A stretch of DNA of 64,000 nt, taken from a bacterium. GTDB taxonomy: Bacteria > CLD3 > SB21. The stretch covers positions 80,340 through 144,339 of the forward strand of contig WBUR01000003.1 in NCBI GenBank assembly GCA_008933615.1, read 5' to 3'. This document shows positions 1-64,000 of the stretch, one piece after another. Made by a program: the position numbers and the translations under genes. The notes beneath the pieces are model-generated. The model searched no databases. It worked only from the letters and a program-made list of their open reading frames with translations, and was not told the origin of the DNA. How positions within the stretch are numbered: the first letter of the stretch is position 1; every line of letters starts with the position of its first letter.

Positions 1-2
1 GC

Positions 3-890
3 GGTTCCGCGTGGCATGAGAATCTTAAGGAAATAGCTTCAGAGTGGAACCGCGCCAGCGGCGGCGCTGTGACGCTTCGTATCTATCCGGACGGTGTTGC
101 CGGCGACGAATCGGATATGGTGCGCAAGATGCGTATCGGGCAGCTGCAGGGCGCCATGATCACCAATGCGGGCCTTAGCCGCTTCGTATCTGAAGCGAAC
201 GCGCTGACCATTCCGCTGGCGGTGGACTCATGGGAGTCATTGGACCGTGTACGCAACGCCATGAAACCGCGGCTGGAAAAACTTTTGGAGGAACAAGGGA
301 TCGTCGTACTTAACTGGGGGGACGCTGGATGGGTACGCTTTTTTGTGAACAATCCCGATCCTTCGGTCAAGACCGTGCAAAAAGCGAAACTTTTCGTCTG
401 GTCGAGCGACGACGGCACAGCGGATGTATGGAAGGCTTCGGGCTTCAATGCTATTCCGCTCGCGTCTACGGACATTCTGCCCGGACTGCAAACCGGTATG
501 ATCAACGCATACAATTCCACAGCAACCATGGCGCTGGCAAGTCAGTGGTTCGCATTTACTCCCTACATGATCGATATGCCGTGGGCGCCGCTGATCGGCG
601 TGACCGTGGTAACAAAAGACACGTGGGAAAAAATTCCGGAAACGACGCGCGACGAATTAAAACGAATCGCCGAAGACGCAGGGCAGCGTTTGCAAAAGGA
701 AGTTCGTCGAATAGAAGATCAGGCTATCTCCGAAATGCAGAAACGCGGATTGAAAGTCATCAAGCCCAGTGAAGATCAATACAAAGAATGGCAAAAAGTC
801 GCACAGGCATCTTATCCCAAAATTCGGGGATCTCTCATTCCGACCCAATGGTTTGACGATGCGATGCGTGCCGCGAAAGGCGAGAAATAA
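3..890 (+). CDS. TRAP transporter substrate-binding protein, DctP family (5' truncated by window edge)
   Basis: Last 295 residues of the periplasmic P subunit of a TRAP transporter, which binds a carboxylate-type ligand and delivers it to the Q/M membrane subunits. The frame is open to the left edge and reads GSAWHENLKEIASEWNRAS before the YPDG segment, which is the usual start of a mature DctP, so only the signal peptide and a few residues are missing. An internal GTG near position 69 is therefore not the start. The MRIGQLQGAMI segment and the long helical C-terminus (residues KEVRRIEDQAISEMQKRG) fit the family. It lies three bases before the fused permease, so the two are co-transcribed. 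The ligand cannot be told from sequence. Family call is firm. Confidence 0.9.
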   Translation, partial: GSAWHENLKEIASEWNRASGGAVTLRIYPDGVAGDESDMVRKMRIGQLQGAMITNAGLSRFVSEANALTIPLAVDSWESLDRVRNAMKPRLEKLLEEQGIVVLNWGDAGWVRFFVNNPDPSVKTVQKAKLFVWSSDDGTADVWKASGFNAIPLASTDILPGLQTGMINAYNSTATMALASQWFAFTPYMIDMPWAPLIGVTVVTKDTWEKIPETTRDELKRIAEDAGQRLQKEVRRIEDQAISEMQKRGLKVIKPSEDQYKEWQKVAQASYPKIRGSLIPTQWFDDAMRAAKGEK

Positions 891-893
891 TCT

Positions 894-2738
894 ATGAGCG
901 TTGACAGTTTGAATCAAAATATTCTCACGGAAAGACGCGTCTCGTCCAGGGCCGATAGGTTTCTGACCATTCCCGTGGTAACGGGGCTTTTGGTGATGGC
1001 GTTGATTCCGCTGATTATGACCATTGCGCGATGGGTACCCGATTTAACCATTGCCGGAGCCGCCGGCTGGGTTCAGCATCTGACTTTGTGGTTGGGTTTA
1101 TTAGGTGCAACGGTGGCGACGTTACGGCGCCGCCATCTTTCAGTGACCGTCATACAACTTTTTAATGCAAACCGGTTCACACCGGCAGTGGATCTCATTG
1201 CGGGCGCCGGCGCTGTCGGGATCCTGATCTGTTTAATGATTGCATCTATCAATTTGGTCATTGCCCAATACCCAAGTCCTGAAAACCTCGCAGGCTGGTT
1301 CCCGATTTGGTTTGCGCAAACCGCCATGCCCGTAGGATTTCTCGCGATGGCCGTCTCGACGGTAGTGGCATCTGCAGCAAATTGGCGTAAGCGTTTGCTG
1401 CTCGCCGGGCTGTCGCTGTTATTCGGCCCGATTCTGGCGTTATTACCGGAGAGTCTATACCAATTTATAACCCTTCCTGGAAGCATTGCACTTCTCGGCC
1501 TGGCTTTACTCGGGATGCCGCTGTACGCTGTTCTTGGCGGCGCAGGTCTGCTATTATTTTTTACAATGGATATTCCTATTGCGGCGGTTTCTGCGGAAAC
1601 TTACCGGATAGTTACTCAACCGGTATTGCCAAGCATTCCTTTATTCGCGCTAGCAGGATCCGTGTTGGCCGCCGGCGGCGCGCCGCAGCGTCTGGTTCGT
1701 CTCGTGCAAGCCTGGACCGGTTGGTTACCCGGCGGGGTCGTGCTGTCAACGGTGATCGGTTGCGCGATATTTACCGCAATCACCGGCGCGTCGGGCGTGA
1801 CGATTATCGCTTTGGGCGGATTGCTCTTGCCGGTACTGATGGCATCGAAATTTGATCGCCGCTTCAGTATCGGACTGCTGACCGCATCCGGTTCCGTTGG
1901 TTTATTATTGCCGCCGAGCCTGCCGGTAATATTGTACGGCATTTACGGACACGTTGCTATCGATCAGTTATTTATCGCCGGTCTGGTGCCCGGCTTGCTT
2001 TTGATACTCATGCTCAGCACGTACAGCGTATACCGCAGCCGCGCTCAGAAAAATCCAAGACCGCCCTTTGATTTTAATGAAGCTCTTAAAGCTACGTGGA
2101 TGTCAAGAGGGGATCTGATCCTTCCGTTGTTAATATTTGTTGGCCTGTTTGGCGGATTCCTGACGGTTGTCGAGACCGCGGCGTTTACGGCGTTGTGGGC
2201 TATATTGCTGGAGGTGGTTATTCACCGGCAACTGGATCTGCGGCGTAAGTTGCCGGCGGCTATGATGGACTCGGCTGTGCTTATCGGCGCGCTGCTGGCG
2301 GTACTGGGAATGGCTCTGGGTTTGGTCTCATATCTTGTGGATGAGCAGATTCCTACGAGAGTCACGGAATGGGTCGTGAGCACCATTGAATCCAAATTTG
2401 TTTTTTTGCTGATACTCAACGCGCTGCTTCTTTTGGTTGGCGCGCTTATGGATATTTTTTCAGCTATCGTCGTGGTAGTGCCTTTGATCGCGCCTATCGG
2501 GCTCGCGTTTGGCGTTGATCCCGCGCACCTTGGTATTATTTTTCTTGCCAATCTTGAACTCGGCTACCTTACTCCGCCGGTAGGTATGAATCTTTTTTTC
2601 TCTTCTTTGCGCTTCGAGCGTCCTCTGGTGGAGATCTTCAGTACGGTCGTTCCGTTTCTAATCATTTTTGTTGCTTGGGTGCTACTGATCACGTATGTAC
2701 CGGCGTTGACGGTTGATGTAGTCGGAATGTTCCAATAA
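894..2738 (+). CDS. TRAP transporter fused small (DctQ) and large (DctM) permease
   Basis: 614-residue integral membrane protein forming the sodium-driven channel of the TRAP system begun by the preceding binding protein. Residues about 20-170 have four hydrophobic helices and the RRRHLSV region of DctQ; from about residue 185 onward there are many helices and DctM signatures such as LLLPPSLPVILYG and the near C-terminal GYLTPPVGMNLFF. Q and M are separate proteins in many bacteria, but Q-M fusions are a known family variant. ATG follows the upstream stop by three bases with little room for a Shine-Dalgarno other than the AAAGGCGAGA upstream, suggesting translational coupling. Part of one operon with the P subunit. 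Confidence 0.92.
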   Translation: MSVDSLNQNILTERRVSSRADRFLTIPVVTGLLVMALIPLIMTIARWVPDLTIAGAAGWVQHLTLWLGLLGATVATLRRRHLSVTVIQLFNANRFTPAVDLIAGAGAVGILICLMIASINLVIAQYPSPENLAGWFPIWFAQTAMPVGFLAMAVSTVVASAANWRKRLLLAGLSLLFGPILALLPESLYQFITLPGSIALLGLALLGMPLYAVLGGAGLLLFFTMDIPIAAVSAETYRIVTQPVLPSIPLFALAGSVLAAGGAPQRLVRLVQAWTGWLPGGVVLSTVIGCAIFTAITGASGVTIIALGGLLLPVLMASKFDRRFSIGLLTASGSVGLLLPPSLPVILYGIYGHVAIDQLFIAGLVPGLLLILMLSTYSVYRSRAQKNPRPPFDFNEALKATWMSRGDLILPLLIFVGLFGGFLTVVETAAFTALWAILLEVVIHRQLDLRRKLPAAMMDSAVLIGALLAVLGMALGLVSYLVDEQIPTRVTEWVVSTIESKFVFLLILNALLLLVGALMDIFSAIVVVVPLIAPIGLAFGVDPAHLGIIFLANLELGYLTPPVGMNLFFSSLRFERPLVEIFSTVVPFLIIFVAWVLLITYVPALTVDVVGMFQ

Positions 2739-2803
2739 CCTGCAAGGCTAAGCGGGTACATTTGACTTTCGCGTCATGCCGATATTTTGCTAAAGAAAAT
2801 TGT

Positions 2804-3184
2804 ATGGATAAGATGAAAAAACCGGTCACGACCATCGATGAATATATCGAGTCGTTCCCGATCGACGTGCAGGATATGCTGCAGACCTTACGCCGAACCA
2901 TAAAAAATTCCGCTCCAAAAGCAGTTGAAGCGATCAGTTATCAAATACCGACGTTCAAACTGCATGGCAATCTTGTTCACTTTGCCGCCTACAAACATCA
3001 TATCGGATTCTATCCCACCTCATCGCCCGTCAAAGTATTTGCCAAGGAACTTACTTCGTACAAGACCTCCAAAGGCGCGATACAGTTTCCCATCGGGGAA
3101 CCGTTGCCGCTGGCGCTGGTGCGGAAGATCGTGAGATTCAGGGTCAAAGAAAGTACGGAAAAGGCTAAGAGAAAAATTAAATAG
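2804..3184 (+). CDS. DUF1801 / YdhG-like domain protein
   Basis: 126-residue cytosolic protein of the DUF1801 (YdhG/YobT-like) fold. Typical features are TIDEYIESFP near the start, the ISYQIPTFK segment at about 45-53, the HHIGFYP segment near 70 and a basic C-terminus. The molecular function of the family is unknown. I start at the ATG at 2804 (MDKMKKPVTTIDEY) because the TTG 14 codons upstream only adds an uncharacteristic MTFASCRYF stretch. It stands alone after the TRAP operon with 65 bases between and is followed by repeat-rich non-coding DNA. Confidence 0.82.
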   Translation: MDKMKKPVTTIDEYIESFPIDVQDMLQTLRRTIKNSAPKAVEAISYQIPTFKLHGNLVHFAAYKHHIGFYPTSSPVKVFAKELTSYKTSKGAIQFPIGEPLPLALVRKIVRFRVKESTEKAKRKIK

Positions 3185-3217
3185 CGCCGCCATACCTCAG
3201 GCCGGATTTGTATTTTA

Positions 3218-4670
3218 CCGGCCTTGAAAAAAATGCCGAGGAAACTCGAGTTCACAGCCAAAGTTTTCTCAGCCAGAGGCTGATCCGCCTCCGGCGTGAT
3301 TTCCCGCTTTCTTTTCAAAAAGAAAGCGGATCCAAGTGTTTACTTTATAGCGATGTCGCCATCATAAAAACACCTGTGAAGTCTTTTCTTTCTTTTGCTG
3401 GCTCAAAAGAAAGAAACAAAGAAAAGAGCCAAGGCTATGGAAAAACGCCGGAACTGGAGTTCGCTAATGTTGGTGGCAGAAAACAGTTCTTAACATTTTA
3501 GAGTTGCCATAAGTTTACAATCTGTTCCACGTTTTCTGCTGAAATGATATCGCGAACTCCGGTTCAGTCTCGGCGTTTTTCCAAGGCCTGAAAATCAGAA
3601 TACAAAAAACACATTTGCCTTGTACTAGGTATTTGCATCCCCGGCCTTGAAAAAAATGCCGAGGAAACCCGCGTTCGCAGTATTATAAATGCGAAAAACG
3701 GCTTTCATAAACGTTCTGATTTCGTGTATCGTTAAGATAGAGAATCGTTTTTCGCAACCATTCTGCGAACGAGGGTTTAGGCATTTTTTTCACAGCCGCT
3801 ATTTTCTTTGCTGCTTTCTTTTGTGCCAAAAGAAAGCAGATCCAGGTGTTTACTTTATCGCGAGGCTGTCATCATACGAAAACCCTGTGAAGCCTTTCTT
3901 TCTTTTGCTCGTCCATAAAGAAGAGAATCCAATATTCATTTTCTAAGCGAGGTGTTACTTTCTTTGCCTTGATGCAAAGAAAGTAACCAAAGAAAAATCA
4001 AGGCTGGCGAAAAAACGCCTGAACCTCTGCTCGCTCCGCTACGCCGAAAAAACTCACAGCCTGAGGCTGCTCAGACAGTTTTCGGCGCTTTACGCGTCGC
4101 TCGCTTCGGTTCTTAACGGCGTTTTTCCGCAGGCCGGAAAGAAAATCAAAGAACTACATCTAAAGTATAATTTGTCTTTGTATTCTCCGGCCTTGAAAAA
4201 AATGCCGAGGAAACCCGAGTTCGCAGCATTAATTTTTTTCACAGCCGCTATTTTCTCAGCCGAAGGCTGATCCGCCTTTGGCGTGATTTGCTGCTTTCTT
4301 TTGGCACAAAAGAAAGCAGATCCAAGTGTTTACTTTAAGTAATAGCTCTAATAATATGAAAATGCCGTGAAGCCTTTCTTTCTTTTGCTCGTGCAAAAGA
4401 AAGAAACAAAGAAAAGCACGAAGGCTATGGAAAAACGCCGGAACCGGAGTTCGCTAATGTTGGTGGCAGAAAACAGTTCTTAACATTTTAAAGTTGTCAT
4501 ACGCTTACGATCTGTTCCACGTTTTCTGCTGAAATGATATCGCGAACTCCGGTTCAGTCTCGGCGTTTTTCCAAGGCCTGAAAATCAGAATACAAAAAAC
4601 ACATTTGCCTTGTACTAGGTATTTGCATCCCCGGCCTTGAAAAAAATGCCGAGGAAACCCGAGTTCGCGC
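3218..4670. repeat. Mosaic of three long intergenic repeat units plus a partial fourth
   Basis: No gene is convincing in the 1.6 kb between 3185 and 4845. The segment is three head-to-tail units, each opening with the same CCGGCCTTGAAAAAAATGCC box: 3218-3640, 3641-4186, 4187-4630, and a stub 4631-4670. Units 1 and 3 are nearly identical over 3431-3670 versus 4421-4660 with no indel (offset 990). Unit 2 has a different middle. Every unit contains nested inverted repeats: CTTTCTTTT/AAAAGAAAG hairpins, and an outer pair such as GGAAAAACGCC/GGCGTTTTTCC. A 6-7 bp stem differs in sequence in each unit but stays complementary: 3399-3404 with 3426-3431, 3967-3973 with 3997-4003, 4389-4394 with 4416-4421. 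Short open frames here are not conserved between units. Confidence 0.85.
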
Positions 4671-4674
4671 TTTA

Positions 4675-4725
4675 ACCCCACCCTATCTCCCTCCCCTTGC
4701 TAAGGGGAGGGAGATAGGGTGGGGT
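4675..4725. repeat. Perfect 24-bp inverted repeat with 3-base loop
   Basis: Arms 4675-4698 and 4702-4725 are exact reverse complements around a GCT loop. The C/G-rich arms with a CTTGCTAAG turn resemble the shorter CCGCCTTGCCAAGGCGG palindromes elsewhere in this window, so this is probably another member of that family of intergenic palindromes. There is no T-run on either side, so it does not look like a simple intrinsic terminator. Confidence 0.85.
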
Positions 4726-4771
4726 CTTTCCCGCAGGCCGAAAACCGCTCTATACTTCGCGCAAATAATTG

Positions 4772-4846
4772 CTTGAAAATGGCATGCCCGCGCTGTACAT
4801 TATCCCCGTCTATTAGCCGTTCTTTTCTATCGTAGGAATATTATCA
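4772..4846 (+). repeat. Upstream-region repeat shared by two neighbouring genes (copy 1)
   Basis: The leader of the M28 peptidase gene (TGTACATTATCCCCG at 4794 through TTCTTTTCTATCGTAGGAA to the start) recurs before the next gene at about 5780-5854. Both copies end at the start codon with a GTAGGAA ribosome-binding site. It probably contains a shared promoter and leader and is one end of a duplicated cassette frame. Confidence 0.75.
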
Positions 4847-5769
4847 TGAAAACCATTCTCCTACTTTTACTTATTACAACAACCGGCTTTTCCCAAAAGC
4901 TGATACTGACGGAGCGCGCCGACCCGTCGCTGTTGGAAGCCACAGTACGATTTCTCGCCGACACGATCGGCGGGCGAAGCTACCAACAAAAATCCGCGCT
5001 CAAACGCGCATCGGAATACATTCAGCAAAAATTTACCGAATTCAGCCTCACGCCAAAACTTCAGACCTACACGGTGAACGGCGAAGAGTATGAAAATATC
5101 TACGCCGAGATCGTCGGGGAATCCGAAAAGGCCTTCGTCATCGGCGCGCATTACGACACGTATTCCGACCTGCCCGGCGCGGATGACAATGCGTCCGGCG
5201 TCGCGGGGCTGATCGAAACCGCCCGGCTCGTGTCGCAATCGGGCAAGCCTTCCTACACGCTCGTCTTCGTAGCTTTCACGCTGGAGGAACCGCCCTTTTT
5301 CAGAACAGAGAATATGGGCAGTTACCGTTTCGCTAAAATGCTGGCCGATTCCGGCCGCGCCGTCATAGGCATGGCGAGCATCGAGATGATCGGGTATTTT
5401 TCCGATAAGAAAATACAGGAATATCCGTCGTCGCTCTTCAAGATATTCTATCCGTCGGAGGGAAATTTCATCGCGTCGGTGTCCAATTTCGGTTCCTCTT
5501 CACTGGCCGACGAGTACCAGGACCATGCGCAATTGCTCAAAGAGATCGACTGCGCCCAGCTTGCCGCGCCGTCCGCCGTGCAAGGAGTCGACTTCAGCGA
5601 TCATCTGAATTTCTGGCGCTTCGGGATCGACGCCTTCATGATCACCGATACGGCTTTCCTGAGGAACCGTAACTATCACACGCGCAACGACAAAGCCGAT
5701 AACTTAGACTACCTGCGCATGAGCTTCGTCGTCAATGCGCTGGCGAATATGGCGATGGGGAAGTTTTGA
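4846..5769 (+). CDS. Secreted M28-family zinc peptidase (aminopeptidase-like)
   Basis: 307-residue exported metallopeptidase. Residues 1-16 are a signal peptide (MKTILLLLLITTTGFSQ). The M28 di-zinc centre can be read in order: His102 in GAHYDT, Asp113 in ADDNASG, the catalytic/zinc Glu pair 147-148 in LEE, Glu180 in IEMIGY (Asp or Glu in the family), and His278 in NYHTRND. Length fits a minimal M28 domain without accessory domains. Such enzymes remove N-terminal residues from peptides in the periplasm or outside the cell. The ATG is preceded by GTAGGAA. Its leader and its last 14 codons are repeated around the next gene. Confidence 0.9.
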   Translation: MKTILLLLLITTTGFSQKLILTERADPSLLEATVRFLADTIGGRSYQQKSALKRASEYIQQKFTEFSLTPKLQTYTVNGEEYENIYAEIVGESEKAFVIGAHYDTYSDLPGADDNASGVAGLIETARLVSQSGKPSYTLVFVAFTLEEPPFFRTENMGSYRFAKMLADSGRAVIGMASIEMIGYFSDKKIQEYPSSLFKIFYPSEGNFIASVSNFGSSSLADEYQDHAQLLKEIDCAQLAAPSAVQGVDFSDHLNFWRFGIDAFMITDTAFLRNRNYHTRNDKADNLDYLRMSFVVNALANMAMGKF

Positions 5770-5775
5770 AATAGG
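5734..5775 (+). repeat. 3'-end segment of the M28 gene repeated at 6827-6868
   Basis: The 42 bases encoding the last residues NALANMAMGKF plus stop and a few following bases occur again at 6827-6868 with about two changes and no indels. In the second place they lie just after the stop of a different gene, where the frame still reads NALANMARGKF. This is the downstream border of a duplicated M28 gene whose body has been replaced. Confidence 0.85.
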
Positions 5776-5853
5776 AAACCCTTGATAATGGAATAAGCGC
5801 CATGTACATTATCCCCGATAATTAAAGTTCTTTTCTATCGTAGGAAATTAAAT

Positions 5854-6816
5854 ATGAAGCTGTTACTAGTATTAATCTTCTTCACGTGTTCCTGCTTGCA
5901 AAAAGCACCGCAAGAAAAAAATCCCAATATCATTTTTGGTAAAATAATGAGCGGGGTGGATTCGCTTCTAATCGTGACAAAACCAAAAAACAACCTCATT
6001 GTACAGTGTTTTGATTTTGTAAAATTCAAAATAAGATCAAATGAGATCAGCCTGGTTTATGATACCATGAAGTATGCGCTTGATAGTTGCGCGGCTTTTG
6101 GGGTAGACAAAAACGGTAAACCGGCCATTATATTTGGAAAATTCTTTATTGACTTGTATCCTCAAAACGCCTCAACCGCATATTCAATTTTGATCCATGA
6201 ATTCCAGCACGCCTACGACTCTTATATAAACAAAGACCTGTATCAAATCTCGCTCGGGAATCCGATCGAAAAGACCTATTTTGAAATGGATGCCGCTACG
6301 GTTCAGGCAGTTTTTATCAGGGACTATTTGAAAAATTATGAGATTTCCCCGTTTGAAGTCTATTTGAAAGATAATCTTCAGTTTGGAATGACAGGGGTAT
6401 CGCTTTTTTTCAATAGCACCGATCTGGACCTTCTGCATGAAATGGATCGATTCAAAGACAGTCCGGCTGATCTGAAAGGTTCGATGAAAGCTTTTACAGA
6501 TATGGGCAAATCGATTACGGACACTACGACATTTTCCGAAGAAAGGCCGGATTGGGAAAATTACATAAATCTCATCAGACTTCTGACGTATTGTTATTAC
6601 GGGCCGCAGGTAGCTTATGATATAGCAAATAAGAAAGACCCAAAGGTTGATTCAATCCCTGACTTTTCATTTGATAATTATCCGGGCGTTCATGCCACGA
6701 TCTTGGCAGCTCAGGATAAATTTTATGATAATATTAAGTATCTTCAGTTTAACGATCGCGTCGACTCGAACTATAATAATTATTTCTATGAAGCGATTCA
6801 AAAAAGCGGAGAGTGA
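5854..6816 (+). CDS. Lipoprotein with HExxH motif, putative zincin peptidase
   Basis: 320 residues, no family recognised with certainty. The N-terminus is a lipoprotein signal with Cys at 12 and 14 (FFTCSC). Residues 115-119 are HEFQH in the context ILIHEFQHAYDSY, the classical zinc-binding helix of gluzincin or metzincin-like peptidases; the expected third ligand would lie further on (a Glu in YFEMDAATVQ is a candidate). AT content is clearly higher than in the M28 gene before it. Leader and trailer sequences match those of the M28 gene, so this gene seems to sit inside a duplicated M28 frame. An outer-membrane or periplasmic peptidase is an inference from motif and lipobox. Confidence 0.7.
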   Translation: MKLLLVLIFFTCSCLQKAPQEKNPNIIFGKIMSGVDSLLIVTKPKNNLIVQCFDFVKFKIRSNEISLVYDTMKYALDSCAAFGVDKNGKPAIIFGKFFIDLYPQNASTAYSILIHEFQHAYDSYINKDLYQISLGNPIEKTYFEMDAATVQAVFIRDYLKNYEISPFEVYLKDNLQFGMTGVSLFFNSTDLDLLHEMDRFKDSPADLKGSMKAFTDMGKSITDTTTFSEERPDWENYINLIRLLTYCYYGPQVAYDIANKKDPKVDSIPDFSFDNYPGVHATILAAQDKFYDNIKYLQFNDRVDSNYNNYFYEAIQKSGE

Positions 6817-6826
6817 GGGTGCGACA

Positions 6827-6868
6827 AATGCGCTGGCGAATATGGCGAGGGGGAAGTTTTAAAATAGG
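6827..6868 (+). repeat. Remnant of M28 peptidase 3' end
   Basis: Second copy of 5734-5775, following the stop of the HEFQH lipoprotein gene by ten bases. It still encodes NALANMARGKF and a stop but has no start or upstream part of its own, so it is a scar rather than a gene. Confidence 0.82.
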
Positions 6869-6881
6869 GGGAGAATGAGAA

Positions 6882-7994
6882 ATGTCTTACAAAGATTTAC
6901 ACGAAGAACCATTTGACGATAGCACAATCGCGAAACTTGAAATTTTTGAAGATTATGCACAAGCATGGCTACCCACGTTTATCATGCAAGGTGTCCCTAA
7001 GATTTGTATTTTTGATTTTTTTGCTGGAACCGGATATGACAAAATCGGAATCGCCGGAAGCCCAATACGCATATTAGAACAAATCAAGGTTCAACTTGGT
7101 CATGTCTTCCAGAAAAAAACTAAAATAGAAGTTTATTTGAATGAGTTTGAGCCAAACAAGAAGAAACAAAATAAATTTGAACTTTTGAAAAGATCATGCT
7201 CTAATTATCTGAATGAAAATAAAGATGTTGAGCGGGCAATCGAGATTCATTATTTAAATCATGATTTTGAAGAAATTTTTCCTTTACTTTTATCTAAAAT
7301 AAGGGACTTTCCATCATTAGTATACCTTGATCAAAACGGTATCAAATTCTTATCTGATAAGTACTTTTTAGAATTAGAAAAAACAAGACAAACAGATTTT
7401 CTTTATTTTGTATCGGCCTCATATTTCTGGCGTTTTGGTGAGAATTTAGAATTCAAGATGCATCTTGATATCGATATGACTGAAGCAAAAAAACATCCGT
7501 ATAAGTTTATACATAGAAGCATTATTGAGCAATTAAGAAAAAAATTGCCAACCGGAACAAAGCTTAAGTTATATCCGTTTTCCTTAAAGAAGGGTGCAAA
7601 CATATATGGTATCATTTTTGGCGCATCACATCCATTTGCAGTGGATAAATTCTTGACTATTGCGTGGAGGAGAAATGAAACAAATGGTCAAGCAAACTTT
7701 GATATAGATGAAGACGCGCAGAAAGAACAAGTTGACATGTTTTTTGGGAAGAAGCTGACCAAAGTAGAAGATTTTAAACAGAATGTGAGAAGAAAAGTTC
7801 TAAACAGAGAAATTATCAACAATTTTCAGTTATATGACTTTGCATTAGAAGAAGGTCATATTGGGACTCATGCTGCAGAATGTCTAAAGCACATGAAGAA
7901 AAATAATGAAATTACGTATGATGGAATCTCACCACTGGTTACTTATGACAACGTTTATAATCAAAAAAGACAACTAGAGTATAAAAGACCATAA
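6882..7994 (+). CDS. tcmP: Three-Cys-motif partner protein TcmP
   Basis: 370-residue protein matching the TcmP family, named for being the usual next-door partner of three-Cys-motif DUF5131 proteins, which is the case here. Seen: the FDFFAGTGYDKIGIAGSP segment near 45-62, which looks like a Rossmann-type methyltransferase glycine loop with an FDxFAG signature; YLNEFEPNKKK near 90; and YLDQNGIK near 150. The family's biochemical role is not established; an S-adenosylmethionine-binding fold is an inference from those segments. Base composition is distinctly AT-rich compared with the flanking peptidase genes, suggesting acquisition by transfer. The stop TAA directly abuts the next ATG, so the pair is translationally coupled. 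Confidence 0.85.
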   Translation: MSYKDLHEEPFDDSTIAKLEIFEDYAQAWLPTFIMQGVPKICIFDFFAGTGYDKIGIAGSPIRILEQIKVQLGHVFQKKTKIEVYLNEFEPNKKKQNKFELLKRSCSNYLNENKDVERAIEIHYLNHDFEEIFPLLLSKIRDFPSLVYLDQNGIKFLSDKYFLELEKTRQTDFLYFVSASYFWRFGENLEFKMHLDIDMTEAKKHPYKFIHRSIIEQLRKKLPTGTKLKLYPFSLKKGANIYGIIFGASHPFAVDKFLTIAWRRNETNGQANFDIDEDAQKEQVDMFFGKKLTKVEDFKQNVRRKVLNREIINNFQLYDFALEEGHIGTHAAECLKHMKKNNEITYDGISPLVTYDNVYNQKRQLEYKRP

Positions 7995-8774
7995 ATGAAG
8001 TATAGTAAAATAGAATGGACAGAAGCAACTTGGAATCCTTCCATTGGTTGTGATAAAGTTTCAGCGGGATGCAAATTCTGTTATGCTGAGGTCATGGCTC
8101 AACGATTACAAGCCATGAGAACTCCTGGTTATGAAAATGGATTTGAATTCAAGATCTTACCTGAACGAATTGAAGCTCCATTGAAAATTAACAAACCTAC
8201 TAAGTTCTTTGTTAATTCAATGAGTGATTTGTTTCATGAAAGAATGCCTTATGCTTTTCTAGATAGAGTATTTGCGACTATTCGAAAAACGCCACATCAT
8301 ACGTATCAGATACTAACTAAACGAGAAATGAATTTAGAAAAATATTTTCGTTCAAGAATTGTTCCGGATAACGTTTGGTTAGGTGTGACCGTTGAAATAT
8401 CAAAGAAGAAAAATCGAATCGATGTACTTCGAAATATCGATGCAAAAATAAGATTTCTTTCAATTGAGCCATTGCTGGAAAATATTGGGAAGCTTGACTT
8501 GGCCGGAATTCATTGGGTAATTGTTGGCGGTGAAAGCGGACACGGTGCTAGGCCAATGAAGCCTGAATGGGCTATTGACATTCAAAGACAATGTGATAAA
8601 CAGAATGTTTCTTTTTTCTTTAAGCAATGGGGAGCTTGGGGTGCCGATGGACTGAAGAGGAACAAAAAAGCTAATGGACGAATTCTTTTAGGAAAAGAAT
8701 GGAACGAAGAGCCTAAGTACGAATTGCCGAAAAAGAAATTAGTTCAAAATTCTATGAGGCCTCAAGCTTTGTAG
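7995..8774 (+). CDS. DUF5131 (phage Gp37/Gp68-type) three-Cys-motif protein, radical-SAM-like
   Basis: 259 residues, family DUF5131. The N-terminus has the diagnostic TWNPSIGC then Cys26-x2-Cys29 (C19-x6-C26-x2-C29) followed by YAE, a variant of the radical SAM cluster-binding loop with wider first spacing. Further family motifs are FVNSMSDLFHE near 75, YQILTKR near 103, FLSIEPLLE near 155 and GGESGHGARP near 178. It likely binds an iron-sulfur cluster and acts on an unknown substrate, with TcmP as partner. The name 'phage' comes from mycobacteriophage homologues; no other phage genes lie nearby. AT-rich like TcmP, and both sit between peptidase genes as a two-gene insert. Confidence 0.85.
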   Translation: MKYSKIEWTEATWNPSIGCDKVSAGCKFCYAEVMAQRLQAMRTPGYENGFEFKILPERIEAPLKINKPTKFFVNSMSDLFHERMPYAFLDRVFATIRKTPHHTYQILTKREMNLEKYFRSRIVPDNVWLGVTVEISKKKNRIDVLRNIDAKIRFLSIEPLLENIGKLDLAGIHWVIVGGESGHGARPMKPEWAIDIQRQCDKQNVSFFFKQWGAWGADGLKRNKKANGRILLGKEWNEEPKYELPKKKLVQNSMRPQAL

Positions 8775-8877
8775 TGGTGATCGCTTATTAAATTCTTCAA
8801 AAACACGCCCGCTTTGTTATGCTTCCTTCACATCCCTTAATCAAAAATAACTCATCCATATTTTAACTAGTAAGCAC

Positions 8878-10257
8878 ATGAAAAAAACACTCCCCATCAT
8901 CACATTTCTTTTCATCTTCACCCTCCACCTCCCCGCTCAAACCGTCACCCATATCGATCCGGCGACATTGACGGAGCTTGAGAAGTCCTGCGTAGAGGAC
9001 GAGCCGCTGAAAGCGGCTCAGAATGCGATGGCGCAGACGGACGGGAAGGTCGTCAGCCAGAATTGGGAAAAGATCGCCGGCGTCGATCCGTATTTTTCCA
9101 TTCGCCTGAAGGATCAGAAGATCACCGATCAGAAAAGCACCGGCCGCTGCTGGATGTTTTCCGGGCTGAATATCGTACGTCCTTCGGTGACCAGCCGGCT
9201 GAATTGCCGGGATATCGAATTGTCCCAGGCATATCTGTATTTCTATGAAAAACTCGAGAAGGCCAATCTTTTTCTGAATGCCGTCATCGAGACGAGGAAA
9301 CAGCTTTACACCGAGCGGTCGGTCGAGAACCTGATGAAGCAGGTCGTGCAGGACGGGCAGAATTGGCACGGCTTCACCGCGCTGGTGAAAAAATACGGCG
9401 TCGTGCCCAAGGACGTCATGCCGGAAACGCACAGCGCGTCGAATTCCGCGCACGTGATCCACGTTCTCAGCCTGCGGCTCAAGCAGGCGGCGATGAAAAT
9501 CCGCAGTGAATCCAGCGACAAGAAAATCGCCGAGATCAAGATGCAGGCGCTCAAGGATGTGTACCGCATTCTTGTGATCAATTTTGGCACGCCGCCGAAA
9601 GAATTCACCTGGCGGTATATGACGGCGGAGGATAAACTCTCGCCTTTGAAGACGTACACGCCGCAGCAATTCTACCGCGACGCGATCGGGGACGAACTGG
9701 ACGATTATTACCCGCTCTATTCCGTTCCGACGTTGGCCTTCAATAAAAAATTCGAGATCGACCTGAACCGCATCATCAGCGATCAGCCGAATTTATATTT
9801 TGTCAATTGCGATCTCGCGGTGCTGAAGGACGTCGCGCGCAAGTCCGTGGAGGACAGCAATGCGGTATGGTTCGGCTGCGACGTAGGGCAGGAATCCAAT
9901 TGGGACAAGGGCCTGATGACGCCGGGGATCTACGATCTCAAGTCGCTGTACGGGATCGATTTTACCATGACAAGGAAAGAATTATTTGAGACGTACTCGA
10001 GCATTCCTACGCATAATATGGTTTTTACGGGCATCGACATCGTTAACGGGAAAGTGAAAAAATGGCTGGTGGAGAATTCCTGGGGCGACAGTAAAGGGAA
10101 GAACGGGTATTTTATCATGATGGATGAGTGGTTCGATCTTTACGTGCAGGAAGTGGTCGTTCACAGGAAATATATTCCGAAGGATGTGATGGACGCGTTC
10201 AAGTTAAAAGCGACGACGCTGCCGGCGTGGGATCCGATGATGGAGAGGGTGAAGTGA
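8878..10257 (+). CDS. Secreted C1B-family cysteine peptidase (bleomycin hydrolase / PepC-like)
   Basis: 459-residue papain-like aminopeptidase with a signal peptide (about residues 1-20, TLPIITFLFIFTLHLPAQ). The catalytic triad is visible: Cys91 in STGRCWMFSGLN, His379 in PTHNMVFTGID, Asn400 in VENSWGD; the oxyanion Gln is in the preceding DQKSTGR region. Cytosolic PepC lacks a signal sequence, but secreted versions are common in Bacteroidota-type genomes. C1B enzymes are hexameric aminopeptidases whose C-terminal residue gates the active site; here the chain ends WDPMMERVK, which may alter that trimming. A palindromic repeat element begins immediately after its stop. Confidence 0.9.
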   Translation: MKKTLPIITFLFIFTLHLPAQTVTHIDPATLTELEKSCVEDEPLKAAQNAMAQTDGKVVSQNWEKIAGVDPYFSIRLKDQKITDQKSTGRCWMFSGLNIVRPSVTSRLNCRDIELSQAYLYFYEKLEKANLFLNAVIETRKQLYTERSVENLMKQVVQDGQNWHGFTALVKKYGVVPKDVMPETHSASNSAHVIHVLSLRLKQAAMKIRSESSDKKIAEIKMQALKDVYRILVINFGTPPKEFTWRYMTAEDKLSPLKTYTPQQFYRDAIGDELDDYYPLYSVPTLAFNKKFEIDLNRIISDQPNLYFVNCDLAVLKDVARKSVEDSNAVWFGCDVGQESNWDKGLMTPGIYDLKSLYGIDFTMTRKELFETYSSIPTHNMVFTGIDIVNGKVKKWLVENSWGDSKGKNGYFIMMDEWFDLYVQEVVVHRKYIPKDVMDAFKLKATTLPAWDPMMERVK

Positions 10258-10258
10258 G

Positions 10259-10342
10259 AACCGCCCCCTGTCTCCCCCGCCTTGCCAAGGCGGGGGCGCG
10301 TACTAATTTAGTTTGTAAGATTTATTTTTGTGGGGGGCGGTT
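10259..10342. repeat. Palindromic intergenic element (family A, copy 1)
   Basis: 84-bp element with outer arms AACCGCCCCC / GGGGGCGGTT and an inner hairpin CCCCCGCCTTGCCAAGGCGG. It starts two bases after the stop of the C1 peptidase gene. The same architecture recurs at 40207, 40398, 40589, 40797 and 41401. No T-run follows the outer stem here. Confidence 0.85.
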
Positions 10343-10659
10343 ATTAAGCGACGGGGAATGAATACCGAAAGCGAAACACGTGTTGGTGATTTGAAATTAT
10401 AGTATGTCAGTTCGAGAGTGCTATTGGCAAACGAGAACTTCTCGTTCGCTACACTTCACTCGAAGTGACACAGCCTGTCTCCCTTGAAAAGGGGGCCGGG
10501 GGGATTGGTGTAATCTGTGTACGAATCTCTGTTCTTTGAAATATAGATTTAATTTTGTGTTTGAATGGTTCTACCTGCAACGGGGTTAAATCCCCCTAAC
10601 CCCCATTTCACGTTGGAATGAATCGTTTGCATTGCTCATTTTTGAAAGGTATCCATTTT
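10343..10659. other. Intergenic region with small palindromes, no gene seen
   Basis: Holds an exact 8-bp inverted repeat around one base at 10430-10446 (AACGAGAA/TTCTCGTT), a CACTTC/GAAGTG pair at 10452-10467, and degenerate pyrimidine/purine-rich blocks near 10485-10510 and 10575-10605 that look like decayed family A palindromes. The ribosome-binding site GAAAGG of the next gene is near 10643. Confidence 0.6.
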
Positions 10660-11136
10660 ATGGAGAAACAGGGAAAATATAATCAGACCCACTTTGCGCT
10701 TATTCTCATTGTGTTGATGATCATCATATCTTGTGACAAAAACGACAACGAGATCAAAGGAATCACGCGCACCGATGCCAATGGAAATATTTTATCGGTC
10801 GACGAAGACGACTGGGTGATGCGCTCGTCCGCGCCGTCTGAAAATGAACCGTCCATTTCACCGCCTTATCCGAACCCGGTAACGGGCCCGTTACAATTTA
10901 AGTTCGGCCTGGCGGATACCATGCGAGTGACTTTTCAGATCAGGAACTCGAAAAAAATTGTCAGAACCCTGCTCGAGAGCGAACTTCGCCAGTCCGGTTT
11001 TCATACGATCCTTTGGGACTTAAAGGGCGATGACGGGGAAACGGTTCCGGACGGCCTCTACCGGTGTATTATAACATTTTTGTACGGCGACACAACATTC
11101 AATACCTACGGTGACATTGAAGTTGACGTGATGTGA
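10660..11136 (+). CDS. Lipoprotein with FlgD-like Ig domain
   Basis: 158 residues starting at the second in-frame ATG (MEKQGKYNQTHF), which is preceded by GAAAGG at a suitable distance; the ATG 14 codons upstream is poorer. A hydrophobic stretch ends in IIISC with the lipid-attachment Cys at 25, then a low-complexity linker, then from about residue 75 PPYPNPVTGPLQFKFGL and GFHTILWDLKGDDGETVPDGLYRCIITF split over the domain, which are the hallmarks of FlgD Ig-like/T9SS-type sandwich domains. Probably an outer-membrane-anchored structural protein. A frameshifted relative lies at 13228-13772. Confidence 0.75.
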   Translation: MEKQGKYNQTHFALILIVLMIIISCDKNDNEIKGITRTDANGNILSVDEDDWVMRSSAPSENEPSISPPYPNPVTGPLQFKFGLADTMRVTFQIRNSKKIVRTLLESELRQSGFHTILWDLKGDDGETVPDGLYRCIITFLYGDTTFNTYGDIEVDVM

Positions 11137-11204
11137 AAACTATTGCTCATTAACATAAATATTCATTACTCTCAAAGATCATACAGCCTACCGTGGAAAT
11201 TTTT

Positions 11205-11600
11205 ATGTCCCAAAAACTCGCACATGTTGCCATCGTTGTTTCAGACTACGATGAAGCGATAGAATATTACACGAAGAAATTAGGGTTTGTTCTTGTGGAA
11301 AACACGAAACTCAGCGATACGAAACGCTGGGTGGTCGTAGCGCCGCCGAGAGGAAACGGATGCAGTTTATTGTTAGCCAAAGCGGCGAATGAAAAACAAC
11401 AATCGCGTATCGGCGATCAGACGGGCGGACGGGTGTTTTTATTTTTGCACACGGACGATTTTCGCGGTGATTATGAACGAATGAAAAAGGCCGGTGTGGA
11501 GTTTACCGAGGAACCTAGGCGCGAGCCATATGGCTGGGTCGTTGTTTTCAAAGATCTATATGGGAATAAATGGGATTTGATTGAGAAAGAGACCATATGA
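11205..11600 (+). CDS. VOC (glyoxalase/dioxygenase-fold) protein
   Basis: 131 residues, single vicinal-oxygen-chelate module of two beta-alpha-beta-beta-beta units: LAHVAIVVSDYDEAIEYYTKKLGF at the start (in two pieces) and GRVFLFLHTDDFRGDYERM at about 75. C-terminal VFKDLYGNKWDLIE carries the usual metal-ligand Glu, and His5 of KLAHVAI is the first ligand. Substrate cannot be inferred. I choose ATG at 11205 (MSQKLAHV) over GTG at 11193 because the family starts close to the first strand. Confidence 0.85.
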   Translation: MSQKLAHVAIVVSDYDEAIEYYTKKLGFVLVENTKLSDTKRWVVVAPPRGNGCSLLLAKAANEKQQSRIGDQTGGRVFLFLHTDDFRGDYERMKKAGVEFTEEPRREPYGWVVVFKDLYGNKWDLIEKETI

Positions 11601-11758
11601 CAAAAAATGAAAAACATATAACAAGAAATGAATAACGTAAAAGTGGAACACCTAAGCATTTTTTGGTATTTATTAAATGTGCTTATCGGGTTGGCTCACA
11701 AATGAAAGAGAACTCTTCAGTCTGAGCGAAGTCGAAGACTGATTTTACTAAACTTGGT

Positions 11759-11805
11759 CATGGTTCGACAAGCCTGTCCTGAGCCCTGCCGAAGGGCTCA
11801 CCATG
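11759..11805. repeat. Palindromic intergenic repeat
   Basis: CATGGT (11759-11764) pairs with ACCATG (11800-11805) and an inner GAGCCCT (11781-11787) pairs with AGGGCTC (11793-11799). It lies in the 308-base gap between the VOC gene and the next gene, which otherwise contains only AT-rich sequence. This is the kind of short dispersed palindrome common in Bacteroidota-type chromosomes. Confidence 0.7.
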
Positions 11806-11908
11806 ACGTAGGTGAGTAAACCTGATAAGCACATTGTTACATGTTATTCATTAAAAATCAGGCTACGAATTTTTGTTAAAGTCACAGAACTTACACATTG
11901 GAGATAAA

Positions 11909-13204
11909 ATGATACGGTTGATCATTGGAATGATGATAAGCACAGCCATTCCGCTATACTCACAAGAACAACCCATCGATCCGGTTCTGGCGCATCACTA
12001 TTTTACGGAAATGCAGGACATCGGGCAAAAGGACGCCGGCGCTCTTTGGGGCGTAGCGCTAAACGGGCCGGTGATATTCGTTGATCCGTCGACGCGAACG
12101 GTTGTAGCCAATCAGCCGGATCAGGAAGGATTCCTTTCAAAAAAAGACGGCGTCTTTTTCGGGTCTCTCCCAACGGATAAGATCATTGCGAACACGTCGA
12201 TCGATTGGGCCGGAGTCCAGTGGACCATGATCATCTGGCCGCTGCCCAAGGATGTGAATGACCGCGCGCGTTTGATGGCGCATGAATCGTTTCATCGCGT
12301 GCAGAATGAACTCGGTTTGCCGATGACGAACCCGCCCAACGTTCATTTAGACACACCCGAAGGACGATTGTGGATGCGCCTGGAATGGCGTGCGCTGGGA
12401 AAAGCGCTGATGTCCTCCGGCGCCGCGCGGCTCGCGGCTGTTGAAGATGCGCTGGCCTTTCGAACGTACCGGCAATCGCTGTTCCCCAATGCGGCGGCCG
12501 ATGAACGTTCTCTCGAAATAAACGAAGGTGTTGCTGAATATACGGGATTTAAACTCTGCGGACTTTCGGGTTCCGGCGTTTTGGAATACGCGGCGGCGGA
12601 ACTGGAACGATTCGAAAACAGAAAAAGTTATGTTCGTTCCTTCGCGTATGCGTCAGGACCGGCGTATGGTTTATTGCTCGATGAAGCGGGCATGAATTGG
12701 CGCCAAGGACTCAAGCCGGCCAGCGATTTTGGTGTTCTCCTTCAACAAGCCTATGCTGCGAAGCTACCGGTGATGACGAAAGACGCATTGATACAGCGCG
12801 GGAAGAACTACAACTACGACGCGCTGCTGACCGCTGAAACGGAGCGGGACAACGCGCAGAAAAAGCGCACGGCAGGCTTTAAAGCCAAACTGGTGGAAGG
12901 CCCGGCGCTGATCATGCCGCTTCAGCAAGCGAATATCGAATTTGATCCCAATACGGTACAGCCGATGGGTGAACTGGGTACGGTGTATCCGACAACGCGA
13001 TTGGTAGACGTGTGGGGGGTATTAACCGTCGAAAGCGGCGGCGCGCTGGTTAATTCAAATTGGTCTGAAATTCGGGTTACTGCAAGTGGAATAACAGATG
13101 ATCGTGCGGTCAAAGGCGATGGATGGAAACTGGAATTGAATGCGGGATGGAAACTTGTTCGCGCTGAGCGGGCCGGCGATTGGACGGTTAAAAAAACGGA
13201 TTGA
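11909..13204 (+). CDS. Secreted protein with HExxH motif, unknown function
   Basis: 431 residues with a signal peptide (MIRLIIGMMISTAIPLYSQ). The start at 11909 has GGAG at 11899-11902; a TTG 12 codons upstream is less likely. Residues 125-129 are HESFH in MAHESFHRVQNELG, a zincin zinc-binding helix; INEGVAEYTG at about 208 supplies a plausible third zinc ligand (Glu in an EGxAEY segment as in gluzincins). The last 100 residues look like a beta-rich domain. I do not recognise a named family; a periplasmic metallopeptidase is the best inference. The stop overlaps the preceding-frame start region of the following lipoprotein gene. Confidence 0.72.
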   Translation: MIRLIIGMMISTAIPLYSQEQPIDPVLAHHYFTEMQDIGQKDAGALWGVALNGPVIFVDPSTRTVVANQPDQEGFLSKKDGVFFGSLPTDKIIANTSIDWAGVQWTMIIWPLPKDVNDRARLMAHESFHRVQNELGLPMTNPPNVHLDTPEGRLWMRLEWRALGKALMSSGAARLAAVEDALAFRTYRQSLFPNAAADERSLEINEGVAEYTGFKLCGLSGSGVLEYAAAELERFENRKSYVRSFAYASGPAYGLLLDEAGMNWRQGLKPASDFGVLLQQAYAAKLPVMTKDALIQRGKNYNYDALLTAETERDNAQKKRTAGFKAKLVEGPALIMPLQQANIEFDPNTVQPMGELGTVYPTTRLVDVWGVLTVESGGALVNSNWSEIRVTASGITDDRAVKGDGWKLELNAGWKLVRAERAGDWTVKKTD

Positions 13205-13227
13205 CATTAATTCGGAGCAGAAAACTT

Positions 13228-13772
13228 ATGAAACTTATCTTTGTATGGATCTTTATTTTGTATGCAAGCATCGTCGCCTGCCGCGATGGCGGTGATGTGC
13301 CCATGCGGACACCAGATTTTCAGCCGCCGGTAGTGACGGGACTGTATGTCACTAATGATTTTGTTATTGTCGAGACCTGGCGCAACCCGTCGGGCGGAGA
13401 AATATCGGGACGTTTCCCAGCATTACCAATATTTTTACAGACATTCGATTCATCTTGCCAGAATCCGCAGAGGGAACGGTTTGGATCACTTCTGCATCCA
13501 TCGAGAATAGCGTTTTGCTCACTACGTATAGCGGCGGACAATATGCGGTTATTCCGGGGGTTTCTGTCAGGACGTTTCCCAAACAGAATTATCTTGGTTC
13601 ATTTCTGAATCATGTTCAATGGGATTTGAAAGACGATCAGGGAAATAAAGTTAAACCTGGATTCTATCGGGTTTTTGTTCAAACGGATGATGATTTTCTT
13701 TTTACCGATATGTTCGTATACCATGACTGTTCGGATATTCCGCTCGGAATTAAAACCAATATTTGTAACTAA
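13228..13772 (+). pseudogene. Frameshifted FlgD-like lipoprotein
   Basis: The 5' part (13228 to about 13400) encodes a lipoprotein signal ending SIVAC (Cys18) and continues to WRNPSGGE. The sensible continuation is then in a different frame: RNIGTFPSITNIFTDIRFIL, then LPESAEGTVWI, and HVQWDLKDDQGNKVKPGFYR at the C-terminal end, closing at 13772. The switch falls between about 13395 and 13415. The C-terminal motif is the same FlgD-like end as in the lipoprotein at 10660. Either a real frameshift mutation or a sequencing error in one position; the intact-looking reading on both sides suggests it is recent. The next gene starts nine bases later. Confidence 0.72.
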
Positions 13773-13780
13773 GGAGATTT

Positions 13781-14281
13781 ATGAAGGCAACCTATGTATT
13801 GTTTTGTATGATGTTCGCGACGAATATCGTTTTCTCCCAAGATCAAGTGATTCAAAGAAAGATCGGTTTGTCCACTTCGCTTCAAAAGGAACAACTCGAT
13901 ATTTCTATACCCATTCGCACGTCGGAATATTTCGTTCTCGCGCCGTCTCTCAAAGTTATTTATGTTGAGGACGCAGGGACAGAATTCGGTTTCGGCGCAT
14001 CGGTCAAACGTTATTTCCGTAATACTAAAGTAGCTCCGTACGTCACGGGCCGAGCTTCCTTATTCGGATTGGAATCGAAAACAGACGATTCGTCGTGGCT
14101 GGATTTCGGGTTCGGCCTTGGCTTGGGCGCCGACTATTTTTTCGATCCAAATTTCAGTATTGGTATCGAAGCGCAAGTAAATAGCACTGTGTCCGATAAA
14201 AACTCCTATCGATTCGGGAATCCCGGAGGAACGAATGTCAATACAGCAACCGCGATCACCGCGTCGATCTATTTTTTCTGA
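13781..14281 (+). CDS. Small outer-membrane beta-barrel protein
   Basis: 166 residues with a signal peptide (ending VFSQ) and alternating hydrophobic strands: FVLAPSLKVIYVED, EFGFGASVKRYF, APYVTGRASLFGL, LDFGFGLGLGADYFF, FSIGIEAQVNS, and a C-terminal aromatic strand ATAITASIYFF ending in Phe, the signal for barrel insertion. About eight strands, like OmpA/OmpX-type porin-family proteins. Good ribosome-binding site AAGGAG at 13770-13775. Probably cotranscribed with the frameshifted lipoprotein upstream. Confidence 0.8.
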   Translation: MKATYVLFCMMFATNIVFSQDQVIQRKIGLSTSLQKEQLDISIPIRTSEYFVLAPSLKVIYVEDAGTEFGFGASVKRYFRNTKVAPYVTGRASLFGLESKTDDSSWLDFGFGLGLGADYFFDPNFSIGIEAQVNSTVSDKNSYRFGNPGGTNVNTATAITASIYFF

Positions 14282-14417
14282 TTACTTATATTGAAATAGA
14301 CGCTTATCGGGCTTGAGCTTGTGAAGGATGATCAGTATTACTTTGTACGCCTTGCCCGATATGTAGGATGAAATAAATACTATTGGCGGTCTATATTACT
14401 CAACTAAGGGATACCTT

Positions 14418-15083
14418 ATGAAAAGACATTTCTTTTGCTTGCTGTCGCTCTTGATTTCGTCGTCCGCCTTTTGTCAGGGTGAATATCTGAAGCCCGGACA
14501 AAGCGGACAGATCTTCAGCTTCGGGTACTCAAAAGATGAAGGCGCAAGGTCTTATTTCGGGACGGCCGGATTTTCTTACCGAACGATATTTGAAGGCGGT
14601 GTGGACATCGGAAGAACCACTTCGCCGAAACCGGAATTTGGTTCCAGAATTCAGACAACCGGTATAACTCCCTACATAGCATTCCATGATAAGAATGAAG
14701 AGTATGTCTCTTTTATCATGGGCATTAACCGTCAGTGGGCAACACACTCCTCACAAGACTTAGATGATGAAGACCTGAAGCTGTCATCCAAATCGTATGG
14801 AGTATTTCTAAAGCTGTACCGGGGATTTTCTATTTCAACAAAAACATCCGTTATCCCGTATGTTGCATTCGGCTATGACATGATAAAATCAACGTTAGAA
14901 GACGATAACGGCAATAAGGACTCGGATGATGATAATGTACGATCAATCGGTATTGGATTACCCCTTATATATACCAACGGAGACGGTAATAAAGTCGTCG
15001 CACTGCCGGCAATGGTTTACGCCAAAAAAAATGTTACATTCAGCGTTAGTATCGGATTTGTTTTTGCGGGGACGAGGATATAG
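14418..15083 (+). CDS. Outer-membrane beta-barrel protein, unknown function
   Basis: 221 residues, signal peptide ending SSAFCQ, then alternating amphipathic strands with aromatic girdles (YFGTAGFSYRTIFEGGVDIG, ITPYIAFHD, EYVSFIMGINRQW, SVIPYVAFGYDMI, VTFSVSIGFVFAGTRI). An acidic loop around residues 160-175 (EDDNGNKDSDDDN) may bind cations or face the exterior. The C-terminal residue is Ile rather than Phe. No named family recognised. The 136-base gap before it includes a weak ATCGGGC/GCCCGAT inverted repeat (14306-14360). Confidence 0.75.
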   Translation: MKRHFFCLLSLLISSSAFCQGEYLKPGQSGQIFSFGYSKDEGARSYFGTAGFSYRTIFEGGVDIGRTTSPKPEFGSRIQTTGITPYIAFHDKNEEYVSFIMGINRQWATHSSQDLDDEDLKLSSKSYGVFLKLYRGFSISTKTSVIPYVAFGYDMIKSTLEDDNGNKDSDDDNVRSIGIGLPLIYTNGDGNKVVALPAMVYAKKNVTFSVSIGFVFAGTRI

Positions 15084-15140
15084 CAGATAATAGCCGATCA
15101 CATCCTTACAAAATGAGTTCACTAACATAACCGATGTTTT

Positions 15141-15668
15141 ATGAAACAGATTCTTGAAACGGACCGTCTGATCATCCGTGAATTGAATTCCCATGACGCG
15201 GAATTTATTTTGAAATTGGTTAACACACCGGCGTGGTTAAAATTTATCGGCGACCGTGGGGTGAAAAATTTAGACGACGCGAAAAAATACATTGAAAACG
15301 GCCCGGTCAAAAGTTATGCGGATAATGGTTTCGGACTTTATTTAATGGAATTGAAAAACGAAAAGGCGCCCATCGGCATGTGCGGACTGATCAAAAGGGA
15401 CTTTCTGCCAGATCCGGATATTGGATTCGCCCTGATGCCGGAATTCGAAGGCAAAGGTTACGGCTATGAATCCGCGTCGGCCGTGCTATCGTACGGGCAA
15501 AGACAATTGGGATTGGCGAAAATCGTTGCGGTTACCGTCAGAGAAAATGTGAATTCCATTCATCTGCTCGAAAAAATCGGCTTACGCGAGGAAGGTACAG
15601 TCGTCTATCCGGGAACCGATGAAGAACTGCTTTTATTTGGTGTGGAATTCAACGGACAGGGAAAATGA
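15141..15668 (+). CDS. GNAT acetyltransferase, RimJ/RimL-type
   Basis: 175 residues. Opens with the family signature LETDRLIIRELN, has IGFALMPEFEGKGYGYESA at about 95-113 (acetyl-CoA pyrophosphate loop Q/RxxGxG/A variant) and VRENVNSIHLLEKIGL near 133-148, the NxxSIxLxEKxGF motif of RimJ/RimL proteins. Transfers acetyl to an amine, possibly a protein N-terminus or a small molecule. Its stop overlaps the ATG of the next gene by four bases. Confidence 0.88.
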   Translation: MKQILETDRLIIRELNSHDAEFILKLVNTPAWLKFIGDRGVKNLDDAKKYIENGPVKSYADNGFGLYLMELKNEKAPIGMCGLIKRDFLPDPDIGFALMPEFEGKGYGYESASAVLSYGQRQLGLAKIVAVTVRENVNSIHLLEKIGLREEGTVVYPGTDEELLLFGVEFNGQGK

Positions 15669-16159
15669 GAACGAACAAAATCAGCGGCATGATCGGTCGA
15701 AGCCCTATTAACCCGTTCCTGTTTGTAGTTGGAAAGTTAGCATTCATAGCCTCCGGATTCTTTTTCCTCATAACCATCATAGTTCCGATAAGCCTGCTCT
15801 ATAGTAGCCGTGCGACATCGATCATTGGAATAATGCTGCTCGTTACGGGCTTTTGTTTGGCCGGCTTCGCGTTGTTTCATCTGGGAGAATCCGTGGCGGT
15901 CGGCCTTCCCGACCGGCAGACCGCCCTCAAGACCCGCGGACTATACCGATTCAGCCGGAACCCCGTTTATGTGGGAGGCATCCTGATGTGTATCGGTTCC
16001 TGCTTATATGCCATTCATGTTCTGAATATCTTACTGTTTATGACCGCGCTAATAATTCACCATGCCATTATTCTTAAAGAAGAAGAATATTTAGAAAACA
16101 AATTCGGATCGGCCTGGCTGGAGTATAAAAAACGTGTGCCAAGATATATTGGAATATGA
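15665..16159 (+). CDS. Isoprenylcysteine carboxyl methyltransferase (ICMT/PEMT)-family membrane protein
   Basis: 164-residue membrane protein with about four helices. C-terminal half has the family signature: LYRFSRNPVYVGGILM at about 96-111, HHAIILKEEEYLENKFG at about 131-147 and YKKRVPRYI at the end, the SAM-binding and catalytic region shared by ICMT and phospholipid methyltransferases. Bacterial members lack prenylated protein substrates, so the methyl acceptor is unknown. Overlaps the GNAT gene by four bases, indicating an operon. Confidence 0.85.
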   Translation: MRTNKISGMIGRSPINPFLFVVGKLAFIASGFFFLITIIVPISLLYSSRATSIIGIMLLVTGFCLAGFALFHLGESVAVGLPDRQTALKTRGLYRFSRNPVYVGGILMCIGSCLYAIHVLNILLFMTALIIHHAIILKEEEYLENKFGSAWLEYKKRVPRYIGI

Positions 16160-16171
16160 TCAGCTTCCAAA

Positions 16172-18607
16172 TCAAAACTCCCAAACGACTCCCACAAACG
16201 GCGTGATGCCGAGCCATTTTTCTTTTTGCTTATACCAGGTAAAATCGCTTGCATCGGCAGATGATATTTCATGATCCTGCCCGCTGACGTTCGTGTGATT
16301 CAAAACGTTGATCACATGCAGGAAAAGAGTGATTTTTCCTTTCGACGTATAAAAATATTTGTTGATTCGTGCATCCAGGCGCTGATACGACGGATAACGG
16401 CTGGTATTAAATGTTCCGTAATCATGAAAATAAGCATACGATCCGTCCGGCCTTTGCAAACGTACTAAGTCGAAATCAGTAAATGACCAGCCGCTGCGGT
16501 ATTGCCACGCCAGATTAAACTGCCATCCCGGATTCAGGCGATAATAGGCGTCTATATTAAGCGTATGCCGCTGATCCCACGGCCGGGACTGCACGCCGGT
16601 TCGTGCGGTCATATTCCCGGCAAAAGTAACATCGGTTACATCGTCGGTAGCTTTCGATAACACATAACTCAGCCACCATGACAGCTTTTCTCCGGAATCG
16701 TATTTCAGATAGAACTCCAACCCCTTGGCCGTTGCTTTAGTGACCGTTAGTTTGACCAAATCGTCTCTGGACTCGGGATAAAATTCGTCGATATCGGCGC
16801 CTAACGTAGCGTAGGTGACCGGTACCCTGGTGATTTTTTTCAAATACGCTTCACTGCGGAAATAAAGTCCGTTATCAAATTGGTGATCTACGCCGAACAC
16901 AAAATGCTCTGCTTTCTGAGCCGGAAGCATTGACGTTTCTTCAAATTGAATTCTTAATTCGTCCGGAGCCTGTGTCTGATAATAATATCCCCATCCGCCT
17001 CTCAGCGATGTTTTTTTCGTAACCGCATAGAGCGCATTAAGCCTTGGGCTCCATAAATTTTCCTGCGTGTAGGACGCGTGGTCATACCGGATGCCGGTTT
17101 CCAGCGTCAAAGGAGGCAAAACGCGAAATCGGGTTGATAAATAAAATGCGAACTGACTTCCGGACAATTTCTTCTGAGCGTTAAACAACACGCTCCGGTT
17201 TAGAATCGTGTCGCCGGGAGACAGCAGTTCGTTTCGGATATTCTTGGAATAGTCGTAATCTACATGCGATCGTTTCATATCATACCCGAACTTGACGAAG
17301 AATTTATCTGAAGGTTCAAAATTCCAATCCTGCTTGAATCCAAAAAATCTAAAATCTCTGGTATCGTTGATCGTGCCGCTGTTAAAATGTGCTTTGGGAT
17401 CGTTGTCAAAATTATTCCAGAACCGATCTTGGTTCAACAGACCGCCATAGATCATACTGCGCGCAAATAAGTTCGATCGGAAATACGACTTCAGGGTAAG
17501 CCAGCCGTACTTGCTGCCGTAGTGCGTATCGGAGAAATCGATATTGGGAACCGTTATCCCAGGCTCTAATTCCTCTTCATCCAGTTTGTACGTATCGTCT
17601 GCAACGAAAACATGAGCTGAAATGGCCTGTTTCTCAGAAAGTTTATGCTCAACTTTTCCAAGAATATCGTAGTAGGTAGGATTAAGTTTAAATTCGTTAC
17701 CCATCATCCGGTTCAGAATATCGAGATACCCTCTTCTGGCGGAGATCATCCATGAACTCCTGCCGTCATTGAAGCTTCGCATAGAGAATGCGCGTGAATT
17801 GATAAGACTTATTCCAACGGCCGATTGGCTTTTCTCACCGGGTCTAGGTTGTTTGGTGGTCATATTGAGGACGCCGCTCATCCTATCGCCGTATTCCGCC
17901 GTAAAGCCGCCGGTGGAAAAATCCACGCTTTCTATGGTTTCCGCATCGATGGTACTGAAAAGCCCTCCTCCGAAATCTTTTTGATGAAACGGTTTGTAAA
18001 TTTGCATGCCGTCGATCATCACCAAAACTTCGTCCACGTCGCCGCCGCGAATATAGAATTTCGCCGCGAGATCGTTGCCGGAGACGCCGGGAACCCTCTG
18101 CACGGCGCGCGTAATATCTTCCGCCCATCCGAGCATCTGGATGTCTTCATGCGTCAAGGTTTGATTGGACGGCTTAACGTCCATCAGCGAATAGCTTCCT
18201 GCGGAAATGACAAGCTCTTTTAGCTGAATGGCCTGCTCTTCCATCTCGACAATATTAATGTCTAATGTGTCATTTCCCTTTACCTCGACATGGTGAAGTA
18301 TTTCAGCATACCCGATCATGTTAAAGCGCAGCGTGTAGTTTCCCGCAGACAATTTGGAAATAAGAAACGCTCCTTTTCGGTTCGTGGCGGCGCCCAATCG
18401 GGTGTTCTCCACAGTTACATTCGCTCCGACCAGAGGTTTCCGAGTCGATTTGTCAAGAACCGTTCCTTTAATGACGCCGGGAGCCTTGGTTTGGGCGGTA
18501 GTCGCTATTTTTCTATCTGCTATGATGCGGTTGCTGTCTCCTGCTGCTTCTACGGGGTAATTTCCGAATACGCAGAAGGTGAATAGAAATGAGATTAACA
18601 AGTTCAT
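16172..18607 (-). CDS. TonB-dependent outer-membrane receptor with N-terminal carboxypeptidase-like domain
   Basis: 811 residues. Signal peptide, then a CarboxypepD_reg-like domain at about 43-130 (GVIKGTVLDKSTRKPLVGANV), a plug domain at about 135-245 (YIRGGDVDEVLVMIDGMQI) and a beta-barrel to the C-terminus ending WEF. No long TonB-box extension beyond the domain is obvious. Imports a ligand using TonB energy; the substrate is not evident. Ribosome-binding site GGAGGTG precedes the ATG. It is the second gene of a leftward pair with the lipoprotein at 18698, 90 bases apart, and diverges from the regulator-kinase operon to the right. Confidence 0.9.
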   Translation of the reverse strand: MNLLISFLFTFCVFGNYPVEAAGDSNRIIADRKIATTAQTKAPGVIKGTVLDKSTRKPLVGANVTVENTRLGAATNRKGAFLISKLSAGNYTLRFNMIGYAEILHHVEVKGNDTLDINIVEMEEQAIQLKELVISAGSYSLMDVKPSNQTLTHEDIQMLGWAEDITRAVQRVPGVSGNDLAAKFYIRGGDVDEVLVMIDGMQIYKPFHQKDFGGGLFSTIDAETIESVDFSTGGFTAEYGDRMSGVLNMTTKQPRPGEKSQSAVGISLINSRAFSMRSFNDGRSSWMISARRGYLDILNRMMGNEFKLNPTYYDILGKVEHKLSEKQAISAHVFVADDTYKLDEEELEPGITVPNIDFSDTHYGSKYGWLTLKSYFRSNLFARSMIYGGLLNQDRFWNNFDNDPKAHFNSGTINDTRDFRFFGFKQDWNFEPSDKFFVKFGYDMKRSHVDYDYSKNIRNELLSPGDTILNRSVLFNAQKKLSGSQFAFYLSTRFRVLPPLTLETGIRYDHASYTQENLWSPRLNALYAVTKKTSLRGGWGYYYQTQAPDELRIQFEETSMLPAQKAEHFVFGVDHQFDNGLYFRSEAYLKKITRVPVTYATLGADIDEFYPESRDDLVKLTVTKATAKGLEFYLKYDSGEKLSWWLSYVLSKATDDVTDVTFAGNMTARTGVQSRPWDQRHTLNIDAYYRLNPGWQFNLAWQYRSGWSFTDFDLVRLQRPDGSYAYFHDYGTFNTSRYPSYQRLDARINKYFYTSKGKITLFLHVINVLNHTNVSGQDHEISSADASDFTWYKQKEKWLGITPFVGVVWEF

Positions 18608-18697
18608 TATACACCTCCAAGTTGATCGGATCGAACATTCTTTAATAATTCATGCCTACAGGTCGCTGTAATACTAAAACTCCCAGCTGCATCAGGT

Positions 18698-19435
18698 CTA
18701 GGGCGTAATCGAAACCAGGTCTTCGTATCCGCCTTCGCCTTTGGTTCCTTCCGCGCGTAATAGACCGATTCCCGGGGCGTAAATTTTATTCTCTTCAATG
18801 CCCGGTTCCAGTAGTGCGTATTCTAATGTGCGCAGGCAATTGGTAAAAGTTCCGTACGGCACGGTCAGCGTTTCGCCTATGCTCAACACCTGTGCCACAT
18901 CCTCAGCTTCTCCTTTATAATATTCCTGACGGTACCATACGCCGACCAAAGGTTCTGCGAGCATAATAATTCCAGGCAATGCGCCGTCGACGCCGGCCGT
19001 CCAGGAGCCGGAGGAATTCACCGGAACGCCATTCTCGATCTCGTGCGTATCTTCCCCGAAATACCACACGTTGCCGTCGCGATCCTGCGCGTACCAATCA
19101 TACGTATCTTCTACCAGCACGTCATTTTCATATTCTCGTGCGCGTACAACCCGGCATGCCACGCCCATGATGGTCTTAAGGCTGTCAGTAATGATTTCTT
19201 CTACGGTCACGGGAACGCCATCCTCGTCTTCACCTTCATACGTCAGTGTTTTTCCAACCGAAAGCGGGAAATATAAATTACCCGTGATCGAATCTCCCGG
19301 AAAAAAGTCGGCGGGATCGATCGTCACCACGTAGGGCGAGTCGGCCGGATTTGAAGGATCAACACCATCTTCCTTGTCACATCCTGCTGGAAAAAATGAT
19401 GCTACAACTAAAAGGATCCACACAACTGATTTCAT
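18698..19435 (-). CDS. Lipoprotein of unknown function
   Basis: 245 residues. Lipoprotein signal with Cys19 in FFPAGC, then an acidic linker, then a beta-rich domain beginning NLYFPLSVGKTLTYEG at about 54-69 and ending KIYAPGIGLLRAEG near 220, similar in outline to secreted proteins that form a barrel-like sandwich with a YFPL-WxY opening and a YAPGVGxV end. Function unknown. AGGAGG lies five bases before the ATG. Being first gene before a TonB receptor, it may be a surface lipoprotein working with that receptor; this is inference from position. Confidence 0.75.
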   Translation of the reverse strand: MKSVVWILLVVASFFPAGCDKEDGVDPSNPADSPYVVTIDPADFFPGDSITGNLYFPLSVGKTLTYEGEDEDGVPVTVEEIITDSLKTIMGVACRVVRAREYENDVLVEDTYDWYAQDRDGNVWYFGEDTHEIENGVPVNSSGSWTAGVDGALPGIIMLAEPLVGVWYRQEYYKGEAEDVAQVLSIGETLTVPYGTFTNCLRTLEYALLEPGIEENKIYAPGIGLLRAEGTKGEGGYEDLVSITP

Positions 19436-19531
19436 AACGTCCTCCTTTGGTTTAATGGTAAAAAATTGATTACAAATCAGCGTTAATTCTAAAGTGATCT
19501 GAGTAAGCGCGCGTGTTAATATAAACCGCCG

Positions 19532-19550
19532 AACCTTAAGCCAACCTTAA
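19532..19550. promoter_or_regulatory. Candidate OmpR-family operator: 11-bp-phased direct repeat
   Basis: AACCTTAA occurs at 19532-19539 and again at 19543-19550, exactly 11 bp apart, the spacing with which OmpR/PhoB-type regulators bind as head-to-tail dimers. It lies in the 207-base divergent gap between the lipoprotein/TonB gene pair and the OmpR-type regulator gene. A separate inverted repeat GTTAC-TAAG-GTAAC is at 19563-19576. Binding is inferred. Confidence 0.45.
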
Positions 19551-19642
19551 ATGAGCGTTAAAGTTACTAAGGTAACGTTTTATACGTTGCGTTCCGTAAC
19601 GGACGGGGTTATATTTATTTGTCACAAGCGGAGTGTAAGTCG

Positions 19643-20320
19643 ATGCGAATTCTGATTATTGAAGACGATGCGCGGCTGGCTCGGTTTCTCAAAACCGGTT
19701 TGACCCAGGACGGCTTTGCCGTGGATGTGGCCGGGGACGGAGAATCGGCGCTGGTGGAATTCGGAGTCAACAGTTATGACCTGGTGATCCTCGATTGGAA
19801 ACTGCCCGGTATGAACGGTATTGCCGTATGCAAAGAAATCCGTAAACGCGCATCGCATGTTCCGATTCTGTTTCTTACCGCCCAGGATTCTATTAACAAC
19901 AAGGTTGAAGGTCTCGAATCCGGCGCCGACGATTATCTCACCAAGCCGTTCTCTTTTATGGAACTCGCGGCACGGCTCCAGGCTTTGCTTCGCCGCCGCT
20001 ATTCGCCGCTTGAAACCTTTGAGATCGATGATCTGGTATTGAATGTTCAGGAAAGGAAAGTTACCCGCGGCGGGAAACGAATTGAATTATCTAATAAGGA
20101 ATTTGCGATCCTGGAATTCTTTATGCGCAACAGGAACCGCCTGATCACGCACGCCGCTTTGTCCAATCATGTTTGGGAAATCGATTTTGATACGGGCACT
20201 AATGTCATTTACGTGTACGTGACGCAGCTTCGGAATAAACTGAATTGCGGTTCGCGCCGGCCGCTTATTCATACCGTGCGCGGCGCAGGATATATTTTCA
20301 AAGAGCCGGAGGAATTATGA
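19643..20320 (+). CDS. OmpR-family response regulator
   Basis: 225 residues: receiver domain (1-115) with acidic pair in IIEDDARL, phospho-acceptor Asp51 in VILDWKLPG, Thr in FLTAQD and Lys in YLTKPFS; then a winged-helix DNA-binding domain with ELSNKEFAILEFFMRN and the C-terminal RGAGYIF hairpin. I start at ATG 19643 (MRILIIEDD) with GGAG at 19630-19633, rather than TTG 24 bases upstream. No separate classical sensor kinase follows directly; instead a TonB receptor, YfiR protein and two kinases do, with overlapping or abutting genes, so they are one operon. Confidence 0.92.
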   Translation: MRILIIEDDARLARFLKTGLTQDGFAVDVAGDGESALVEFGVNSYDLVILDWKLPGMNGIAVCKEIRKRASHVPILFLTAQDSINNKVEGLESGADDYLTKPFSFMELAARLQALLRRRYSPLETFEIDDLVLNVQERKVTRGGKRIELSNKEFAILEFFMRNRNRLITHAALSNHVWEIDFDTGTNVIYVYVTQLRNKLNCGSRRPLIHTVRGAGYIFKEPEEL

Positions 20321-22494
20321 AACGCCGCCCACGAAAAAATACACAGGGAGTTACCGCCGTGCCGGCTTTGACCGGCTTGCTGCTTTGCCTCTTGTTGGGA
20401 TCGTCTCGCATCGCCGCTCAGGATACGACCAGTATTTTTCGGTTGTCAATCGAAGAACTGATGAACGTCAGCGTGGAAGTGTCCACCGCGATGAAATCGG
20501 CTACATCGTATGATGAAGCGCCTGCTGCCGTGTACGTCATCACTCGGGAAGATATGGACCGTATGGGCTTGCGAACTCTAGGCGCCGCATTGAATTTCGT
20601 TCCGGGTTTCACTGTGGGAAAATCGATATTGAGCGGGCACCAGAAAAATATTTACGTACGCGGGGAATTCAGTTCTCTCTCAGAAGGCATTCTCATTTTG
20701 CGTGACGGCCAGAGATTAAATGACGGTATCACCGGCGGAGCTATGGCGTTTACACCGGACTATCTGCTGGATAATGTGAAACAAATAGAAGTGCTGCGCG
20801 GGCCCGCCAGCGCGCTCTATGGCGCTAATGCTTTCGTGGCCGTCGTCAACATCATCTCCAGCCGGCCTGGCAATGCGCCTCGTTCGTTTTTTTCCACGCA
20901 GGCCGGTAATCGCGGGAGTATAGACCTGCATGGCCAACATACTTTAACGGTGGGCAAGAAGACCGATGCGGTCGTATACGGAAGCCTGTTTCAACTTGAT
21001 GATCCGATAAAGCAGCGGGATATACATCAGTCCATTTATGACAGCACCTCCGATACATTTATTCCGCGTGAATTTTTAAACCGAACCAACCGGGAGAAAA
21101 CGCTGCTCGCAAATCTTGGCGCGTCTCTAAATTACCATAATCTGGAATTAGACGCCTATTTGGATGGATCGCGCAGCCGGAACCATTGGGGATCGGGTTC
21201 TGCTTCAAATGCGGATTCCCTGCAAAATGAGCATCAGACAAAAAACTTCCGTATGGGCGCAAAGTATACCGCCGCTCTGATGAAGAAACATCGTTTGACC
21301 TCACTTGCTAGTTACTCCATTCACCGCAGTAAGAATGACTACAAGATGAATAATTTTCGGTCCGTATTGTCACCGGATTTAAATCCATCCGGGGCGTCTT
21401 TCCTTCTTGAATCGGACTTACAAACGTCGACGCTGAACATGGAATCTTTTGCAGAATTAAATCTTAGTCGGGACCATAGAACAGTTTTGGGCTTGCATGT
21501 GCAGGTAGACCGAATTGAGAAACTGGAATCGAATGTCGGCGCCAACGATGTCAACAACGACGGGATCTTTGATATTCAAGCTTCGGATGATTCCCTCGAG
21601 ATTCTCTTTGGGCGTTCGGTCAATACCGTATACGCGGCATTCCTGCAACATACCTGGTCGCCATCCGAACGATTGATTGTCACCGGCGGAACCCGTTTTG
21701 ATAAATATACCGATTTCGGCCTCAGGGTGAGTCCGCGATTGACCGTCGTTTATCGTCCTGTGAGATCCTTTATAGTCAAAGGTTTGTACGGGCGCGCTTT
21801 CAGAGCGCCAACATTTTTTGAGACGCATCAGAGCGACCTGAACGCTATCGATGTAATAGAAAATCCTAATCTCAAACCCGAAACGATTGAAACATGGGAA
21901 ATGCAGCTGACATTAAAACCCTCGGTAAGCCTTTCGCTTTCCGTGAACGCCTTCCTTAACGACGTACAACATGTCATCAGACCTGTTGCCGAACAATCCG
22001 GTGTTCCTACTCAATCCAAATTTCAAAATGCAGGCAGCCGGGATTGGCGTGGAGTAGAAATTGATTTGCAGTATGCTCCACAGAGTAATATTACTTTTTT
22101 TGGCAATTATTCTTATACGCAGGCTGCCGATGAAAAATTAGCCGATGTCGAGGATCCGGTGTACGGCATTCCACAGCATTCGGTGAACTTAGCCCTCAAT
22201 CTGACCCGGGGAAAATATAATCTGAATCTGAATGCCTTTTCGCGTTTCGGATGGAACGATGTGCCGGAATATAATTCTTCCACGGTAAAACTGGATCGAA
22301 TCGATCTTGTGCCGTATACGATAGTCAACGCCAGGTTTATGGTAAAAAATATCTGGAAATCGCTGACGCTCAGTTTGGATATTTATAATATTTTGAACCG
22401 TGAATCATATTTCACAGACGACCGGGTTTTCGTGCCGCAGGCCATCGCGGGAAATAACCGGAGATTCATGGCAGGCGTGAAGTATACATTCTAA
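20317..22494 (+). CDS. TonB-dependent receptor of a YfiR/kinase signalling operon
   Basis: 725 residues from the ATG at 20317, which overlaps the regulator stop (ATGA) and has GGAGG at 20308-20312. Signal peptide (through SSRIAAQ), then the sub-family opening LSIEELMNVSVEVSTA, plug domain (DEAPAAVYVITREDMDRMG, then GILILRDGQRLND) and a 22-strand barrel ending GVKYTF. Receptors with this SIEELMN opening are frequently encoded next to YfiR (DUF4154) and a GGDEF or kinase protein, as here, which suggests a role in sensing or importing a ligand tied to that signal chain. Ligand unknown. Confidence 0.9.
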   Translation: MKRRPRKNTQGVTAVPALTGLLLCLLLGSSRIAAQDTTSIFRLSIEELMNVSVEVSTAMKSATSYDEAPAAVYVITREDMDRMGLRTLGAALNFVPGFTVGKSILSGHQKNIYVRGEFSSLSEGILILRDGQRLNDGITGGAMAFTPDYLLDNVKQIEVLRGPASALYGANAFVAVVNIISSRPGNAPRSFFSTQAGNRGSIDLHGQHTLTVGKKTDAVVYGSLFQLDDPIKQRDIHQSIYDSTSDTFIPREFLNRTNREKTLLANLGASLNYHNLELDAYLDGSRSRNHWGSGSASNADSLQNEHQTKNFRMGAKYTAALMKKHRLTSLASYSIHRSKNDYKMNNFRSVLSPDLNPSGASFLLESDLQTSTLNMESFAELNLSRDHRTVLGLHVQVDRIEKLESNVGANDVNNDGIFDIQASDDSLEILFGRSVNTVYAAFLQHTWSPSERLIVTGGTRFDKYTDFGLRVSPRLTVVYRPVRSFIVKGLYGRAFRAPTFFETHQSDLNAIDVIENPNLKPETIETWEMQLTLKPSVSLSLSVNAFLNDVQHVIRPVAEQSGVPTQSKFQNAGSRDWRGVEIDLQYAPQSNITFFGNYSYTQAADEKLADVEDPVYGIPQHSVNLALNLTRGKYNLNLNAFSRFGWNDVPEYNSSTVKLDRIDLVPYTIVNARFMVKNIWKSLTLSLDIYNILNRESYFTDDRVFVPQAIAGNNRRFMAGVKYTF

Positions 22495-23090
22495 TGAAGT
22501 TTATAATGAGCATAATTGATGAAATCATAGTTGTTTCGCATAGTCTAAGGCGCGGGATCATAGCCGGCTTGCTGGTATGCACCATGACGTCTTACGGCGC
22601 CTCGCAGGAAAATAGAAACACCTACGGTATCCATAAAATCCAGGCCGCCTTTATTTACAATTTTATCGATTTTGTAAAATGGCCGGATCATTTGAACAAA
22701 AACTCAGGAGGGCAAATAACCATAGGCATCCTCGGCAGCGATAATTTCGGGAATGCGTTTGACGAAGTGGACGGTACGACCGTTCACGGAAAAACGCTGA
22801 AGATACAAAAATCGGGCCGGCTCGAAGAACTGCTGAACTGCTGGATTTTATTTGTAGCATCGTCCGAATCGCGGCAGTTGGAAAATATTCTAAAGTCAGT
22901 GGCCGGTAAACCGATTTTAACGGTGAGTGATATGGAGGAATTCACACGGCGCGGCGGTATGATCCAGTTCTATCCGGTAGAAATAAACGGAGAAGTAAAA
23001 GTCAGATTTGATGTGAATAAACAACGCGCAGATCAATCCGGCCTTACGATCAGTTATCAATTATTGTCTCTTGCGAGGCCCAGGCCATGA
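22494..23090 (+). CDS. YfiR-family (DUF4154) periplasmic protein
   Basis: 198 residues with an N-terminal hydrophobic signal segment around 17-37 and the YfiR signature IQAAFIYNFIDFVKWP at about 50-65, GILGSDNFG near 80 and the C-terminal INGEVKVRFDVN with SYQLLSLAR. YfiR proteins sit in the periplasm and repress a membrane signalling partner (YfiN in Pseudomonas) in response to redox or envelope state. Here the likely partner is the kinase encoded next. The start A is shared with the stop of the receptor gene (TAATG) and its end overlaps the kinase start (ATGA). Confidence 0.9.
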   Translation: MKFIMSIIDEIIVVSHSLRRGIIAGLLVCTMTSYGASQENRNTYGIHKIQAAFIYNFIDFVKWPDHLNKNSGGQITIGILGSDNFGNAFDEVDGTTVHGKTLKIQKSGRLEELLNCWILFVASSESRQLENILKSVAGKPILTVSDMEEFTRRGGMIQFYPVEINGEVKVRFDVNKQRADQSGLTISYQLLSLARPRP

Positions 23091-25351
23091 GCAACCCATT
23101 TCACAAACTTTTAATCCGGCAAAAGCTGATCGTTATCATCATGGCGGTCACCACGGCGGCGTTAATCGTGGTTGCTACCGCCTTTGTCGCGTATGACGTC
23201 GTGTCGCATCGAATCATGTTGGAAGAAGAGATCAAAGTTCTGGCTGCCATTACCGGAAATAATTGTAATGCGGCTCTTCGTTTCGACGATGCGGAAGGCG
23301 CAAAAAATGTTCTGAGCAATTTGAATAGCCATCATTCCATAACCGCCGCCGCCGTTTTTTCTGCGGACAATAAATTATTTGCCAAATATCAGCGCGCGGA
23401 AAATACAGATACGGAACTTCCGGAAATGCATGCGGGCAATCCAGGAGTATATTGGTTCGGCGGCTTTATGTGGGTCATACAGCCAATTCGGTCGCACGAC
23501 AGCGATATCGGTTCCATCGCGCTGCAGACCGATCTGCATTCGATCGATGACATCCTGCTCCAGGATAGCATGGTAGTGGCCGCTTTGTTTTTGTTGGCGT
23601 GTATTGCCGCGTTCCTGCTCGCCTCAAAATTACAGCGCATTATCGTCACGCCTATCATCAGTCTTGCGGAGACGGCAAAACAAGTTTCGTTAACTAAGAA
23701 TTATAAATTGCATGCGCCTCATTACTATGAAGACGAGGTGGCGGATCTGACCAACGCGTTTAACGAGATGCTGGAGGAAATTGAGAAACGAGAGACGTCG
23801 CTTAAAACCTATCGGGACCAACTCGAAAATTTGGTCGAGGAGCGCACACATAAGCTTAAGGAAACGAATGAACTTCTTCAGTCGGAAATAGTGGAACGTG
23901 AAAAAACTCAGGAGAAACTGATCGAGGCTAAAGAAGAAGCCGAAAAAGCGAATCGGCTTAAGTCGCAGTTTCTTGCCAATATGAGCCATGAACTCAGAAC
24001 ACCCATGAATTCCATCCTCGGTTTCTCAAACATATTGATGCGTTACAAGGACGGGAAAGTGAGGGAATTCGCCGAGACGATCAGCCGGAGCGGAAAACGG
24101 CTCATGGTTCTCATAGACGACGTGCTTGATCTTTCCAAAGTGGAGGCAGGAAAAACACACATATGCCGGAATGTTTTTTTGCTGAAGAATTTGGAATCGA
24201 TACAAGATACCATCGCGCCGTTATTACAAGACAAACCGGTAAAATTTTCCATGCACTTTGATCCGAACCTTCCGGAATCCATTTATTCCGACGAAACCAA
24301 GGTCATTCAGGTTCTGACTAATCTGGTTAGTAACGCCATTAAATTCACCCATTCCGGCTCTGTAAAAGTCGATTGCGAGTTTCGTGAAGTTGAAAATAAA
24401 ATCCTGTTTACAGTAAAGGACACCGGCATCGGAATAAAGCCGGAATATCTCGATTTGATCTTCGAAGAATTTTACCAAATAAACCGGGACAAAAACAAGC
24501 AGACGGGTTCCGGGCTCGGCTTAGCTATCTGTAAACAAATTGTAGAAGCATTGGGCGGGGATCTGCAGGTCGAATCGGTTTTTGGACAAGGTTCTATATT
24601 TCGTTTTACGGTAAATACCGATTCCGCGCCAAAACAGATATCCGTTCGAGAAACGGTTAAATCCGACTTCCAGCGCTCTCTGGACGTCGGAGGCCGGCCG
24701 GCCGATTACGGCCATGGCAAAAACTCTAAATTAATTTTGATCGCCGAAGATGAAGAAACAAACCAAAAACTCTATCATGAGATCCTGCGGAATTTCGATT
24801 ATCATATTGTCGGCGACGGACGCGCGGCGCTGGAATGGTGCCGGCAGGAGAAACCGGATGTCGTGCTCATGGATATCATGATGCCGGTTATGAACGGCGA
24901 AGAGGCGCTTAAAAACATACGAAGTGATCCCAAGCTGCAGAGCATTCACGTTATTGCTGTTACGGCAAAGGCGATGGTGGGCGACCGTGAATCTTTACTG
25001 GCTCAGGGTTTTGACGATTATCTTTCAAAACCCATTGATGAAGTCGCGTTGAAATCGAAATTGAAAAAATACGGCATCACGCCATGGTACGATAGTACGG
25101 AAGACGATGAAATCAAGACAACGCTTTCCAATGGAGAGATTATTACAAAAATCGACATGTTGATGAAATTGAAATTCTTCCAAAGCAGGGAAATCAAATC
25201 TGTGCTGGAGAGTTTGAGCGGCGCAACCTCCGGCGCCTTGCAGAAAGAAATGCAAGCGCTTCTTCGCACTTATCGGAGCCGAAACGAAAGTCTTTTTTAC
25301 GCAGAAGTTTCCAGGCTCAAGGAAACGCTTTCAATATCGAAAGAAATGTGA
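23087..25351 (+). CDS. Hybrid sensor histidine kinase (periplasmic sensor, HAMP, kinase, receiver)
   Basis: 754 residues. TM1 about 12-35, a periplasmic domain about 36-155 resembling CHASE8 sensors that pair with YfiR, TM2 about 160-183, HAMP about 185-240, coiled coil, HisKA with phospho-acceptor His301 in ANMSHELRTP, HATPase with NLVSNAIKF, DTGIGI and GSGLGLAI boxes, then a receiver domain with Asp596 in VLMDIMMPVMNG. A C-terminal stretch of about 90 residues beyond the receiver has no recognised domain. It probably perceives the state of YfiR and passes phosphate inward. Overlaps the YfiR gene by four bases. Confidence 0.92.
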   Translation: MSNPFHKLLIRQKLIVIIMAVTTAALIVVATAFVAYDVVSHRIMLEEEIKVLAAITGNNCNAALRFDDAEGAKNVLSNLNSHHSITAAAVFSADNKLFAKYQRAENTDTELPEMHAGNPGVYWFGGFMWVIQPIRSHDSDIGSIALQTDLHSIDDILLQDSMVVAALFLLACIAAFLLASKLQRIIVTPIISLAETAKQVSLTKNYKLHAPHYYEDEVADLTNAFNEMLEEIEKRETSLKTYRDQLENLVEERTHKLKETNELLQSEIVEREKTQEKLIEAKEEAEKANRLKSQFLANMSHELRTPMNSILGFSNILMRYKDGKVREFAETISRSGKRLMVLIDDVLDLSKVEAGKTHICRNVFLLKNLESIQDTIAPLLQDKPVKFSMHFDPNLPESIYSDETKVIQVLTNLVSNAIKFTHSGSVKVDCEFREVENKILFTVKDTGIGIKPEYLDLIFEEFYQINRDKNKQTGSGLGLAICKQIVEALGGDLQVESVFGQGSIFRFTVNTDSAPKQISVRETVKSDFQRSLDVGGRPADYGHGKNSKLILIAEDEETNQKLYHEILRNFDYHIVGDGRAALEWCRQEKPDVVLMDIMMPVMNGEEALKNIRSDPKLQSIHVIAVTAKAMVGDRESLLAQGFDDYLSKPIDEVALKSKLKKYGITPWYDSTEDDEIKTTLSNGEIITKIDMLMKLKFFQSREIKSVLESLSGATSGALQKEMQALLRTYRSRNESLFYAEVSRLKETLSISKEM

Positions 25352-25354
25352 AAT

Positions 25355-26506
25355 ATGGGAAGTGCGATAAAATCCGACATTGAGAAAAACGCTCTTTCGG
25401 CAATTCTTCCGCTGGTTCTGATCGTCGACGACAACCATGATAATATCAACGTCATCGAAGAAATGCTGGAGCAGTATGGTTTTGAATATTATGCGGTTTC
25501 CGATCCTCTGACGATTCAGGACGTGCTGGAATACCGAAAACCCGATCTTATCCTGCTGGATCTTTACATGCCGCAGCAAAGCGGGCTGGAAACTTTAACG
25601 ATCATCAAAAACGATAACCGTTTTGAATCCATACCGGTGCTTATGCTGACCGCCGAAACGGATAAGCGGATGTTGTCGCGCTGCCTTGACACAGGAGCAA
25701 TGGATTATATCAATAAACCCGTCGATGCCGTTGAATTGCAGGCGCGCATTCGATCGGCTTTGAAGATTTCATCGCTCACGAAGGATTTGTCCGAGCGCAA
25801 TGATGAGTTGGACCGCAAGAACAAGGAAATTCAAAAATTTACCGCGACCATTGTTCATGATCTGAAGAATCCGCTTACCGTTATCATGGCTTCCATCGAC
25901 TTTGTGCGCAATACGTTGGTCGAAACAAAACAAACGTTACCCGTACAATTTGCCGATATGATCAAAGAAACAACCTTTTCGATGCGGGACTCCATCAATG
26001 AAATGCTTGACGTAAGCCGAATCCAACAAGGCGCTTTCAAATTGAACATGGTCAAGGCAAGCCCGGTTGATTATATCGAGAAATGTTTATTCCGGCTGCG
26101 TTTGTTGGGGAACAAAAAATCGATAACGATTGTTCATGAAAAAAGGGAAGTTCCGCACGTATATTATGACGAAAAATGTATCAATAGCATTATCATGAAC
26201 CTGGTCGGAAATTCTATAAAGTATTCAAATCCGAATTCAGAAATTCGATTGTCGTACGAAGTTCACGCGGACTATGTCCGGGTTTTGGTAAAGGATCAGG
26301 GACAGGGCATGACGGAAAAAGATCTGAGCCTTGTGTTTAAGGAATTTCAGCGGCTCAGCGCCCGGCCCACCGACGGAGAATCCTCTACAGGATTGGGGTT
26401 GGCGATTGTAAAAAGCGTTGCAGAAGCTATGGACGCTTCCGTTGGTGTCAGCTCGGAAGGCAGAGACAAAGGTTCGACATTTTGGTTTGGTTTAAGAAAA
26501 GATTAA
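25355..26506 (+). CDS. Receiver-histidine kinase hybrid (REC-HisKA-HATPase), soluble
   Basis: 383 residues with no membrane segment. Receiver domain 1-140 with Asp69 in LILLDLYMPQ, a short coiled coil, HisKA with His168 in TIVHDLKNPL, and an HATPase domain with NLVGNSIKYSN, KDQGQGM and STGLGLAI. An N-terminal receiver on a soluble kinase suits an intermediate in a phosphorelay: it could take phosphate from the preceding hybrid kinase and hand it to the OmpR-type regulator at the head of the operon. That order is inference. Follows the previous gene by three bases. Confidence 0.92.
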   Translation: MGSAIKSDIEKNALSAILPLVLIVDDNHDNINVIEEMLEQYGFEYYAVSDPLTIQDVLEYRKPDLILLDLYMPQQSGLETLTIIKNDNRFESIPVLMLTAETDKRMLSRCLDTGAMDYINKPVDAVELQARIRSALKISSLTKDLSERNDELDRKNKEIQKFTATIVHDLKNPLTVIMASIDFVRNTLVETKQTLPVQFADMIKETTFSMRDSINEMLDVSRIQQGAFKLNMVKASPVDYIEKCLFRLRLLGNKKSITIVHEKREVPHVYYDEKCINSIIMNLVGNSIKYSNPNSEIRLSYEVHADYVRVLVKDQGQGMTEKDLSLVFKEFQRLSARPTDGESSTGLGLAIVKSVAEAMDASVGVSSEGRDKGSTFWFGLRKD

Positions 26507-26559
26507 ATATTTAAGATTTTTATTTGACAGCATTTTTTTCATTTTTGAAAGCGTGCATT

Positions 26560-28167
26560 ATGAAACATTCTCTTTTTACGGTAGTCCTGATAATGTACAG
26601 CCAGTCTATCCTGGGGCAGGAGCGTTTATATCGGATCGAAACGCAAGATCACAAGATCGGATTTATTAATTCGGTCGGAAAAATCATTTATCAGCCTCAA
26701 TTTGATTTTTTATCCGATCGATCTTATCATGGCTACAGCTGGATTCACTCCGGAGGGAAAGCGGACGCAGGGTATATTAAAGGCGGAAAATGGGGATTGA
26801 TCAGGCTCGGTACGCCCGGTGATCGGATGATCGTTGATCCGGCATACGACTGGGTCGGCCATTTTTCGGAAGGTCTTGCGCCCGTGCTGATGAACGGCCA
26901 ATGGGGCTTTATTGATACGACGGGACGCATGCGTATCGTGCCGCAGTTTCCCGACAATGAAACTCCCGACTTTGAACCGGAACGAACAAAACAGTATCGC
27001 GATGACAAACCGGAAAATTGGTTTGTTGATAACAACTTTCCCGAATACGCAAAAGAACTCGGCCACAAATTCGGCCGGTCACTCCCGCCGTCTTATTATT
27101 TTGAATTTCGCAACGGGAAGGCGTGGATGAGAATGAAAAAAGGCGCGGTGATCATTGATACGGCCGGAACCGTTCACAGGAAATTTGAGATGGCGCCGCG
27201 TTTTGATGACGACCATTATTTTGACCCTCATGCCTGCGTCATTCGCGCCGGGAAGCAATTTGCCGCAATAAACCGGGCGGGAGATACGATCGTTCCCATG
27301 CAGGATAAGAAGATTCGTTCTGTGCAATTCGCGAGCGAGCGTATGAATTGGGTTGCGTTGGAAGGTGTACCGGAACCGGATATTTCCCAATGGGGATTGA
27401 TGAATACGAAAGGGCAATGGGTGATCGAACCGGCATTTGATCAGATCTGGGTCAGGCCTAATGATTTGACCTGGGTTCGAAAAGACAAATCATGGGGACT
27501 CATCCATACGACGGGGCAATTCCTGTTCGAACCGCAATTCGACCAGATCGAACATTTTTATGAATACGGTATGAAAGTTCAAAAGAATAAAAAATGGGGA
27601 TTGATCGATAATGTCGGAAAACAAATTCATGAATGCCGTTGGGACCAGTTGGGTTATCCTGATGACGGGATGGCGAAGATCGTGGAGAATAGTAAAATCG
27701 GTTTTATAGACCGCGACGGGAAGATAATGGTTAAACCGCAATTCCGCTATGCAGAATATCCGCACGATGGTTTTGTCTGGGTTGCCGGCGATTCCGGCTG
27801 GTGCGCGCTGGATCGAACAGGGAAGATGGCGGTACGGCCCGGCATGCAGTTCCAATTCGTTTACGGCTTTAATGAAGGGGTAGCGTGGTTCCGGTACAAC
27901 AACCGTTACGGACTGGTAGACACTACCGGTCGGCTCATTACTGCGCCGTCTTTTGATTTTCGCAATCCGTGTTCATTCAAAGACGGGCTTGGCTGGGTGC
28001 AAAAGGACGGACTATGGTCGCTGCTGAAAAAGAACGGCGAAACGGTTTTTCAAATTAAATGCAGCGGCGCAGGGGATTTTGACGGAGAACTGGCGCAGAT
28101 CTGGTTTGATGAAAAAAAATGGGGTTATGTGAATAAACTGGGAAAAGTGGTATGGAAAGGGGAGTAA
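26560..28167 (+). CDS. Secreted WG-repeat protein
   Basis: 535 residues with a signal peptide (MKHSLFTVVLIMYSQSILGQ) and about ten WG repeats of the form W/YGLIDxxGxxVxxPxFD, for example KWGLIRLG, QWGFIDTTGRMRIVPQF, SWGLIHTTGQFLFEPQFD, RYGLVDTTGRLITAPSFD. WG repeats form beta-propeller-like or solenoid modules of unknown binding role. ATG at 26560 gives a proper signal peptide; a TTG 12 codons earlier does not. Separated from the kinase operon by 53 bases. A fragment of a second WG gene is at 32544. Confidence 0.85.
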   Translation: MKHSLFTVVLIMYSQSILGQERLYRIETQDHKIGFINSVGKIIYQPQFDFLSDRSYHGYSWIHSGGKADAGYIKGGKWGLIRLGTPGDRMIVDPAYDWVGHFSEGLAPVLMNGQWGFIDTTGRMRIVPQFPDNETPDFEPERTKQYRDDKPENWFVDNNFPEYAKELGHKFGRSLPPSYYFEFRNGKAWMRMKKGAVIIDTAGTVHRKFEMAPRFDDDHYFDPHACVIRAGKQFAAINRAGDTIVPMQDKKIRSVQFASERMNWVALEGVPEPDISQWGLMNTKGQWVIEPAFDQIWVRPNDLTWVRKDKSWGLIHTTGQFLFEPQFDQIEHFYEYGMKVQKNKKWGLIDNVGKQIHECRWDQLGYPDDGMAKIVENSKIGFIDRDGKIMVKPQFRYAEYPHDGFVWVAGDSGWCALDRTGKMAVRPGMQFQFVYGFNEGVAWFRYNNRYGLVDTTGRLITAPSFDFRNPCSFKDGLGWVQKDGLWSLLKKNGETVFQIKCSGAGDFDGELAQIWFDEKKWGYVNKLGKVVWKGE

Positions 28168-28325
28168 ATCATGGCAAGTCTCGTGGCTTGCCAGGTCTTA
28201 ACCCGCCTTCTCATTTCACAGAAGTATCTGCGGCTTTGAACAGAGGTTATTTTTAAGCTGAACTGATATACGGTCACTGGGCAGTTCGCGATTTCCGCGC
28301 GATTCACTTTGTTAACAGAATCATT

Positions 28326-29750
28326 TCAAGGTAACAGAATTCGCCATATCTGAGCCACAAAGAAACAGGCCACAAGCCCCATAATCACCGGTAATAATGA
28401 CGCTATCGTTGTCCATTTAACGCTTCCCGTTTCCTTGTAAATTGTATAAATAGTTGTGCTGCAGGGATTATGAAGAAGGCTGAAAAGCATAAGATTGACC
28501 GCTGTAAGAAGCGTCCACCCGCCCGATGTTAAGATAGCGGCGGTTGCGGAGTCTGAATCCAATTCAAACATTACCCCTGCCCCTGCGCTAGCTTCTGTAT
28601 TGCCTGTTACGAGAACTGTCAGCATGAGTATCGTGGGAATGACAATTTCATTGGCCGGAATAGCGATGATATACGCCAGCAAAATAACACCGTTCAGGCC
28701 GATAAACAGCGCAAACGGATCAACCCAGCCCACAAAGTGCTGTGCCAGACTGGCGTTGTCCCAGCTGATGTTACCAACCAGCCAGATGACAATACCCGCG
28801 GGTATGGCAAAAACAACAGCGCGCCATAGAACAATAAGCGTTCTGTCAATTACGGAAGTGTAGAACGTCTTCCAAAAACGGGGCGGTCGGTACGGCGGAA
28901 GTTCAAGACTAAATGCGGAAGCTTTTCCCCGCAAAATCGTTTTCGAAAGTCCGAAGGAGACTACCAGACTGAGTCCGATGCCGAGCAGAGCAACAGCAAC
29001 AACGGCACCGGCGGATAGCAGCCCGGCGAGGTATGCAGGCGCCGCAGATCCGATGAAAATGGATGCGATCAGAATCTGAGTTGGCCAGCGGCCGTTGCAT
29101 AAAGAAAAGTTGTTGGTGATGATAGCAATCAAACGCTCCCTGGGGCTGTCAATAATACGGGTCGCAACGACTCCGGCCGCATTGCATCCAAATCCCATAC
29201 TCATTGAAAGCGCCTGTTTTCCGTGGGCGCCTGCTTTTCGGAAAAGACTATCCATGTTGAATGCGACTCGGGGCAAGTAACCGAAATCTTCAAGTAAGGT
29301 AAACAGCGGGAAGAATATGGCCATCGGCGGTAGCATTACGCTCACGACCCAGGCACCGGCAAGATAAGCTCCGTCGATCAAGACGCCCGACAACCACCAG
29401 GGCATGCCTATCGAAGCGGCCAATTCACGCAAAACCGGATGAGCGGAATCAATGAGCAGAGAGGCCAGCATTCCGGACGGGACATTGGCACCTTCTACGG
29501 TCAGCCAGAAAACCACAGCCAGAATCAGGAACATGAATGGAAATCCAAGCCAGCGGCTTGTAACCACTCTATCAATTGCCCTATCGAGATCAAACCTCGG
29601 CTTTTGGTCTGTGCGCGTTACGACCTTTGATGCAATTCTCTCGGCGTCGCCGTAGAGCGCCTCTATCAACGAGTCATGTACGACTTCTCCTGTTTTCCAG
29701 CGCAGTGATTCGGCTATTTGGAGAATATTCTCGTTTTGGTCAGTTTTCAC
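28326..29750 (-). CDS. feoB: FeoB permease half (Gate and membrane domains) of a split ferrous iron transporter
   Basis: 474 residues covering the membrane part of Feo[21 protein letters not shown] opening, the first Gate segment with [14 protein letters not shown] and [11 protein letters not shown] (conserved Cys/Gly motif), and the second Gate region with several further helices. The GTP-binding domain is absent because it is encoded separately upstream. Start is GTG (29750-29748) with GGAGG before it, overlapping the stop of the G-domain gene by four bases (GTGA). Together the two form one Fe(II) transporter in the inner membrane. Split FeoB is known in some lineages but uncommon. Confidence 0.9.
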
Positions 29751-30562
29751 AAGGCCTCCGCGAGGTTTGTGGAAACGGCGTCAGCGGTCGTTTCCAGAGT
29801 ACCCAACTCTCCGCTCCTGACGGCGTCAATGATCTTCTGGTCTCCCTCCAATAGTCTCAGCGCGACCCAGCGGGCATTCGGCAGCGACGGAAAGCTTCTT
29901 TGAATCTGTCCTGTCAGATCGGCGACGGCCTGATCGATTTTCCTGGGAATCTGCCGAACCCGGTACGGTTTGCAAACGAACGATCCGGTTGCAACTTCGA
30001 AAATATATTTCAACAGGTTCTGAATACCCTGACCCTGTCGAGCCGCCGCGGGTATCACCGGTACACCGAGTTCCTTCGCCAGCGACCGATCGTCAATTTC
30101 GAGCCGGTTCCGTTTCGCCTCATCTATCAGGTTGAGACAAACAATGGCCCGGTCTGTGATCTCGAGGATTTGCAGAACCAGGTTCAGGTTCCTTTCCAAT
30201 CTTGTTGCATCAACAACAACGACAGTTACATCGGGCCGTCCGAAGAGAATAAAATCGCGGGCAACCTCTTCGTCGGTGCTGGTCGACAACAGCGAGTAGG
30301 TGCCGGGAAGATCAACCAATTTGAATTGTTTGTCATTGTATGAAAATCCGCCTTCCGCGCGCGTTACGGTTTTGCCGGGCCAATTCCCGGTGTGCTGACG
30401 TAGTCCGGTTAGCGCATTGAATACGGTGCTTTTGCCGGTATTCGGATTTCCGGCCAGAGCAACGACGTAGTCAAAATTTTCCATTGACACGCCCAATTTT
30501 TTTAAATTGCCAATATGGTGCGCCGGACAATCGGCACAGGCGTTCTTAGTTGTATCGTTCAT
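29747..30562 (-). CDS. feoB: FeoB GTPase half (G domain) of a split ferrous iron transporter
   Basis: 271 residues. Contains the FeoB GTPase motifs: P-loop GNPNTGKS at 38-45, the G2/switch region [10 protein letters not shown] at 57-66, G3 DLPGTYS at 84-90, G4 NLID at 144-147, followed by the helical GDI-like domain to the end (LEGDQKII). An extra N-terminal Cys-containing stretch ([10 protein letters not shown]) precedes the G domain and may bind iron or zinc. Its start lies inside the last 17 bases of the DtxR-FeoA gene and its stop overlaps the permease GTG, so translation of all is coupled. Confidence 0.92.
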
Positions 30563-31589
30563 TTATAACATCCTTTTCTTTGATAAAAATTTGCTTGCTT
30601 TGGGTCTCTCGCAAAGCAACAAGCGCCCCCCGGATACGGTATCCGACCGGGTCGCCTCCGGCGCCGCGTATTTCAGCGCTAATGGACGAGCCCGGCACAA
30701 TTCCAAGATCCAGCAATCGTCTTCTTTGAATTCCGCGGCAAGCCCTGGAAACACCGGCAACTACAGCCTCCTCACCGTCGGCAAGAGTGTTGAGCGTTCT
30801 GAAAGAAGTCTGTGCTTCTTCATTGCGCTCAATCTTTCGTACGGTCAAATGCGTTGCCAGCAACGGAGCCAGTACGCATTCCTCGCCATCCGCCTCGAAC
30901 CGGATTCTGACCTGCTCGATTTCAATCATTCTGATTTGTTGTCCAATGTGCAGACGCTGAGCGACAAGCTGCGCATAGGCTGCCTTCGGCTCATCTTCTA
31001 TGTGAACGATTTCGGCAATTTCGCCAGGCTTCAATGATGACAGAGGTATACCGTCCAGCGGTTTTATTTCACCGGTTGAGTTGGGTATTGGATCACCGTG
31101 CGGGTCAATTATTGGATTGCCCATCCGCGCGGCCAATTCATTAGCCTGTGCGGCCGTCATCCGGTGTTCGATATTTTCTGCCTCCTGGTGCCAGTCGGTC
31201 TCTTCCAGGCCGGTTTCATCGGCCAGATAACGCTCCCACAGACGATGAATACGGATTACCCTAAGCGCATAAGCCCTTCCGTTTGGCGTCAATGCCAGTC
31301 CCGACGGCTCTTTCGAAGAAACCAATCCCATCGATTCTAATTTTTCGATCACATCCGTCGACTGACCCCCATCTACACCCAAGGCTCCGGAAACTGAATG
31401 TACGGTACATGAGATTCCCGTGTACTCGCAGTCATACAAATGTTTAAGCGCATCTTCCAAAAAGGCGCGGGCAGTCCCAATTCGAATTTGCCGCCATTTT
31501 GCAAGCAGGCCCCTTTGCGGCCAGAACATCATACCCGCAATCAAGACCGCTACGACACCGATAGCGAGAGCTATTTCCGGAGCTGACAT
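30546..31589 (-). CDS. DtxR-type regulator fused to FeoA-like domains, with N-terminal membrane helix
   Basis: 347 residues. Order: one hydrophobic helix (about 5-24), a DtxR/MntR-like winged helix and dimerisation region (about 40-160, with [23 protein letters not shown]), then the IDPHGDPIP linker common in these proteins, an SH3-like/FeoA-like domain (about 175-255), and a clear FeoA domain (about 268-335, [15 protein letters not shown]). It lacks a separate FeoA gene in the operon, so this protein probably supplies FeoA function to FeoB. The membrane helix makes a classical DNA-binding role doubtful; it could tether FeoA to the transporter. Two bases after the DtxR gene. Confidence 0.85.
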
Positions 31590-31591
31590 TT

Positions 31592-32263
31592 TTATTCTGC
31601 TTTCTTCACATAGATGTTTTGAGCAACTTCCCGGCTCATGAAATGAACTTTCTTACCGCATTTCAACTGCAAAGAGCCGTCAAATGATTCCTTGGATAGA
31701 ACGGTGCCCTTGCAGTTCAATTTCAATCCTGTTCGATCCATGAGTTGAAGCAGCGGTTTCGAGTCCCGGACCTTTACCACGATCGCTCGATCGCCGACGG
31801 ATACGTCCGAAAGCCTCAGCAGATCGAGTTTTTCGACAGTTCCGTCTTTTGTTGGAATCGGTTCGCCGTGCGGATCGTACTGTGGAAATCCCAACAGTGT
31901 ATCAAGCCGATCTTCAAACTCATCGGAAATTACATGCTCTAGCCTTTCAGCTTCATCGTGAACCAGTTCCCACGGAAAGTTCATAACTTTCATGAGAAAA
32001 ACCTCCAGCAGACGATGCCGACGAATGATCTTGAGAGCAACCCGTTCACCTTTTTTTGTCAATCGAACGCCGTAGTACGGCGTGTAATTGATGTATTCAC
32101 TGTCGTACAGGCGTTTTATCATGTCGGTGACCGACGGCGATGAAATTTTCAGCTCTTCCGCAATGGCTGAAGTTGTGACGGAATCATGTTCATCGCCAAG
32201 CCCATAAATCGTCTTTAGATAATCTTCGGTTGACTTTGAGTGTAATTTAAATTCATTAATCAT
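31592..32263 (-). CDS. DtxR/MntR-family metal-dependent repressor
   Basis: 223 residues: winged helix (about 10-70, SVTDMIKRLYDSEYINY), metal-binding dimerisation domain (about 71-140, with RRHRLLEVFLMKVMNFPWELVHDEAERLEH in pieces containing the His/Glu ligands), the YDPHGEPIP linker and a C-terminal SH3/FeoA-like domain. When bound to Fe(II) or Mn(II) it represses metal uptake genes. It heads the Feo operon, so it most likely controls it; a TTAGGTATGTCTAA half-palindrome upstream is the candidate operator. Confidence 0.9.
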   Translation of the reverse strand: MINEFKLHSKSTEDYLKTIYGLGDEHDSVTTSAIAEELKISSPSVTDMIKRLYDSEYINYTPYYGVRLTKKGERVALKIIRRHRLLEVFLMKVMNFPWELVHDEAERLEHVISDEFEDRLDTLLGFPQYDPHGEPIPTKDGTVEKLDLLRLSDVSVGDRAIVVKVRDSKPLLQLMDRTGLKLNCKGTVLSKESFDGSLQLKCGKKVHFMSREVAQNIYVKKAE

Positions 32264-32280
32264 ATAATATAAATTTAAAA

Positions 32281-32294
32281 TTAGGTATGTCTAA
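32281..32294. promoter_or_regulatory. Candidate DtxR-type operator upstream of the Feo operon
   Basis: TTAGGTATGTCTAA is an imperfect palindrome (10 of 14 positions symmetric, TTAG...CTAA ends exact), reminiscent of DtxR/IdeR sites with TTAGG/CCTAA arms. It lies 18 bases before the repressor start within AT-rich sequence. Assignment rests on position and resemblance only. Confidence 0.35.
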
Positions 32295-32398
32295 AATAAT
32301 ATAAACACAAACGAAAGTCAAGAAATAGTTCTATTTCTTAAAATGTTGTTTTAAAGCAGAACTGTCCGGTCTCTCAATAGCTGTCGGCGATGGCGCTT

Positions 32399-32543
32399 CT
32401 ACCTTTCTACGTATTTAAAACATCCTTCCACATGATCGTCCACCATACCGGTAGCCTGCATGTGCGCATAGATGATCGTGGAGCCGACAAATTTAAATCC
32501 GCGCGCTTTCAGGTCTTTGGACAGCGCGTCCGATTCTGGAGTA
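32399..32543 (-). pseudogene. 3' fragment of a second DNA-3-methyladenine glycosylase I gene
   Basis: Encodes, in an uninterrupted frame, the last 47 or so residues of Tag (PESDALSKDLKARGFKFVG through QATGMVDDHVEGC and a stop), almost identical to the C-terminus of the intact gene at 44299-44877; most nucleotide differences are silent. The rest of the gene is missing: at about 32543 the sequence passes directly into a WG-repeat fragment on the other strand. It keeps the C-terminal zinc-ligand region but cannot make an enzyme. Confidence 0.85.
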
Positions 32544-32900
32544 ATAGCGAGGACTATGCGTGGTTCAAGGAAGACGATAAATTTGGACTGGTGGATCGGA
32601 CAGGATTGATAGTTTTTCCTGCAGTCATTGATTCCATAGGTTTTTTAAGCGATTTAAAAAAATTTGTTATGGGTAGATTACGGCAAGGGGTACGGTTTAA
32701 TAAATTCGGACGGCCGAATCCTAATCGGACCGCGCTTTGATAATGTCGTTCCCTATGAAGACTATTCATATGTTGGAAAGCCTGTTATCTTTAATGGAGC
32801 GCTTGTGGGCGGACGAGTGGGGAAAGTTGACTCCACGGGGAAAATAGTAGTTGACCCGGCTACGAATTCCATCCGATTTTCACCGGTCAAATTCAATTGA
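32544..32900 (+). pseudogene. Fragment of a WG-repeat protein gene, frameshifted
   Basis: Reads SEDYAWFKEDDKFGLVDRTG and VFPAVIDS in one frame, then after about 32660 the repeat continues in another frame: LWVDYGKGYGLINSDGRIL, GPRFDNVVPYEDYSYVG, KVDSTGKIVVDPAT, to a stop at 32900. No start or signal peptide remains because the 5' end is replaced by the tag fragment. Related in type to the intact WG gene at 26560. Confidence 0.75.
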
Positions 32901-33042
32901 AAGTGAAAAATAATGCGGGTATGAGTATAAATGGTGACGACTTCCGGCCGTTGACGGTTCTGTGTTTATCCGGTTGCGTTATGAACTATCGGCAATGGAA
33001 GAATGAGTTTTCTATTATTCATTAACCATTGCTCATTATTCA

Positions 33043-36000
33043 TTATTTGACGAGCAGCATTTTCTTCACCTTTGATATTTTTCCGGATTCCATCCTGTAA
33101 ATGTACATCCCGCTGGCGGCTTCTCTGCCGAAACGGTCTTTCCCGTTCCATTTGGTCTCATAATTTTTCCCGGTCTCGTAGTATGTGTCAACGAGCGTAG
33201 TAACTTCTTGTCCGAGCATGTTATAAACTTTGATCTTTACATTTCCAGACTGTGCTACGTCAAACCGTATCGTGGTTTCTGGATTGAATGGGTTCGGATA
33301 ATTTTGTTGTAATACAAACGCTCGCGGGAGTTCCGACTCCATCTGCTGAACTTTCTCCGCGACCCATTCCGAATTTCCTGCAAATACTCTGAATTGCGCC
33401 GGACGACCGTTATGGAATTCATAACCCGACGCAATGTTAAGCGCATCGATCTTTTTATTGTGGGTGATATCGTAGAGGATCAGGCTGAATTCTTGCGGAA
33501 GTTGATCGATCTTCCATTGTAAAACGGTTTTTTCATCTTTGGTAGAATTCTCCACGGCCATATTCCATACATGTCCATTGCCGGAGCTGCGAATGTCATA
33601 GGCCAGTGTTTTCTCCGGCGCCGATGAAGTGAAATAAATATTCACGCCTTCTCCGACCGATATCGGATCTCTTTCATCGAGATCGTCGAATGCATCCGTC
33701 GATGCATCCGATACACCGATGACATTGTAATTATCTCTGTATTCGCCCGCTGCGGCTTTGAAACGTACCGACCAGGACATTTCATCTGCGAAGGCCTTAC
33801 CGGCAGCAGGCGTCCATGACAAGACATTACCGAGAACAATATCGCCGGCTGTTTTATTATAGATCATATAACCGGCGTACGGTTTGAGCTGCGTCGACTC
33901 TTCCCATCCGCTCTTTCCGCTCCGCAGCCAGATGCGGCCAATCTGCGCATTATCGCGCGCCGAGATGTTTGCGGTGAAACTGTACGCCCACGGAACGAGA
34001 TTCCATCCGGGCTCTAATACCCACTCATTGAAAATATTCGTGCTGATCGCGGAGGGACCGGTCACGCTGGAGAAAAGGTCCTCGTTAGCGCCGCTGCGGT
34101 GGTAAAAATAATAAGCGTTACCGGAACCCAGCGCCGTGACATCCGAAAAGGATTGCGACGTAGCGTCAAAACTCATCGCACGCCAATTGGACGGACCGCC
34201 GTCCTTAAATTCCTGCGGCCCGAAGTAATCGGTCAAACTCAAATTGCCGTTAAGAGACAGAGCAATGGTAGCGTATGCGTCCGACTGCAAACCGTTAGGA
34301 TATGCGCTTTCATTTTTTATTGTTGCTAGATCGCTGATCTGTACGGCGATGGACTGTCGGCCGCTAATTGACGGGTAATAGGATATTCCGCCGGAATTCT
34401 GCGCGCGGATGCGGTACCACAAACCGTCTTGCGTGACACTTGCTCCAAAAATTGTTGCCACGAAAGCGGATCCGTTGAACGACATCGTAATCGAATCTCC
34501 GGGATTTTGATGAGGCTTGCCGTAAAATAGTTTCACTGTCGGACTGCTTCCTGTTACCGGCACCGTAATGACAACGTTAGTTCCCGGAGCCGGATTGGCA
34601 TTGGACACCTGTATGGAACCCACTGTGATCGACGGCGGTGTGACGATGACCGTAAGATTGAATGGCCGTGAATACAAGGTCAGCTCCGTTGCAACGGTAT
34701 TGGTAATATGGCAGATATATTGTCCGTCATCGGATGCCTGCGCCGATGCGATCGGATAGGATGAATTCGTTGCGCCGTTGATCAGCGTGCCGTCCTTGTA
34801 CCATTGATATTGATTGTTGCTTCCGCCGACGGAAACATTGAATGACAATGAGGCATTCAGATTGACTGAAGTGTCTTTTTGAACTCCTACACTGTCTTGC
34901 GGGGAATAATTAAATGTCTGTGAAGGGGCGCCGATATTGGGTTCGATATCTTCAAATGTTAATTTGTTGGAGGTGACGTAAACGGAATTCAGGGCGCCGA
35001 TCGGATTTAGATCTGGAAGATCCGTCAATAGATTGGAACTGAGATTCAGAATTTGCAATCCGTTGATGTTTTGTATCGTGGACGGCAACGCGCCGGAAAA
35101 TTGATTGGTGCCCAATCCCAGGTTTGTAAGACTCGACAAATCACCGATCCACGAAGGAATGGCGCCACTCAATTGATTGGATCCCAGATCAAGAAAATCA
35201 ACGTTCGGGAGATTGGCGGATCCCGGTAACCCTCCGTTCAAAGAGTTGCGACTGAGGTCAAGTGTTTGCAGACCGCTCATTGAAAAGATCTCGGCCGGAA
35301 TGGTGCCGCTTAGCTGATTATTATTGAGCTGCAATTCCTGCAAGGAGGTCAAATTCCCTAATGATGGCGGGATACTGCCTGAAATCTGGTTGCCTGCCAA
35401 CATCAAAGCGCCTCCCATTGCGATAAGATTACCCAGCGAACTTGGTAATATCCCGGAAATGAAATTTCCGGCCGCCTGCAAAATATCCAATTCAGTAAGA
35501 TTTCCGATGGATGGCGGCAGTCTTCCCACAAGATTGTTCGCCGTCAGAACCAAATGATCTACGCGGTCGTCGTTAATAGAAACCCCATACCACGTATCGA
35601 GCGAATTTCCCGTTTTCCAATTCGTCTTATTCGTCCAATTATTTCCGCCGAGACTGTCGTAGAGATCAACGAGCGTAAGCGAATCGTTCATACGTAAAGA
35701 AAAATACACGTTTGCCGCGGCGGGAGAACTTTCGTTTAGCACATTATCCAATGCCGTTACGCGGAAGTAATACGTTCCGTTCGGCGTCAAAGGCCCGATC
35801 AGCGATGTGGTGTCCGATACGGTAACGTTGCTGTCAACCTGATTGAATACGGTCCCGTTCGTCCCAGAATAAATGCGATAACGCAGGAAATCGGAATCGG
35901 TACTGCGCCGCCATTTCAAAAATACTCTGTAATTAATGAGCGGCGTTAACGTGAGATCTGTCGGAACGCCCGGCGGGAAATCCTGGAAACGGTATGCGCC

Positions 36001-39000
36001 GATATCGTTGCGCGACCCGTCGGGATCGTTGTATTGCGACGCGGGATCGCCGGCATTGATGCAGGGTGAACCGGATGCGAGCTGGAAATTTCCACCCGCC
36101 GCATTGATCTGAAGCGGATCGAGCGCGAGGTCGCCGGTTCCAGGCGTAGTAAAGGTGCCGGTATAATTGAAACTGTTGTTGAAATAATCGTTATACGATC
36201 CGACGCTCGGCCCGGCGCTGTTGTTGAGTCCGAATCCGTTACCGCGGATGATATTGTTCTTTACGACGCTCGACGCGCCGCTGGAAAGGTACACGCCGTG
36301 CGTATTATTGTAGATCGTATTGTTGATGACCGAGACATTCGCTTCAACACGAATACCGTATCCGGAACTGTTTTTGACGTTCTTGATAACCGAATGCGTG
36401 ATGACCGCCGGCCCGAGTAAATGCAGACCCGTTCCCGCAACATTTGTTTTTCCGTCGAATACAAACCCGTCAACCTTGACGCCAAACGCATCGTACCACA
36501 TCGTGGAACTCACCGCTTCGATCACGGTCTGGTTTACCGCAGGAATTCTGGATGATTCGAGGAAATCTCCCCCGTATCCGCCACGCAAGACGGCGTAACC
36601 GGTCGTGATGATCCCTTCGGCGTAATTTCCTGCCGCAACTTTGATCGTATCCCCTAAAGCGTTTTGCATGGCTTTGGTGATCGTTCGGTACGGATTGTTC
36701 AAAGAGCCGTCGTTGTTGTCATTGCCGGAGGTAGCAACATACGTCACAGGATTGACGCCGGTTTTTGATGCCGCGGAGGTGCCGCCAAAATTACCGATAT
36801 TAATTCTGCCGCCGTTGGGAGCGGGTTCATAGCCAACCGGATCCGCCGGATTACCTGCATCGATGCAGGACGAACCGCCTTTGAGGCGGAAGTCGCCGCC
36901 AGCGGCATAAACGAATTTCGGATCGGCATTGATATCATTGGCGCCGGGAGAATTGAACGTGCCGTCGTAATTCAGAAAATCATTCCCGTAAACGCAGTTA
37001 TAATTTGCGATTGACGCCGAAAGATTATTATCAAGCCCGACGTCGTTCAGCATGATGATATTATTTTCGATTTTCGTAGTTCCTGCATTGGCCGACGCAT
37101 TGACCACGATCGAATAAAATATCACGCCGCCGCCGGCAAGCTGATTATTATAGATCGTGTTATTTTTGATTACCGCGCCCGCGCCGGAATTGACCACGAT
37201 GCCCTGATTGCCGCTGCCGAAATAATTAACGATCGTGCAATGCATGATGGTCGTGGTTCCGCCGGTGACGTTCACCGCTTTGGAAGTTCCTAACGATCCA
37301 TCGAAAACGATCCCGTCAAAAGTACAGCTTTGATTGTCCGTGACCTGCGGATTGGTCACCGCTTTCCAAATGGTCTGATAGGCATGAATATCCCTCTGCG
37401 ATTCGATAAATCCCGGCGCATATCCGCCGAGAACAACGAGTTGTTTACTCATCGTTCGGTTTTCCGTCCATGTTCCAGCGCCGATCTTGATCGTATCGCC
37501 GGCGAAGGCTTTATTCATCGCATCTCCGATATCGGCCAGCGGGAACTGCGCGCTGCCGTCGTTGGAATTGTTTCCGGTGGAGGATACGTGGAGGGATCTT
37601 ATTACGCTATTTCGCAGCACCGAAAACGAATTGCTGCCCTGATTTGTAGCCGCTAAGTCAGGCTTGCCGTCTCCATCGATGTCGGCAATGGCTACTCCGA
37701 CGGGAGAACCTCCCGTTGCGAAGTCTACTTTGGCGGCAAGACTAATAGTACCGGTAACGCTCGTGTTTTTAAGAATTGAAACCGTACTGCTGCCGTAGTT
37801 TGCCGTTGTTATATCAGCCTTACCGTCTCCGTCTATGTCACCCAAAGCTATTCCGGCGGGAACACTTCCGGTTGCGAAGTCCGCTTTAAGGGCAAGACTG
37901 ATAGAACCGGCCGTGCTCGTGTTTCTAAAAACTGAAACTGAGGAGCCGCTGTAGTTTGTAACAACCACATCGGGCTTGCCGTCTCCATCCACGTCACCTA
38001 TGGCGACGCCCAAGGGATAGCTTCCTGTTGCAAAATCTACTCTGGGGTCAAGACTGATCGTGCCGCTCGTGCCGGTGTTTCTGAAAACCGAAATTGTGTT
38101 GTTGCCGGCATTTGCATTAACTATGTCAGGCTTACCGTCGCCGTCCACATCACCTAGGGCAATCCCCCACGGACCGCTTCCTGTCATGGAATCTACTTTC
38201 GCGGCAAAACTGATAGTTCCATTTGTGCCTGTGTTTCGAAAGATTGAGATCATACCGCTGCTGAACTCACTTGCTACAACAAGATCGGCTTTACCGTCTC
38301 CATCCACATCGCCTATGGCAACAATATTCGGGCCGTTTCCCATTGGGAAATCTACTTTGGGGTCAAGAGTGATAGCGCCGCTTGTGCTGGTGTTTCTGAA
38401 AACTGATATTGTGGTGCCGCCATTGTTTGTAACCACCACATCAGGCTTACCGTCTCCATCTACGTCGCCAATGGCGACTCCGCGGGGAGAAACTCCCGTT
38501 GCAAAATCTACTTTGGCGGCAAAGCTAGCGGATCCGCCGGTGCCGGTATTTCTGAAGATCGAAAGCATGCTGCTGCCCTCGTTCGCCACGGCCACATCCG
38601 GTTTACTGTCTCCATCGATGTCACCTACAGCGATAGTATATGGGCCCGCTCCCGCCGTAAAGTCAACCTTTGAAGCAAAACTGGAAACATCTATGATTTG
38701 CGAACTTGAAAACGTAACAACAAACGGCTTGCTCGAATATGCCGTCAATCCGGTCGTTGTATCCGTCACGGTGATCGGCGCATACGTGGCGCCTGTAGGA
38801 ACAGTTACGGTTAGCTCCGTCGTGCTGGCATTCGTCACATTTGCTTTGACCGCGCCGAAATAGACGATGTTGTTTGTTGCTGTCGAATTGAAGTTGGTTC
38901 CGGTGATTGTGACGCTCGTGCCGATGGGGCCGGAGGTTGGGGTGAAGGAAGTGATGGATGGAGGCACGAAAGGTGTTGTGTACTTTGCAATGTAGTAGGA

Positions 39001-40179
39001 TTCCTTTCCACCTGCTGCCATAAAAGCACCACCCACATAGACATCACTCCCGCTAACGGCAATGGCATAGACGTGGTTATTTAGCCCGCTTCCAAGAGCC
39101 GACCAATTTGTTCCGTTCCATTTGGCAATGTGATTTGCCAATACCCCCCCGGCAGTACTGAATTGCCCTCCAACAAACAAATCACTTCCATTGGCCGCCA
39201 TGGCGTAGGCTTGAATACTTAGTCCACTGCCCAAATCCGTCCAACTAGTTCCGTCCCATTTGGCAATACTTTTTGCTGATACGCCTCCGGCAGCGGTAAA
39301 ATTACCTCCCGCGTACACAGTAGTTCCACTGACTGAGATGGCGTAAACACCACTATTGATTCCTGTTCCCAGTGCTGACCAATTGGATCCGTCCCATTTG
39401 GCAATATTTTTTGCTGATACGCTGCCAGCTGTGTCTATGTTTCCTCCAACATATACATCACTTCCACTTACCGCTATTGCATCCGCTAACCCACCCGGTA
39501 ACCCGTTTCCGAGAGCCGACCAACTGCTGCCGTTCCACTTGGCGATATGGTTTGCGGATATGCCTCCCGCTATAGTAAACCAACCTCCAACATAAATATC
39601 ACTTCCGTTCGCCGTGATGGAAATGACATCACTATTTAACCCACTCCCAAGCGCGGACCAACTGCTGCCATTCCATTTCGCAACATAATTTGCCGGTGCG
39701 CCGCCTGCTGTCGTGAAATTTCCTCCCACATAAACATCACTGCTACTCACAGCGATGCCTTCAACGTCACCATTTAGTCCGCTTCCAAGAGCTGACCAAT
39801 TTGTTCCGTTCCATTTGGCAATGTGATTTGCCCACACGCCTCCGGCGGTATCGAAATAACCACCCACATACACATCACTCCCGCTAACTGCAATGGCCCT
39901 GACACTATTGTTCAGGCCATTAGCGAATGACGATCCAAATCCTGTCCAAGGATCATCAGGACTTGCCAAGAGCGATGCCGCCATCGAGAATACAGGCTCA
40001 CCGCTTGACCCATAAGACATGCGGTATCCCGCAGGATCGAAACTTCCTGACGTACCTTTCGCAATCGACCCATCAGGATTAAGAATCGAAGAAATGGGTT
40101 TTTGGTGACTCTGGTCAATCGTCTGAGCACTTAGTGCAGATTTTATGATGAGTAGTGTCAGCAGTATTACATTTTTCAT
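33043..40179 (-). CDS. Giant secreted mosaic protein with T9SS-type C-terminal domain
   Basis: 2378 residues from the ATG at 40177-40179, which has GGAG nine bases upstream and gives signal peptide MKNVILLTLLIIKSALSAQ. Domains in order (approximate): eight kelch-like repeats SGSDVYVGG...AKWNGxxWSALGSGL (about 60-395), an IPT/TIG domain (410-490), eight FG-GAP/VCBS repeats GDVDGDGKPDVVV (500-850), two right-handed beta-helix segments starting with SSTGNNSNDGS-type motifs (870-1330), fibronectin III (1335-1430), plant-type leucine-rich repeats LPPSIGNLTELDIL (1440-1640), an Ig-like domain (1660-1740), a beta region, and the sorting domain FVLQQNYPNPFNPETTIRFD to KKMLLVK. Probably exported by the type IX system and attached to or released from the surface, with an adhesion or binding role. 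Confidence 0.9.
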   Translation of the reverse strand: MKNVILLTLLIIKSALSAQTIDQSHQKPISSILNPDGSIAKGTSGSFDPAGYRMSYGSSGEPVFSMAASLLASPDDPWTGFGSSFANGLNNSVRAIAVSGSDVYVGGYFDTAGGVWANHIAKWNGTNWSALGSGLNGDVEGIAVSSSDVYVGGNFTTAGGAPANYVAKWNGSSWSALGSGLNSDVISITANGSDIYVGGWFTIAGGISANHIAKWNGSSWSALGNGLPGGLADAIAVSGSDVYVGGNIDTAGSVSAKNIAKWDGSNWSALGTGINSGVYAISVSGTTVYAGGNFTAAGGVSAKSIAKWDGTSWTDLGSGLSIQAYAMAANGSDLFVGGQFSTAGGVLANHIAKWNGTNWSALGSGLNNHVYAIAVSGSDVYVGGAFMAAGGKESYYIAKYTTPFVPPSITSFTPTSGPIGTSVTITGTNFNSTATNNIVYFGAVKANVTNASTTELTVTVPTGATYAPITVTDTTTGLTAYSSKPFVVTFSSSQIIDVSSFASKVDFTAGAGPYTIAVGDIDGDSKPDVAVANEGSSMLSIFRNTGTGGSASFAAKVDFATGVSPRGVAIGDVDGDGKPDVVVTNNGGTTISVFRNTSTSGAITLDPKVDFPMGNGPNIVAIGDVDGDGKADLVVASEFSSGMISIFRNTGTNGTISFAAKVDSMTGSGPWGIALGDVDGDGKPDIVNANAGNNTISVFRNTGTSGTISLDPRVDFATGSYPLGVAIGDVDGDGKPDVVVTNYSGSSVSVFRNTSTAGSISLALKADFATGSVPAGIALGDIDGDGKADITTANYGSSTVSILKNTSVTGTISLAAKVDFATGGSPVGVAIADIDGDGKPDLAATNQGSNSFSVLRNSVIRSLHVSSTGNNSNDGSAQFPLADIGDAMNKAFAGDTIKIGAGTWTENRTMSKQLVVLGGYAPGFIESQRDIHAYQTIWKAVTNPQVTDNQSCTFDGIVFDGSLGTSKAVNVTGGTTTIMHCTIVNYFGSGNQGIVVNSGAGAVIKNNTIYNNQLAGGGVIFYSIVVNASANAGTTKIENNIIMLNDVGLDNNLSASIANYNCVYGNDFLNYDGTFNSPGANDINADPKFVYAAGGDFRLKGGSSCIDAGNPADPVGYEPAPNGGRINIGNFGGTSAASKTGVNPVTYVATSGNDNNDGSLNNPYRTITKAMQNALGDTIKVAAGNYAEGIITTGYAVLRGGYGGDFLESSRIPAVNQTVIEAVSSTMWYDAFGVKVDGFVFDGKTNVAGTGLHLLGPAVITHSVIKNVKNSSGYGIRVEANVSVINNTIYNNTHGVYLSSGASSVVKNNIIRGNGFGLNNSAGPSVGSYNDYFNNSFNYTGTFTTPGTGDLALDPLQINAAGGNFQLASGSPCINAGDPASQYNDPDGSRNDIGAYRFQDFPPGVPTDLTLTPLINYRVFLKWRRSTDSDFLRYRIYSGTNGTVFNQVDSNVTVSDTTSLIGPLTPNGTYYFRVTALDNVLNESSPAAANVYFSLRMNDSLTLVDLYDSLGGNNWTNKTNWKTGNSLDTWYGVSINDDRVDHLVLTANNLVGRLPPSIGNLTELDILQAAGNFISGILPSSLGNLIAMGGALMLAGNQISGSIPPSLGNLTSLQELQLNNNQLSGTIPAEIFSMSGLQTLDLSRNSLNGGLPGSANLPNVDFLDLGSNQLSGAIPSWIGDLSSLTNLGLGTNQFSGALPSTIQNINGLQILNLSSNLLTDLPDLNPIGALNSVYVTSNKLTFEDIEPNIGAPSQTFNYSPQDSVGVQKDTSVNLNASLSFNVSVGGSNNQYQWYKDGTLINGATNSSYPIASAQASDDGQYICHITNTVATELTLYSRPFNLTVIVTPPSITVGSIQVSNANPAPGTNVVITVPVTGSSPTVKLFYGKPHQNPGDSITMSFNGSAFVATIFGASVTQDGLWYRIRAQNSGGISYYPSISGRQSIAVQISDLATIKNESAYPNGLQSDAYATIALSLNGNLSLTDYFGPQEFKDGGPSNWRAMSFDATSQSFSDVTALGSGNAYYFYHRSGANEDLFSSVTGPSAISTNIFNEWVLEPGWNLVPWAYSFTANISARDNAQIGRIWLRSGKSGWEESTQLKPYAGYMIYNKTAGDIVLGNVLSWTPAAGKAFADEMSWSVRFKAAAGEYRDNYNVIGVSDASTDAFDDLDERDPISVGEGVNIYFTSSAPEKTLAYDIRSSGNGHVWNMAVENSTKDEKTVLQWKIDQLPQEFSLILYDITHNKKIDALNIASGYEFHNGRPAQFRVFAGNSEWVAEKVQQMESELPRAFVLQQNYPNPFNPETTIRFDVAQSGNVKIKVYNMLGQEVTTLVDTYYETGKNYETKWNGKDRFGREAASGMYIYRMESGKISKVKKMLLVK

Positions 40180-40206
40180 GGAGATTCTCCGGATATATGT
40201 TGTTTC

Positions 40207-40289
40207 AACCGCCCCCTGTCTCCCCCGCCTTAGCAAGGCGGGGGCGCGTACTATTTTAGTTTACAGTAAACTTGAATGTGGGGGCGGTT
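40207..40289. repeat. Palindromic element family A, copy 2
   Basis: Outer arms AACCGCCCCC/GGGGGCGGTT and inner hairpin CCCCCGCCTTAGCAAGGCGG. On the plus strand it is followed by a T-run (GGTTTTTTTC). It lies 28 bases upstream of the giant gene start. Confidence 0.88.
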
Positions 40290-40397
40290 TTTTTCATACT
40301 ATCATAATCATTTTCATTCGGTACGATGCTATTTCAGAATTACTTCACTTCATGTTCATCTCTCATGGAGATTCTCCGGATATATTTTTTAGATTCC

Positions 40398-40480
40398 AAC
40401 CGCCCCCTGTCTCCCCCGCCTTAGCAAGGCGGGGGCGCGTACTATTTTAGTTTGCAGTAAACTTGAATGTGGGGGCGGTT
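40398..40480. repeat. Palindromic element family A, copy 3
   Basis: Same 83-bp structure as copy 2, differing by very few bases; part of the 191-bp tandem array. Confidence 0.88.
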
Positions 40481-40588
40481 TTTTTCATACTATCATAATC
40501 ATTTTCATTCGGTACGATGCTATTTCAGAATTACTTCACTTCATATTCACTTCTCATGGAGATCCTCCGGATATATTTTTTAGATTTC

Positions 40589-40671
40589 AACCGGCCCCTG
40601 TCTCCCCCGCCTTAGCAAGGCGGGGGCGCGTACTATTTTAGTTTGCAGTAAACTTGAATGTGGGGGCGGTT
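40589..40671. repeat. Palindromic element family A, copy 4
   Basis: Third tandem copy. One outer-arm base differs (AACCGGCCCC), giving a single mismatch in the outer stem; inner hairpin unchanged. Confidence 0.88.
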
Positions 40672-40796
40672 TTTTTCATACTATCATAATCATTTTCATT
40701 CGGTACGATGCTATTTCAGAATTACTTCACTTCATGTTCATCTCTCATGGAGATTCTCTGGATATTTTTTTTTGCTATAGGGTACCTACTTCACTC

Positions 40797-40877
40797 AACC
40801 GCCCCCCTGCCCCCCTCCTTGCCCAGTACCTACATGAAAACTTGCAACGGGCAAGGAGGGGGACCAAGGGGGTGGTT
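40797..40877. repeat. Palindromic element, variant of family A
   Basis: Outer arms AACCGCCCCC/GGGGGTGGTT (one G-T pair) enclose a different inner stem, CCCCCTCCTTGCCC with GGGCAAGGAGGGGG. Its right half is repeated alone at 40975-41006, just before the stop of the DUF559 gene. Between them (40878-40974) nothing else is recognised. Confidence 0.8.
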
Positions 40878-40974
40878 CGGGTCATATCTCTACTATCATT
40901 AAAGTGATCTTCATTTCAGTTTCAATTAAGACAAATTCGGTTTATGAATCACCACCAAGTGTCCCGCTCACTGT

Positions 40975-41006
40975 GGGCAAGGAGGGGGACCAAGGGGGTG
41001 GTTCGG
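40975..41006. repeat. Half copy of the variant palindromic element
   Basis: GGGCAAGGAGGGGGACCAAG and the following GGGGTGGTTCGGGT match the right arm of 40797-40877; the left arm is missing. It abuts the 3' end of the DUF559 gene. Confidence 0.75.
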
Positions 41007-41007
41007 G

Positions 41008-41370
41008 TTATGTGGAGCCGAGCTCCTCTTTTATTTTTTCCAACACTTTATTTGGATTCTCGAAAAGTTCTGTATCTTTAAATCTCAAAAATCGAACGCC
41101 AAATTCTTCGATAAAAGCCTGACGTCGTTGGTCTTTTGTCTTTGCGTCATCGCTGTCGTGCGACGCTCCGTCGATCTCGATGGCAAGTTTGGCTTCCGGG
41201 CAGTAGAAGTCGAGAACGTAAGGCCCGACACCGTGTTGACGGCGGAATTTGAAACCGGATAGCTGTTTGCCTTTTAAATGTGACCACAAGAGTTTTTCAG
41301 ATCGCGTTGCATGGTTTCGCAGATCGCGGCGCTTTTCAGTCTGAACAGGTTGATTATATAGTGTGCCCAT
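41008..41370 (-). CDS. DUF559-family endonuclease-like protein
   Basis: 120 residues from ATG 41368-41370 (MGTLYNQPVQTEKRRDLRNH). The upstream 40 codons that stay open belong to a palindromic repeat and are not coding. Family features: ATRSEKLLWSHLKGKQLSG, FKFRRQHGVGPYVLDFYCPE with the catalytic-type Asp, LAIEIDGASHD and FGVRFLRFKDTEL, the PD-(D/E)XK-like core shared with very short patch repair nucleases. Such small DUF559 proteins are widespread single genes of unproven role, often near repeats. Its last codon is next to a half palindromic element. Confidence 0.85.
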   Translation of the reverse strand: MGTLYNQPVQTEKRRDLRNHATRSEKLLWSHLKGKQLSGFKFRRQHGVGPYVLDFYCPEAKLAIEIDGASHDSDDAKTKDQRRQAFIEEFGVRFLRFKDTELFENPNKVLEKIKEELGST

Positions 41371-41400
41371 AGTCGTTAGAGATTCTATTTTATATTTGTC

Positions 41401-41482
41401 AACCGCCCCCTGTCTCCCCCGCCTTACGAAGGCGGGGGTCGTACAATCTGGAGGTTGTTGAAAAATTAATATTGGGGGCGGT
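41401..41482. repeat. Palindromic element family A, copy 5
   Basis: AACCGCCCCC at 41401 pairs with GGGGGCGGT ending at 41482; inner hairpin CCCCCGCCTTACGAAGGCGG. The middle segment differs from the tandem copies, so the stems are conserved more than the spacer. Fills the gap between the CsgG-like and DUF559 genes. Confidence 0.86.
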
Positions 41483-41486
41483 CGAT

Positions 41487-42428
41487 TCACTGCCCCGGCG
41501 GCAGATCAGGATCGGGAATTTTACTCACGCCGCCTTTCCCGCCTCCGCCAAGCAGAACCGCTGCGCCGCCGCCGAGAACCGCAACGCCGCCAACCACATA
41601 CCAAAGCGTCTTATTGGATTTCTTAGTTCCGGCCGAAACGGTTTTTTCTTTTTCGGCGAGTTCTGCAGCGGCTTTGGCTTTTGCCGCTTCATCCGCTACA
41701 CGTTTCATATACGATTTGGAATATTCCAGTTTAGCGTCGATCTTTTGGTCGGAATTGAGTTCGATCTCTTTTGAATAAGTGGTGTAATCGGCGGAATTTG
41801 CCGTAACCGTGACCGAGTGCTGTCCTTCACTCAGAGAAAGCTTGAGTGACTTTTGCCCGACCTTCTGGCCGTCAATAAGAATATCAACGGCTTTGGCGGA
41901 TTTCGGCGCAGAAACATTGATCGCGAGTTCGAATTTTCTGGTAACCGTTCTCTTCCCAACAGCACCCGCAAGGCTATTGGCCATCGTTTGCATGACACCG
42001 AGCAGGCCGTCGCGTTTTCCGACGTAATCCTGCGTTTGAGCCTGAATGATCTTACCGGTCGTGACGTCGATGATGCGAAGATCGATCGTGTACGTTTCTC
42101 CAAAAACGCCGATATCGCCGGCGATCATCGCCTGCACCCCGAGGAGTTGGCCAACCTGCACAGCGCATTCGGCTGTATTGCAGTTATCTGAAATATTAAA
42201 ATCCTGCGCTTTGAGTATCTCATTCATTTTTTCCCGTTCCACCACATCGAATATATGGGTCTGCACAAGCATGTTGCGGAACCGATTGGCCAGGATCGAA
42301 ACTTCACTTTTTTCAAATCCTCCGGCAGACTGAAAATCAAGAACGGCTACGGTGGTTTTTTTGGATTGGGAATAGGCGTGCCCCGCCAGGAGCGTTAAGA
42401 GCAATAAAACCCCGAAAGATGGTTTCAT
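41487..42428 (-). CDS. CsgG/LpoB-like protein with PEGA domain and C-terminal hydrophobic segment
   Basis: 313 residues with signal peptide ending GHAYSQ. Residues about 25-165 form a CsgG-type domain (KTTVAVLDFQSAGG, LANRFRNMLVQT, AQDFNISDNCNTAECAVQVG, ITGKIIQAQ-like strand). About 170-235 is a PEGA-like domain (ILIDGQKVG, LSEGQHSVTVTA), followed by a charged coiled coil (ADEAAKAKAAAELAEKE) and a hydrophobic Gly/Ala/Val helix with a run of glycines. Similar proteins assemble at the envelope; exact role unknown. RBS AGGTG before ATG. No lipobox Cys is seen, unlike true CsgG. Confidence 0.78.
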   Translation of the reverse strand: MKPSFGVLLLLTLLAGHAYSQSKKTTVAVLDFQSAGGFEKSEVSILANRFRNMLVQTHIFDVVEREKMNEILKAQDFNISDNCNTAECAVQVGQLLGVQAMIAGDIGVFGETYTIDLRIIDVTTGKIIQAQTQDYVGKRDGLLGVMQTMANSLAGAVGKRTVTRKFELAINVSAPKSAKAVDILIDGQKVGQKSLKLSLSEGQHSVTVTANSADYTTYSKEIELNSDQKIDAKLEYSKSYMKRVADEAAKAKAAAELAEKEKTVSAGTKKSNKTLWYVVGGVAVLGGGAAVLLGGGGKGGVSKIPDPDLPPGQ

Positions 42429-42668
42429 AGTACACCTCGCTTAAAGATCAACTTCGCCGAGATGGCGCAATAATGTGTGGTAAACATTTTTTGGAAGCAG
42501 CTTAATACGACCGATTTGGAAGTACCAGACTGTTCGCCAAGGAGATATTGAGATTGGATGAACGCAGTCGCTATAAAGCTCTTCTTGCTAAACTGAGTTA
42601 AAAATAAGAACAATTCGATGCATTGACAAGAAAAAAGTCTACTGCGATTAACCGCCCGGTATCCGTTC

Positions 42669-44249
42669 TCACGGCTTTATCATAACGACCCTTCCAAAAA
42701 ACTGAGGCTTATACACGTCAAAGGATTTCAAGTATTGGATCATCGTCTGAAGAACTTCAACGCGGGTATCTTTTTTTGATAATGCCCTCCTGAAAGCGAG
42801 AAATCCGTCGCCGCCGTCCGCCAAAAAGTTACTCGTCACAACTTTATAAATTTTGTCATCTTCAAAAGTTTTGCCATTCAATTTATATAGAACCACTTTG
42901 TTTCCATCCGCCGCCGAAACGCTGTAATGCATTTCCACGCCTTCTGAAACCTGTAAAATTCCGTTAGTAAGACCTGCGGCATGTTCGAATAAGTCTTTTA
43001 TATCTTTTCCATTCATTTCGACTAACACAATTGTATTAGGAAAAGGAAATGCGGAAATCAAATTTCCCATGGTGACTACCGGCCCCGTAATATCGTCCCG
43101 AAGGCCGCCGCTGTTCGTTATAGCAAGGTCGTTATCGGGATATGCGTGAAGCATCGCGTCGGCAACCATATTGCCCATCAGCGATTCCATGCTATAGGAA
43201 CGCGTAAGGGGGTGGGAGATAGTGCAAATTTTCTGATCGGCTATTTCACTCAGTTTGTTTTTCCATTTATCGATAACGTGTTTTGTATCCGCGTCATCCT
43301 CGATTTCATCATCAAAAACATAATTCAAAATATTACTGAAACCGGTTATTTTATCCTTCCCGGGATCATATTGTATATCCAGTTTACCGACTTCCATGCC
43401 CAATGCATCGGTAGAAATGATAATGGTACCGTTGGAGATCAGCGGCTGCGGAGTTCCCTGATGGGCATGGCCCGTTATGATAATATCGACGCCGGGTACT
43501 CTTTTGGCCAGTTCAATATCTCTTTGCAGGTTTCGTTCTGCGTCGGTGAGTCCGGCAGAGGATTGTTTTCCCGGAATACCTTCATGCACCAGTAATACGA
43601 CCAGGTCAACTTTACCTTCGAGTTCGTTAATGTATTTTTTAAGATAAATCTCCTCGTCTCTCGCTTCGATTCCACGAACCATTATGTCGGAGATGGTGTC
43701 GTAAAAAGCGTACTTGCCGTGCAATCCGATCACGCCGATACGTATCCCGTTCTTCTTCAAAATCATATAGGGATGATTCCAAAACAGACGGTCGGTACCC
43801 GAATAAAATATGTTGCCATTCAAAATCGGAAACGTTGCCTTCTTTAATTGCTCATCCAGATTTTGCCATCCATGGTCAAACTCATGATTGCCGATGCAAG
43901 CGGCGTCGATCGATAAATGGTTAAGCACATCGATCACGGCTTCACCTTTAGTGAGAGAACTAAATAGCGGCCCGGTAAAATAATCACCGGCATCAAAATA
44001 CAAAGTGTTGGGGTTTGATTTTTTGGCTGTTTTTACAATCGTTGCGATATTGGCAAATCCTCCGATTTTTCTTGTTTCACTGATCCATTTTACCTGCATC
44101 GGCTCAAAATGCGAATGCAGATCATTGGTATACAAAATGGTCAGGCTTCGGAGGGAATCTTTGCCGGCCGATTGCGATAGAGCGAACTGAGAAGAAAGGA
44201 TCAGGATAAAAAACGGCAGCCATTTGAGCTTCATGGTAGAGTTTTTCAT
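42669..44249 (-). CDS. Secreted 5'-nucleotidase / UshA-type metallophosphatase
   Basis: 526 residues. Signal peptide ending SQFALSQ; metallophosphatase domain with TNDLHSHFEP (first metal ligands), FDAGDYFTGP, IGNHEFDHGW, LLVHEGIPG and ITGHAHQGTP; then the 5'-nucleotidase C-terminal domain with SGGLRDDI, FPFPNTIVLVEMNG and a substrate-binding NFLADGGDGF. Dephosphorylates nucleotides or related esters in the periplasm using two metal ions. Start at 44249 is preceded by AGGAAGG; a second ATG five codons in is possible. About 240 bases between it and the CsgG-like gene hold nothing recognised. Confidence 0.9.
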   Translation of the reverse strand: MKNSTMKLKWLPFFILILSSQFALSQSAGKDSLRSLTILYTNDLHSHFEPMQVKWISETRKIGGFANIATIVKTAKKSNPNTLYFDAGDYFTGPLFSSLTKGEAVIDVLNHLSIDAACIGNHEFDHGWQNLDEQLKKATFPILNGNIFYSGTDRLFWNHPYMILKKNGIRIGVIGLHGKYAFYDTISDIMVRGIEARDEEIYLKKYINELEGKVDLVVLLVHEGIPGKQSSAGLTDAERNLQRDIELAKRVPGVDIIITGHAHQGTPQPLISNGTIIISTDALGMEVGKLDIQYDPGKDKITGFSNILNYVFDDEIEDDADTKHVIDKWKNKLSEIADQKICTISHPLTRSYSMESLMGNMVADAMLHAYPDNDLAITNSGGLRDDITGPVVTMGNLISAFPFPNTIVLVEMNGKDIKDLFEHAAGLTNGILQVSEGVEMHYSVSAADGNKVVLYKLNGKTFEDDKIYKVVTSNFLADGGDGFLAFRRALSKKDTRVEVLQTMIQYLKSFDVYKPQFFGRVVMIKP

Positions 44250-44298
44250 AACACAACCTTCCTACTCTTTATTGAAATACAAAAACATATCGATCAGA

Positions 44299-44877
44299 CT
44301 ACCTCTTCACATACTTAAAACATCCTTCCACATGATCGTCCACCATGCCGGTGGCTTGCATGTGCGCGTAAATGATGGTCGAGCCGACAAATTTGAATCC
44401 GCGCGCTTTCAGATCTTTGGACAGCGCGTCCGATTCCGGTGAGGTCGGGCGTATTCGCGCTTTGGTCATGCCTTTGGGATCTCGGAGGGTTTTGTAATTG
44501 GTGAATTGCCAAATGTATTTATCGAAAGAACCGAATTCCTTTTGCACGGCCAAAAAAGCTTTTGCATTGGTGATCGCCGCTTCGATCTTGAGGCGGTTTC
44601 GTACAATGCCCTCGTCATGCATCAGGCGTTGAACGTCTTTTGCGGTGAATTTGGCAACTTTCTTCGGATCGAATTTTTTAAATGCCTTTCTAAAGTTATC
44701 TCTTTTTCGCAAGATCGTGATCCAGCTTAGTCCGGCTTGAAAACCCTCGAGTATCAGCATTTCGAATAATCTTTGTTCGTCATGAAGCGGAACGCCCCAT
44801 TCGTTATCATGGTAATCGCAATACAACGGATCGGTTCCGGGCCACCAGCAGCGCGGTCTTGAAGTCGTTGGCGTCAT
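44299..44877 (-). CDS. tag: DNA-3-methyladenine glycosylase I
   Basis: 192 residues, full length for Tag. Excises 3-methyladenine from DNA. Conserved features: RCWWPGTDPLYCDYHDNEWG at the start (zinc Cys and His), FEMLILEGFQAGLSW with the catalytic-pocket Glu, FDPKKVAKF, and the C-terminal HMQATGMVDDHVEGC with the other zinc ligands. Monocistronic, between two unrelated genes. A fragment of a second copy lies at 32399-32543, about 11.9 kb away in the same orientation. Confidence 0.93.
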   Translation of the reverse strand: MTPTTSRPRCWWPGTDPLYCDYHDNEWGVPLHDEQRLFEMLILEGFQAGLSWITILRKRDNFRKAFKKFDPKKVAKFTAKDVQRLMHDEGIVRNRLKIEAAITNAKAFLAVQKEFGSFDKYIWQFTNYKTLRDPKGMTKARIRPTSPESDALSKDLKARGFKFVGSTIIYAHMQATGMVDDHVEGCFKYVKR

Positions 44878-45196
44878 AGGATCTTTCGGAATTTTAGTGG
44901 TAAAAAACTGTTAGCAAACCTAAGAAAGTGAAATGCAGAGTTCAAGGGTTTTATTTATGGCCATTGATCGATAATTTGACGGAAACAGGTTGAAACGCAA
45001 ATTGACAATCGTAAATCTGAAATCTACAATCGTCAATTCGTTTTCAGTATTACTGCTTGACTTTAAAATCGATTTACTCTAATTTTTTACACACGTTCTT
45101 ATTTCACTCCCGCTAATTTTTTTACGTGTTTGGTTCGGCGCCTCTCAAAAATCGAAATGTATGTCATACCCGCAGTCACAAATAGGAGGAATGGCT
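44878..45196. other. Intergenic region, weak promoter candidate
   Basis: 319 bases without a gene. Contains an imperfect palindrome made of AATCGTAAATC-type words (about 44999-45039), a word family that recurs at 60934 and 61314. TTGACT at 45057-45062 followed by TCTAAT 15 bases later may be a promoter for the gene to the right. AGGAGG at 45184-45189 is the ribosome-binding site of that gene. Confidence 0.4.
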
Positions 45197-47008
45197 TTGA
45201 AACTTAAGATCAAATATCTTGACGGCATCCGTTTGAAACGTTCCGTTATTGCCGGATGTAATTTTGTGATCAATAAAAAAGATCACTTAAACAATATTAA
45301 CGTATTCCCTGTGCCCGACGGCGATACAGGAACGAATATGGCTTCCACTTTGAAAACGATAGCCGATACGGCGGAAAACGAACACGAACATTCGATTGAG
45401 AGTATGTCCTGTGTTCTTGCTGATTCTGCGCTCATGGGCGCGCGGGGAAATTCCGGTGTGATTTTGGCGCAGTTCTTTCAGGGGTTGCAGGACGGCCTTA
45501 AAGGATCCGTTAGGGCAAACACTCAAAAATTTTCAGAAGCCGTTTCCAATGCTACCCAATCTGCCTGGAGCGCCATGTCGAAACCGGTGGAAGGAACGAT
45601 CCTTTCCGTGATCCGTGACTGGGCAAAATCGGTGGAAGCCAAGTCGAAAAAAACCGACGATTTTTCAGAGCTTTTTAAAGAATCGCTAAACGACGCAAGA
45701 ATATCTCTCGCCAATACGCCGAAACAAATGGCCGTATTAGCAAAAGCCGGCGTCGTGGATGCCGGAGCGGAGGGATTTGTTACGATGCTCGAAGGTATTC
45801 TTAATTTTATCGAATCCGGCCGTATATCCGACATCAAACGCGTCGGGCTGTCGGAATCCGAAGAAGAAGTAATGGAGCCGCATCTGGACGACCATACTAT
45901 AGACGATATAAAATTTCAATTTTGCACGGAGTGTCTGCTTGTTGGCGATAATATGAGCCGCGAAAATATCCGCGAAAAAATTTCCTCGTTCGGCGACTCT
46001 CTGATAGTTGCGGGATCTCCAAAGAAAATAAAAATCCATCTTCACTCCAATACGCCGGAAGATGTTTTTGACGTGCTGGCGGATTACGGCCATGTTGTGT
46101 CAACCAAAATTGACGACATGCGTCAGCAGTTTGCTAATGCGCATTCCGATGTGGTGCAGGAAACAGCGATTGCCGTGGACTCTTGCGTGGATCTGCCATT
46201 GGAATACATTCGCCGCAATCATATTCACGTCATTCCGCTCAACGTACATTTCGGCGATCAGGTTTTTATTGATCGGTTAACCCTGACGCCTAAAAAGTTT
46301 TATGAAAAACTGTCGTCTTCGCCTGATCATCCGAAGTCTTCTCAGCCGACGCCGCAACGATTCAAGGAATCCTTTGAGCGGTTACTTACCATCTATCCGC
46401 AGGTTATTTCTCTCCATCTTTCGTCGAAAATGAGCGGAACGTATCAGGGCGCATTGAGTATTGCTAAGTCGGTTGGTAAAGGTAAGATTCACGTTGTTGA
46501 TACGCAGTCTGCATCGGTCGGCGCGGGGTTGATTGTGCAGGAGATCGAGCCGATGATTCTCGCCAATGAACCGGTTGAAAAAATCCTTGCGCATATAGAT
46601 CATTGCGTGAAGAATATGAACGTCTTCATCAGCGTACAAACAATGGAGTTTCTGATCAAAGGCGGGCGCGTCAGCAAAACGCGCGGCGCCGTTGCAAAGA
46701 CATTAAATATCAAACCGATTCTTGGTATAAAGGAAGGCGCGGTCGTTCCGATCGCTAAGGCATTCGGCCATTCCAATGCGTTACGTAAAGTGATGGAACT
46801 GGTTAAAGCAGCCGCTAAGGGAAAGAAAAACCTGCGATTCGGTATTGCGCACGCCAATTCAATCGGCATCGCCGACTGGTATGCAACGGAACTGGTCAAG
46901 TATTTTGAGATTGACCGCGATAAAATTTTGATCACGGATGTCTCGACGGTGATCGCGACGCATGCCGGTCCCGGGGCTGCTGCCATCGCGGTACTTTGCG
47001 ACCCTTGA
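45197..47008 (+). CDS. DAK2-DegV fusion, fatty acid kinase FakA-FakB-like
   Basis: About 603 residues. The N-terminal part is a DAK2 ATP-binding kinase domain (NVFPVPDGDTGTNM near 36-48, DSALMGARGNSGVILAQFFQG, DAGAEGFVTMLEG), the middle a FakA-type domain, and the C-terminal 290 residues a DegV/FakB fatty-acid-binding domain (AIAVDSCVDLP, LSSKMSGTYQGA, DTQSASVGAGL, KGGRVSKTRGAVAKTLNIKP). FakA phosphorylates fatty acids held by FakB; here both are in one chain. Start choice: AGGAGG at 45184-45189 is one base from ATG 45191 but seven from TTG 45197, so I prefer TTG; ATG 45161 lacks a site. Confidence 0.85.
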   Translation: MKLKIKYLDGIRLKRSVIAGCNFVINKKDHLNNINVFPVPDGDTGTNMASTLKTIADTAENEHEHSIESMSCVLADSALMGARGNSGVILAQFFQGLQDGLKGSVRANTQKFSEAVSNATQSAWSAMSKPVEGTILSVIRDWAKSVEAKSKKTDDFSELFKESLNDARISLANTPKQMAVLAKAGVVDAGAEGFVTMLEGILNFIESGRISDIKRVGLSESEEEVMEPHLDDHTIDDIKFQFCTECLLVGDNMSRENIREKISSFGDSLIVAGSPKKIKIHLHSNTPEDVFDVLADYGHVVSTKIDDMRQQFANAHSDVVQETAIAVDSCVDLPLEYIRRNHIHVIPLNVHFGDQVFIDRLTLTPKKFYEKLSSSPDHPKSSQPTPQRFKESFERLLTIYPQVISLHLSSKMSGTYQGALSIAKSVGKGKIHVVDTQSASVGAGLIVQEIEPMILANEPVEKILAHIDHCVKNMNVFISVQTMEFLIKGGRVSKTRGAVAKTLNIKPILGIKEGAVVPIAKAFGHSNALRKVMELVKAAAKGKKNLRFGIAHANSIGIADWYATELVKYFEIDRDKILITDVSTVIATHAGPGAAAIAVLCDP

Positions 47009-47063
47009 TTTTCCGCCTGGGCGCGGCATTGTGTCCAATAATATCTTTATACTTAAAAAGACG

Positions 47064-47780
47064 ATGAACATATTTCTATTTTGTTTTTGTTTGTTACTGC
47101 TACCCCACGCTGCGTATGCCCAAAAAATAAGCGACCCTGATTTGAAGCCTTTTGTCGATCTGTGGCAAAAAGATAATGTGGATTCTCTCCGGGCCTTCAT
47201 TCCTGTGTTGTATAAAAAATACCCGAAACAACCGGAAACAATTTTTTTCCAATCGGTTTTTGAAACCAATGCCGATAAGGCGAACGCCGGATATGAATCC
47301 ATTTTGAAAACTTTTCCGGACAACGCATTGGCTGACGAAAGCCTGTACCGCCTTATTCAATACGATTACGCAAAAGGAAGTTACCGCGGCGCTCAGCAAA
47401 AAGCGGATCAACTGAAAAGGGACTATCCGTCGTCGCGATTTATCGGAAAGGCTGACCGGATGTTTGACGGAATGAGTCTGGTGACAAAACAGATTGAAGA
47501 ACAAACGTCCGTTGCCGATCCGGATATCTCACAAAGCATATCAGGGAAAAAATTCCGGCTCCAGGTCGGCGCGTTTGGGCAGATTAAAAATGCGGAGGAT
47601 CTCAGGGATAAACTAAAAAGTAACGGCTACGCTCCGATCGAATTTTCCGAAAAAATCGTGAACGATAAGAAATTATATCTCATATGGGTTGGGGCATTTG
47701 CTACCAAGGAAGATGCGGTCTCCACCGGCAATGTTCTCAAAAGCAAACTGCAATTAAATTATACCATTGTTGAAAAATAG
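47064..47780 (+). CDS. Secreted SPOR-domain protein
   Basis: 238 residues. Signal peptide MNIFLFCFCLLLLPHAAYAQ fixes the start at 47064; the longer frame upstream overlaps the end of the FakA-DegV gene and is not signal-like. Residues about 25-135 look like helical tetratricopeptide-type repeats (YESILKTFPDNALADESLYR), and 160-238 form a SPOR domain (RLQVGAFGQIKNAEDLRDKL, YLIWVGAFATKEDA) that binds denuded septal peptidoglycan. Probably works at the cell envelope during division. Ribosome-binding site is weak. Confidence 0.85.
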   Translation: MNIFLFCFCLLLLPHAAYAQKISDPDLKPFVDLWQKDNVDSLRAFIPVLYKKYPKQPETIFFQSVFETNADKANAGYESILKTFPDNALADESLYRLIQYDYAKGSYRGAQQKADQLKRDYPSSRFIGKADRMFDGMSLVTKQIEEQTSVADPDISQSISGKKFRLQVGAFGQIKNAEDLRDKLKSNGYAPIEFSEKIVNDKKLYLIWVGAFATKEDAVSTGNVLKSKLQLNYTIVEK

Positions 47781-47789
47781 ACCGCCGAT

Positions 47790-48398
47790 GTGAATCCCGC
47801 CCATATACAAACTATCCGAACATTCATCGCCGTCGATCTGTCCGCAAACCTAAAAAAAGAGATTGCCTTTATACAACAAAGCCTCCGGCCGCATTTTTCG
47901 CGTGCAAAAGTAAGCTGGGTTAGATCGGAGAACATACATCTTACTTTGAAGTTTCTGGGCGATGTTCCATTGACAGATATTACCAAGATTATTACGGCGT
48001 GTGATTTCGTTAAGGAGGAACCCGCTTTCGAGCTGCACATTAATGGGCTTGGTTTTTTCCCGGGTTTACGCAAGCCAAAAGTATTATGGTGCGGATATGA
48101 GAGTTCCGCTCCCATAGCGCGAGTTCAAAACCAAATTGAAACAGCGCTGGATTCGATTGGATTCACGGCGGAAAACAAACCGTTTGTTGCGCATTTAACG
48201 CTTGCGCGAATAAAAGAAATCAACTCTAATCCTGCCGCCCCCTGCTATGTTGATATGGCTGCGGTTCAAGAGTATCTTATGAAAATGCCGGTTTCTATGT
48301 TTCATCCGGTCCGCAGTATTAAGTTGATTAAAAGCCGGCTCTCTCCTAAAGGATCCGAGTATACGGTTTTGCATGAATGGAAATTAAAATTCGATTAA
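47790..48398 (+). CDS. thpR: RNA 2',3'-cyclic phosphodiesterase (LigT/ThpR)
   Basis: 202 residues of the 2H phosphoesterase superfamily, which opens 2',3'-cyclic phosphates. The two catalytic HxTx motifs are HLTL at 50-53 (ENIHLTLKFLG) and HLTL at 134-137 (FVAHLTLARIKE). Opening TIRTFIAVDL is typical. Start codon is GTG at 47790, nine bases after the SPOR gene. The end overlaps or abuts the recX gene. Confidence 0.92.
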   Translation: MNPAHIQTIRTFIAVDLSANLKKEIAFIQQSLRPHFSRAKVSWVRSENIHLTLKFLGDVPLTDITKIITACDFVKEEPAFELHINGLGFFPGLRKPKVLWCGYESSAPIARVQNQIETALDSIGFTAENKPFVAHLTLARIKEINSNPAAPCYVDMAAVQEYLMKMPVSMFHPVRSIKLIKSRLSPKGSEYTVLHEWKLKFD

Positions 48399-48400
48399 CT

Positions 48401-49033
48401 ATGAAAATAATTCTCATCACATCGTTCGTTAAGAAATACCAAAAAAAAATCGTTGGTGTTGTTGATCTCGACAACGGCGAAAAGCTGCAATTAGAGCCGG
48501 ATACCATTATGCAATTCCAACTGCAGACGGGAGCGGATCTCGATGAAAAAAAATTACATGAGATTCGTTTGGCAGATCAAAAAAGAAAGAGTCTTCAGAA
48601 AGCGCTTCAACTTATTTCCATCAGGCCGCGCAGCACGGGAGAATTAAGAGAGAGGTTTAAAAAAGAAGGTTTTTTTGAAGAAACGATCGAATCAAGCCTG
48701 AACTATTTGATAGACAACGGTTATCTTAATGACGAGGTTTTCGCGGAACGTTTTGCAAAAAGTAAATTACAGAAAAAAGATATGGGTGAAGCGGCGCTTC
48801 GGTTTGAGCTTCATAAAAAAGGTTTATCAAAACAGATTATTGAAAATGTCATTCGCCGTATTTTTGCTGAAACACCGCCTCTTGATATGGCGATAAGGGC
48901 GGCTAAAAAAAAAATTCGAACGATCCGAACCACCGAGACGATAAAAAAACGTCAGAAAATATATCAATTTCTAACGCAACGCGGATTTTCGGCGGAGGTC
49001 ATACATCGGGTGATAGCGGAATTGATGGATTAA
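48401..49033 (+). CDS. recX: Regulatory protein RecX
   Basis: 210-residue RecX, which binds RecA filaments and limits their activity. Three-helix repeats are visible: ALQLISIRPRSTGELRERFK, YLIDNGYLNDEVFAERFAKS, GEAALRFELHKKGLSKQII and the C-terminal QKIYQFLTQRGFSAEVIHRVI. A short N-terminal beta-rich extension (about 45 residues) precedes repeats, as in many Bacteroidota-type RecX. ATG at 48401 is two bases past the upstream stop; an ATG at 48377 inside that gene is an alternative. Confidence 0.9.
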   Translation: MKIILITSFVKKYQKKIVGVVDLDNGEKLQLEPDTIMQFQLQTGADLDEKKLHEIRLADQKRKSLQKALQLISIRPRSTGELRERFKKEGFFEETIESSLNYLIDNGYLNDEVFAERFAKSKLQKKDMGEAALRFELHKKGLSKQIIENVIRRIFAETPPLDMAIRAAKKKIRTIRTTETIKKRQKIYQFLTQRGFSAEVIHRVIAELMD

Positions 49034-49242
49034 GACAAGTGTTGTACCATTTTTGTCTTTCAAATAAGCCGTTCTAATACTATATTTCCCCGATTGGCGA
49101 CGCGTTTGAATAAAGTAATTCTATCATGACGACTCGCTGATGGCATCACGTTTTGCTAATTTTTACAAATTCCTTTCTGGCGGTTAAAAAACATCCTGTC
49201 TAAAATGCCGACACCATATGACTTTAAGTTTAGGAGTCAGTC

Positions 49243-50874
49243 ATGCTTAATAATATGAGCATCCTCAATAAATCGATAATCGGGTTTGGTATTTTATTCA
49301 TTCTTGCACTAACTATGACCGTTTTTTCCATAACTCAGTTGAACTACTTATTGGATAGTTCTGACAAAGTGGTTAATGATATTCCGATTCAAACCGCTCT
49401 CTTGGAGATTCAATACGCGACGACCAAAGGCCATCTGTATTTCGAAGAAATCATCGCCGGCGATAAAAATCAATCTTCAGACAAAGTCTATGAGTTGTGG
49501 GATGAGGCACTCTCGTACTGCGATATTATTCTAAAGGGCGGCCAAAAAAATAATAGGACGTATACCGCGATTAGGAACAAGAAAGAAATCGAAGCTATAT
49601 CCAACATGGGTATGGCTATGGAGGAGATGATCTCATACGCAAAGCAACGCCAGCTGGACTCTAAATCAGGGCAGGCGGGAAGCGAAGCCGAACGGCAATT
49701 TGACTCGGCGTATGAAAAAGTGATGTCGCTCACAGAAGAAGCTAAAATCATCGCCAGTCAGGAAACAAAAAATAATTACGATAATTTGCTTGGCATGTTT
49801 TCAATGGGCAAATTGATTATCGGATTTACGGGATTTTTTCTGTGCGTCATTGTGGTTGGAATCGGTTATTTTATTTCCACAACCATCGTTACCCCCATCA
49901 AGGCGGCGGCAAAACTAATTGACAAGGACGGGATCAATACGGTTTTTAAAATGAACCGTCATGATGAGGTCGGACGACTGACCCGCTCGATGAATAATTT
50001 CCTTTCCTCCTTCAGGGACGTTTTGATTGACGTAGTCGATGCCTCTCGGGCGGTTGCGACATCCAGCAAAGAAATTTCAGCAAGCACCGAAACGATGGCC
50101 ACCAATGCGCGGGAGCAGAGTTTGCATACAAACGGTATTACGTCAGCCGTTGAGGAAATGTCAAAGACCGTATACGAAATTTCACACAATGCATCGAGCG
50201 CAAAAGAGATGGCTCTGCACGCGCAATCCAGCGCGACACAGGGCGCGCAAGTTATCGATGAGACGGCCGAGGGAATCAGCAAAATGGTAGGGATGATCAA
50301 GCAATCCACGGATGTGGTAAATTCTCTTAGTGACTCCAGCGGAAAGATCGGTAAGATTCTGAATATTATCGAAGATATTACAAAACAAATTAACCTGATC
50401 GCACTCAACGCATCCATCGAAGCAACGAAAGCCGGAGAAAGGGGAAAAGGATTTGCCGTTGTCGCAGACGAAATAAAAAAACTAGCGGAACGAACAACGC
50501 ATTCTACGGCTGAGATCAACGAGATGATCGTTAAGATTCAAACCAATGTTTCCGAAGCAGTCAACCTAATGGCGCGCACACGGGAAAAAGCGGATAGCGC
50601 CATTACGCTGTCGCATGACGCTAAATCGAGCCTAAAAGAGATTTCCGAAGTGTTTCAGGAAGTGACGCAAATGGTGGCGCAGATCGCCGTCTCGAGCCAT
50701 CAGCAATCTATTACCAGCGATCAGATTGCCGACAATATTAAGATCATAAACCAATCCACCCAGCAGGTCGCAGCAGGTATTCAGGAGATCGCTAAATCAG
50801 CGGATTATTTCAAAACGCTTACCGACAGTATGCAGAAAAGGGTTAATGTTTTCAAAGTAGACGAAAGGTTGTAA
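49243..50874 (+). CDS. Methyl-accepting chemotaxis protein
   Basis: 543 residues: TM1 about 10-33, a four-helix-bundle-type periplasmic sensor about 34-185, TM2 about 187-212 (IIGFTGFFLCVIVVGIGYF), HAMP about 213-265, and a cytoplasmic signalling domain with the conserved tip INLIALNASIEATKAGERGKG. Transduces a ligand or energy signal to CheA/CheW. No C-terminal NWETF-type pentapeptide; it ends VFKVDERL. No other chemotaxis gene is in the window. RBS AGGAG at 49230-49234. Confidence 0.93.
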   Translation: MLNNMSILNKSIIGFGILFILALTMTVFSITQLNYLLDSSDKVVNDIPIQTALLEIQYATTKGHLYFEEIIAGDKNQSSDKVYELWDEALSYCDIILKGGQKNNRTYTAIRNKKEIEAISNMGMAMEEMISYAKQRQLDSKSGQAGSEAERQFDSAYEKVMSLTEEAKIIASQETKNNYDNLLGMFSMGKLIIGFTGFFLCVIVVGIGYFISTTIVTPIKAAAKLIDKDGINTVFKMNRHDEVGRLTRSMNNFLSSFRDVLIDVVDASRAVATSSKEISASTETMATNAREQSLHTNGITSAVEEMSKTVYEISHNASSAKEMALHAQSSATQGAQVIDETAEGISKMVGMIKQSTDVVNSLSDSSGKIGKILNIIEDITKQINLIALNASIEATKAGERGKGFAVVADEIKKLAERTTHSTAEINEMIVKIQTNVSEAVNLMARTREKADSAITLSHDAKSSLKEISEVFQEVTQMVAQIAVSSHQQSITSDQIADNIKIINQSTQQVAAGIQEIAKSADYFKTLTDSMQKRVNVFKVDERL

Positions 50875-51007
50875 CCGCAGCGGAACAAGGACTGATTTGC
50901 CGGCTAAATGGTTACAATCGACCCTGTTTTGGTTTTTCTAAAATCGTTTTGCTAATCTCTCGCCGAATCTCTACATTTAAAAAACGGCTCCACCTATCTG
51001 AAATAGT

Positions 51008-52423
51008 ATGAAGAAGCCGAAGCTTCTTTTGATCAATCCTTATATTTACGATTTTGCCGCATACGATCTTTGGCTGAAGCCGCTGGGATTGCTCTACCTC
51101 GCCGCTATGCTGGAAGAAAACGGATGTGAAATTATTTTTCTGGACGCAATGGATCGATGGCATCCGGATGTACTGAAACTTCAAAAACGTGAATCCCCGC
51201 GAACAAAAAAATATGGCGACGGCTATTTTTACAAGGAACCTGTAGAAAAACCTCAGGAATTTCAGCACATTCGCCGCCATTACTCGCGTTACGGCTTGCC
51301 GCCGGAGTTCATGCGAACAAATCTGGATCGAATCAAACGCGAACACGATATCGACATGATTTTGGTCACCTCCGGAATGACGTACTGGTATCGCGGCGTT
51401 CATGAAGCAATACGTATGTCGCGCGAGATATTTCCCCAAACAAAAATTTTACTCGGCGGTATTTACGCTACATTGTTTCATGAATATGCGCAGCAACACT
51501 CCGACGCGGACGTTGTTTTCAAAGGAGAGTCGGAAAGAACTTTGCTGAAATTTATTTCTGATCAAACCGGTTTGACCACAAAAAAGCAGTACCGCGGATA
51601 CGATGACTATCCTTTTCCGGCTTATCATTTATATCCGAAGCTGGATTACGCAGCGCTCATGACCTCGCGCGGTTGCCCCTACCGCTGCTCGTTTTGTGCT
51701 ACGCATGAATTTACTGATGAATTCCGGCGGCGTAGTCCCGGCAAAGTTGTGGAAGAAATTGAATTCTATAATATACAAAAACAGATCACGGATTTAAGTT
51801 TTTATGACGATGCGCTCTTTGTTAATTCCGACAAACACATTAAGCCGATTCTCCGGCAAGTTATTAGAAAAAATCTAAAAGTTCGTTTTCATACGCCTAA
51901 CGGCCTTTTCGCAAAATTACTGGATGCCGAACTCGCCGAGCTGCTTGTCGAGAGCGGATTCAAAACCATTCGCCTGAGTTATGAAACCAAGAACACCGAG
52001 CGCCAGATCCAAATGAAAAAAGTGAATGACAGCGATCTGGAAAAAGCTTTACGGCATCTTGAATTGGCCGGTTTCACTAGGCAAGAAGTGGTTGTTTACT
52101 TGATCATGGGTTTGCCCAACCAAAAGCCGGCCGAGGTTGCAGATAGTATAAACTATGTTCATCAACTCGGCGCCAAAGTCAGTCTGTCTTCTTTTTCACC
52201 TATTCCCAACACACAGGAATGGGAGATCGCGATTCGCGACTACGGATTTCCTGTCGACAACCCGCTTTTGACCAATAAATCTATTTACCCGTTGAAAAAC
52301 GATTATTTTTCTTACGATGATTTTGAACGGCTTAAAATGGCGGCTATTCAAGGTAATCGGCATCTAATCACCCCTGCGAATGAAACGGACTGGAGCATTT
52401 CGGATTATAATGTCTATGCGTAA
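51008..52423 (+). CDS. B12-binding-domain radical SAM protein
   Basis: 471 residues. N-terminal cobalamin-binding-like domain about 5-190 (LLINPYIYDF, LLYLAAMLEENG, ILLGGIYATLFHEY) and a radical SAM core with Cys223-x3-Cys227-x2-Cys230 in SRGCPYRCSFCATHE. The C-terminal region has the TIM-barrel strands (FKTIRLSYETKN, VVYLIMGLPNQ, LSSFSPIPNT). Such proteins carry out methylations or ring modifications in tetrapyrrole, lipid or cofactor metabolism; substrate unknown. The next gene starts inside its last codons. Confidence 0.92.
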   Translation: MKKPKLLLINPYIYDFAAYDLWLKPLGLLYLAAMLEENGCEIIFLDAMDRWHPDVLKLQKRESPRTKKYGDGYFYKEPVEKPQEFQHIRRHYSRYGLPPEFMRTNLDRIKREHDIDMILVTSGMTYWYRGVHEAIRMSREIFPQTKILLGGIYATLFHEYAQQHSDADVVFKGESERTLLKFISDQTGLTTKKQYRGYDDYPFPAYHLYPKLDYAALMTSRGCPYRCSFCATHEFTDEFRRRSPGKVVEEIEFYNIQKQITDLSFYDDALFVNSDKHIKPILRQVIRKNLKVRFHTPNGLFAKLLDAELAELLVESGFKTIRLSYETKNTERQIQMKKVNDSDLEKALRHLELAGFTRQEVVVYLIMGLPNQKPAEVADSINYVHQLGAKVSLSSFSPIPNTQEWEIAIRDYGFPVDNPLLTNKSIYPLKNDYFSYDDFERLKMAAIQGNRHLITPANETDWSISDYNVYA

Positions 52424-53657
52424 ATCAAATGTAACTCAATCTATCTTTCGGTGTATTTTGTTTGTAATTTTTTCTTTCTTTTCACTTTGCGCGCAGGATC
52501 TTCAGAAAAAAATAACTCAGAGCCAGAAAAACGTACAAAAGCTCAAAGAAGAAATCAAAAATTATGAGAACAGGATCGTATCAGAAGCGCAAAAGGAAAA
52601 AAATGAACTTGACCGCCTTAACGATGCCAATCAAAAGATTGGTTTACTCCAGCAATTACTTGGAGAACTTGAACAGTCCAGAAGCCTGACGGAATTGAAT
52701 ATTGTCGTTTTACGTGATCAATTAAAGACGACGCAGGGCGAACTCAACGTACTGAAAAACCTGACAGGCCAAAGACTAGTTCAAACCTACAAACACCGCG
52801 CGGAAGATCCTTTAGCTTATGTGTTTACATCCGATTCGTGGACGCAGGCGTACGCGCGGGTAAAATATACTAAGATCATCGCGAATCAAGATAAGACCGA
52901 CTTGCAAACTCTGCGGAGAAAAAAAATAAAAATAGAACGGCAAAAAAAACTTATTGAGGCAGAACTTCTTCAGCAAAAGTATCTTATTGCTGAAAAGAAA
53001 AATGAAAAAGCGGCCTTAGACGTCGAATTAAACCGGCGCAAAGCATCCTTGTCCAAGATTCGCAAAGATAAGCGCTTGTTAAATACCATGCTGGAAGAAA
53101 AACGAGACGATCTTGTCACCTTGAATTCACTTATAGCGGAATTAGAACGTAAGAAAAAGGAACAAGAAGAACTTGAACTGGAACGCCAGAGAAAACTAAA
53201 AGCCGAGAGCGCCGAAAAGAGCATTGCGTACAAAGAACCGAAGTATGTTGAAAAGTCGACGTTCGGCCTTTATAAGGGTAAATTGCCGTATCCGGTTGCA
53301 GGGAAGATTGTTAAGAAATTCGGCGATCAGATCAATCCGATTCTTGGAACAAAAACAAGAAACCCGGGAATTGAAATTCAGGCAACTCAAAACGCGGCGG
53401 TAAGAGCGGTGGCAAAAGGGCGAATTGCGCATATTGCATGGCTTCGACGGATGGGCAATACGTTATTGATCGATCACGGCGGCGGTTATTATACAGTCTA
53501 CGCGCATCTGTCCGAGATATATGTTTCACCGGAGCAAAATGTCAGCGCAGGCGATATGATCGCAGGCCTCGATGAAAATGAAGAGGGAAAGTATGTGCTC
53601 CATTTTGAAATTTACAAAGATCAAGACGTTCAGGATCCTTCAATCTGGCTTAGATAA
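52410..53657 (+). CDS. EnvC-like murein hydrolase activator (coiled coil + degenerate LytM/M23)
   Basis: About 415 residues. Signal peptide (CILFVIFSFFSLCAQ), long coiled coil about 25-285, then an M23/LytM domain about 290-415. The first zinc-site motif HxxxD is replaced: Asn318 and Glu322 in NPGIEIQ. Later His366 in YAHL and His398 in LHFEI are kept. This loss of the first ligand matches EnvC-type activators that stimulate amidases at division sites rather than cleaving murein. Start could also be ATG 52380 or 52416; 52410 gives the best signal peptide. Overlaps the radical SAM gene. Confidence 0.87.
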   Translation: MSMRKSNVTQSIFRCILFVIFSFFSLCAQDLQKKITQSQKNVQKLKEEIKNYENRIVSEAQKEKNELDRLNDANQKIGLLQQLLGELEQSRSLTELNIVVLRDQLKTTQGELNVLKNLTGQRLVQTYKHRAEDPLAYVFTSDSWTQAYARVKYTKIIANQDKTDLQTLRRKKIKIERQKKLIEAELLQQKYLIAEKKNEKAALDVELNRRKASLSKIRKDKRLLNTMLEEKRDDLVTLNSLIAELERKKKEQEELELERQRKLKAESAEKSIAYKEPKYVEKSTFGLYKGKLPYPVAGKIVKKFGDQINPILGTKTRNPGIEIQATQNAAVRAVAKGRIAHIAWLRRMGNTLLIDHGGGYYTVYAHLSEIYVSPEQNVSAGDMIAGLDENEEGKYVLHFEIYKDQDVQDPSIWLR

Positions 53658-53665
53658 AATTAATT

Positions 53666-54697
53666 ATGAAATCCGACCTATCAGAAAATACAGTTTCACC
53701 AGGAACTTCTCCGGAGGAAATGCAATTTGGCCACAGCAGCCAACCGCGCAGCAGATGGTTTTTTTTATTCAAACTGCTCGTGACCTTAGGTATTGTTGCG
53801 CTCATTTTTAACAAGATCCAGTTCACAGAGATACAGGCAGAATTTAAAGATGTGATTTGGTTGCCGCTCGCCGCGGGGATGGCGATGACAGTCCCGAATA
53901 TTTTCATTCAATATTATAAATGGAGATATCTGGTTCACTTGCTGGACAGAAAGATATCCAATAGCACCATATTCACCTCTCTTATGTGCGGTTTTTCAAT
54001 CGGGTTGGTTACTCCCGGAAGACTGGGTGAACTCGGTAAAGGCGTGTTTATTAGTTCGCAATCAAAATCACAGTTAACCGGCATGGCGATCATTGATAAG
54101 ATTCTTTCGCTGTGGGCGTTATCCGTGCTTGGCGTTATATCCTTATTCTACTTAATTGAGTTCAAATTCAGTTTTTCACTTTGGTCGAAGTCTCTTTTTA
54201 TGATCATGGCAGTATTATTTGTTGTGTTGCTGTTGATTCTTGTTTTCCAGCCTTCTTTCTTACGCACGCTAATACAGCTGTCAAAAAAAATGGTTGCGCG
54301 CGCGCCATTTCGGGAAAAAATATTTTCACTAATATCCGCATCGGATTATTTTAAGAAACAGCATTTTATGCCGAGTTTTTATTTCTCAATGCTATTTCAG
54401 TTGATCATACTTTTTCAACTCTTTCTTTTTATCAACGCATTCACCGGCCTTACGGCTGTTGAATCCTTTCTGGCCGGGGCGTCGGCTATGTTGGTGAAGT
54501 CGCTTTTGCCCATTGCCGTGATGGATTTAGGTGTGCGCGAAGGAGCGGTGATCTATTTTTTTGGTAAATACGGCATTCCGGCATCCTCGGCATTCAACGC
54601 ATCAATCATGTTATTTCTGAGCAACGTGCTCATTCCGGGTATTATCGGATTATATTTTTTCACGAAGTATAACTTCTTCCGCCGCCATGAAAATTGA
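53666..54697 (+). CDS. Flippase-like (UPF0104 / MprF N-terminal type) membrane protein
   Basis: 343 residues with about eight transmembrane helices after a polar N-terminus. Motifs of the lysylphosphatidylglycerol synthase TM family: VPNIFIQYYKWRYL, GFSIGLVTPGRLGELGKG (conserved GxxxGxxTPxRxGE), DKILSLWAL and, near the C-terminus, MDLGVREGAVIYFF. Proposed to move lipid-linked molecules across the inner membrane. Eight bases after the EnvC-like gene, and its end overlaps thiE by 11 bases. Confidence 0.88.
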   Translation: MKSDLSENTVSPGTSPEEMQFGHSSQPRSRWFFLFKLLVTLGIVALIFNKIQFTEIQAEFKDVIWLPLAAGMAMTVPNIFIQYYKWRYLVHLLDRKISNSTIFTSLMCGFSIGLVTPGRLGELGKGVFISSQSKSQLTGMAIIDKILSLWALSVLGVISLFYLIEFKFSFSLWSKSLFMIMAVLFVVLLLILVFQPSFLRTLIQLSKKMVARAPFREKIFSLISASDYFKKQHFMPSFYFSMLFQLIILFQLFLFINAFTGLTAVESFLAGASAMLVKSLLPIAVMDLGVREGAVIYFFGKYGIPASSAFNASIMLFLSNVLIPGIIGLYFFTKYNFFRRHEN

Positions 54698-55313
54698 TTT
54701 TCGTCTATATGCGATTACGGATCGAAAGAGAATTAAGAAAGGCCGGTTTCTTTATCACATCGAAAATGCTTTTGCATGCGGACTTAAGGCAATTCAAATC
54801 CGTGAAAAAGATCTTTCACCGCTCGAACTATTCCGGTTATGCGAACAAATAAAAAAATTAGCCGAAGGTCATCATGTGAAAATATTTGTCAATGACCGTG
54901 TGGACATAATGCTAGCGCTAGATCTGGATGGCGTTCATCTGACGGAACAGAGTCTGCCGGTTGACCAAGTCAGAAAAATCATCGGGCATGAAAAATTAAT
55001 GGGTGTTTCAGCTCATTCCACGGAAAGACTGCAAACGGCGTATGCGGGATCTGCTGATTTTGCGGTGCTCGGCCCCGTCGCGATGACATCGTCTAAACCC
55101 CAAGGCCATACGATTTTGACACCGGAGCAATTCACATCAGCCTGCGCGAATGTAAACATGCCCGTTTTCGCGCTTGGAGGCGTTGACTCAGACAACGTCA
55201 GACTGTGGATAGAGCACGGGGCGCATGGCGTCGCAGGGATATCGATATGGATGGAAGCGGAGGATATCGCCGTGCGGTTAAAACAACTTGAGAAATCTTT
55301 AGAACATTTGTAA
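54687..55313 (+). CDS. thiE: Thiamine-phosphate synthase
   Basis: 208-residue TIM-barrel enzyme joining HMP pyrophosphate and thiazole phosphate to thiamine phosphate. Seen: YAITDRKR, KAIQIREKDLS, FVNDRVDIMLALDLDGVHLT, GVSAHSTER, VLGPVAMTSSKPQG and FALGGVDSDN, all typical ThiE/TenI sequence with GxxxS and phosphate-binding loops. The TS/K loop TSSKPQG fits ThiE better than TenI (which lacks some residues), but TenI cannot be excluded entirely. No other thi genes nearby, no TPP riboswitch, which fits its place inside an operon. Confidence 0.85.
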   Translation: MKIDFRLYAITDRKRIKKGRFLYHIENAFACGLKAIQIREKDLSPLELFRLCEQIKKLAEGHHVKIFVNDRVDIMLALDLDGVHLTEQSLPVDQVRKIIGHEKLMGVSAHSTERLQTAYAGSADFAVLGPVAMTSSKPQGHTILTPEQFTSACANVNMPVFALGGVDSDNVRLWIEHGAHGVAGISIWMEAEDIAVRLKQLEKSLEHL

Positions 55314-55343
55314 ATTAAGCTTACACTTAACGCGGGAGGTAAC

Positions 55344-55823
55344 ATGGTTACAATTAAGAACATCGTCGTACCTACCGATTTTTCCGAAGCCGCATCCCAT
55401 GCTTTGGATTACGCTTTATCTTTAGCTAAGACATTCCAGGCAAAGATTTATCTAATGCATGTATTCGAGCCCATTGTCTATTATTCTGATGCGCCAATGG
55501 GCATGCCCGATCTGATCGAACTAGAACAGAATGTTCGTGGTGTGGCCGAGCAGTCTTTACAAAGTATTTTGGACAAACAGATCAAAGAACATGAAACTGA
55601 GTTTGGCGCCATTCCGGTTGAAACGATTCTTGCGCAGGGAAAGCCCTTCATTGAGATTATTCAAACCGCAAAAGAAAAAAACGCCGATCTGATCGTATTG
55701 TCTACGCATGGCCGGAGCGCCTTGGAACACATTCTTTTGGGCAGCGTGACTGAAAAAGTAGTAAGGAAAGCGCATTGCCCGGTGCTGACCATTCGTTCAA
55801 CAACCGTCTTCAAAATGCCATAG
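55344..55823 (+). CDS. Universal stress protein (UspA family)
   Basis: 159 residues with the ATP-binding Usp pattern: IVVPTDFSEAASHALDYALS at the start and STHGRSALEHILLGSVTEKV with the G-x2-G-x9-G-S type loop near the end, closing with CPVLTIR. Nucleotide-binding stress protein. RBS GGGAGG at 55332-55337, 30 bases after thiE, so it may be in the same operon or have its own promoter. Confidence 0.93.
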   Translation: MVTIKNIVVPTDFSEAASHALDYALSLAKTFQAKIYLMHVFEPIVYYSDAPMGMPDLIELEQNVRGVAEQSLQSILDKQIKEHETEFGAIPVETILAQGKPFIEIIQTAKEKNADLIVLSTHGRSALEHILLGSVTEKVVRKAHCPVLTIRSTTVFKMP

Positions 55824-55826
55824 CCG

Positions 55827-56429
55827 ATGACTAACCGATTTTCTGTCGTCATTTTAGCCGCCGGTACATCTTCACGCCTGGGTTCTGATAAACTATCTTT
55901 GCCGCTGGGAAATAAATCTATACTTGAGCATACTATGCATAAATTTTTTCTTGACGCCATTGATGAAGTTGTTATCGTTACCGGTAAATTTAAACCTGAA
56001 TTCCAAAAACAAAAAACAGCTCCAAAAATAAAATACGTTGATAATCCTGATTACGAGGCCGGTATGAGTTCGTCCGTAAAAAAGGGACTTGAGTGCATAA
56101 GCCTATCCACAGACGCCGTGTTCATTACGCCGGCGGATATACCGCTTTTTGATGTCAATACGGTGCGGGAGATGATCGGGGCTTTCTCACAAAAAACAAT
56201 TATTATCCCTACGTATCACGGTAAAAAAGGCCATCCGGTATTGCTTGACAAGTTTTTTTCAGAACAATGTTTGAATGAACACAGTGAGAAAGTTTTATAC
56301 GACGTAATAAAAAAAAATAGTGTTTCGGTTAAATTTTTGCCGGTGGAAGACGAAGGGGTCTTGTTAGACCTGGACACGAAAGAAGATTACGAAAGAATGA
56401 AACGGTTTATTGATAGCGAAAATTTCTAA
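55827..56429 (+). CDS. MobA/MocA-like nucleotidyltransferase
   Basis: 200 residues. Nucleotide-binding opening VVILAAGTSSRLGSDKLSLP (LAAGxSxRxGxxK) and TPADIPLFDVNTV with the metal Asp near 100, PTYHGKKGHPVLLDK and DLDTKEDYERM at the C-terminus, all as in molybdenum cofactor cytidylyl/guanylyltransferases. Could serve MoCo maturation, but related enzymes act on other nucleotides. Begins three bases after the Usp stop. Confidence 0.87.
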   Translation: MTNRFSVVILAAGTSSRLGSDKLSLPLGNKSILEHTMHKFFLDAIDEVVIVTGKFKPEFQKQKTAPKIKYVDNPDYEAGMSSSVKKGLECISLSTDAVFITPADIPLFDVNTVREMIGAFSQKTIIIPTYHGKKGHPVLLDKFFSEQCLNEHSEKVLYDVIKKNSVSVKFLPVEDEGVLLDLDTKEDYERMKRFIDSENF

Positions 56430-56531
56430 TTGCGGCAACCGGGTTGGATCAACCAAACGGCGACCGATAGCTCGACTAATTTAACTTCACAAAAACTTCA
56501 CGGTTAATTACTACTGCGATCTATACCACCC

Positions 56532-57767
56532 CTAAACTATATCGCCCGGTTTTTTTATTCTTTCATCACGCAAGAATTCCTGTTTCAAAAAACTTTGTTC
56601 ATACCACTCCATTACGAATACTTTCAGGATCGCCGTTACCGGTATGGATATGAGCAAGCCTAGGATACCCAGTAATTTACCGAATACCAGCAACGAGAAT
56701 ATCAGTAGAACAGGGTGCAACCCTAATTTTTCTCCGACTACCTTTGGCGAAATGATTATCAAATCGAGTATCTGGATAACACCGAGTACCGCCAGGATTT
56801 TTATGATGCTAGATTCTGGAGATGGGTTTATTAATCCTAAAACGATGCCTACGAAAAAGGTCAGGATGGGTCCGACATACGGAATAATACTCAGGAATCC
56901 GGTGACCAAACCCAGAATCAGCCCAAATTGGACGCCTAGTATTTCCAGGACTACCCAGGTGACCATAGCGATAATAAAAGCCGCTAATATTTTTCCGCGA
57001 ATGTATAAACTTAGAATCGAGTCTACACGGGAATAGATTTTTTCAGCGCGTTCCGTGTGGCGCTCCGGCGTTTTTTCCCTTGCATATTTTATTAATTGAT
57101 CAAAATCCCTCAAAAAATAAAATGTCACAAAAGGAATCAGAATAAAGTTGATCAATTGATTCATCAAGGAGCTTAATGAAGAAGATATATCCTGGGCACG
57201 TTCGGTAAAGTGCCGAATGAAGTCATTTATTTTCTGCGTTGTTTCAGCTTCCATCACGGCGATCAAATGATCTACATCGATGCCAAAGCGCCCTAAAAAT
57301 GCCAAAGACTCCGAGCGCAGCCGTTCTTTTAATTCATCATACGACGGGAAAGTCGTGGTGAGTTTTTGAATTTCCCCGGCAAATTGCGGTATGACAACGA
57401 GCCCTGCGAGAGTGAGCAAACCTAAAACGAGAATCGTGATGATCATGATCGAAAACGTACGGGATATTTTACGTTTTTCGAGAATATCTACGACGGGGTC
57501 AAATAAATAAGCTAAAGCAAATGAAATAATAAAAGGCGTGATAATATCTTTAAGATAATAAAAAAGCCAAACCATGAACAAAGTAAACACCATTGCGATC
57601 AGTACTCGAATCGACTTATGTTCCCGGAACGGCAATAAGAATGCGATCATGATCAATGAAAGAATAAATGGCGAAAAAACATCCTTGATGGTAAAAAACC
57701 AGACGCCGAATAGAACGGCGAAAACGAGTGCTATAAGTATGAAGCGTGATTCTTGATTATTTTGCAT
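56532..57767 (-). CDS. AI-2E (TqsA/PerM) family transporter
   Basis: 411 residues with about eight transmembrane helices. Family signature regions: FIISFALAYLFDPVVDILEKR, the soluble middle (residues about 130-230) and LGLHPVLLIFSLLVFGKLLG with the SIPVTAILKV end. Members are proposed exporters of signalling molecules or Na+/H+ antiporters; the substrate is not known for this lineage. Alone on the minus strand; faces the MobA-like gene tail to tail with 102 bases between. Confidence 0.9.
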   Translation of the reverse strand: MQNNQESRFILIALVFAVLFGVWFFTIKDVFSPFILSLIMIAFLLPFREHKSIRVLIAMVFTLFMVWLFYYLKDIITPFIISFALAYLFDPVVDILEKRKISRTFSIMIITILVLGLLTLAGLVVIPQFAGEIQKLTTTFPSYDELKERLRSESLAFLGRFGIDVDHLIAVMEAETTQKINDFIRHFTERAQDISSSLSSLMNQLINFILIPFVTFYFLRDFDQLIKYAREKTPERHTERAEKIYSRVDSILSLYIRGKILAAFIIAMVTWVVLEILGVQFGLILGLVTGFLSIIPYVGPILTFFVGIVLGLINPSPESSIIKILAVLGVIQILDLIIISPKVVGEKLGLHPVLLIFSLLVFGKLLGILGLLISIPVTAILKVFVMEWYEQSFLKQEFLRDERIKKPGDIV

Positions 57768-57851
57768 GGACTGATGATTTTCATGGTTATGACGATGTCA
57801 TTATAAATAAAAAATCCATAAAAGTAAAAGACTTTTGGGATTGAAGTGAGG

Positions 57852-57900
57852 CTCTGGGCGGAATTTCCGCCCAGAGGCGGATCAGCCTCCGGCTGAGAAC
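57852..57900. repeat. Perfect palindrome with a fragment of the mosaic repeat
   Basis: CTCTGGGCGGAA (57852-57863) and TTCCGCCCAGAG (57865-57876) are exact reverse complements around one T. It runs into GAGGCGGATCAGCCTCCGGC and then CTGAGAA, which is the reverse complement of the AGAGGCTGATCCGCCTCCGG module seen in the mosaic repeats at about 3276 and in altered form at 4263. A stray piece of that repeat family between the transporter gene and the tRNA. Confidence 0.75.
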
Positions 57901-57952
57901 TATCGATACAAAGATCTTTCGACCCATCGGCAGAACTCAGCAACAGAAGTAC

Positions 57953-57982
57953 AAAAAAACCTCCAAGATTTCTCTTGAAGGT
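57953..57982 (-). terminator. Intrinsic terminator of the tRNA-Phe gene
   Basis: On the minus strand ACCTTCAAGA pairs with TCTTGGAGGT (one G-T pair) around a GAAA loop and is followed by seven T. It lies eight bases past the tRNA 3' end, so it is a good terminator for the tRNA transcript. Confidence 0.85.
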
Positions 57983-57989
57983 CTATAAG

Positions 57990-58062
<73 letters not shown>

Positions 58063-58434
58063 AACACTGTAAAATTTAAGCGAGCAAATATAATCGGTGA
58101 AGTGCTAAAAAACAAGGCAAAATTGCAAAAGAAGGAAAATCTTTAAAATAGGTAACTAGGAAAAGATGGACATCTTTCAAAGGGTAATGCGGTTTGTTTC
58201 TGATTTACTAAATATACATACACGTAGTTCTACGATTTTTATAGATAGAAGTACAATTAGAAAACCAATATGCAGCTATGAGAATTCGGAACACTAACGT
58301 TGCGCAACAAGATTTCGTTGATCGTTTCTTTAAAGCATTTGGTCGGGAGAATTGTTACCACATACATTTCACTAGCTGTTTACTGCAACGTATTATATTT
58401 GAACGGGTGTAATATAGAGCTCATATCCATTATT
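58063..58434. other. AT-rich intergenic region, no gene seen
   Basis: About 370 bases of low complexity AT-rich sequence between the tRNA and the toxin-antitoxin operators. Only a degenerate half operator (GGGTGTA at 58405-58411), close to 40 bp before the first full operator, stands out. Confidence 0.5.
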
Positions 58435-58532
58435 TATACCTTATAGGGTATATTTCACAAATTTACATTGCATTTATACCCTAAAGGGTGTATTTTAAGT
58501 AAAATAGAATACTATGCACCCTAAAGGGTATA
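58435..58532 (+). promoter_or_regulatory. Three palindromic operators spaced 40 bp in front of hipB
   Basis: 18-bp near-palindromes at 58435-58452 (TATACCTTATAGGGTATA), 58475-58492 (TATACCCTAAAGGGTGTA) and 58515-58532 (TGCACCCTAAAGGGTATA). Start-to-start distance is exactly 40 bp twice. The core ACCCTAAAGGGT is perfect in copies 2 and 3 with one mismatch in copy 1. The last ends four bases before the hipB start, so binding would block transcription or translation start: autoregulation by the HipB protein or a HipB complex is expected from the family, where operators are TATCC-type inverted repeats. Confidence 0.85.
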
Positions 58533-58536
58533 AATT

Positions 58537-58746
58537 ATGACATTGAGTAAACTAGTGAAGGAAAAAAGAAATGCAGTGGGACTGACACAGCCGGAACTTG
58601 CCGAAAAAGCGGGTGTTGGATTGCGCTTTGTTCGAGAACTGGAACAAGGTAAAGAGACCCTGCGATTAGACAAAGTGAATCAGGTACTGCAATTATTTGG
58701 CTACGAAATAGGGCCGGTTAAGAAAACAGCGGGCACAGATCCATAA
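58537..58746 (+). CDS. hipB: HipB-like XRE antitoxin/regulator
   Basis: 69 residues, a bare helix-turn-helix of the Xre/HipB type: LSKLVKEKRNAVGLTQPELA then EKAGVGLRFVRELEQG (recognition helix) and LDKVNQVLQLFGYEIGPV. It should bind the palindromes just upstream and repress the operon. First of three genes; 14 bases separate it from the next. In E. coli HipB the C-terminus is longer; here it stops just after the domain with KKTAGTDP. Confidence 0.88.
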   Translation: MTLSKLVKEKRNAVGLTQPELAEKAGVGLRFVRELEQGKETLRLDKVNQVLQLFGYEIGPVKKTAGTDP

Positions 58747-58760
58747 CCCATAAAAAAATA

Positions 58761-59084
58761 ATGCGAAAAGCAGAAATAAAAATACAAGGTATAACAGCGG
58801 GTTGGCTCACGCAGGATGAAAACGGATATCATTTTGAATATGATCCGATCTATTTGCGATCAGAAGACAGAGAGCCGATAAGCCTCACATTACCGTTGCA
58901 AGAAGCGTCCTTTACCGACAAAGTAATGTTTCCATTTTTTGATGGGTTGATTCCTGAAGGATGGCTGCTGGATATTGCGGAAAAAAACTGGAAATTAAAC
59001 TCCCGTGACCGGATGGGCCTCTTACTGGCGTGCTGCATGGACTGTATTGGCGCCGTGAGTGTTCATCCCGTAAATGAAAAATAA
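58761..59084 (+). CDS. hipS: HipS-like protein (HipA N-terminal subdomain 1 as a separate gene)
   Basis: 107 residues matching the N-terminal subdomain of HipA kinases (GWLTQDENGYHFEYDPIYL, PISLTLPLQEASFTDK, FPFFDGLIPEGWLLDIAEK, DRMGLLLACCMDCIGAVSVHP). In one-chain HipA this domain is fused to the kinase. As a separate gene between hipB and the kinase it corresponds to HipS of the tripartite HipBST system, where HipS acts as antitoxin. No catalytic residues. Five bases before the kinase gene. Confidence 0.87.
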   Translation: MRKAEIKIQGITAGWLTQDENGYHFEYDPIYLRSEDREPISLTLPLQEASFTDKVMFPFFDGLIPEGWLLDIAEKNWKLNSRDRMGLLLACCMDCIGAVSVHPVNEK

Positions 59085-59089
59085 AAATC

Positions 59090-60043
59090 ATGAGACGGTG
59101 TTTATATTGCTACTTGCCGTTGGCTGAACAGAAACAAGATTTTCATGCGCGGTGCAGTAAAAAGATATTCGGACAGCAGCAAGCGCCCATGTTGCCATAT
59201 CATGAAGACAAAATGGAAGAGCTTGCCACGCAGGTTATTAAGCGTCAAATGACGGTAACCGGAGTACAACCAAAATTATCTTTACATCTTGCATCGGGCG
59301 AAAATAAGAATGGCCCCAAACGATTTACCATAGTCGGTTTGTGGGGAGGCTATATTTTAAAACCGCCAACGCCACACTATCCTCAATTGCCGGAGGTGGA
59401 AGATCTGACTATGCATTTGGCAGATATTGCTAAAATTGACGCAGTTCCGCACAGTTTGATTCGTTTACAATCCGGTAATCTGGCGTACATCACAAAGCGC
59501 ATCGACCGAGACAACCAAGAGAAGATACCCATGGAAGATATGTGCCAACTAACCGAGCGATTGACCGAAAACAAGTACCTTGGTTCTTATGAACAAATTG
59601 CAAAAGTTATTCAGAAATTTTCGTCTAATCCGGGATTGGACGTAGTAAATTTTTTCGAACAGGTCCTGTTTTCATTTCTTACCGGGAATGCGGACATGCA
59701 CCTTAAAAACTTTTCACTGATTAAACGAGCCGGAATAGGCCACGGGCTTTCACCAGCCTACGATATGGTAGCCACGGCATTGGTTAATCCTGCGGATGAC
59801 GAGGACATGGCGCTGAGCCTGAATGGAAAAAAGAAAAAGATAAGACGGAGCGATTTTATAGCGGCATTTGATACGCTGAATCTGGACGAGAAACAGCAGG
59901 AAAATATATTTGCCAAAATGAAAAAAGTTAAACCCCAATGGATGGCCTTTATCGACATTAGTTTTTTGAATAACAAATTTAAAGCAGACTATAAGGTGCT
60001 GATTGAAAATCGTTTTTCACGTCTATCAGTTCACAACGAATAG
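59090..60043 (+). CDS. hipT: HipT-like serine/threonine kinase toxin
   Basis: 317 residues. Begins with a C2HC zinc-ribbon-like stretch (Cys4, Cys7, His19, Cys22 in CLYCYLPL and FHARCSKK), common in Bacteroidota-type HipA proteins. Kinase core: glycine-rich regulatory loop TVTGVQPKLSL at 55-65, ATP lysine Lys91 in ILKPP, catalytic Asp202 in GNADMHLKNFS and Mg-ligand Asp225 in SPAYDM. All catalytic residues are present. In HipBST of E. coli the loop carries two autophosphorylated serines; here threonines 55 and 57 occupy that place. HipT of E. coli phosphorylates TrpS; the target here is unknown. Confidence 0.87.
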   Translation: MRRCLYCYLPLAEQKQDFHARCSKKIFGQQQAPMLPYHEDKMEELATQVIKRQMTVTGVQPKLSLHLASGENKNGPKRFTIVGLWGGYILKPPTPHYPQLPEVEDLTMHLADIAKIDAVPHSLIRLQSGNLAYITKRIDRDNQEKIPMEDMCQLTERLTENKYLGSYEQIAKVIQKFSSNPGLDVVNFFEQVLFSFLTGNADMHLKNFSLIKRAGIGHGLSPAYDMVATALVNPADDEDMALSLNGKKKKIRRSDFIAAFDTLNLDEKQQENIFAKMKKVKPQWMAFIDISFLNNKFKADYKVLIENRFSRLSVHNE

Positions 60044-60155
60044 TTTTATACATTTTTTAGAACAGGTAAAAAGCAGGGTTTTGGCGTTTTTTTAAAGATT
60101 TTTGTTTGTAAAGTTAGTATTATTGTTTAAAGATTTTCATTCAAAAGATATCATA

Positions 60156-60932
60156 ATGAAATTAGACGCAATGTTTTTCGGGGCTCATCCGGACGATGTA
60201 GAGTTGTCAGCAGGTGGCACGGTCGCCAAATTGGTCAAACTCGGGCATAAAGTTGGAATCTGCGACCTGACGCGCGGAGAAGCGGGCACGCGGGGAAGCG
60301 CGGAGATGCGCGATAAAGAAGCGCAGGACGCAGCCGATATTCTGGGCGTGGAGGTTCGTGAAAACTGCGGGCTACCCGATACGGTATTCAAGAATACCCA
60401 TGAAAACCAGCTGAAAATCATTCAAATCATCCGCAAATATTGTCCCGATTTTGTTTTTACGCAATATTGGAACGACCGCCATCCTGATCATATTCATGCG
60501 AGTCATTTAGTGCGTGAAGCGGCCTTTTATTCAGGCTTAGCCAAGACGACTACATCCGATAACGGACAGGAACAAAAAGCGTTTCGTCCGAAGCGCGTGA
60601 TCTATTATGCGGCGAGGTACGAATTTTCCAGAGCCGAAGGCAGTAATATGTTCATCGTGGACATATCGGATACGTTGGAAATCAAAATGAAAGCCATGGC
60701 GGCGTTTGCGTCGCAGTTTTACAATCCGGATTATCAAAGCGAAGAACCGGTAACGTTTATTAGTACGCCGGAATTTAGGGAAAGCATCGAAAACCGGGCC
60801 AGGCATTTCGGTTCGCTGATCGACAAAAAATACGGAGAACCTTTTCTTACAAAAGAACATTTCGGCGTTTCCGATCCGGTTGCTTTTTTACGAGACGGCG
60901 GACAGGATATGAATAAGTTGGGGTTTGCATAA
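60156..60932 (+). CDS. bshB1: PIG-L deacetylase, BshB1 (bacillithiol biosynthesis)
   Basis: 258 residues from ATG 60156. LmbE/PIG-L zinc deacetylase with AHPDDVELSAGG at about 10-21, DLTRGEAGTRGSAEMRDKEA and NDRHPDHIHASHLVREAAFYSGL, the BshB1 pattern. Removes acetyl from GlcNAc-malate to make GlcN-malate on the way to bacillithiol. BshB1 is usual in Bacteroidota and relatives. Monocistronic, followed by repeat debris. A longer frame 18 codons upstream has no family similarity. Confidence 0.88.
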   Translation: MKLDAMFFGAHPDDVELSAGGTVAKLVKLGHKVGICDLTRGEAGTRGSAEMRDKEAQDAADILGVEVRENCGLPDTVFKNTHENQLKIIQIIRKYCPDFVFTQYWNDRHPDHIHASHLVREAAFYSGLAKTTTSDNGQEQKAFRPKRVIYYAARYEFSRAEGSNMFIVDISDTLEIKMKAMAAFASQFYNPDYQSEEPVTFISTPEFRESIENRARHFGSLIDKKYGEPFLTKEHFGVSDPVAFLRDGGQDMNKLGFA

Positions 60933-60933
60933 G

Positions 60934-60951
60934 GATTTATGATTTTGGATT
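60934..60951. repeat. Inverted repeat arm flanking the truncated four-helix gene
   Basis: GATTTATGATTTTGGATT pairs with AATCCAAAATCGTAAATC at 61314-61331 in 17 of 18 positions. The two arms bracket the pseudogene 60983-61177. Similar AATCGTAAATC words occur near 45007. Confidence 0.6.
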
Positions 60952-60982
60952 GTAGATTTACGATCGAGAGTTGCGATTTTGT

Positions 60983-61177
60983 ATGAATGAGGAGATTTTT
61001 AAACAAAGGACGAAGAATTTAGCCTTAAGGGTAATTCGGCTCGTTGAATCTTTACCAGATACTGAGAATAATGCTAACCACTTAGTGATAAGTCCAAAAT
61101 GCCAATCGTGTCATCCTGCAAGGATCATCTTGAATCACAGGTCGGATTTTCAAAAAAAAAAGATTCTTACAGAATGA
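60983..61177 (+). pseudogene. Truncated four-helix-bundle (IVS-type) protein gene
   Basis: Starts MNEEIFKQRTKNLALRVIRL then VESLPDTENN, exactly as the four-helix-bundle proteins first found in 23S rRNA intervening sequences (usually about 120 residues). After about 37 residues the family sequence stops and the frame runs into unrelated repeat-like DNA (a CGTGTCATCCTGCAAGGATC stretch) to a stop at 61177. The missing part would carry the RSATSVGANYREA motif. A broken copy, not a functional gene. Confidence 0.75.
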
Positions 61178-61334
61178 CAACAGTGGTTTCAGATATTGAT
61201 TTCTATTTTGATTCCAATCAATCCTTGATGAGTCGAAAAGTATTAGGACGGCTGAATAGTTACGAATAATGAATAAATGACCCAATGACTAAATGACTCA
61301 ATCGCCAATCATAAATCCAAAATCGTAAATCGAT
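61178..61334. other. Intergenic, repeat-like words only
   Basis: Contains short tandem words (ATGACTCAATG-like and AATCATAAATCC) and the right inverted-repeat arm at 61314-61331. No gene recognised. The next gene begins three bases past that arm. Confidence 0.5.
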
Positions 61335-62495
61335 ATGCTTCCAAAAACTATCTGCATCTATGAAGACGAATATTATGCCAATCTCTATCCTCTGACGTAT
61401 ACCCGTCCGGTATTTGAATTATTATGCGGATCGATGTCGCTGGCGGAACGTATTCGCCGATTCTTTCCGGATGCGCGTCTTGTATTTAAGTGCAGAGATC
61501 ATATTGTTCCCGTGCTCAAAGAAAAATACCCCGCCATTCCTATCAATTTGCTGATTGAAGGCCCTTGTTTGTATATCAATGGGTCCGTTTTATTCGATGA
61601 ATCTCTATTTAAGAAAATCACTTCTGATTCTAACGTAACGTTAGTTCATCAAGACGTTACCGTTGCATTCTGGAATGCATTGTCCACAAAAAAAGAAAAC
61701 TGCGACGCGACGGTTATTCGATATCCTTGGGACTTGATCACGCACAACCCGGAAATGATCACCCGCGATTTCAACAATAAAAAACGAATGGACGGCAAGC
61801 TTCATGAGGGAGTTCATCTGATCGAATCCGGCCATATTTCCATTGGAAACAATTCTATTATAAAACCCGGCGTTGTTTTGGATGCGGAACACGGTCCGAT
61901 CATTATTGGAGAAAATGTAACGGTAATGCCAAATGCAGTCATTGAAGGTCCGTGCTACATTGGCGATAATTCGATCATCAAAGCGGGAGCTAAAATATAT
62001 GAAGGAACGGCCATCGGCCCCGTGTGCAAAGTGGGCGGAGAAGTAGAATCCTCGATCATGCATGGATATAGTAATAAACAGCATGACGGTTTTCTTGGCC
62101 ATTCTTATATCGGTGAATGGTGTAATCTGGGCGCTGATACCAACACCAGCGATCTGAAAAATAATTACGGGAACGTCAGCGTTACACTAAACGATAAAGA
62201 TATCTACACAGGCAGCATGTTCATCGGGCTCATAATGGGCGACCACTCCAAGAGCGGTATTAACACGATGTTTAATACAGGCACCGTGGTCGGCGTCTCA
62301 TCCAATATTTTCGGGGCCGGATTTCCACCTAAAACTATTCCGTCATTTGCCTGGGTCGATTCGAAAGACGTTCAGCGTTACCGTTTAGATAAAGCCATTG
62401 AAGTTGCCCGCACCGTCATGGCACGCCGTAAAGTGACCATGACAGAAAATTACGTGAACTTATTAAAATATATTTTTGATAGTTCGCCTTCTTAA
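61335..62495 (+). CDS. GlmU-family sugar nucleotidyltransferase (alternate type)
   Basis: 386 residues. N-terminal part resembles a nucleotidyltransferase (YPLTYTRPVFELLCGSMSL) with a degenerate catalytic loop; C-terminal part is a left-handed beta-helix with hexapeptides (NSIIKPGVVLDAEHGPIIIG, VMPNAVIEGPCYIGDNSIIK, GVSSNIFGAGFPPKTIPSF). This matches the alternate GlmU-related family found in Bacteroidota/Chlorobi-type genomes that replaces or adds to classical GlmU in making UDP-GlcNAc or a related nucleotide sugar. Exact reaction is inferred. Confidence 0.85.
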   Translation: MLPKTICIYEDEYYANLYPLTYTRPVFELLCGSMSLAERIRRFFPDARLVFKCRDHIVPVLKEKYPAIPINLLIEGPCLYINGSVLFDESLFKKITSDSNVTLVHQDVTVAFWNALSTKKENCDATVIRYPWDLITHNPEMITRDFNNKKRMDGKLHEGVHLIESGHISIGNNSIIKPGVVLDAEHGPIIIGENVTVMPNAVIEGPCYIGDNSIIKAGAKIYEGTAIGPVCKVGGEVESSIMHGYSNKQHDGFLGHSYIGEWCNLGADTNTSDLKNNYGNVSVTLNDKDIYTGSMFIGLIMGDHSKSGINTMFNTGTVVGVSSNIFGAGFPPKTIPSFAWVDSKDVQRYRLDKAIEVARTVMARRKVTMTENYVNLLKYIFDSSPS

Positions 62496-62520
62496 GGTTC
62501 TTCATCACACCTAGGACGGC

Positions 62521-63402
62521 ATGTTTGCGAAATTACAAAATAAGATTTTTTTACTAAAAGTTTTAACCGTCGCCGCGATGCTTCTTATCGCGGGCAATAT
62601 TATCGCCTACCTCACAGAATCACCCGACGGTTCCAGAAGGCCATCGGTAAATTTTTCTTCACGACAAGTGACCGTTGGCGTAGATGAAGATGACCTGGTC
62701 GAATACGCGCCCTTAGACACGCTGATTGATTCATTAATGATAGGGGAATTCGATATTCAGCCGGGATGGATTCGAAACGACCGTGTGCAGCTCGATAATG
62801 TGATGTATATGCGGAAGATCGTTCAGATCCCAAAATATTTTCCAAGTACTTTGTTTAATTTAGATCTGACAAAACTGGCCAACAAGCTTGATTGGGAAAT
62901 TCTGAGCGTTAATGAGAAAATAGGAAGACAAGCGGGCGCGGTTGATTTTGGTATCGATATCGGCAAAGACGGTGTGATTTACGAGCGGATGGATATGGTC
63001 GTCAGCCCAAGAATACGTCCATCCGGAAAAGAAGTTTTTTTTATTGTTAACGGCTTCGGTTTTGAGTTGGACGACAACGTCAAATCGTTTTTAGAATTGC
63101 CGGAAACGTTTTCCCTGTATGTTCCCAAAGACCTGCCGGCATTCAAGGTCATTTCTTTTGAGGCAGAACGATTAGCAAAACCGGTAATAAAAAATTTACC
63201 GTGGAGAAATATTTATTATCTGGAGGAGAAGGGAGACGAAAGAGAATTAACGTATGAATTTTTTGAATTATTGAACAATATTCCTAATCGCGGTTTTGTC
63301 GTGTTGTCCAATAAACCGCACATATACGAACTTATAAAAAAACAATTTCCCCGTGTTACCAAAAAAGGGTACATAATTAGGTCGTATTCTGAACGGTGGT
63401 AA
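62521..63402 (+). CDS. YibQ-like divergent polysaccharide deacetylase-related protein, unknown function
   Basis: 293 residues. One N-terminal membrane anchor (about 11-30, VLTVAAMLLIAGNIIAYL), then a domain with FFIVNGFGFELDDNVKSFLE and LPETFSLYVPKDLPAFKVIS near 180-220, which echoes the divergent polysaccharide deacetylase (YibQ, DUF610) pattern where a FLxLPxPLTLAV motif follows a DDxG segment. The N-terminal region shows no recognised domain. Here the expected DD is not evident, so it may be catalytically inert. 25 bases after the GlmU-type gene. Confidence 0.6.
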   Translation: MFAKLQNKIFLLKVLTVAAMLLIAGNIIAYLTESPDGSRRPSVNFSSRQVTVGVDEDDLVEYAPLDTLIDSLMIGEFDIQPGWIRNDRVQLDNVMYMRKIVQIPKYFPSTLFNLDLTKLANKLDWEILSVNEKIGRQAGAVDFGIDIGKDGVIYERMDMVVSPRIRPSGKEVFFIVNGFGFELDDNVKSFLELPETFSLYVPKDLPAFKVISFEAERLAKPVIKNLPWRNIYYLEEKGDERELTYEFFELLNNIPNRGFVVLSNKPHIYELIKKQFPRVTKKGYIIRSYSERW

Positions 63403-63404
63403 TT

Positions 63405-64000
63405 TTATTTTTCTGTAATAAATCTTAAAGCACGAAGCAATTCATCTAATTTGGGTTCCGGAATTGCATGACCCGTGTTTTTATAAACAGAGAAATCTAC
63501 GGTTACTCCTGCCTGCTTCAACAGATCTTTCGATTGAGAAACATTATCAATATTAGATTCAAGGTCCCCGTGTCCTATGTAAATACGTTGACGTTTTAGA
63601 AGATCGTTCGGTTTAGCCAGACTAATCCATTCATTCTGAAACGATGCTCCGAGAGCAATGACTCCTGAGAATATGTGAGGATATCGCAGAGCCATGTAAT
63701 AAGCCAGACTACCGCCGGCTGAAAATCCTCCAATGTATATGCGATCCGGATCGATATTAACTCTTTTCCGCGCTTCTTCAACAATGCTCCTCAAGAAGCT
63801 CTCAGAATTTCCGGTCAATGTCCAGCCAAAACCGATCTCTGACTTTTCAGTGCCTTGAGGTGTGAGCAAAATAATTCCAAGAGAATCACAAACGATTTTC
63901 CACAAATCATGGAATGCCGGCGCTATATCTCCGCCGCCATGCAAAGCTATAAAAAGTATATGTCTTTTCTTAGGAGTGTAATCTGCCGGGACCGACAATA
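63405..64000 (-). CDS. Alpha/beta-hydrolase, esterase/PHB-depolymerase-like (5' truncated by window edge)
   Basis: At least 197 residues, frame open to the right edge; the first codon in the window is TTG and no ATG start is present, so the N-terminus lies outside. Catalytic serine in GGFSAGGSLAY, Asp in IGHGDLES and His in NTGHAIPEP form the triad; HGGGD near the start is the oxyanion loop. Similar to small carboxylesterases or phospholipase/carboxylesterase-family hydrolases. Substrate unknown. Tail-to-tail with the YibQ-like gene, two bases between. Confidence 0.8.
   Translation of the reverse strand, partial: LSVPADYTPKKRHILFIALHGGGDIAPAFHDLWKIVCDSLGIILLTPQGTEKSEIGFGWTLTGNSESFLRSIVEEARKRVNIDPDRIYIGGFSAGGSLAYYMALRYPHIFSGVIALGASFQNEWISLAKPNDLLKRQRIYIGHGDLESNIDNVSQSKDLLKQAGVTVDFSVYKNTGHAIPEPKLDELLRALRFITEK

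Follow-up and report, generated by a model that had tools for sequence, protein, structure and literature searches.

A dispersed intergenic element with pseudoknotted ends in many bacterial phyla: comparison with REPINs and other bacterial repeats

Among the described systems closest to the repeats studied here, REP families have GTAG/CGTC tags and RAYTs as their defining features (PMC3733652), and STAXI (RF01728) consists of repeated pseudoknots in bacterial DNA, proposed to be RNA or folded single-stranded DNA (PMC2864571). In addition, Bp1_684, which is RF02421, is among the Burkholderia sRNAs listed as tested by RT-PCR (PMC3521395). Here, we analyze an intergenic mosaic array in a 64,000-nucleotide stretch of bacterial DNA (contig WBUR01000003.1), called the window below. 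An E-value mode search of the array against Rfam 15 gave no match at the gathering score, and when 18 loci were searched at gathering thresholds, no family covered the pseudoknot described below and only RF02421 touched a flank; in particular, the covariance-model search placed the elements neither in STAXI nor in any other Rfam 15 family. None of the sequence strings tried turned up in 5.39 million papers of the open-access literature, so that an earlier description under another name, above all in a subscription paper, is possible. The family thus has no name that we could find in Rfam or in the open literature. We put at roughly one half the probability that the array is made up of copies of a dispersed non-coding element of many bacterial phyla, which most likely works like a REPIN.

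The array and the fold of its half elements

The intergenic stretch 3185-4845 separates a DUF1801-like gene (+, ending at 3184) from an M28-peptidase-like gene (+, starting at 4846), both named by inspection of their translations only, and half elements in alternating orientation fill 3215-4670 of it as a mosaic array. The initial annotation had noticed long identical blocks between the units, and these are indeed present: a block of 294 nt at 96% identity (3385-3678/4375-4668), plus families of 106 nt and 48 nt. Each half element is an H-type pseudoknot followed by a hairpin of approximately 150 nt. Namely, a stem S1 of 12-14 bp encloses a variable 6-nt loop, to which a downstream tail is complementary, and this loop/tail stem (S2) is interleaved with S1, which makes each unit an H-type pseudoknot; both helices carry compensatory changes, and the connecting segments have lengths that fit such a fold (L1 2-3 nt, S2 5-6 bp, L3 8-9 nt). 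Minimum free energy folding recovers S1 and leaves a loop of 4-6 nt open, while whole units, pseudoknot and long imperfect hairpin together, fold at about -74 to -90 kcal/mol.

The three short variable stems reported initially are exact: TGGCTC/GAGCCA at 3399-3404/3426-3431, CCTTGAT/ATCAAGG at 3967-3973/3997-4003 and TCGTGC/GCACGA at 4389-4394/4416-4421. They had been read as simple hairpins closing a nearly constant loop. The constant sequence exists; since S1 encloses the variable 5' strand, what was taken for the loop is mostly the 3' strand of S1, and the fold is a pseudoknot. The shared arms were likewise correctly placed, with GGAAAAACGCC/GGCGTTTTTCC forming the base of the long hairpin and CTTTCTTTT/AAAAGAAAG forming S1, a second stem beside the variable one.

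In the first forward pseudoknot (F1, 3384-3431, + strand; positions recomputed, S1 folded with RNAfold), the 12-bp S1 TTTCTTTCTTTT/AAAAGAAAGAAA (3385-3396/3405-3416) surrounds GC-TGGCTC, in which GC is L1 and TGGCTC is complementary to GAGCCA, 9 nt past S1 across L3 (3417-3425). The long imperfect hairpin that follows (GGCTATGGAAAAACGCC ... GGCGTTTTTCCAAGGCC) was placed by folding at 3433-3588 (+), and the whole unit, 3384-3600, folds at -83.8 kcal/mol. The third forward pseudoknot (F3, 4375-4421, +) has the same layout, with S1 at 4375-4386/4395-4406 and a folded long hairpin at 4423-4578 (+). The second (F2, 3954-4003, +) is of the canonical cross-phylum form: S1 is GTTACTTTCTTTGC/GCAAAGAAAGTAAC (3954-3967/3974-3987), and the loop CTTGAT (3968-3973) pairs with ATCAAG 9 nt downstream of S1, beyond L3 (CAAAGAAAA, 3988-3996) and within the tail ATCAAGG (3997-4003). 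Repeat comparison and folding place its long hairpin at 4002-4135 (+), within which the search for the second motif described below located a tip motif ACTCA-(CAGCCTGAGGCTG)-CTCAGACA at 4046-4083 (+).

The reverse half elements (all - strand) are R1 at 3219-3329, with an S1 hairpin at 3304-3329, an inserted small hairpin module at 3270-3289 and part of the long hairpin; R2 at 3642-3839, with the long hairpin at 3642-3798, L3 at 3802-3810 and the S1 hairpin at 3811-3839; R3 at 4188-4319, with the S1 hairpin at 4291-4319 and the module at 4257-4276; and R4, a truncated copy at 4632-4668 identified by repeat comparison. A broken forward copy of the S1 region lies at 3894-3925 (+). Neither this copy nor the S1 hairpins of R1, R2 and R3, none of which the initial annotation had pointed out, have a loop/tail stem; those of the reverse halves have short loops or none, hence no second stem. 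Across the genus of the window's own organism, too, copies without the second stem occur, and they lack the loop itself.

Other repeats were seen in the array and elsewhere in the window. The small hairpin module, CAGCC-NNN-GGCTGATCCGCC-NNN-GGCG, sits inside L3 of the reverse halves and has a relative at 57858-57899; in a sister species (L406) it lies in L3 of a forward pseudoknot, with another hairpin in the loop. Directly 3' of the array, at 4675-4725, is an inverted repeat, ACCCCACCCTATCTCCCTCCCCTT, whose 24-bp arms match perfectly across a 3-nt spacer; the orthologous region of G002 has a similar sequence. A second repeat family (CCGCCCCCTGTCTCCCCCGCCTT...AAGGCGGGGGCG) forms three 191-bp tandem copies and is found in the window at 40203-40775, 10259-10315 and 41401-41457. 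Finally, 37644-39897 contains 156- and 138-bp repeats, possibly within the coding sequence of repeat-domain proteins.

Covariation, distribution and placement

Pairing between loop and tail was kept at four or more of five positions in 115 of 144 distinct combinations, against 29.1 (sd 4.7) when tails were shuffled. Relatedness among copies inflates such counts, and the safest figures are therefore the number of distinct pair types and the test with one copy per loop, in which a loop was paired with its own tail in 63 of 85 cases compared with 16.6 in shuffled sets (sd 3.4, maximum 29 in 1000 shuffles). In a gap-free alignment of 61 copies, S2 had 81 cells changed on both sides (44.3 shuffled) and a covariation score of 0.460, as opposed to 0.179 shuffled and at most 0.162 when slid. 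S1 with its inner closing pair showed 13 double changes against 1.0, and the inner closing pair was standard in all 61 copies (GC 54, CG 4, AU 3). What is more, an S1 with one additional pair goes with a crossing loop that has one additional base (36/19 vs 2/29, p=6e-8). Because the 20-mer search described below fixed one strand of S1, support for this stem comes mainly from searches with the S1 pattern and with free positions, in the own genome and genus and in 369 genomes of one class; within the genus, both strands of the outer S1 vary together, as GTTA/TAAC, CCG/CGG, CTG/CAG, CCA/TGG, CAA/TTG, ATA/TAT and TTT/AAA. The covariation seen in three units, as of a folded single strand, thus finds support well outside those units, in S1 as well as in S2. 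The initial annotation had taken this as the trace of selection, which covariation by itself does not prove, because paired stems can likewise arise and persist through template switching in replication (PMC8794818).

The elements are dispersed and numerous. The S1 pattern CTTTCTTTN{0,14}AAAGAAAG has 29 matches in the own genome (reversed control 0), 13 and 15 in two genomes of the genus and 3 and 6 in two others of the family; it has none in one family and two class relatives searched, and the reversed pattern has none anywhere. The exact 20-mer AAAGAAAGTAACCAAAGAAA occurs in at least 119 stretches. The matches listed come from Pseudomonadota, Bacteroidota, Negativicutes, Desulfuromonadales and Uhrbacteria, under record titles including Caballeronia, Lysobacter, Xanthomonas, Thiobacillus, Methylobacter, Mucilaginibacter, Segetibacter, Chitinophaga, Saprospiraceae, Selenomonas relatives, Desulfuromonadales, a Candidatus Uhrbacteria and others. 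Using blastn, the AAAGAAAGTAACCAAAGAAA element was also found on replicons of Ilyobacter (Fusobacteriota), Pasteurella, Variovorax and Chitinibacter. Organism names follow the deposited records, many of which are metagenome-assembled genomes; isolates alone span Pseudomonadota, Bacteroidota and Fusobacteriota. Among the matches listed, CTTTCTTT stands at most 24 nt upstream of AAAGAAAGTAACCAAAGAAA in 75 of 85 distinct copies, though the search did not require it, and the few of the at least 119 stretches without this 5' arm are probably chance matches or remnants. Single genomes carry up to 92 copies, and reversed-pattern matches were zero in all 31 genomes tested. The 20-mer is present in 43 IMG/VR stretches (putatively viral); a search of 50,697 phage records for a phage origin gave no match, and neither did E. 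coli.

In unrelated hosts, 45 elements consist of inverted pseudoknot pairs some 350-680 nt apart (355-677), for example in Caballeronia (L057/L059), Thiobacillus (L097/L099), Ilyobacter (L408), Pasteurella (L411) and Variovorax (L412), and the sequence between the paired pseudoknots is a long imperfect palindrome. Of 126 copies, 25 carry a second motif, AACTC-(stem)-TCRRACA, whose closing stem is variable, at 37-131 nt 3' of the core, whereas none of 89 distant controls does; in 36 distinct tips the outer pairing is well above shuffled at most positions. Selenomonadales (L312-L331) have a compact form of about 135 nt, in which two additional hairpins change in paired fashion. In a Selenomonas-related genome (L344, L348, L350), a different repeat (GTGTCCCACCTCGTTCAGATACG...) begins inside the hairpin that follows the pseudoknot; it is perhaps an insertion element targeting these repeats. 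One Caballeronia genome has full-length 740-bp copies on several contigs, with 81-88% identity. Separately, in L244 the Caballeronia outer flank module (the RF02421-like part) is repeated four times in tandem at 1280-1803, with a spacing of 134 bp.

The elements sit at the 3' ends of genes and avoid promoters. Namely, for 35 single elements in three genomes, placed by means of 5-kb regions and a codon model, the upstream and downstream genes run on the element's strand in 16 cases, converge in 12, form an antisense tandem in 7 and diverge in none, and the upstream gene lies on the element's strand in 28 of the 35. The suggestion of a modular, perhaps mobile, non-coding element is backed by the mosaic arrangement, the dispersal and the copy number. 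As for empty sites in relatives, the window array differs from the orthologous array in two sister species, and the place of locus L015 holds unrelated intergenic sequence and no element in one sister species; a clean empty site with a restored target was found for neither in this comparison, as the intergenic sequence has been replaced between sister species and no insertion boundary is seen, so that movement is here an inference. At the orthologous L015 site in G001, a repeat resembling the CCGCCCCCTGTCTCCCCCGCCTT...AAGGCGGGGGCG family fills the space.

Competing explanations

Our best reading is that these are REPIN-like non-coding elements with pseudoknot ends, and not REPs by definition. 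A complete element consists of two halves, each a pseudoknot with its long imperfect hairpin, in inverted orientation. It would be non-autonomous mobile DNA, whose pseudoknotted ends may be recognised folded and single-stranded, with the mobilising enzyme presumably supplied in trans, and it would spread into gene 3' ends while being excluded from promoters. The 20-nt core is conserved across phyla within fast-changing, multi-copy intergenic DNA, which points to a conserved partner molecule. Counting against mobility, the sister copies in the window could stem from local duplication; no transposase gene could be linked to the elements, nor was any candidate enzyme beyond Y1 found. That candidate belongs to the classical picture of REP/BIME elements moved by RAYT (Y1) transposases, which would account for intergenic, palindromic, multi-copy sequences in inverted pairs and mosaic arrays, and Y1 genes are present in the own genome. 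However, PF01797 (Y1/RAYT) is without a match in 11 of the 31 genomes that carry elements, those with 92, 50 and 27 copies among them, some of these assemblies being incomplete, and no GTAG or CGTC tetranucleotide stands at the palindrome end, S1 being flanked instead by GTYAC/GTAAC-type ends with variable extensions. The classical picture is thus already contradicted and very improbable, and on the absence of PF01797 from high-copy genomes we reject a RAYT/Y1 transposase as the driver. A resemblance to IS608-like TTAC/TCAA cleavage was dropped as well, TTAC not being conserved (GTCAC, GTGAC). Equally improbable are bidirectional intrinsic transcription terminators: T-rich tracts do follow GC-containing hairpins on the complement of the pseudoknot strand, the elements lie at gene 3' ends, and 5 terminator-like sites were counted where 2.4 were expected, but this excess is small (sd 1.6), S1 is A/T-rich, none of the 5 sites is at the pseudoknot, and the cross-phylum conservation of the core would be left unexplained.

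A possible, if rather doubtful, alternative is a structured RNA acting in the 3' untranslated region, in mRNA end protection, termination or protein binding, with multiplication as a side effect. Its functional core could be the pseudoknot with its A-rich L3 or, on the other strand, UUUCUUU with a possible U.A-U/C.G-C triple. That strand reads tail'-UUUCUUUGG-UUACUUUCUUUG-loop'-CAAAGAAAGURAC, and its UUUCUUU, being mirror-symmetric, could on sequence grounds occupy the major groove of the UUUCUUU/AAAGAAA stem; such a triple helix, if formed, would explain why AAAGAAA is conserved twice. The placement at gene 3' ends, with none at divergent promoters, loop lengths suited to an H-type pseudoknot and the match of the Burkholderiaceae element flank to the sRNA family Bp1_684 all favor an RNA, as does the excess of G.T over A.C on the pseudoknot strand in single hairpins of the own genus (110 vs 67, counted in related copies). 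On the other hand, when both variable S1 positions were left free in 369 genomes of one class, the pair among the 31 places listed (7 genomes) was U-A in 6, G-C in 9 and C.A in 16, and never U.G or G.U; C.A on the pseudoknot strand means G.U on the opposite one, so that only there can it be read as wobble. Tandem gene pairs favor the pseudoknot strand weakly (16 vs 7). In paired elements, G.T and A.C mismatches are equal in number (337 vs 337), which also counts against the RNA, though the balance is expected of symmetric elements and therefore carries no strand information; S2 mismatches (7 G.T vs 15 A.C) do not differ significantly.

The paired changes could, in principle, also have been made in old repeats by template switching during DNA replication (quasipalindrome correction) and not by selection for a fold. 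In accord with this, the long arms of Caballeronia elements resemble each other more closely than they do other copies, as far as the outer flanks, and the paired elements have no excess of G.T over A.C. We consider this explanation unlikely, given that S2 bridges a 20-nt core that phyla share unchanged and that it interlocks with S1 in a pseudoknot, that S1 and S2 keep a fixed geometry with linked lengths, and that the core stays conserved while the stems change.

Returning to REPIN-like elements, a wider and more tentative view, plausible but short of an even chance, is that they belong to an unnamed superfamily, mobile or structured, with pseudoknot ends (possibly with the UUUCUUU/AAAGAAA triple helix), common to Fusobacteriota, Bacteroidota, Negativicutes and Pseudomonadota, whose ends would be read by a widely shared protein. 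If true, this would be the first mobile-element end recognised as a pseudoknot. A name for the family would fill a missing Rfam or repeat-database entry and would account for one class of repeats between genes and for spurious ORFs; recognition of bacterial mobile DNA as a pseudoknot becomes testable. An RNA role for the fold would make it a widespread 3'-end element without known function.

Relation to known systems

RF02421 (Bp1_684, Bp1_Cand684_SIPHT) matches, on the other strand, the outer flank of the Caballeronia element from the S1 5' arm; it covers neither the pseudoknot core nor the hairpin, and the window contains no match to it. MITEs and foldback elements resemble the present ones in being short, non-coding and dispersed, with long inverted repeats, and terminal inverted repeats are present here as the pseudoknot-bearing inverted ends of paired elements; unlike in MITEs, those ends are pseudoknots, and neither a transposase nor a target-site duplication was identified. 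With STAXI the elements share repeated bacterial pseudoknots for which RNA or folded single-stranded DNA comes into question, but STAXI is tandem, near DNA-processing genes and found in Enterobacteriales, whereas the elements described here are dispersed and inverted. They come closest to REP, BIME and REPIN sequences, being likewise multi-copy, extragenic and palindromic, often in inverted pairs or mosaic arrays, and avoiding promoters. They differ in doing without a GTAG/CGTC tag and, in several high-copy genomes, without a Y1 transposase, and most of all in what they have instead: pseudoknotted ends, a 20-nt core common to phyla and a length of hundreds of nucleotides.
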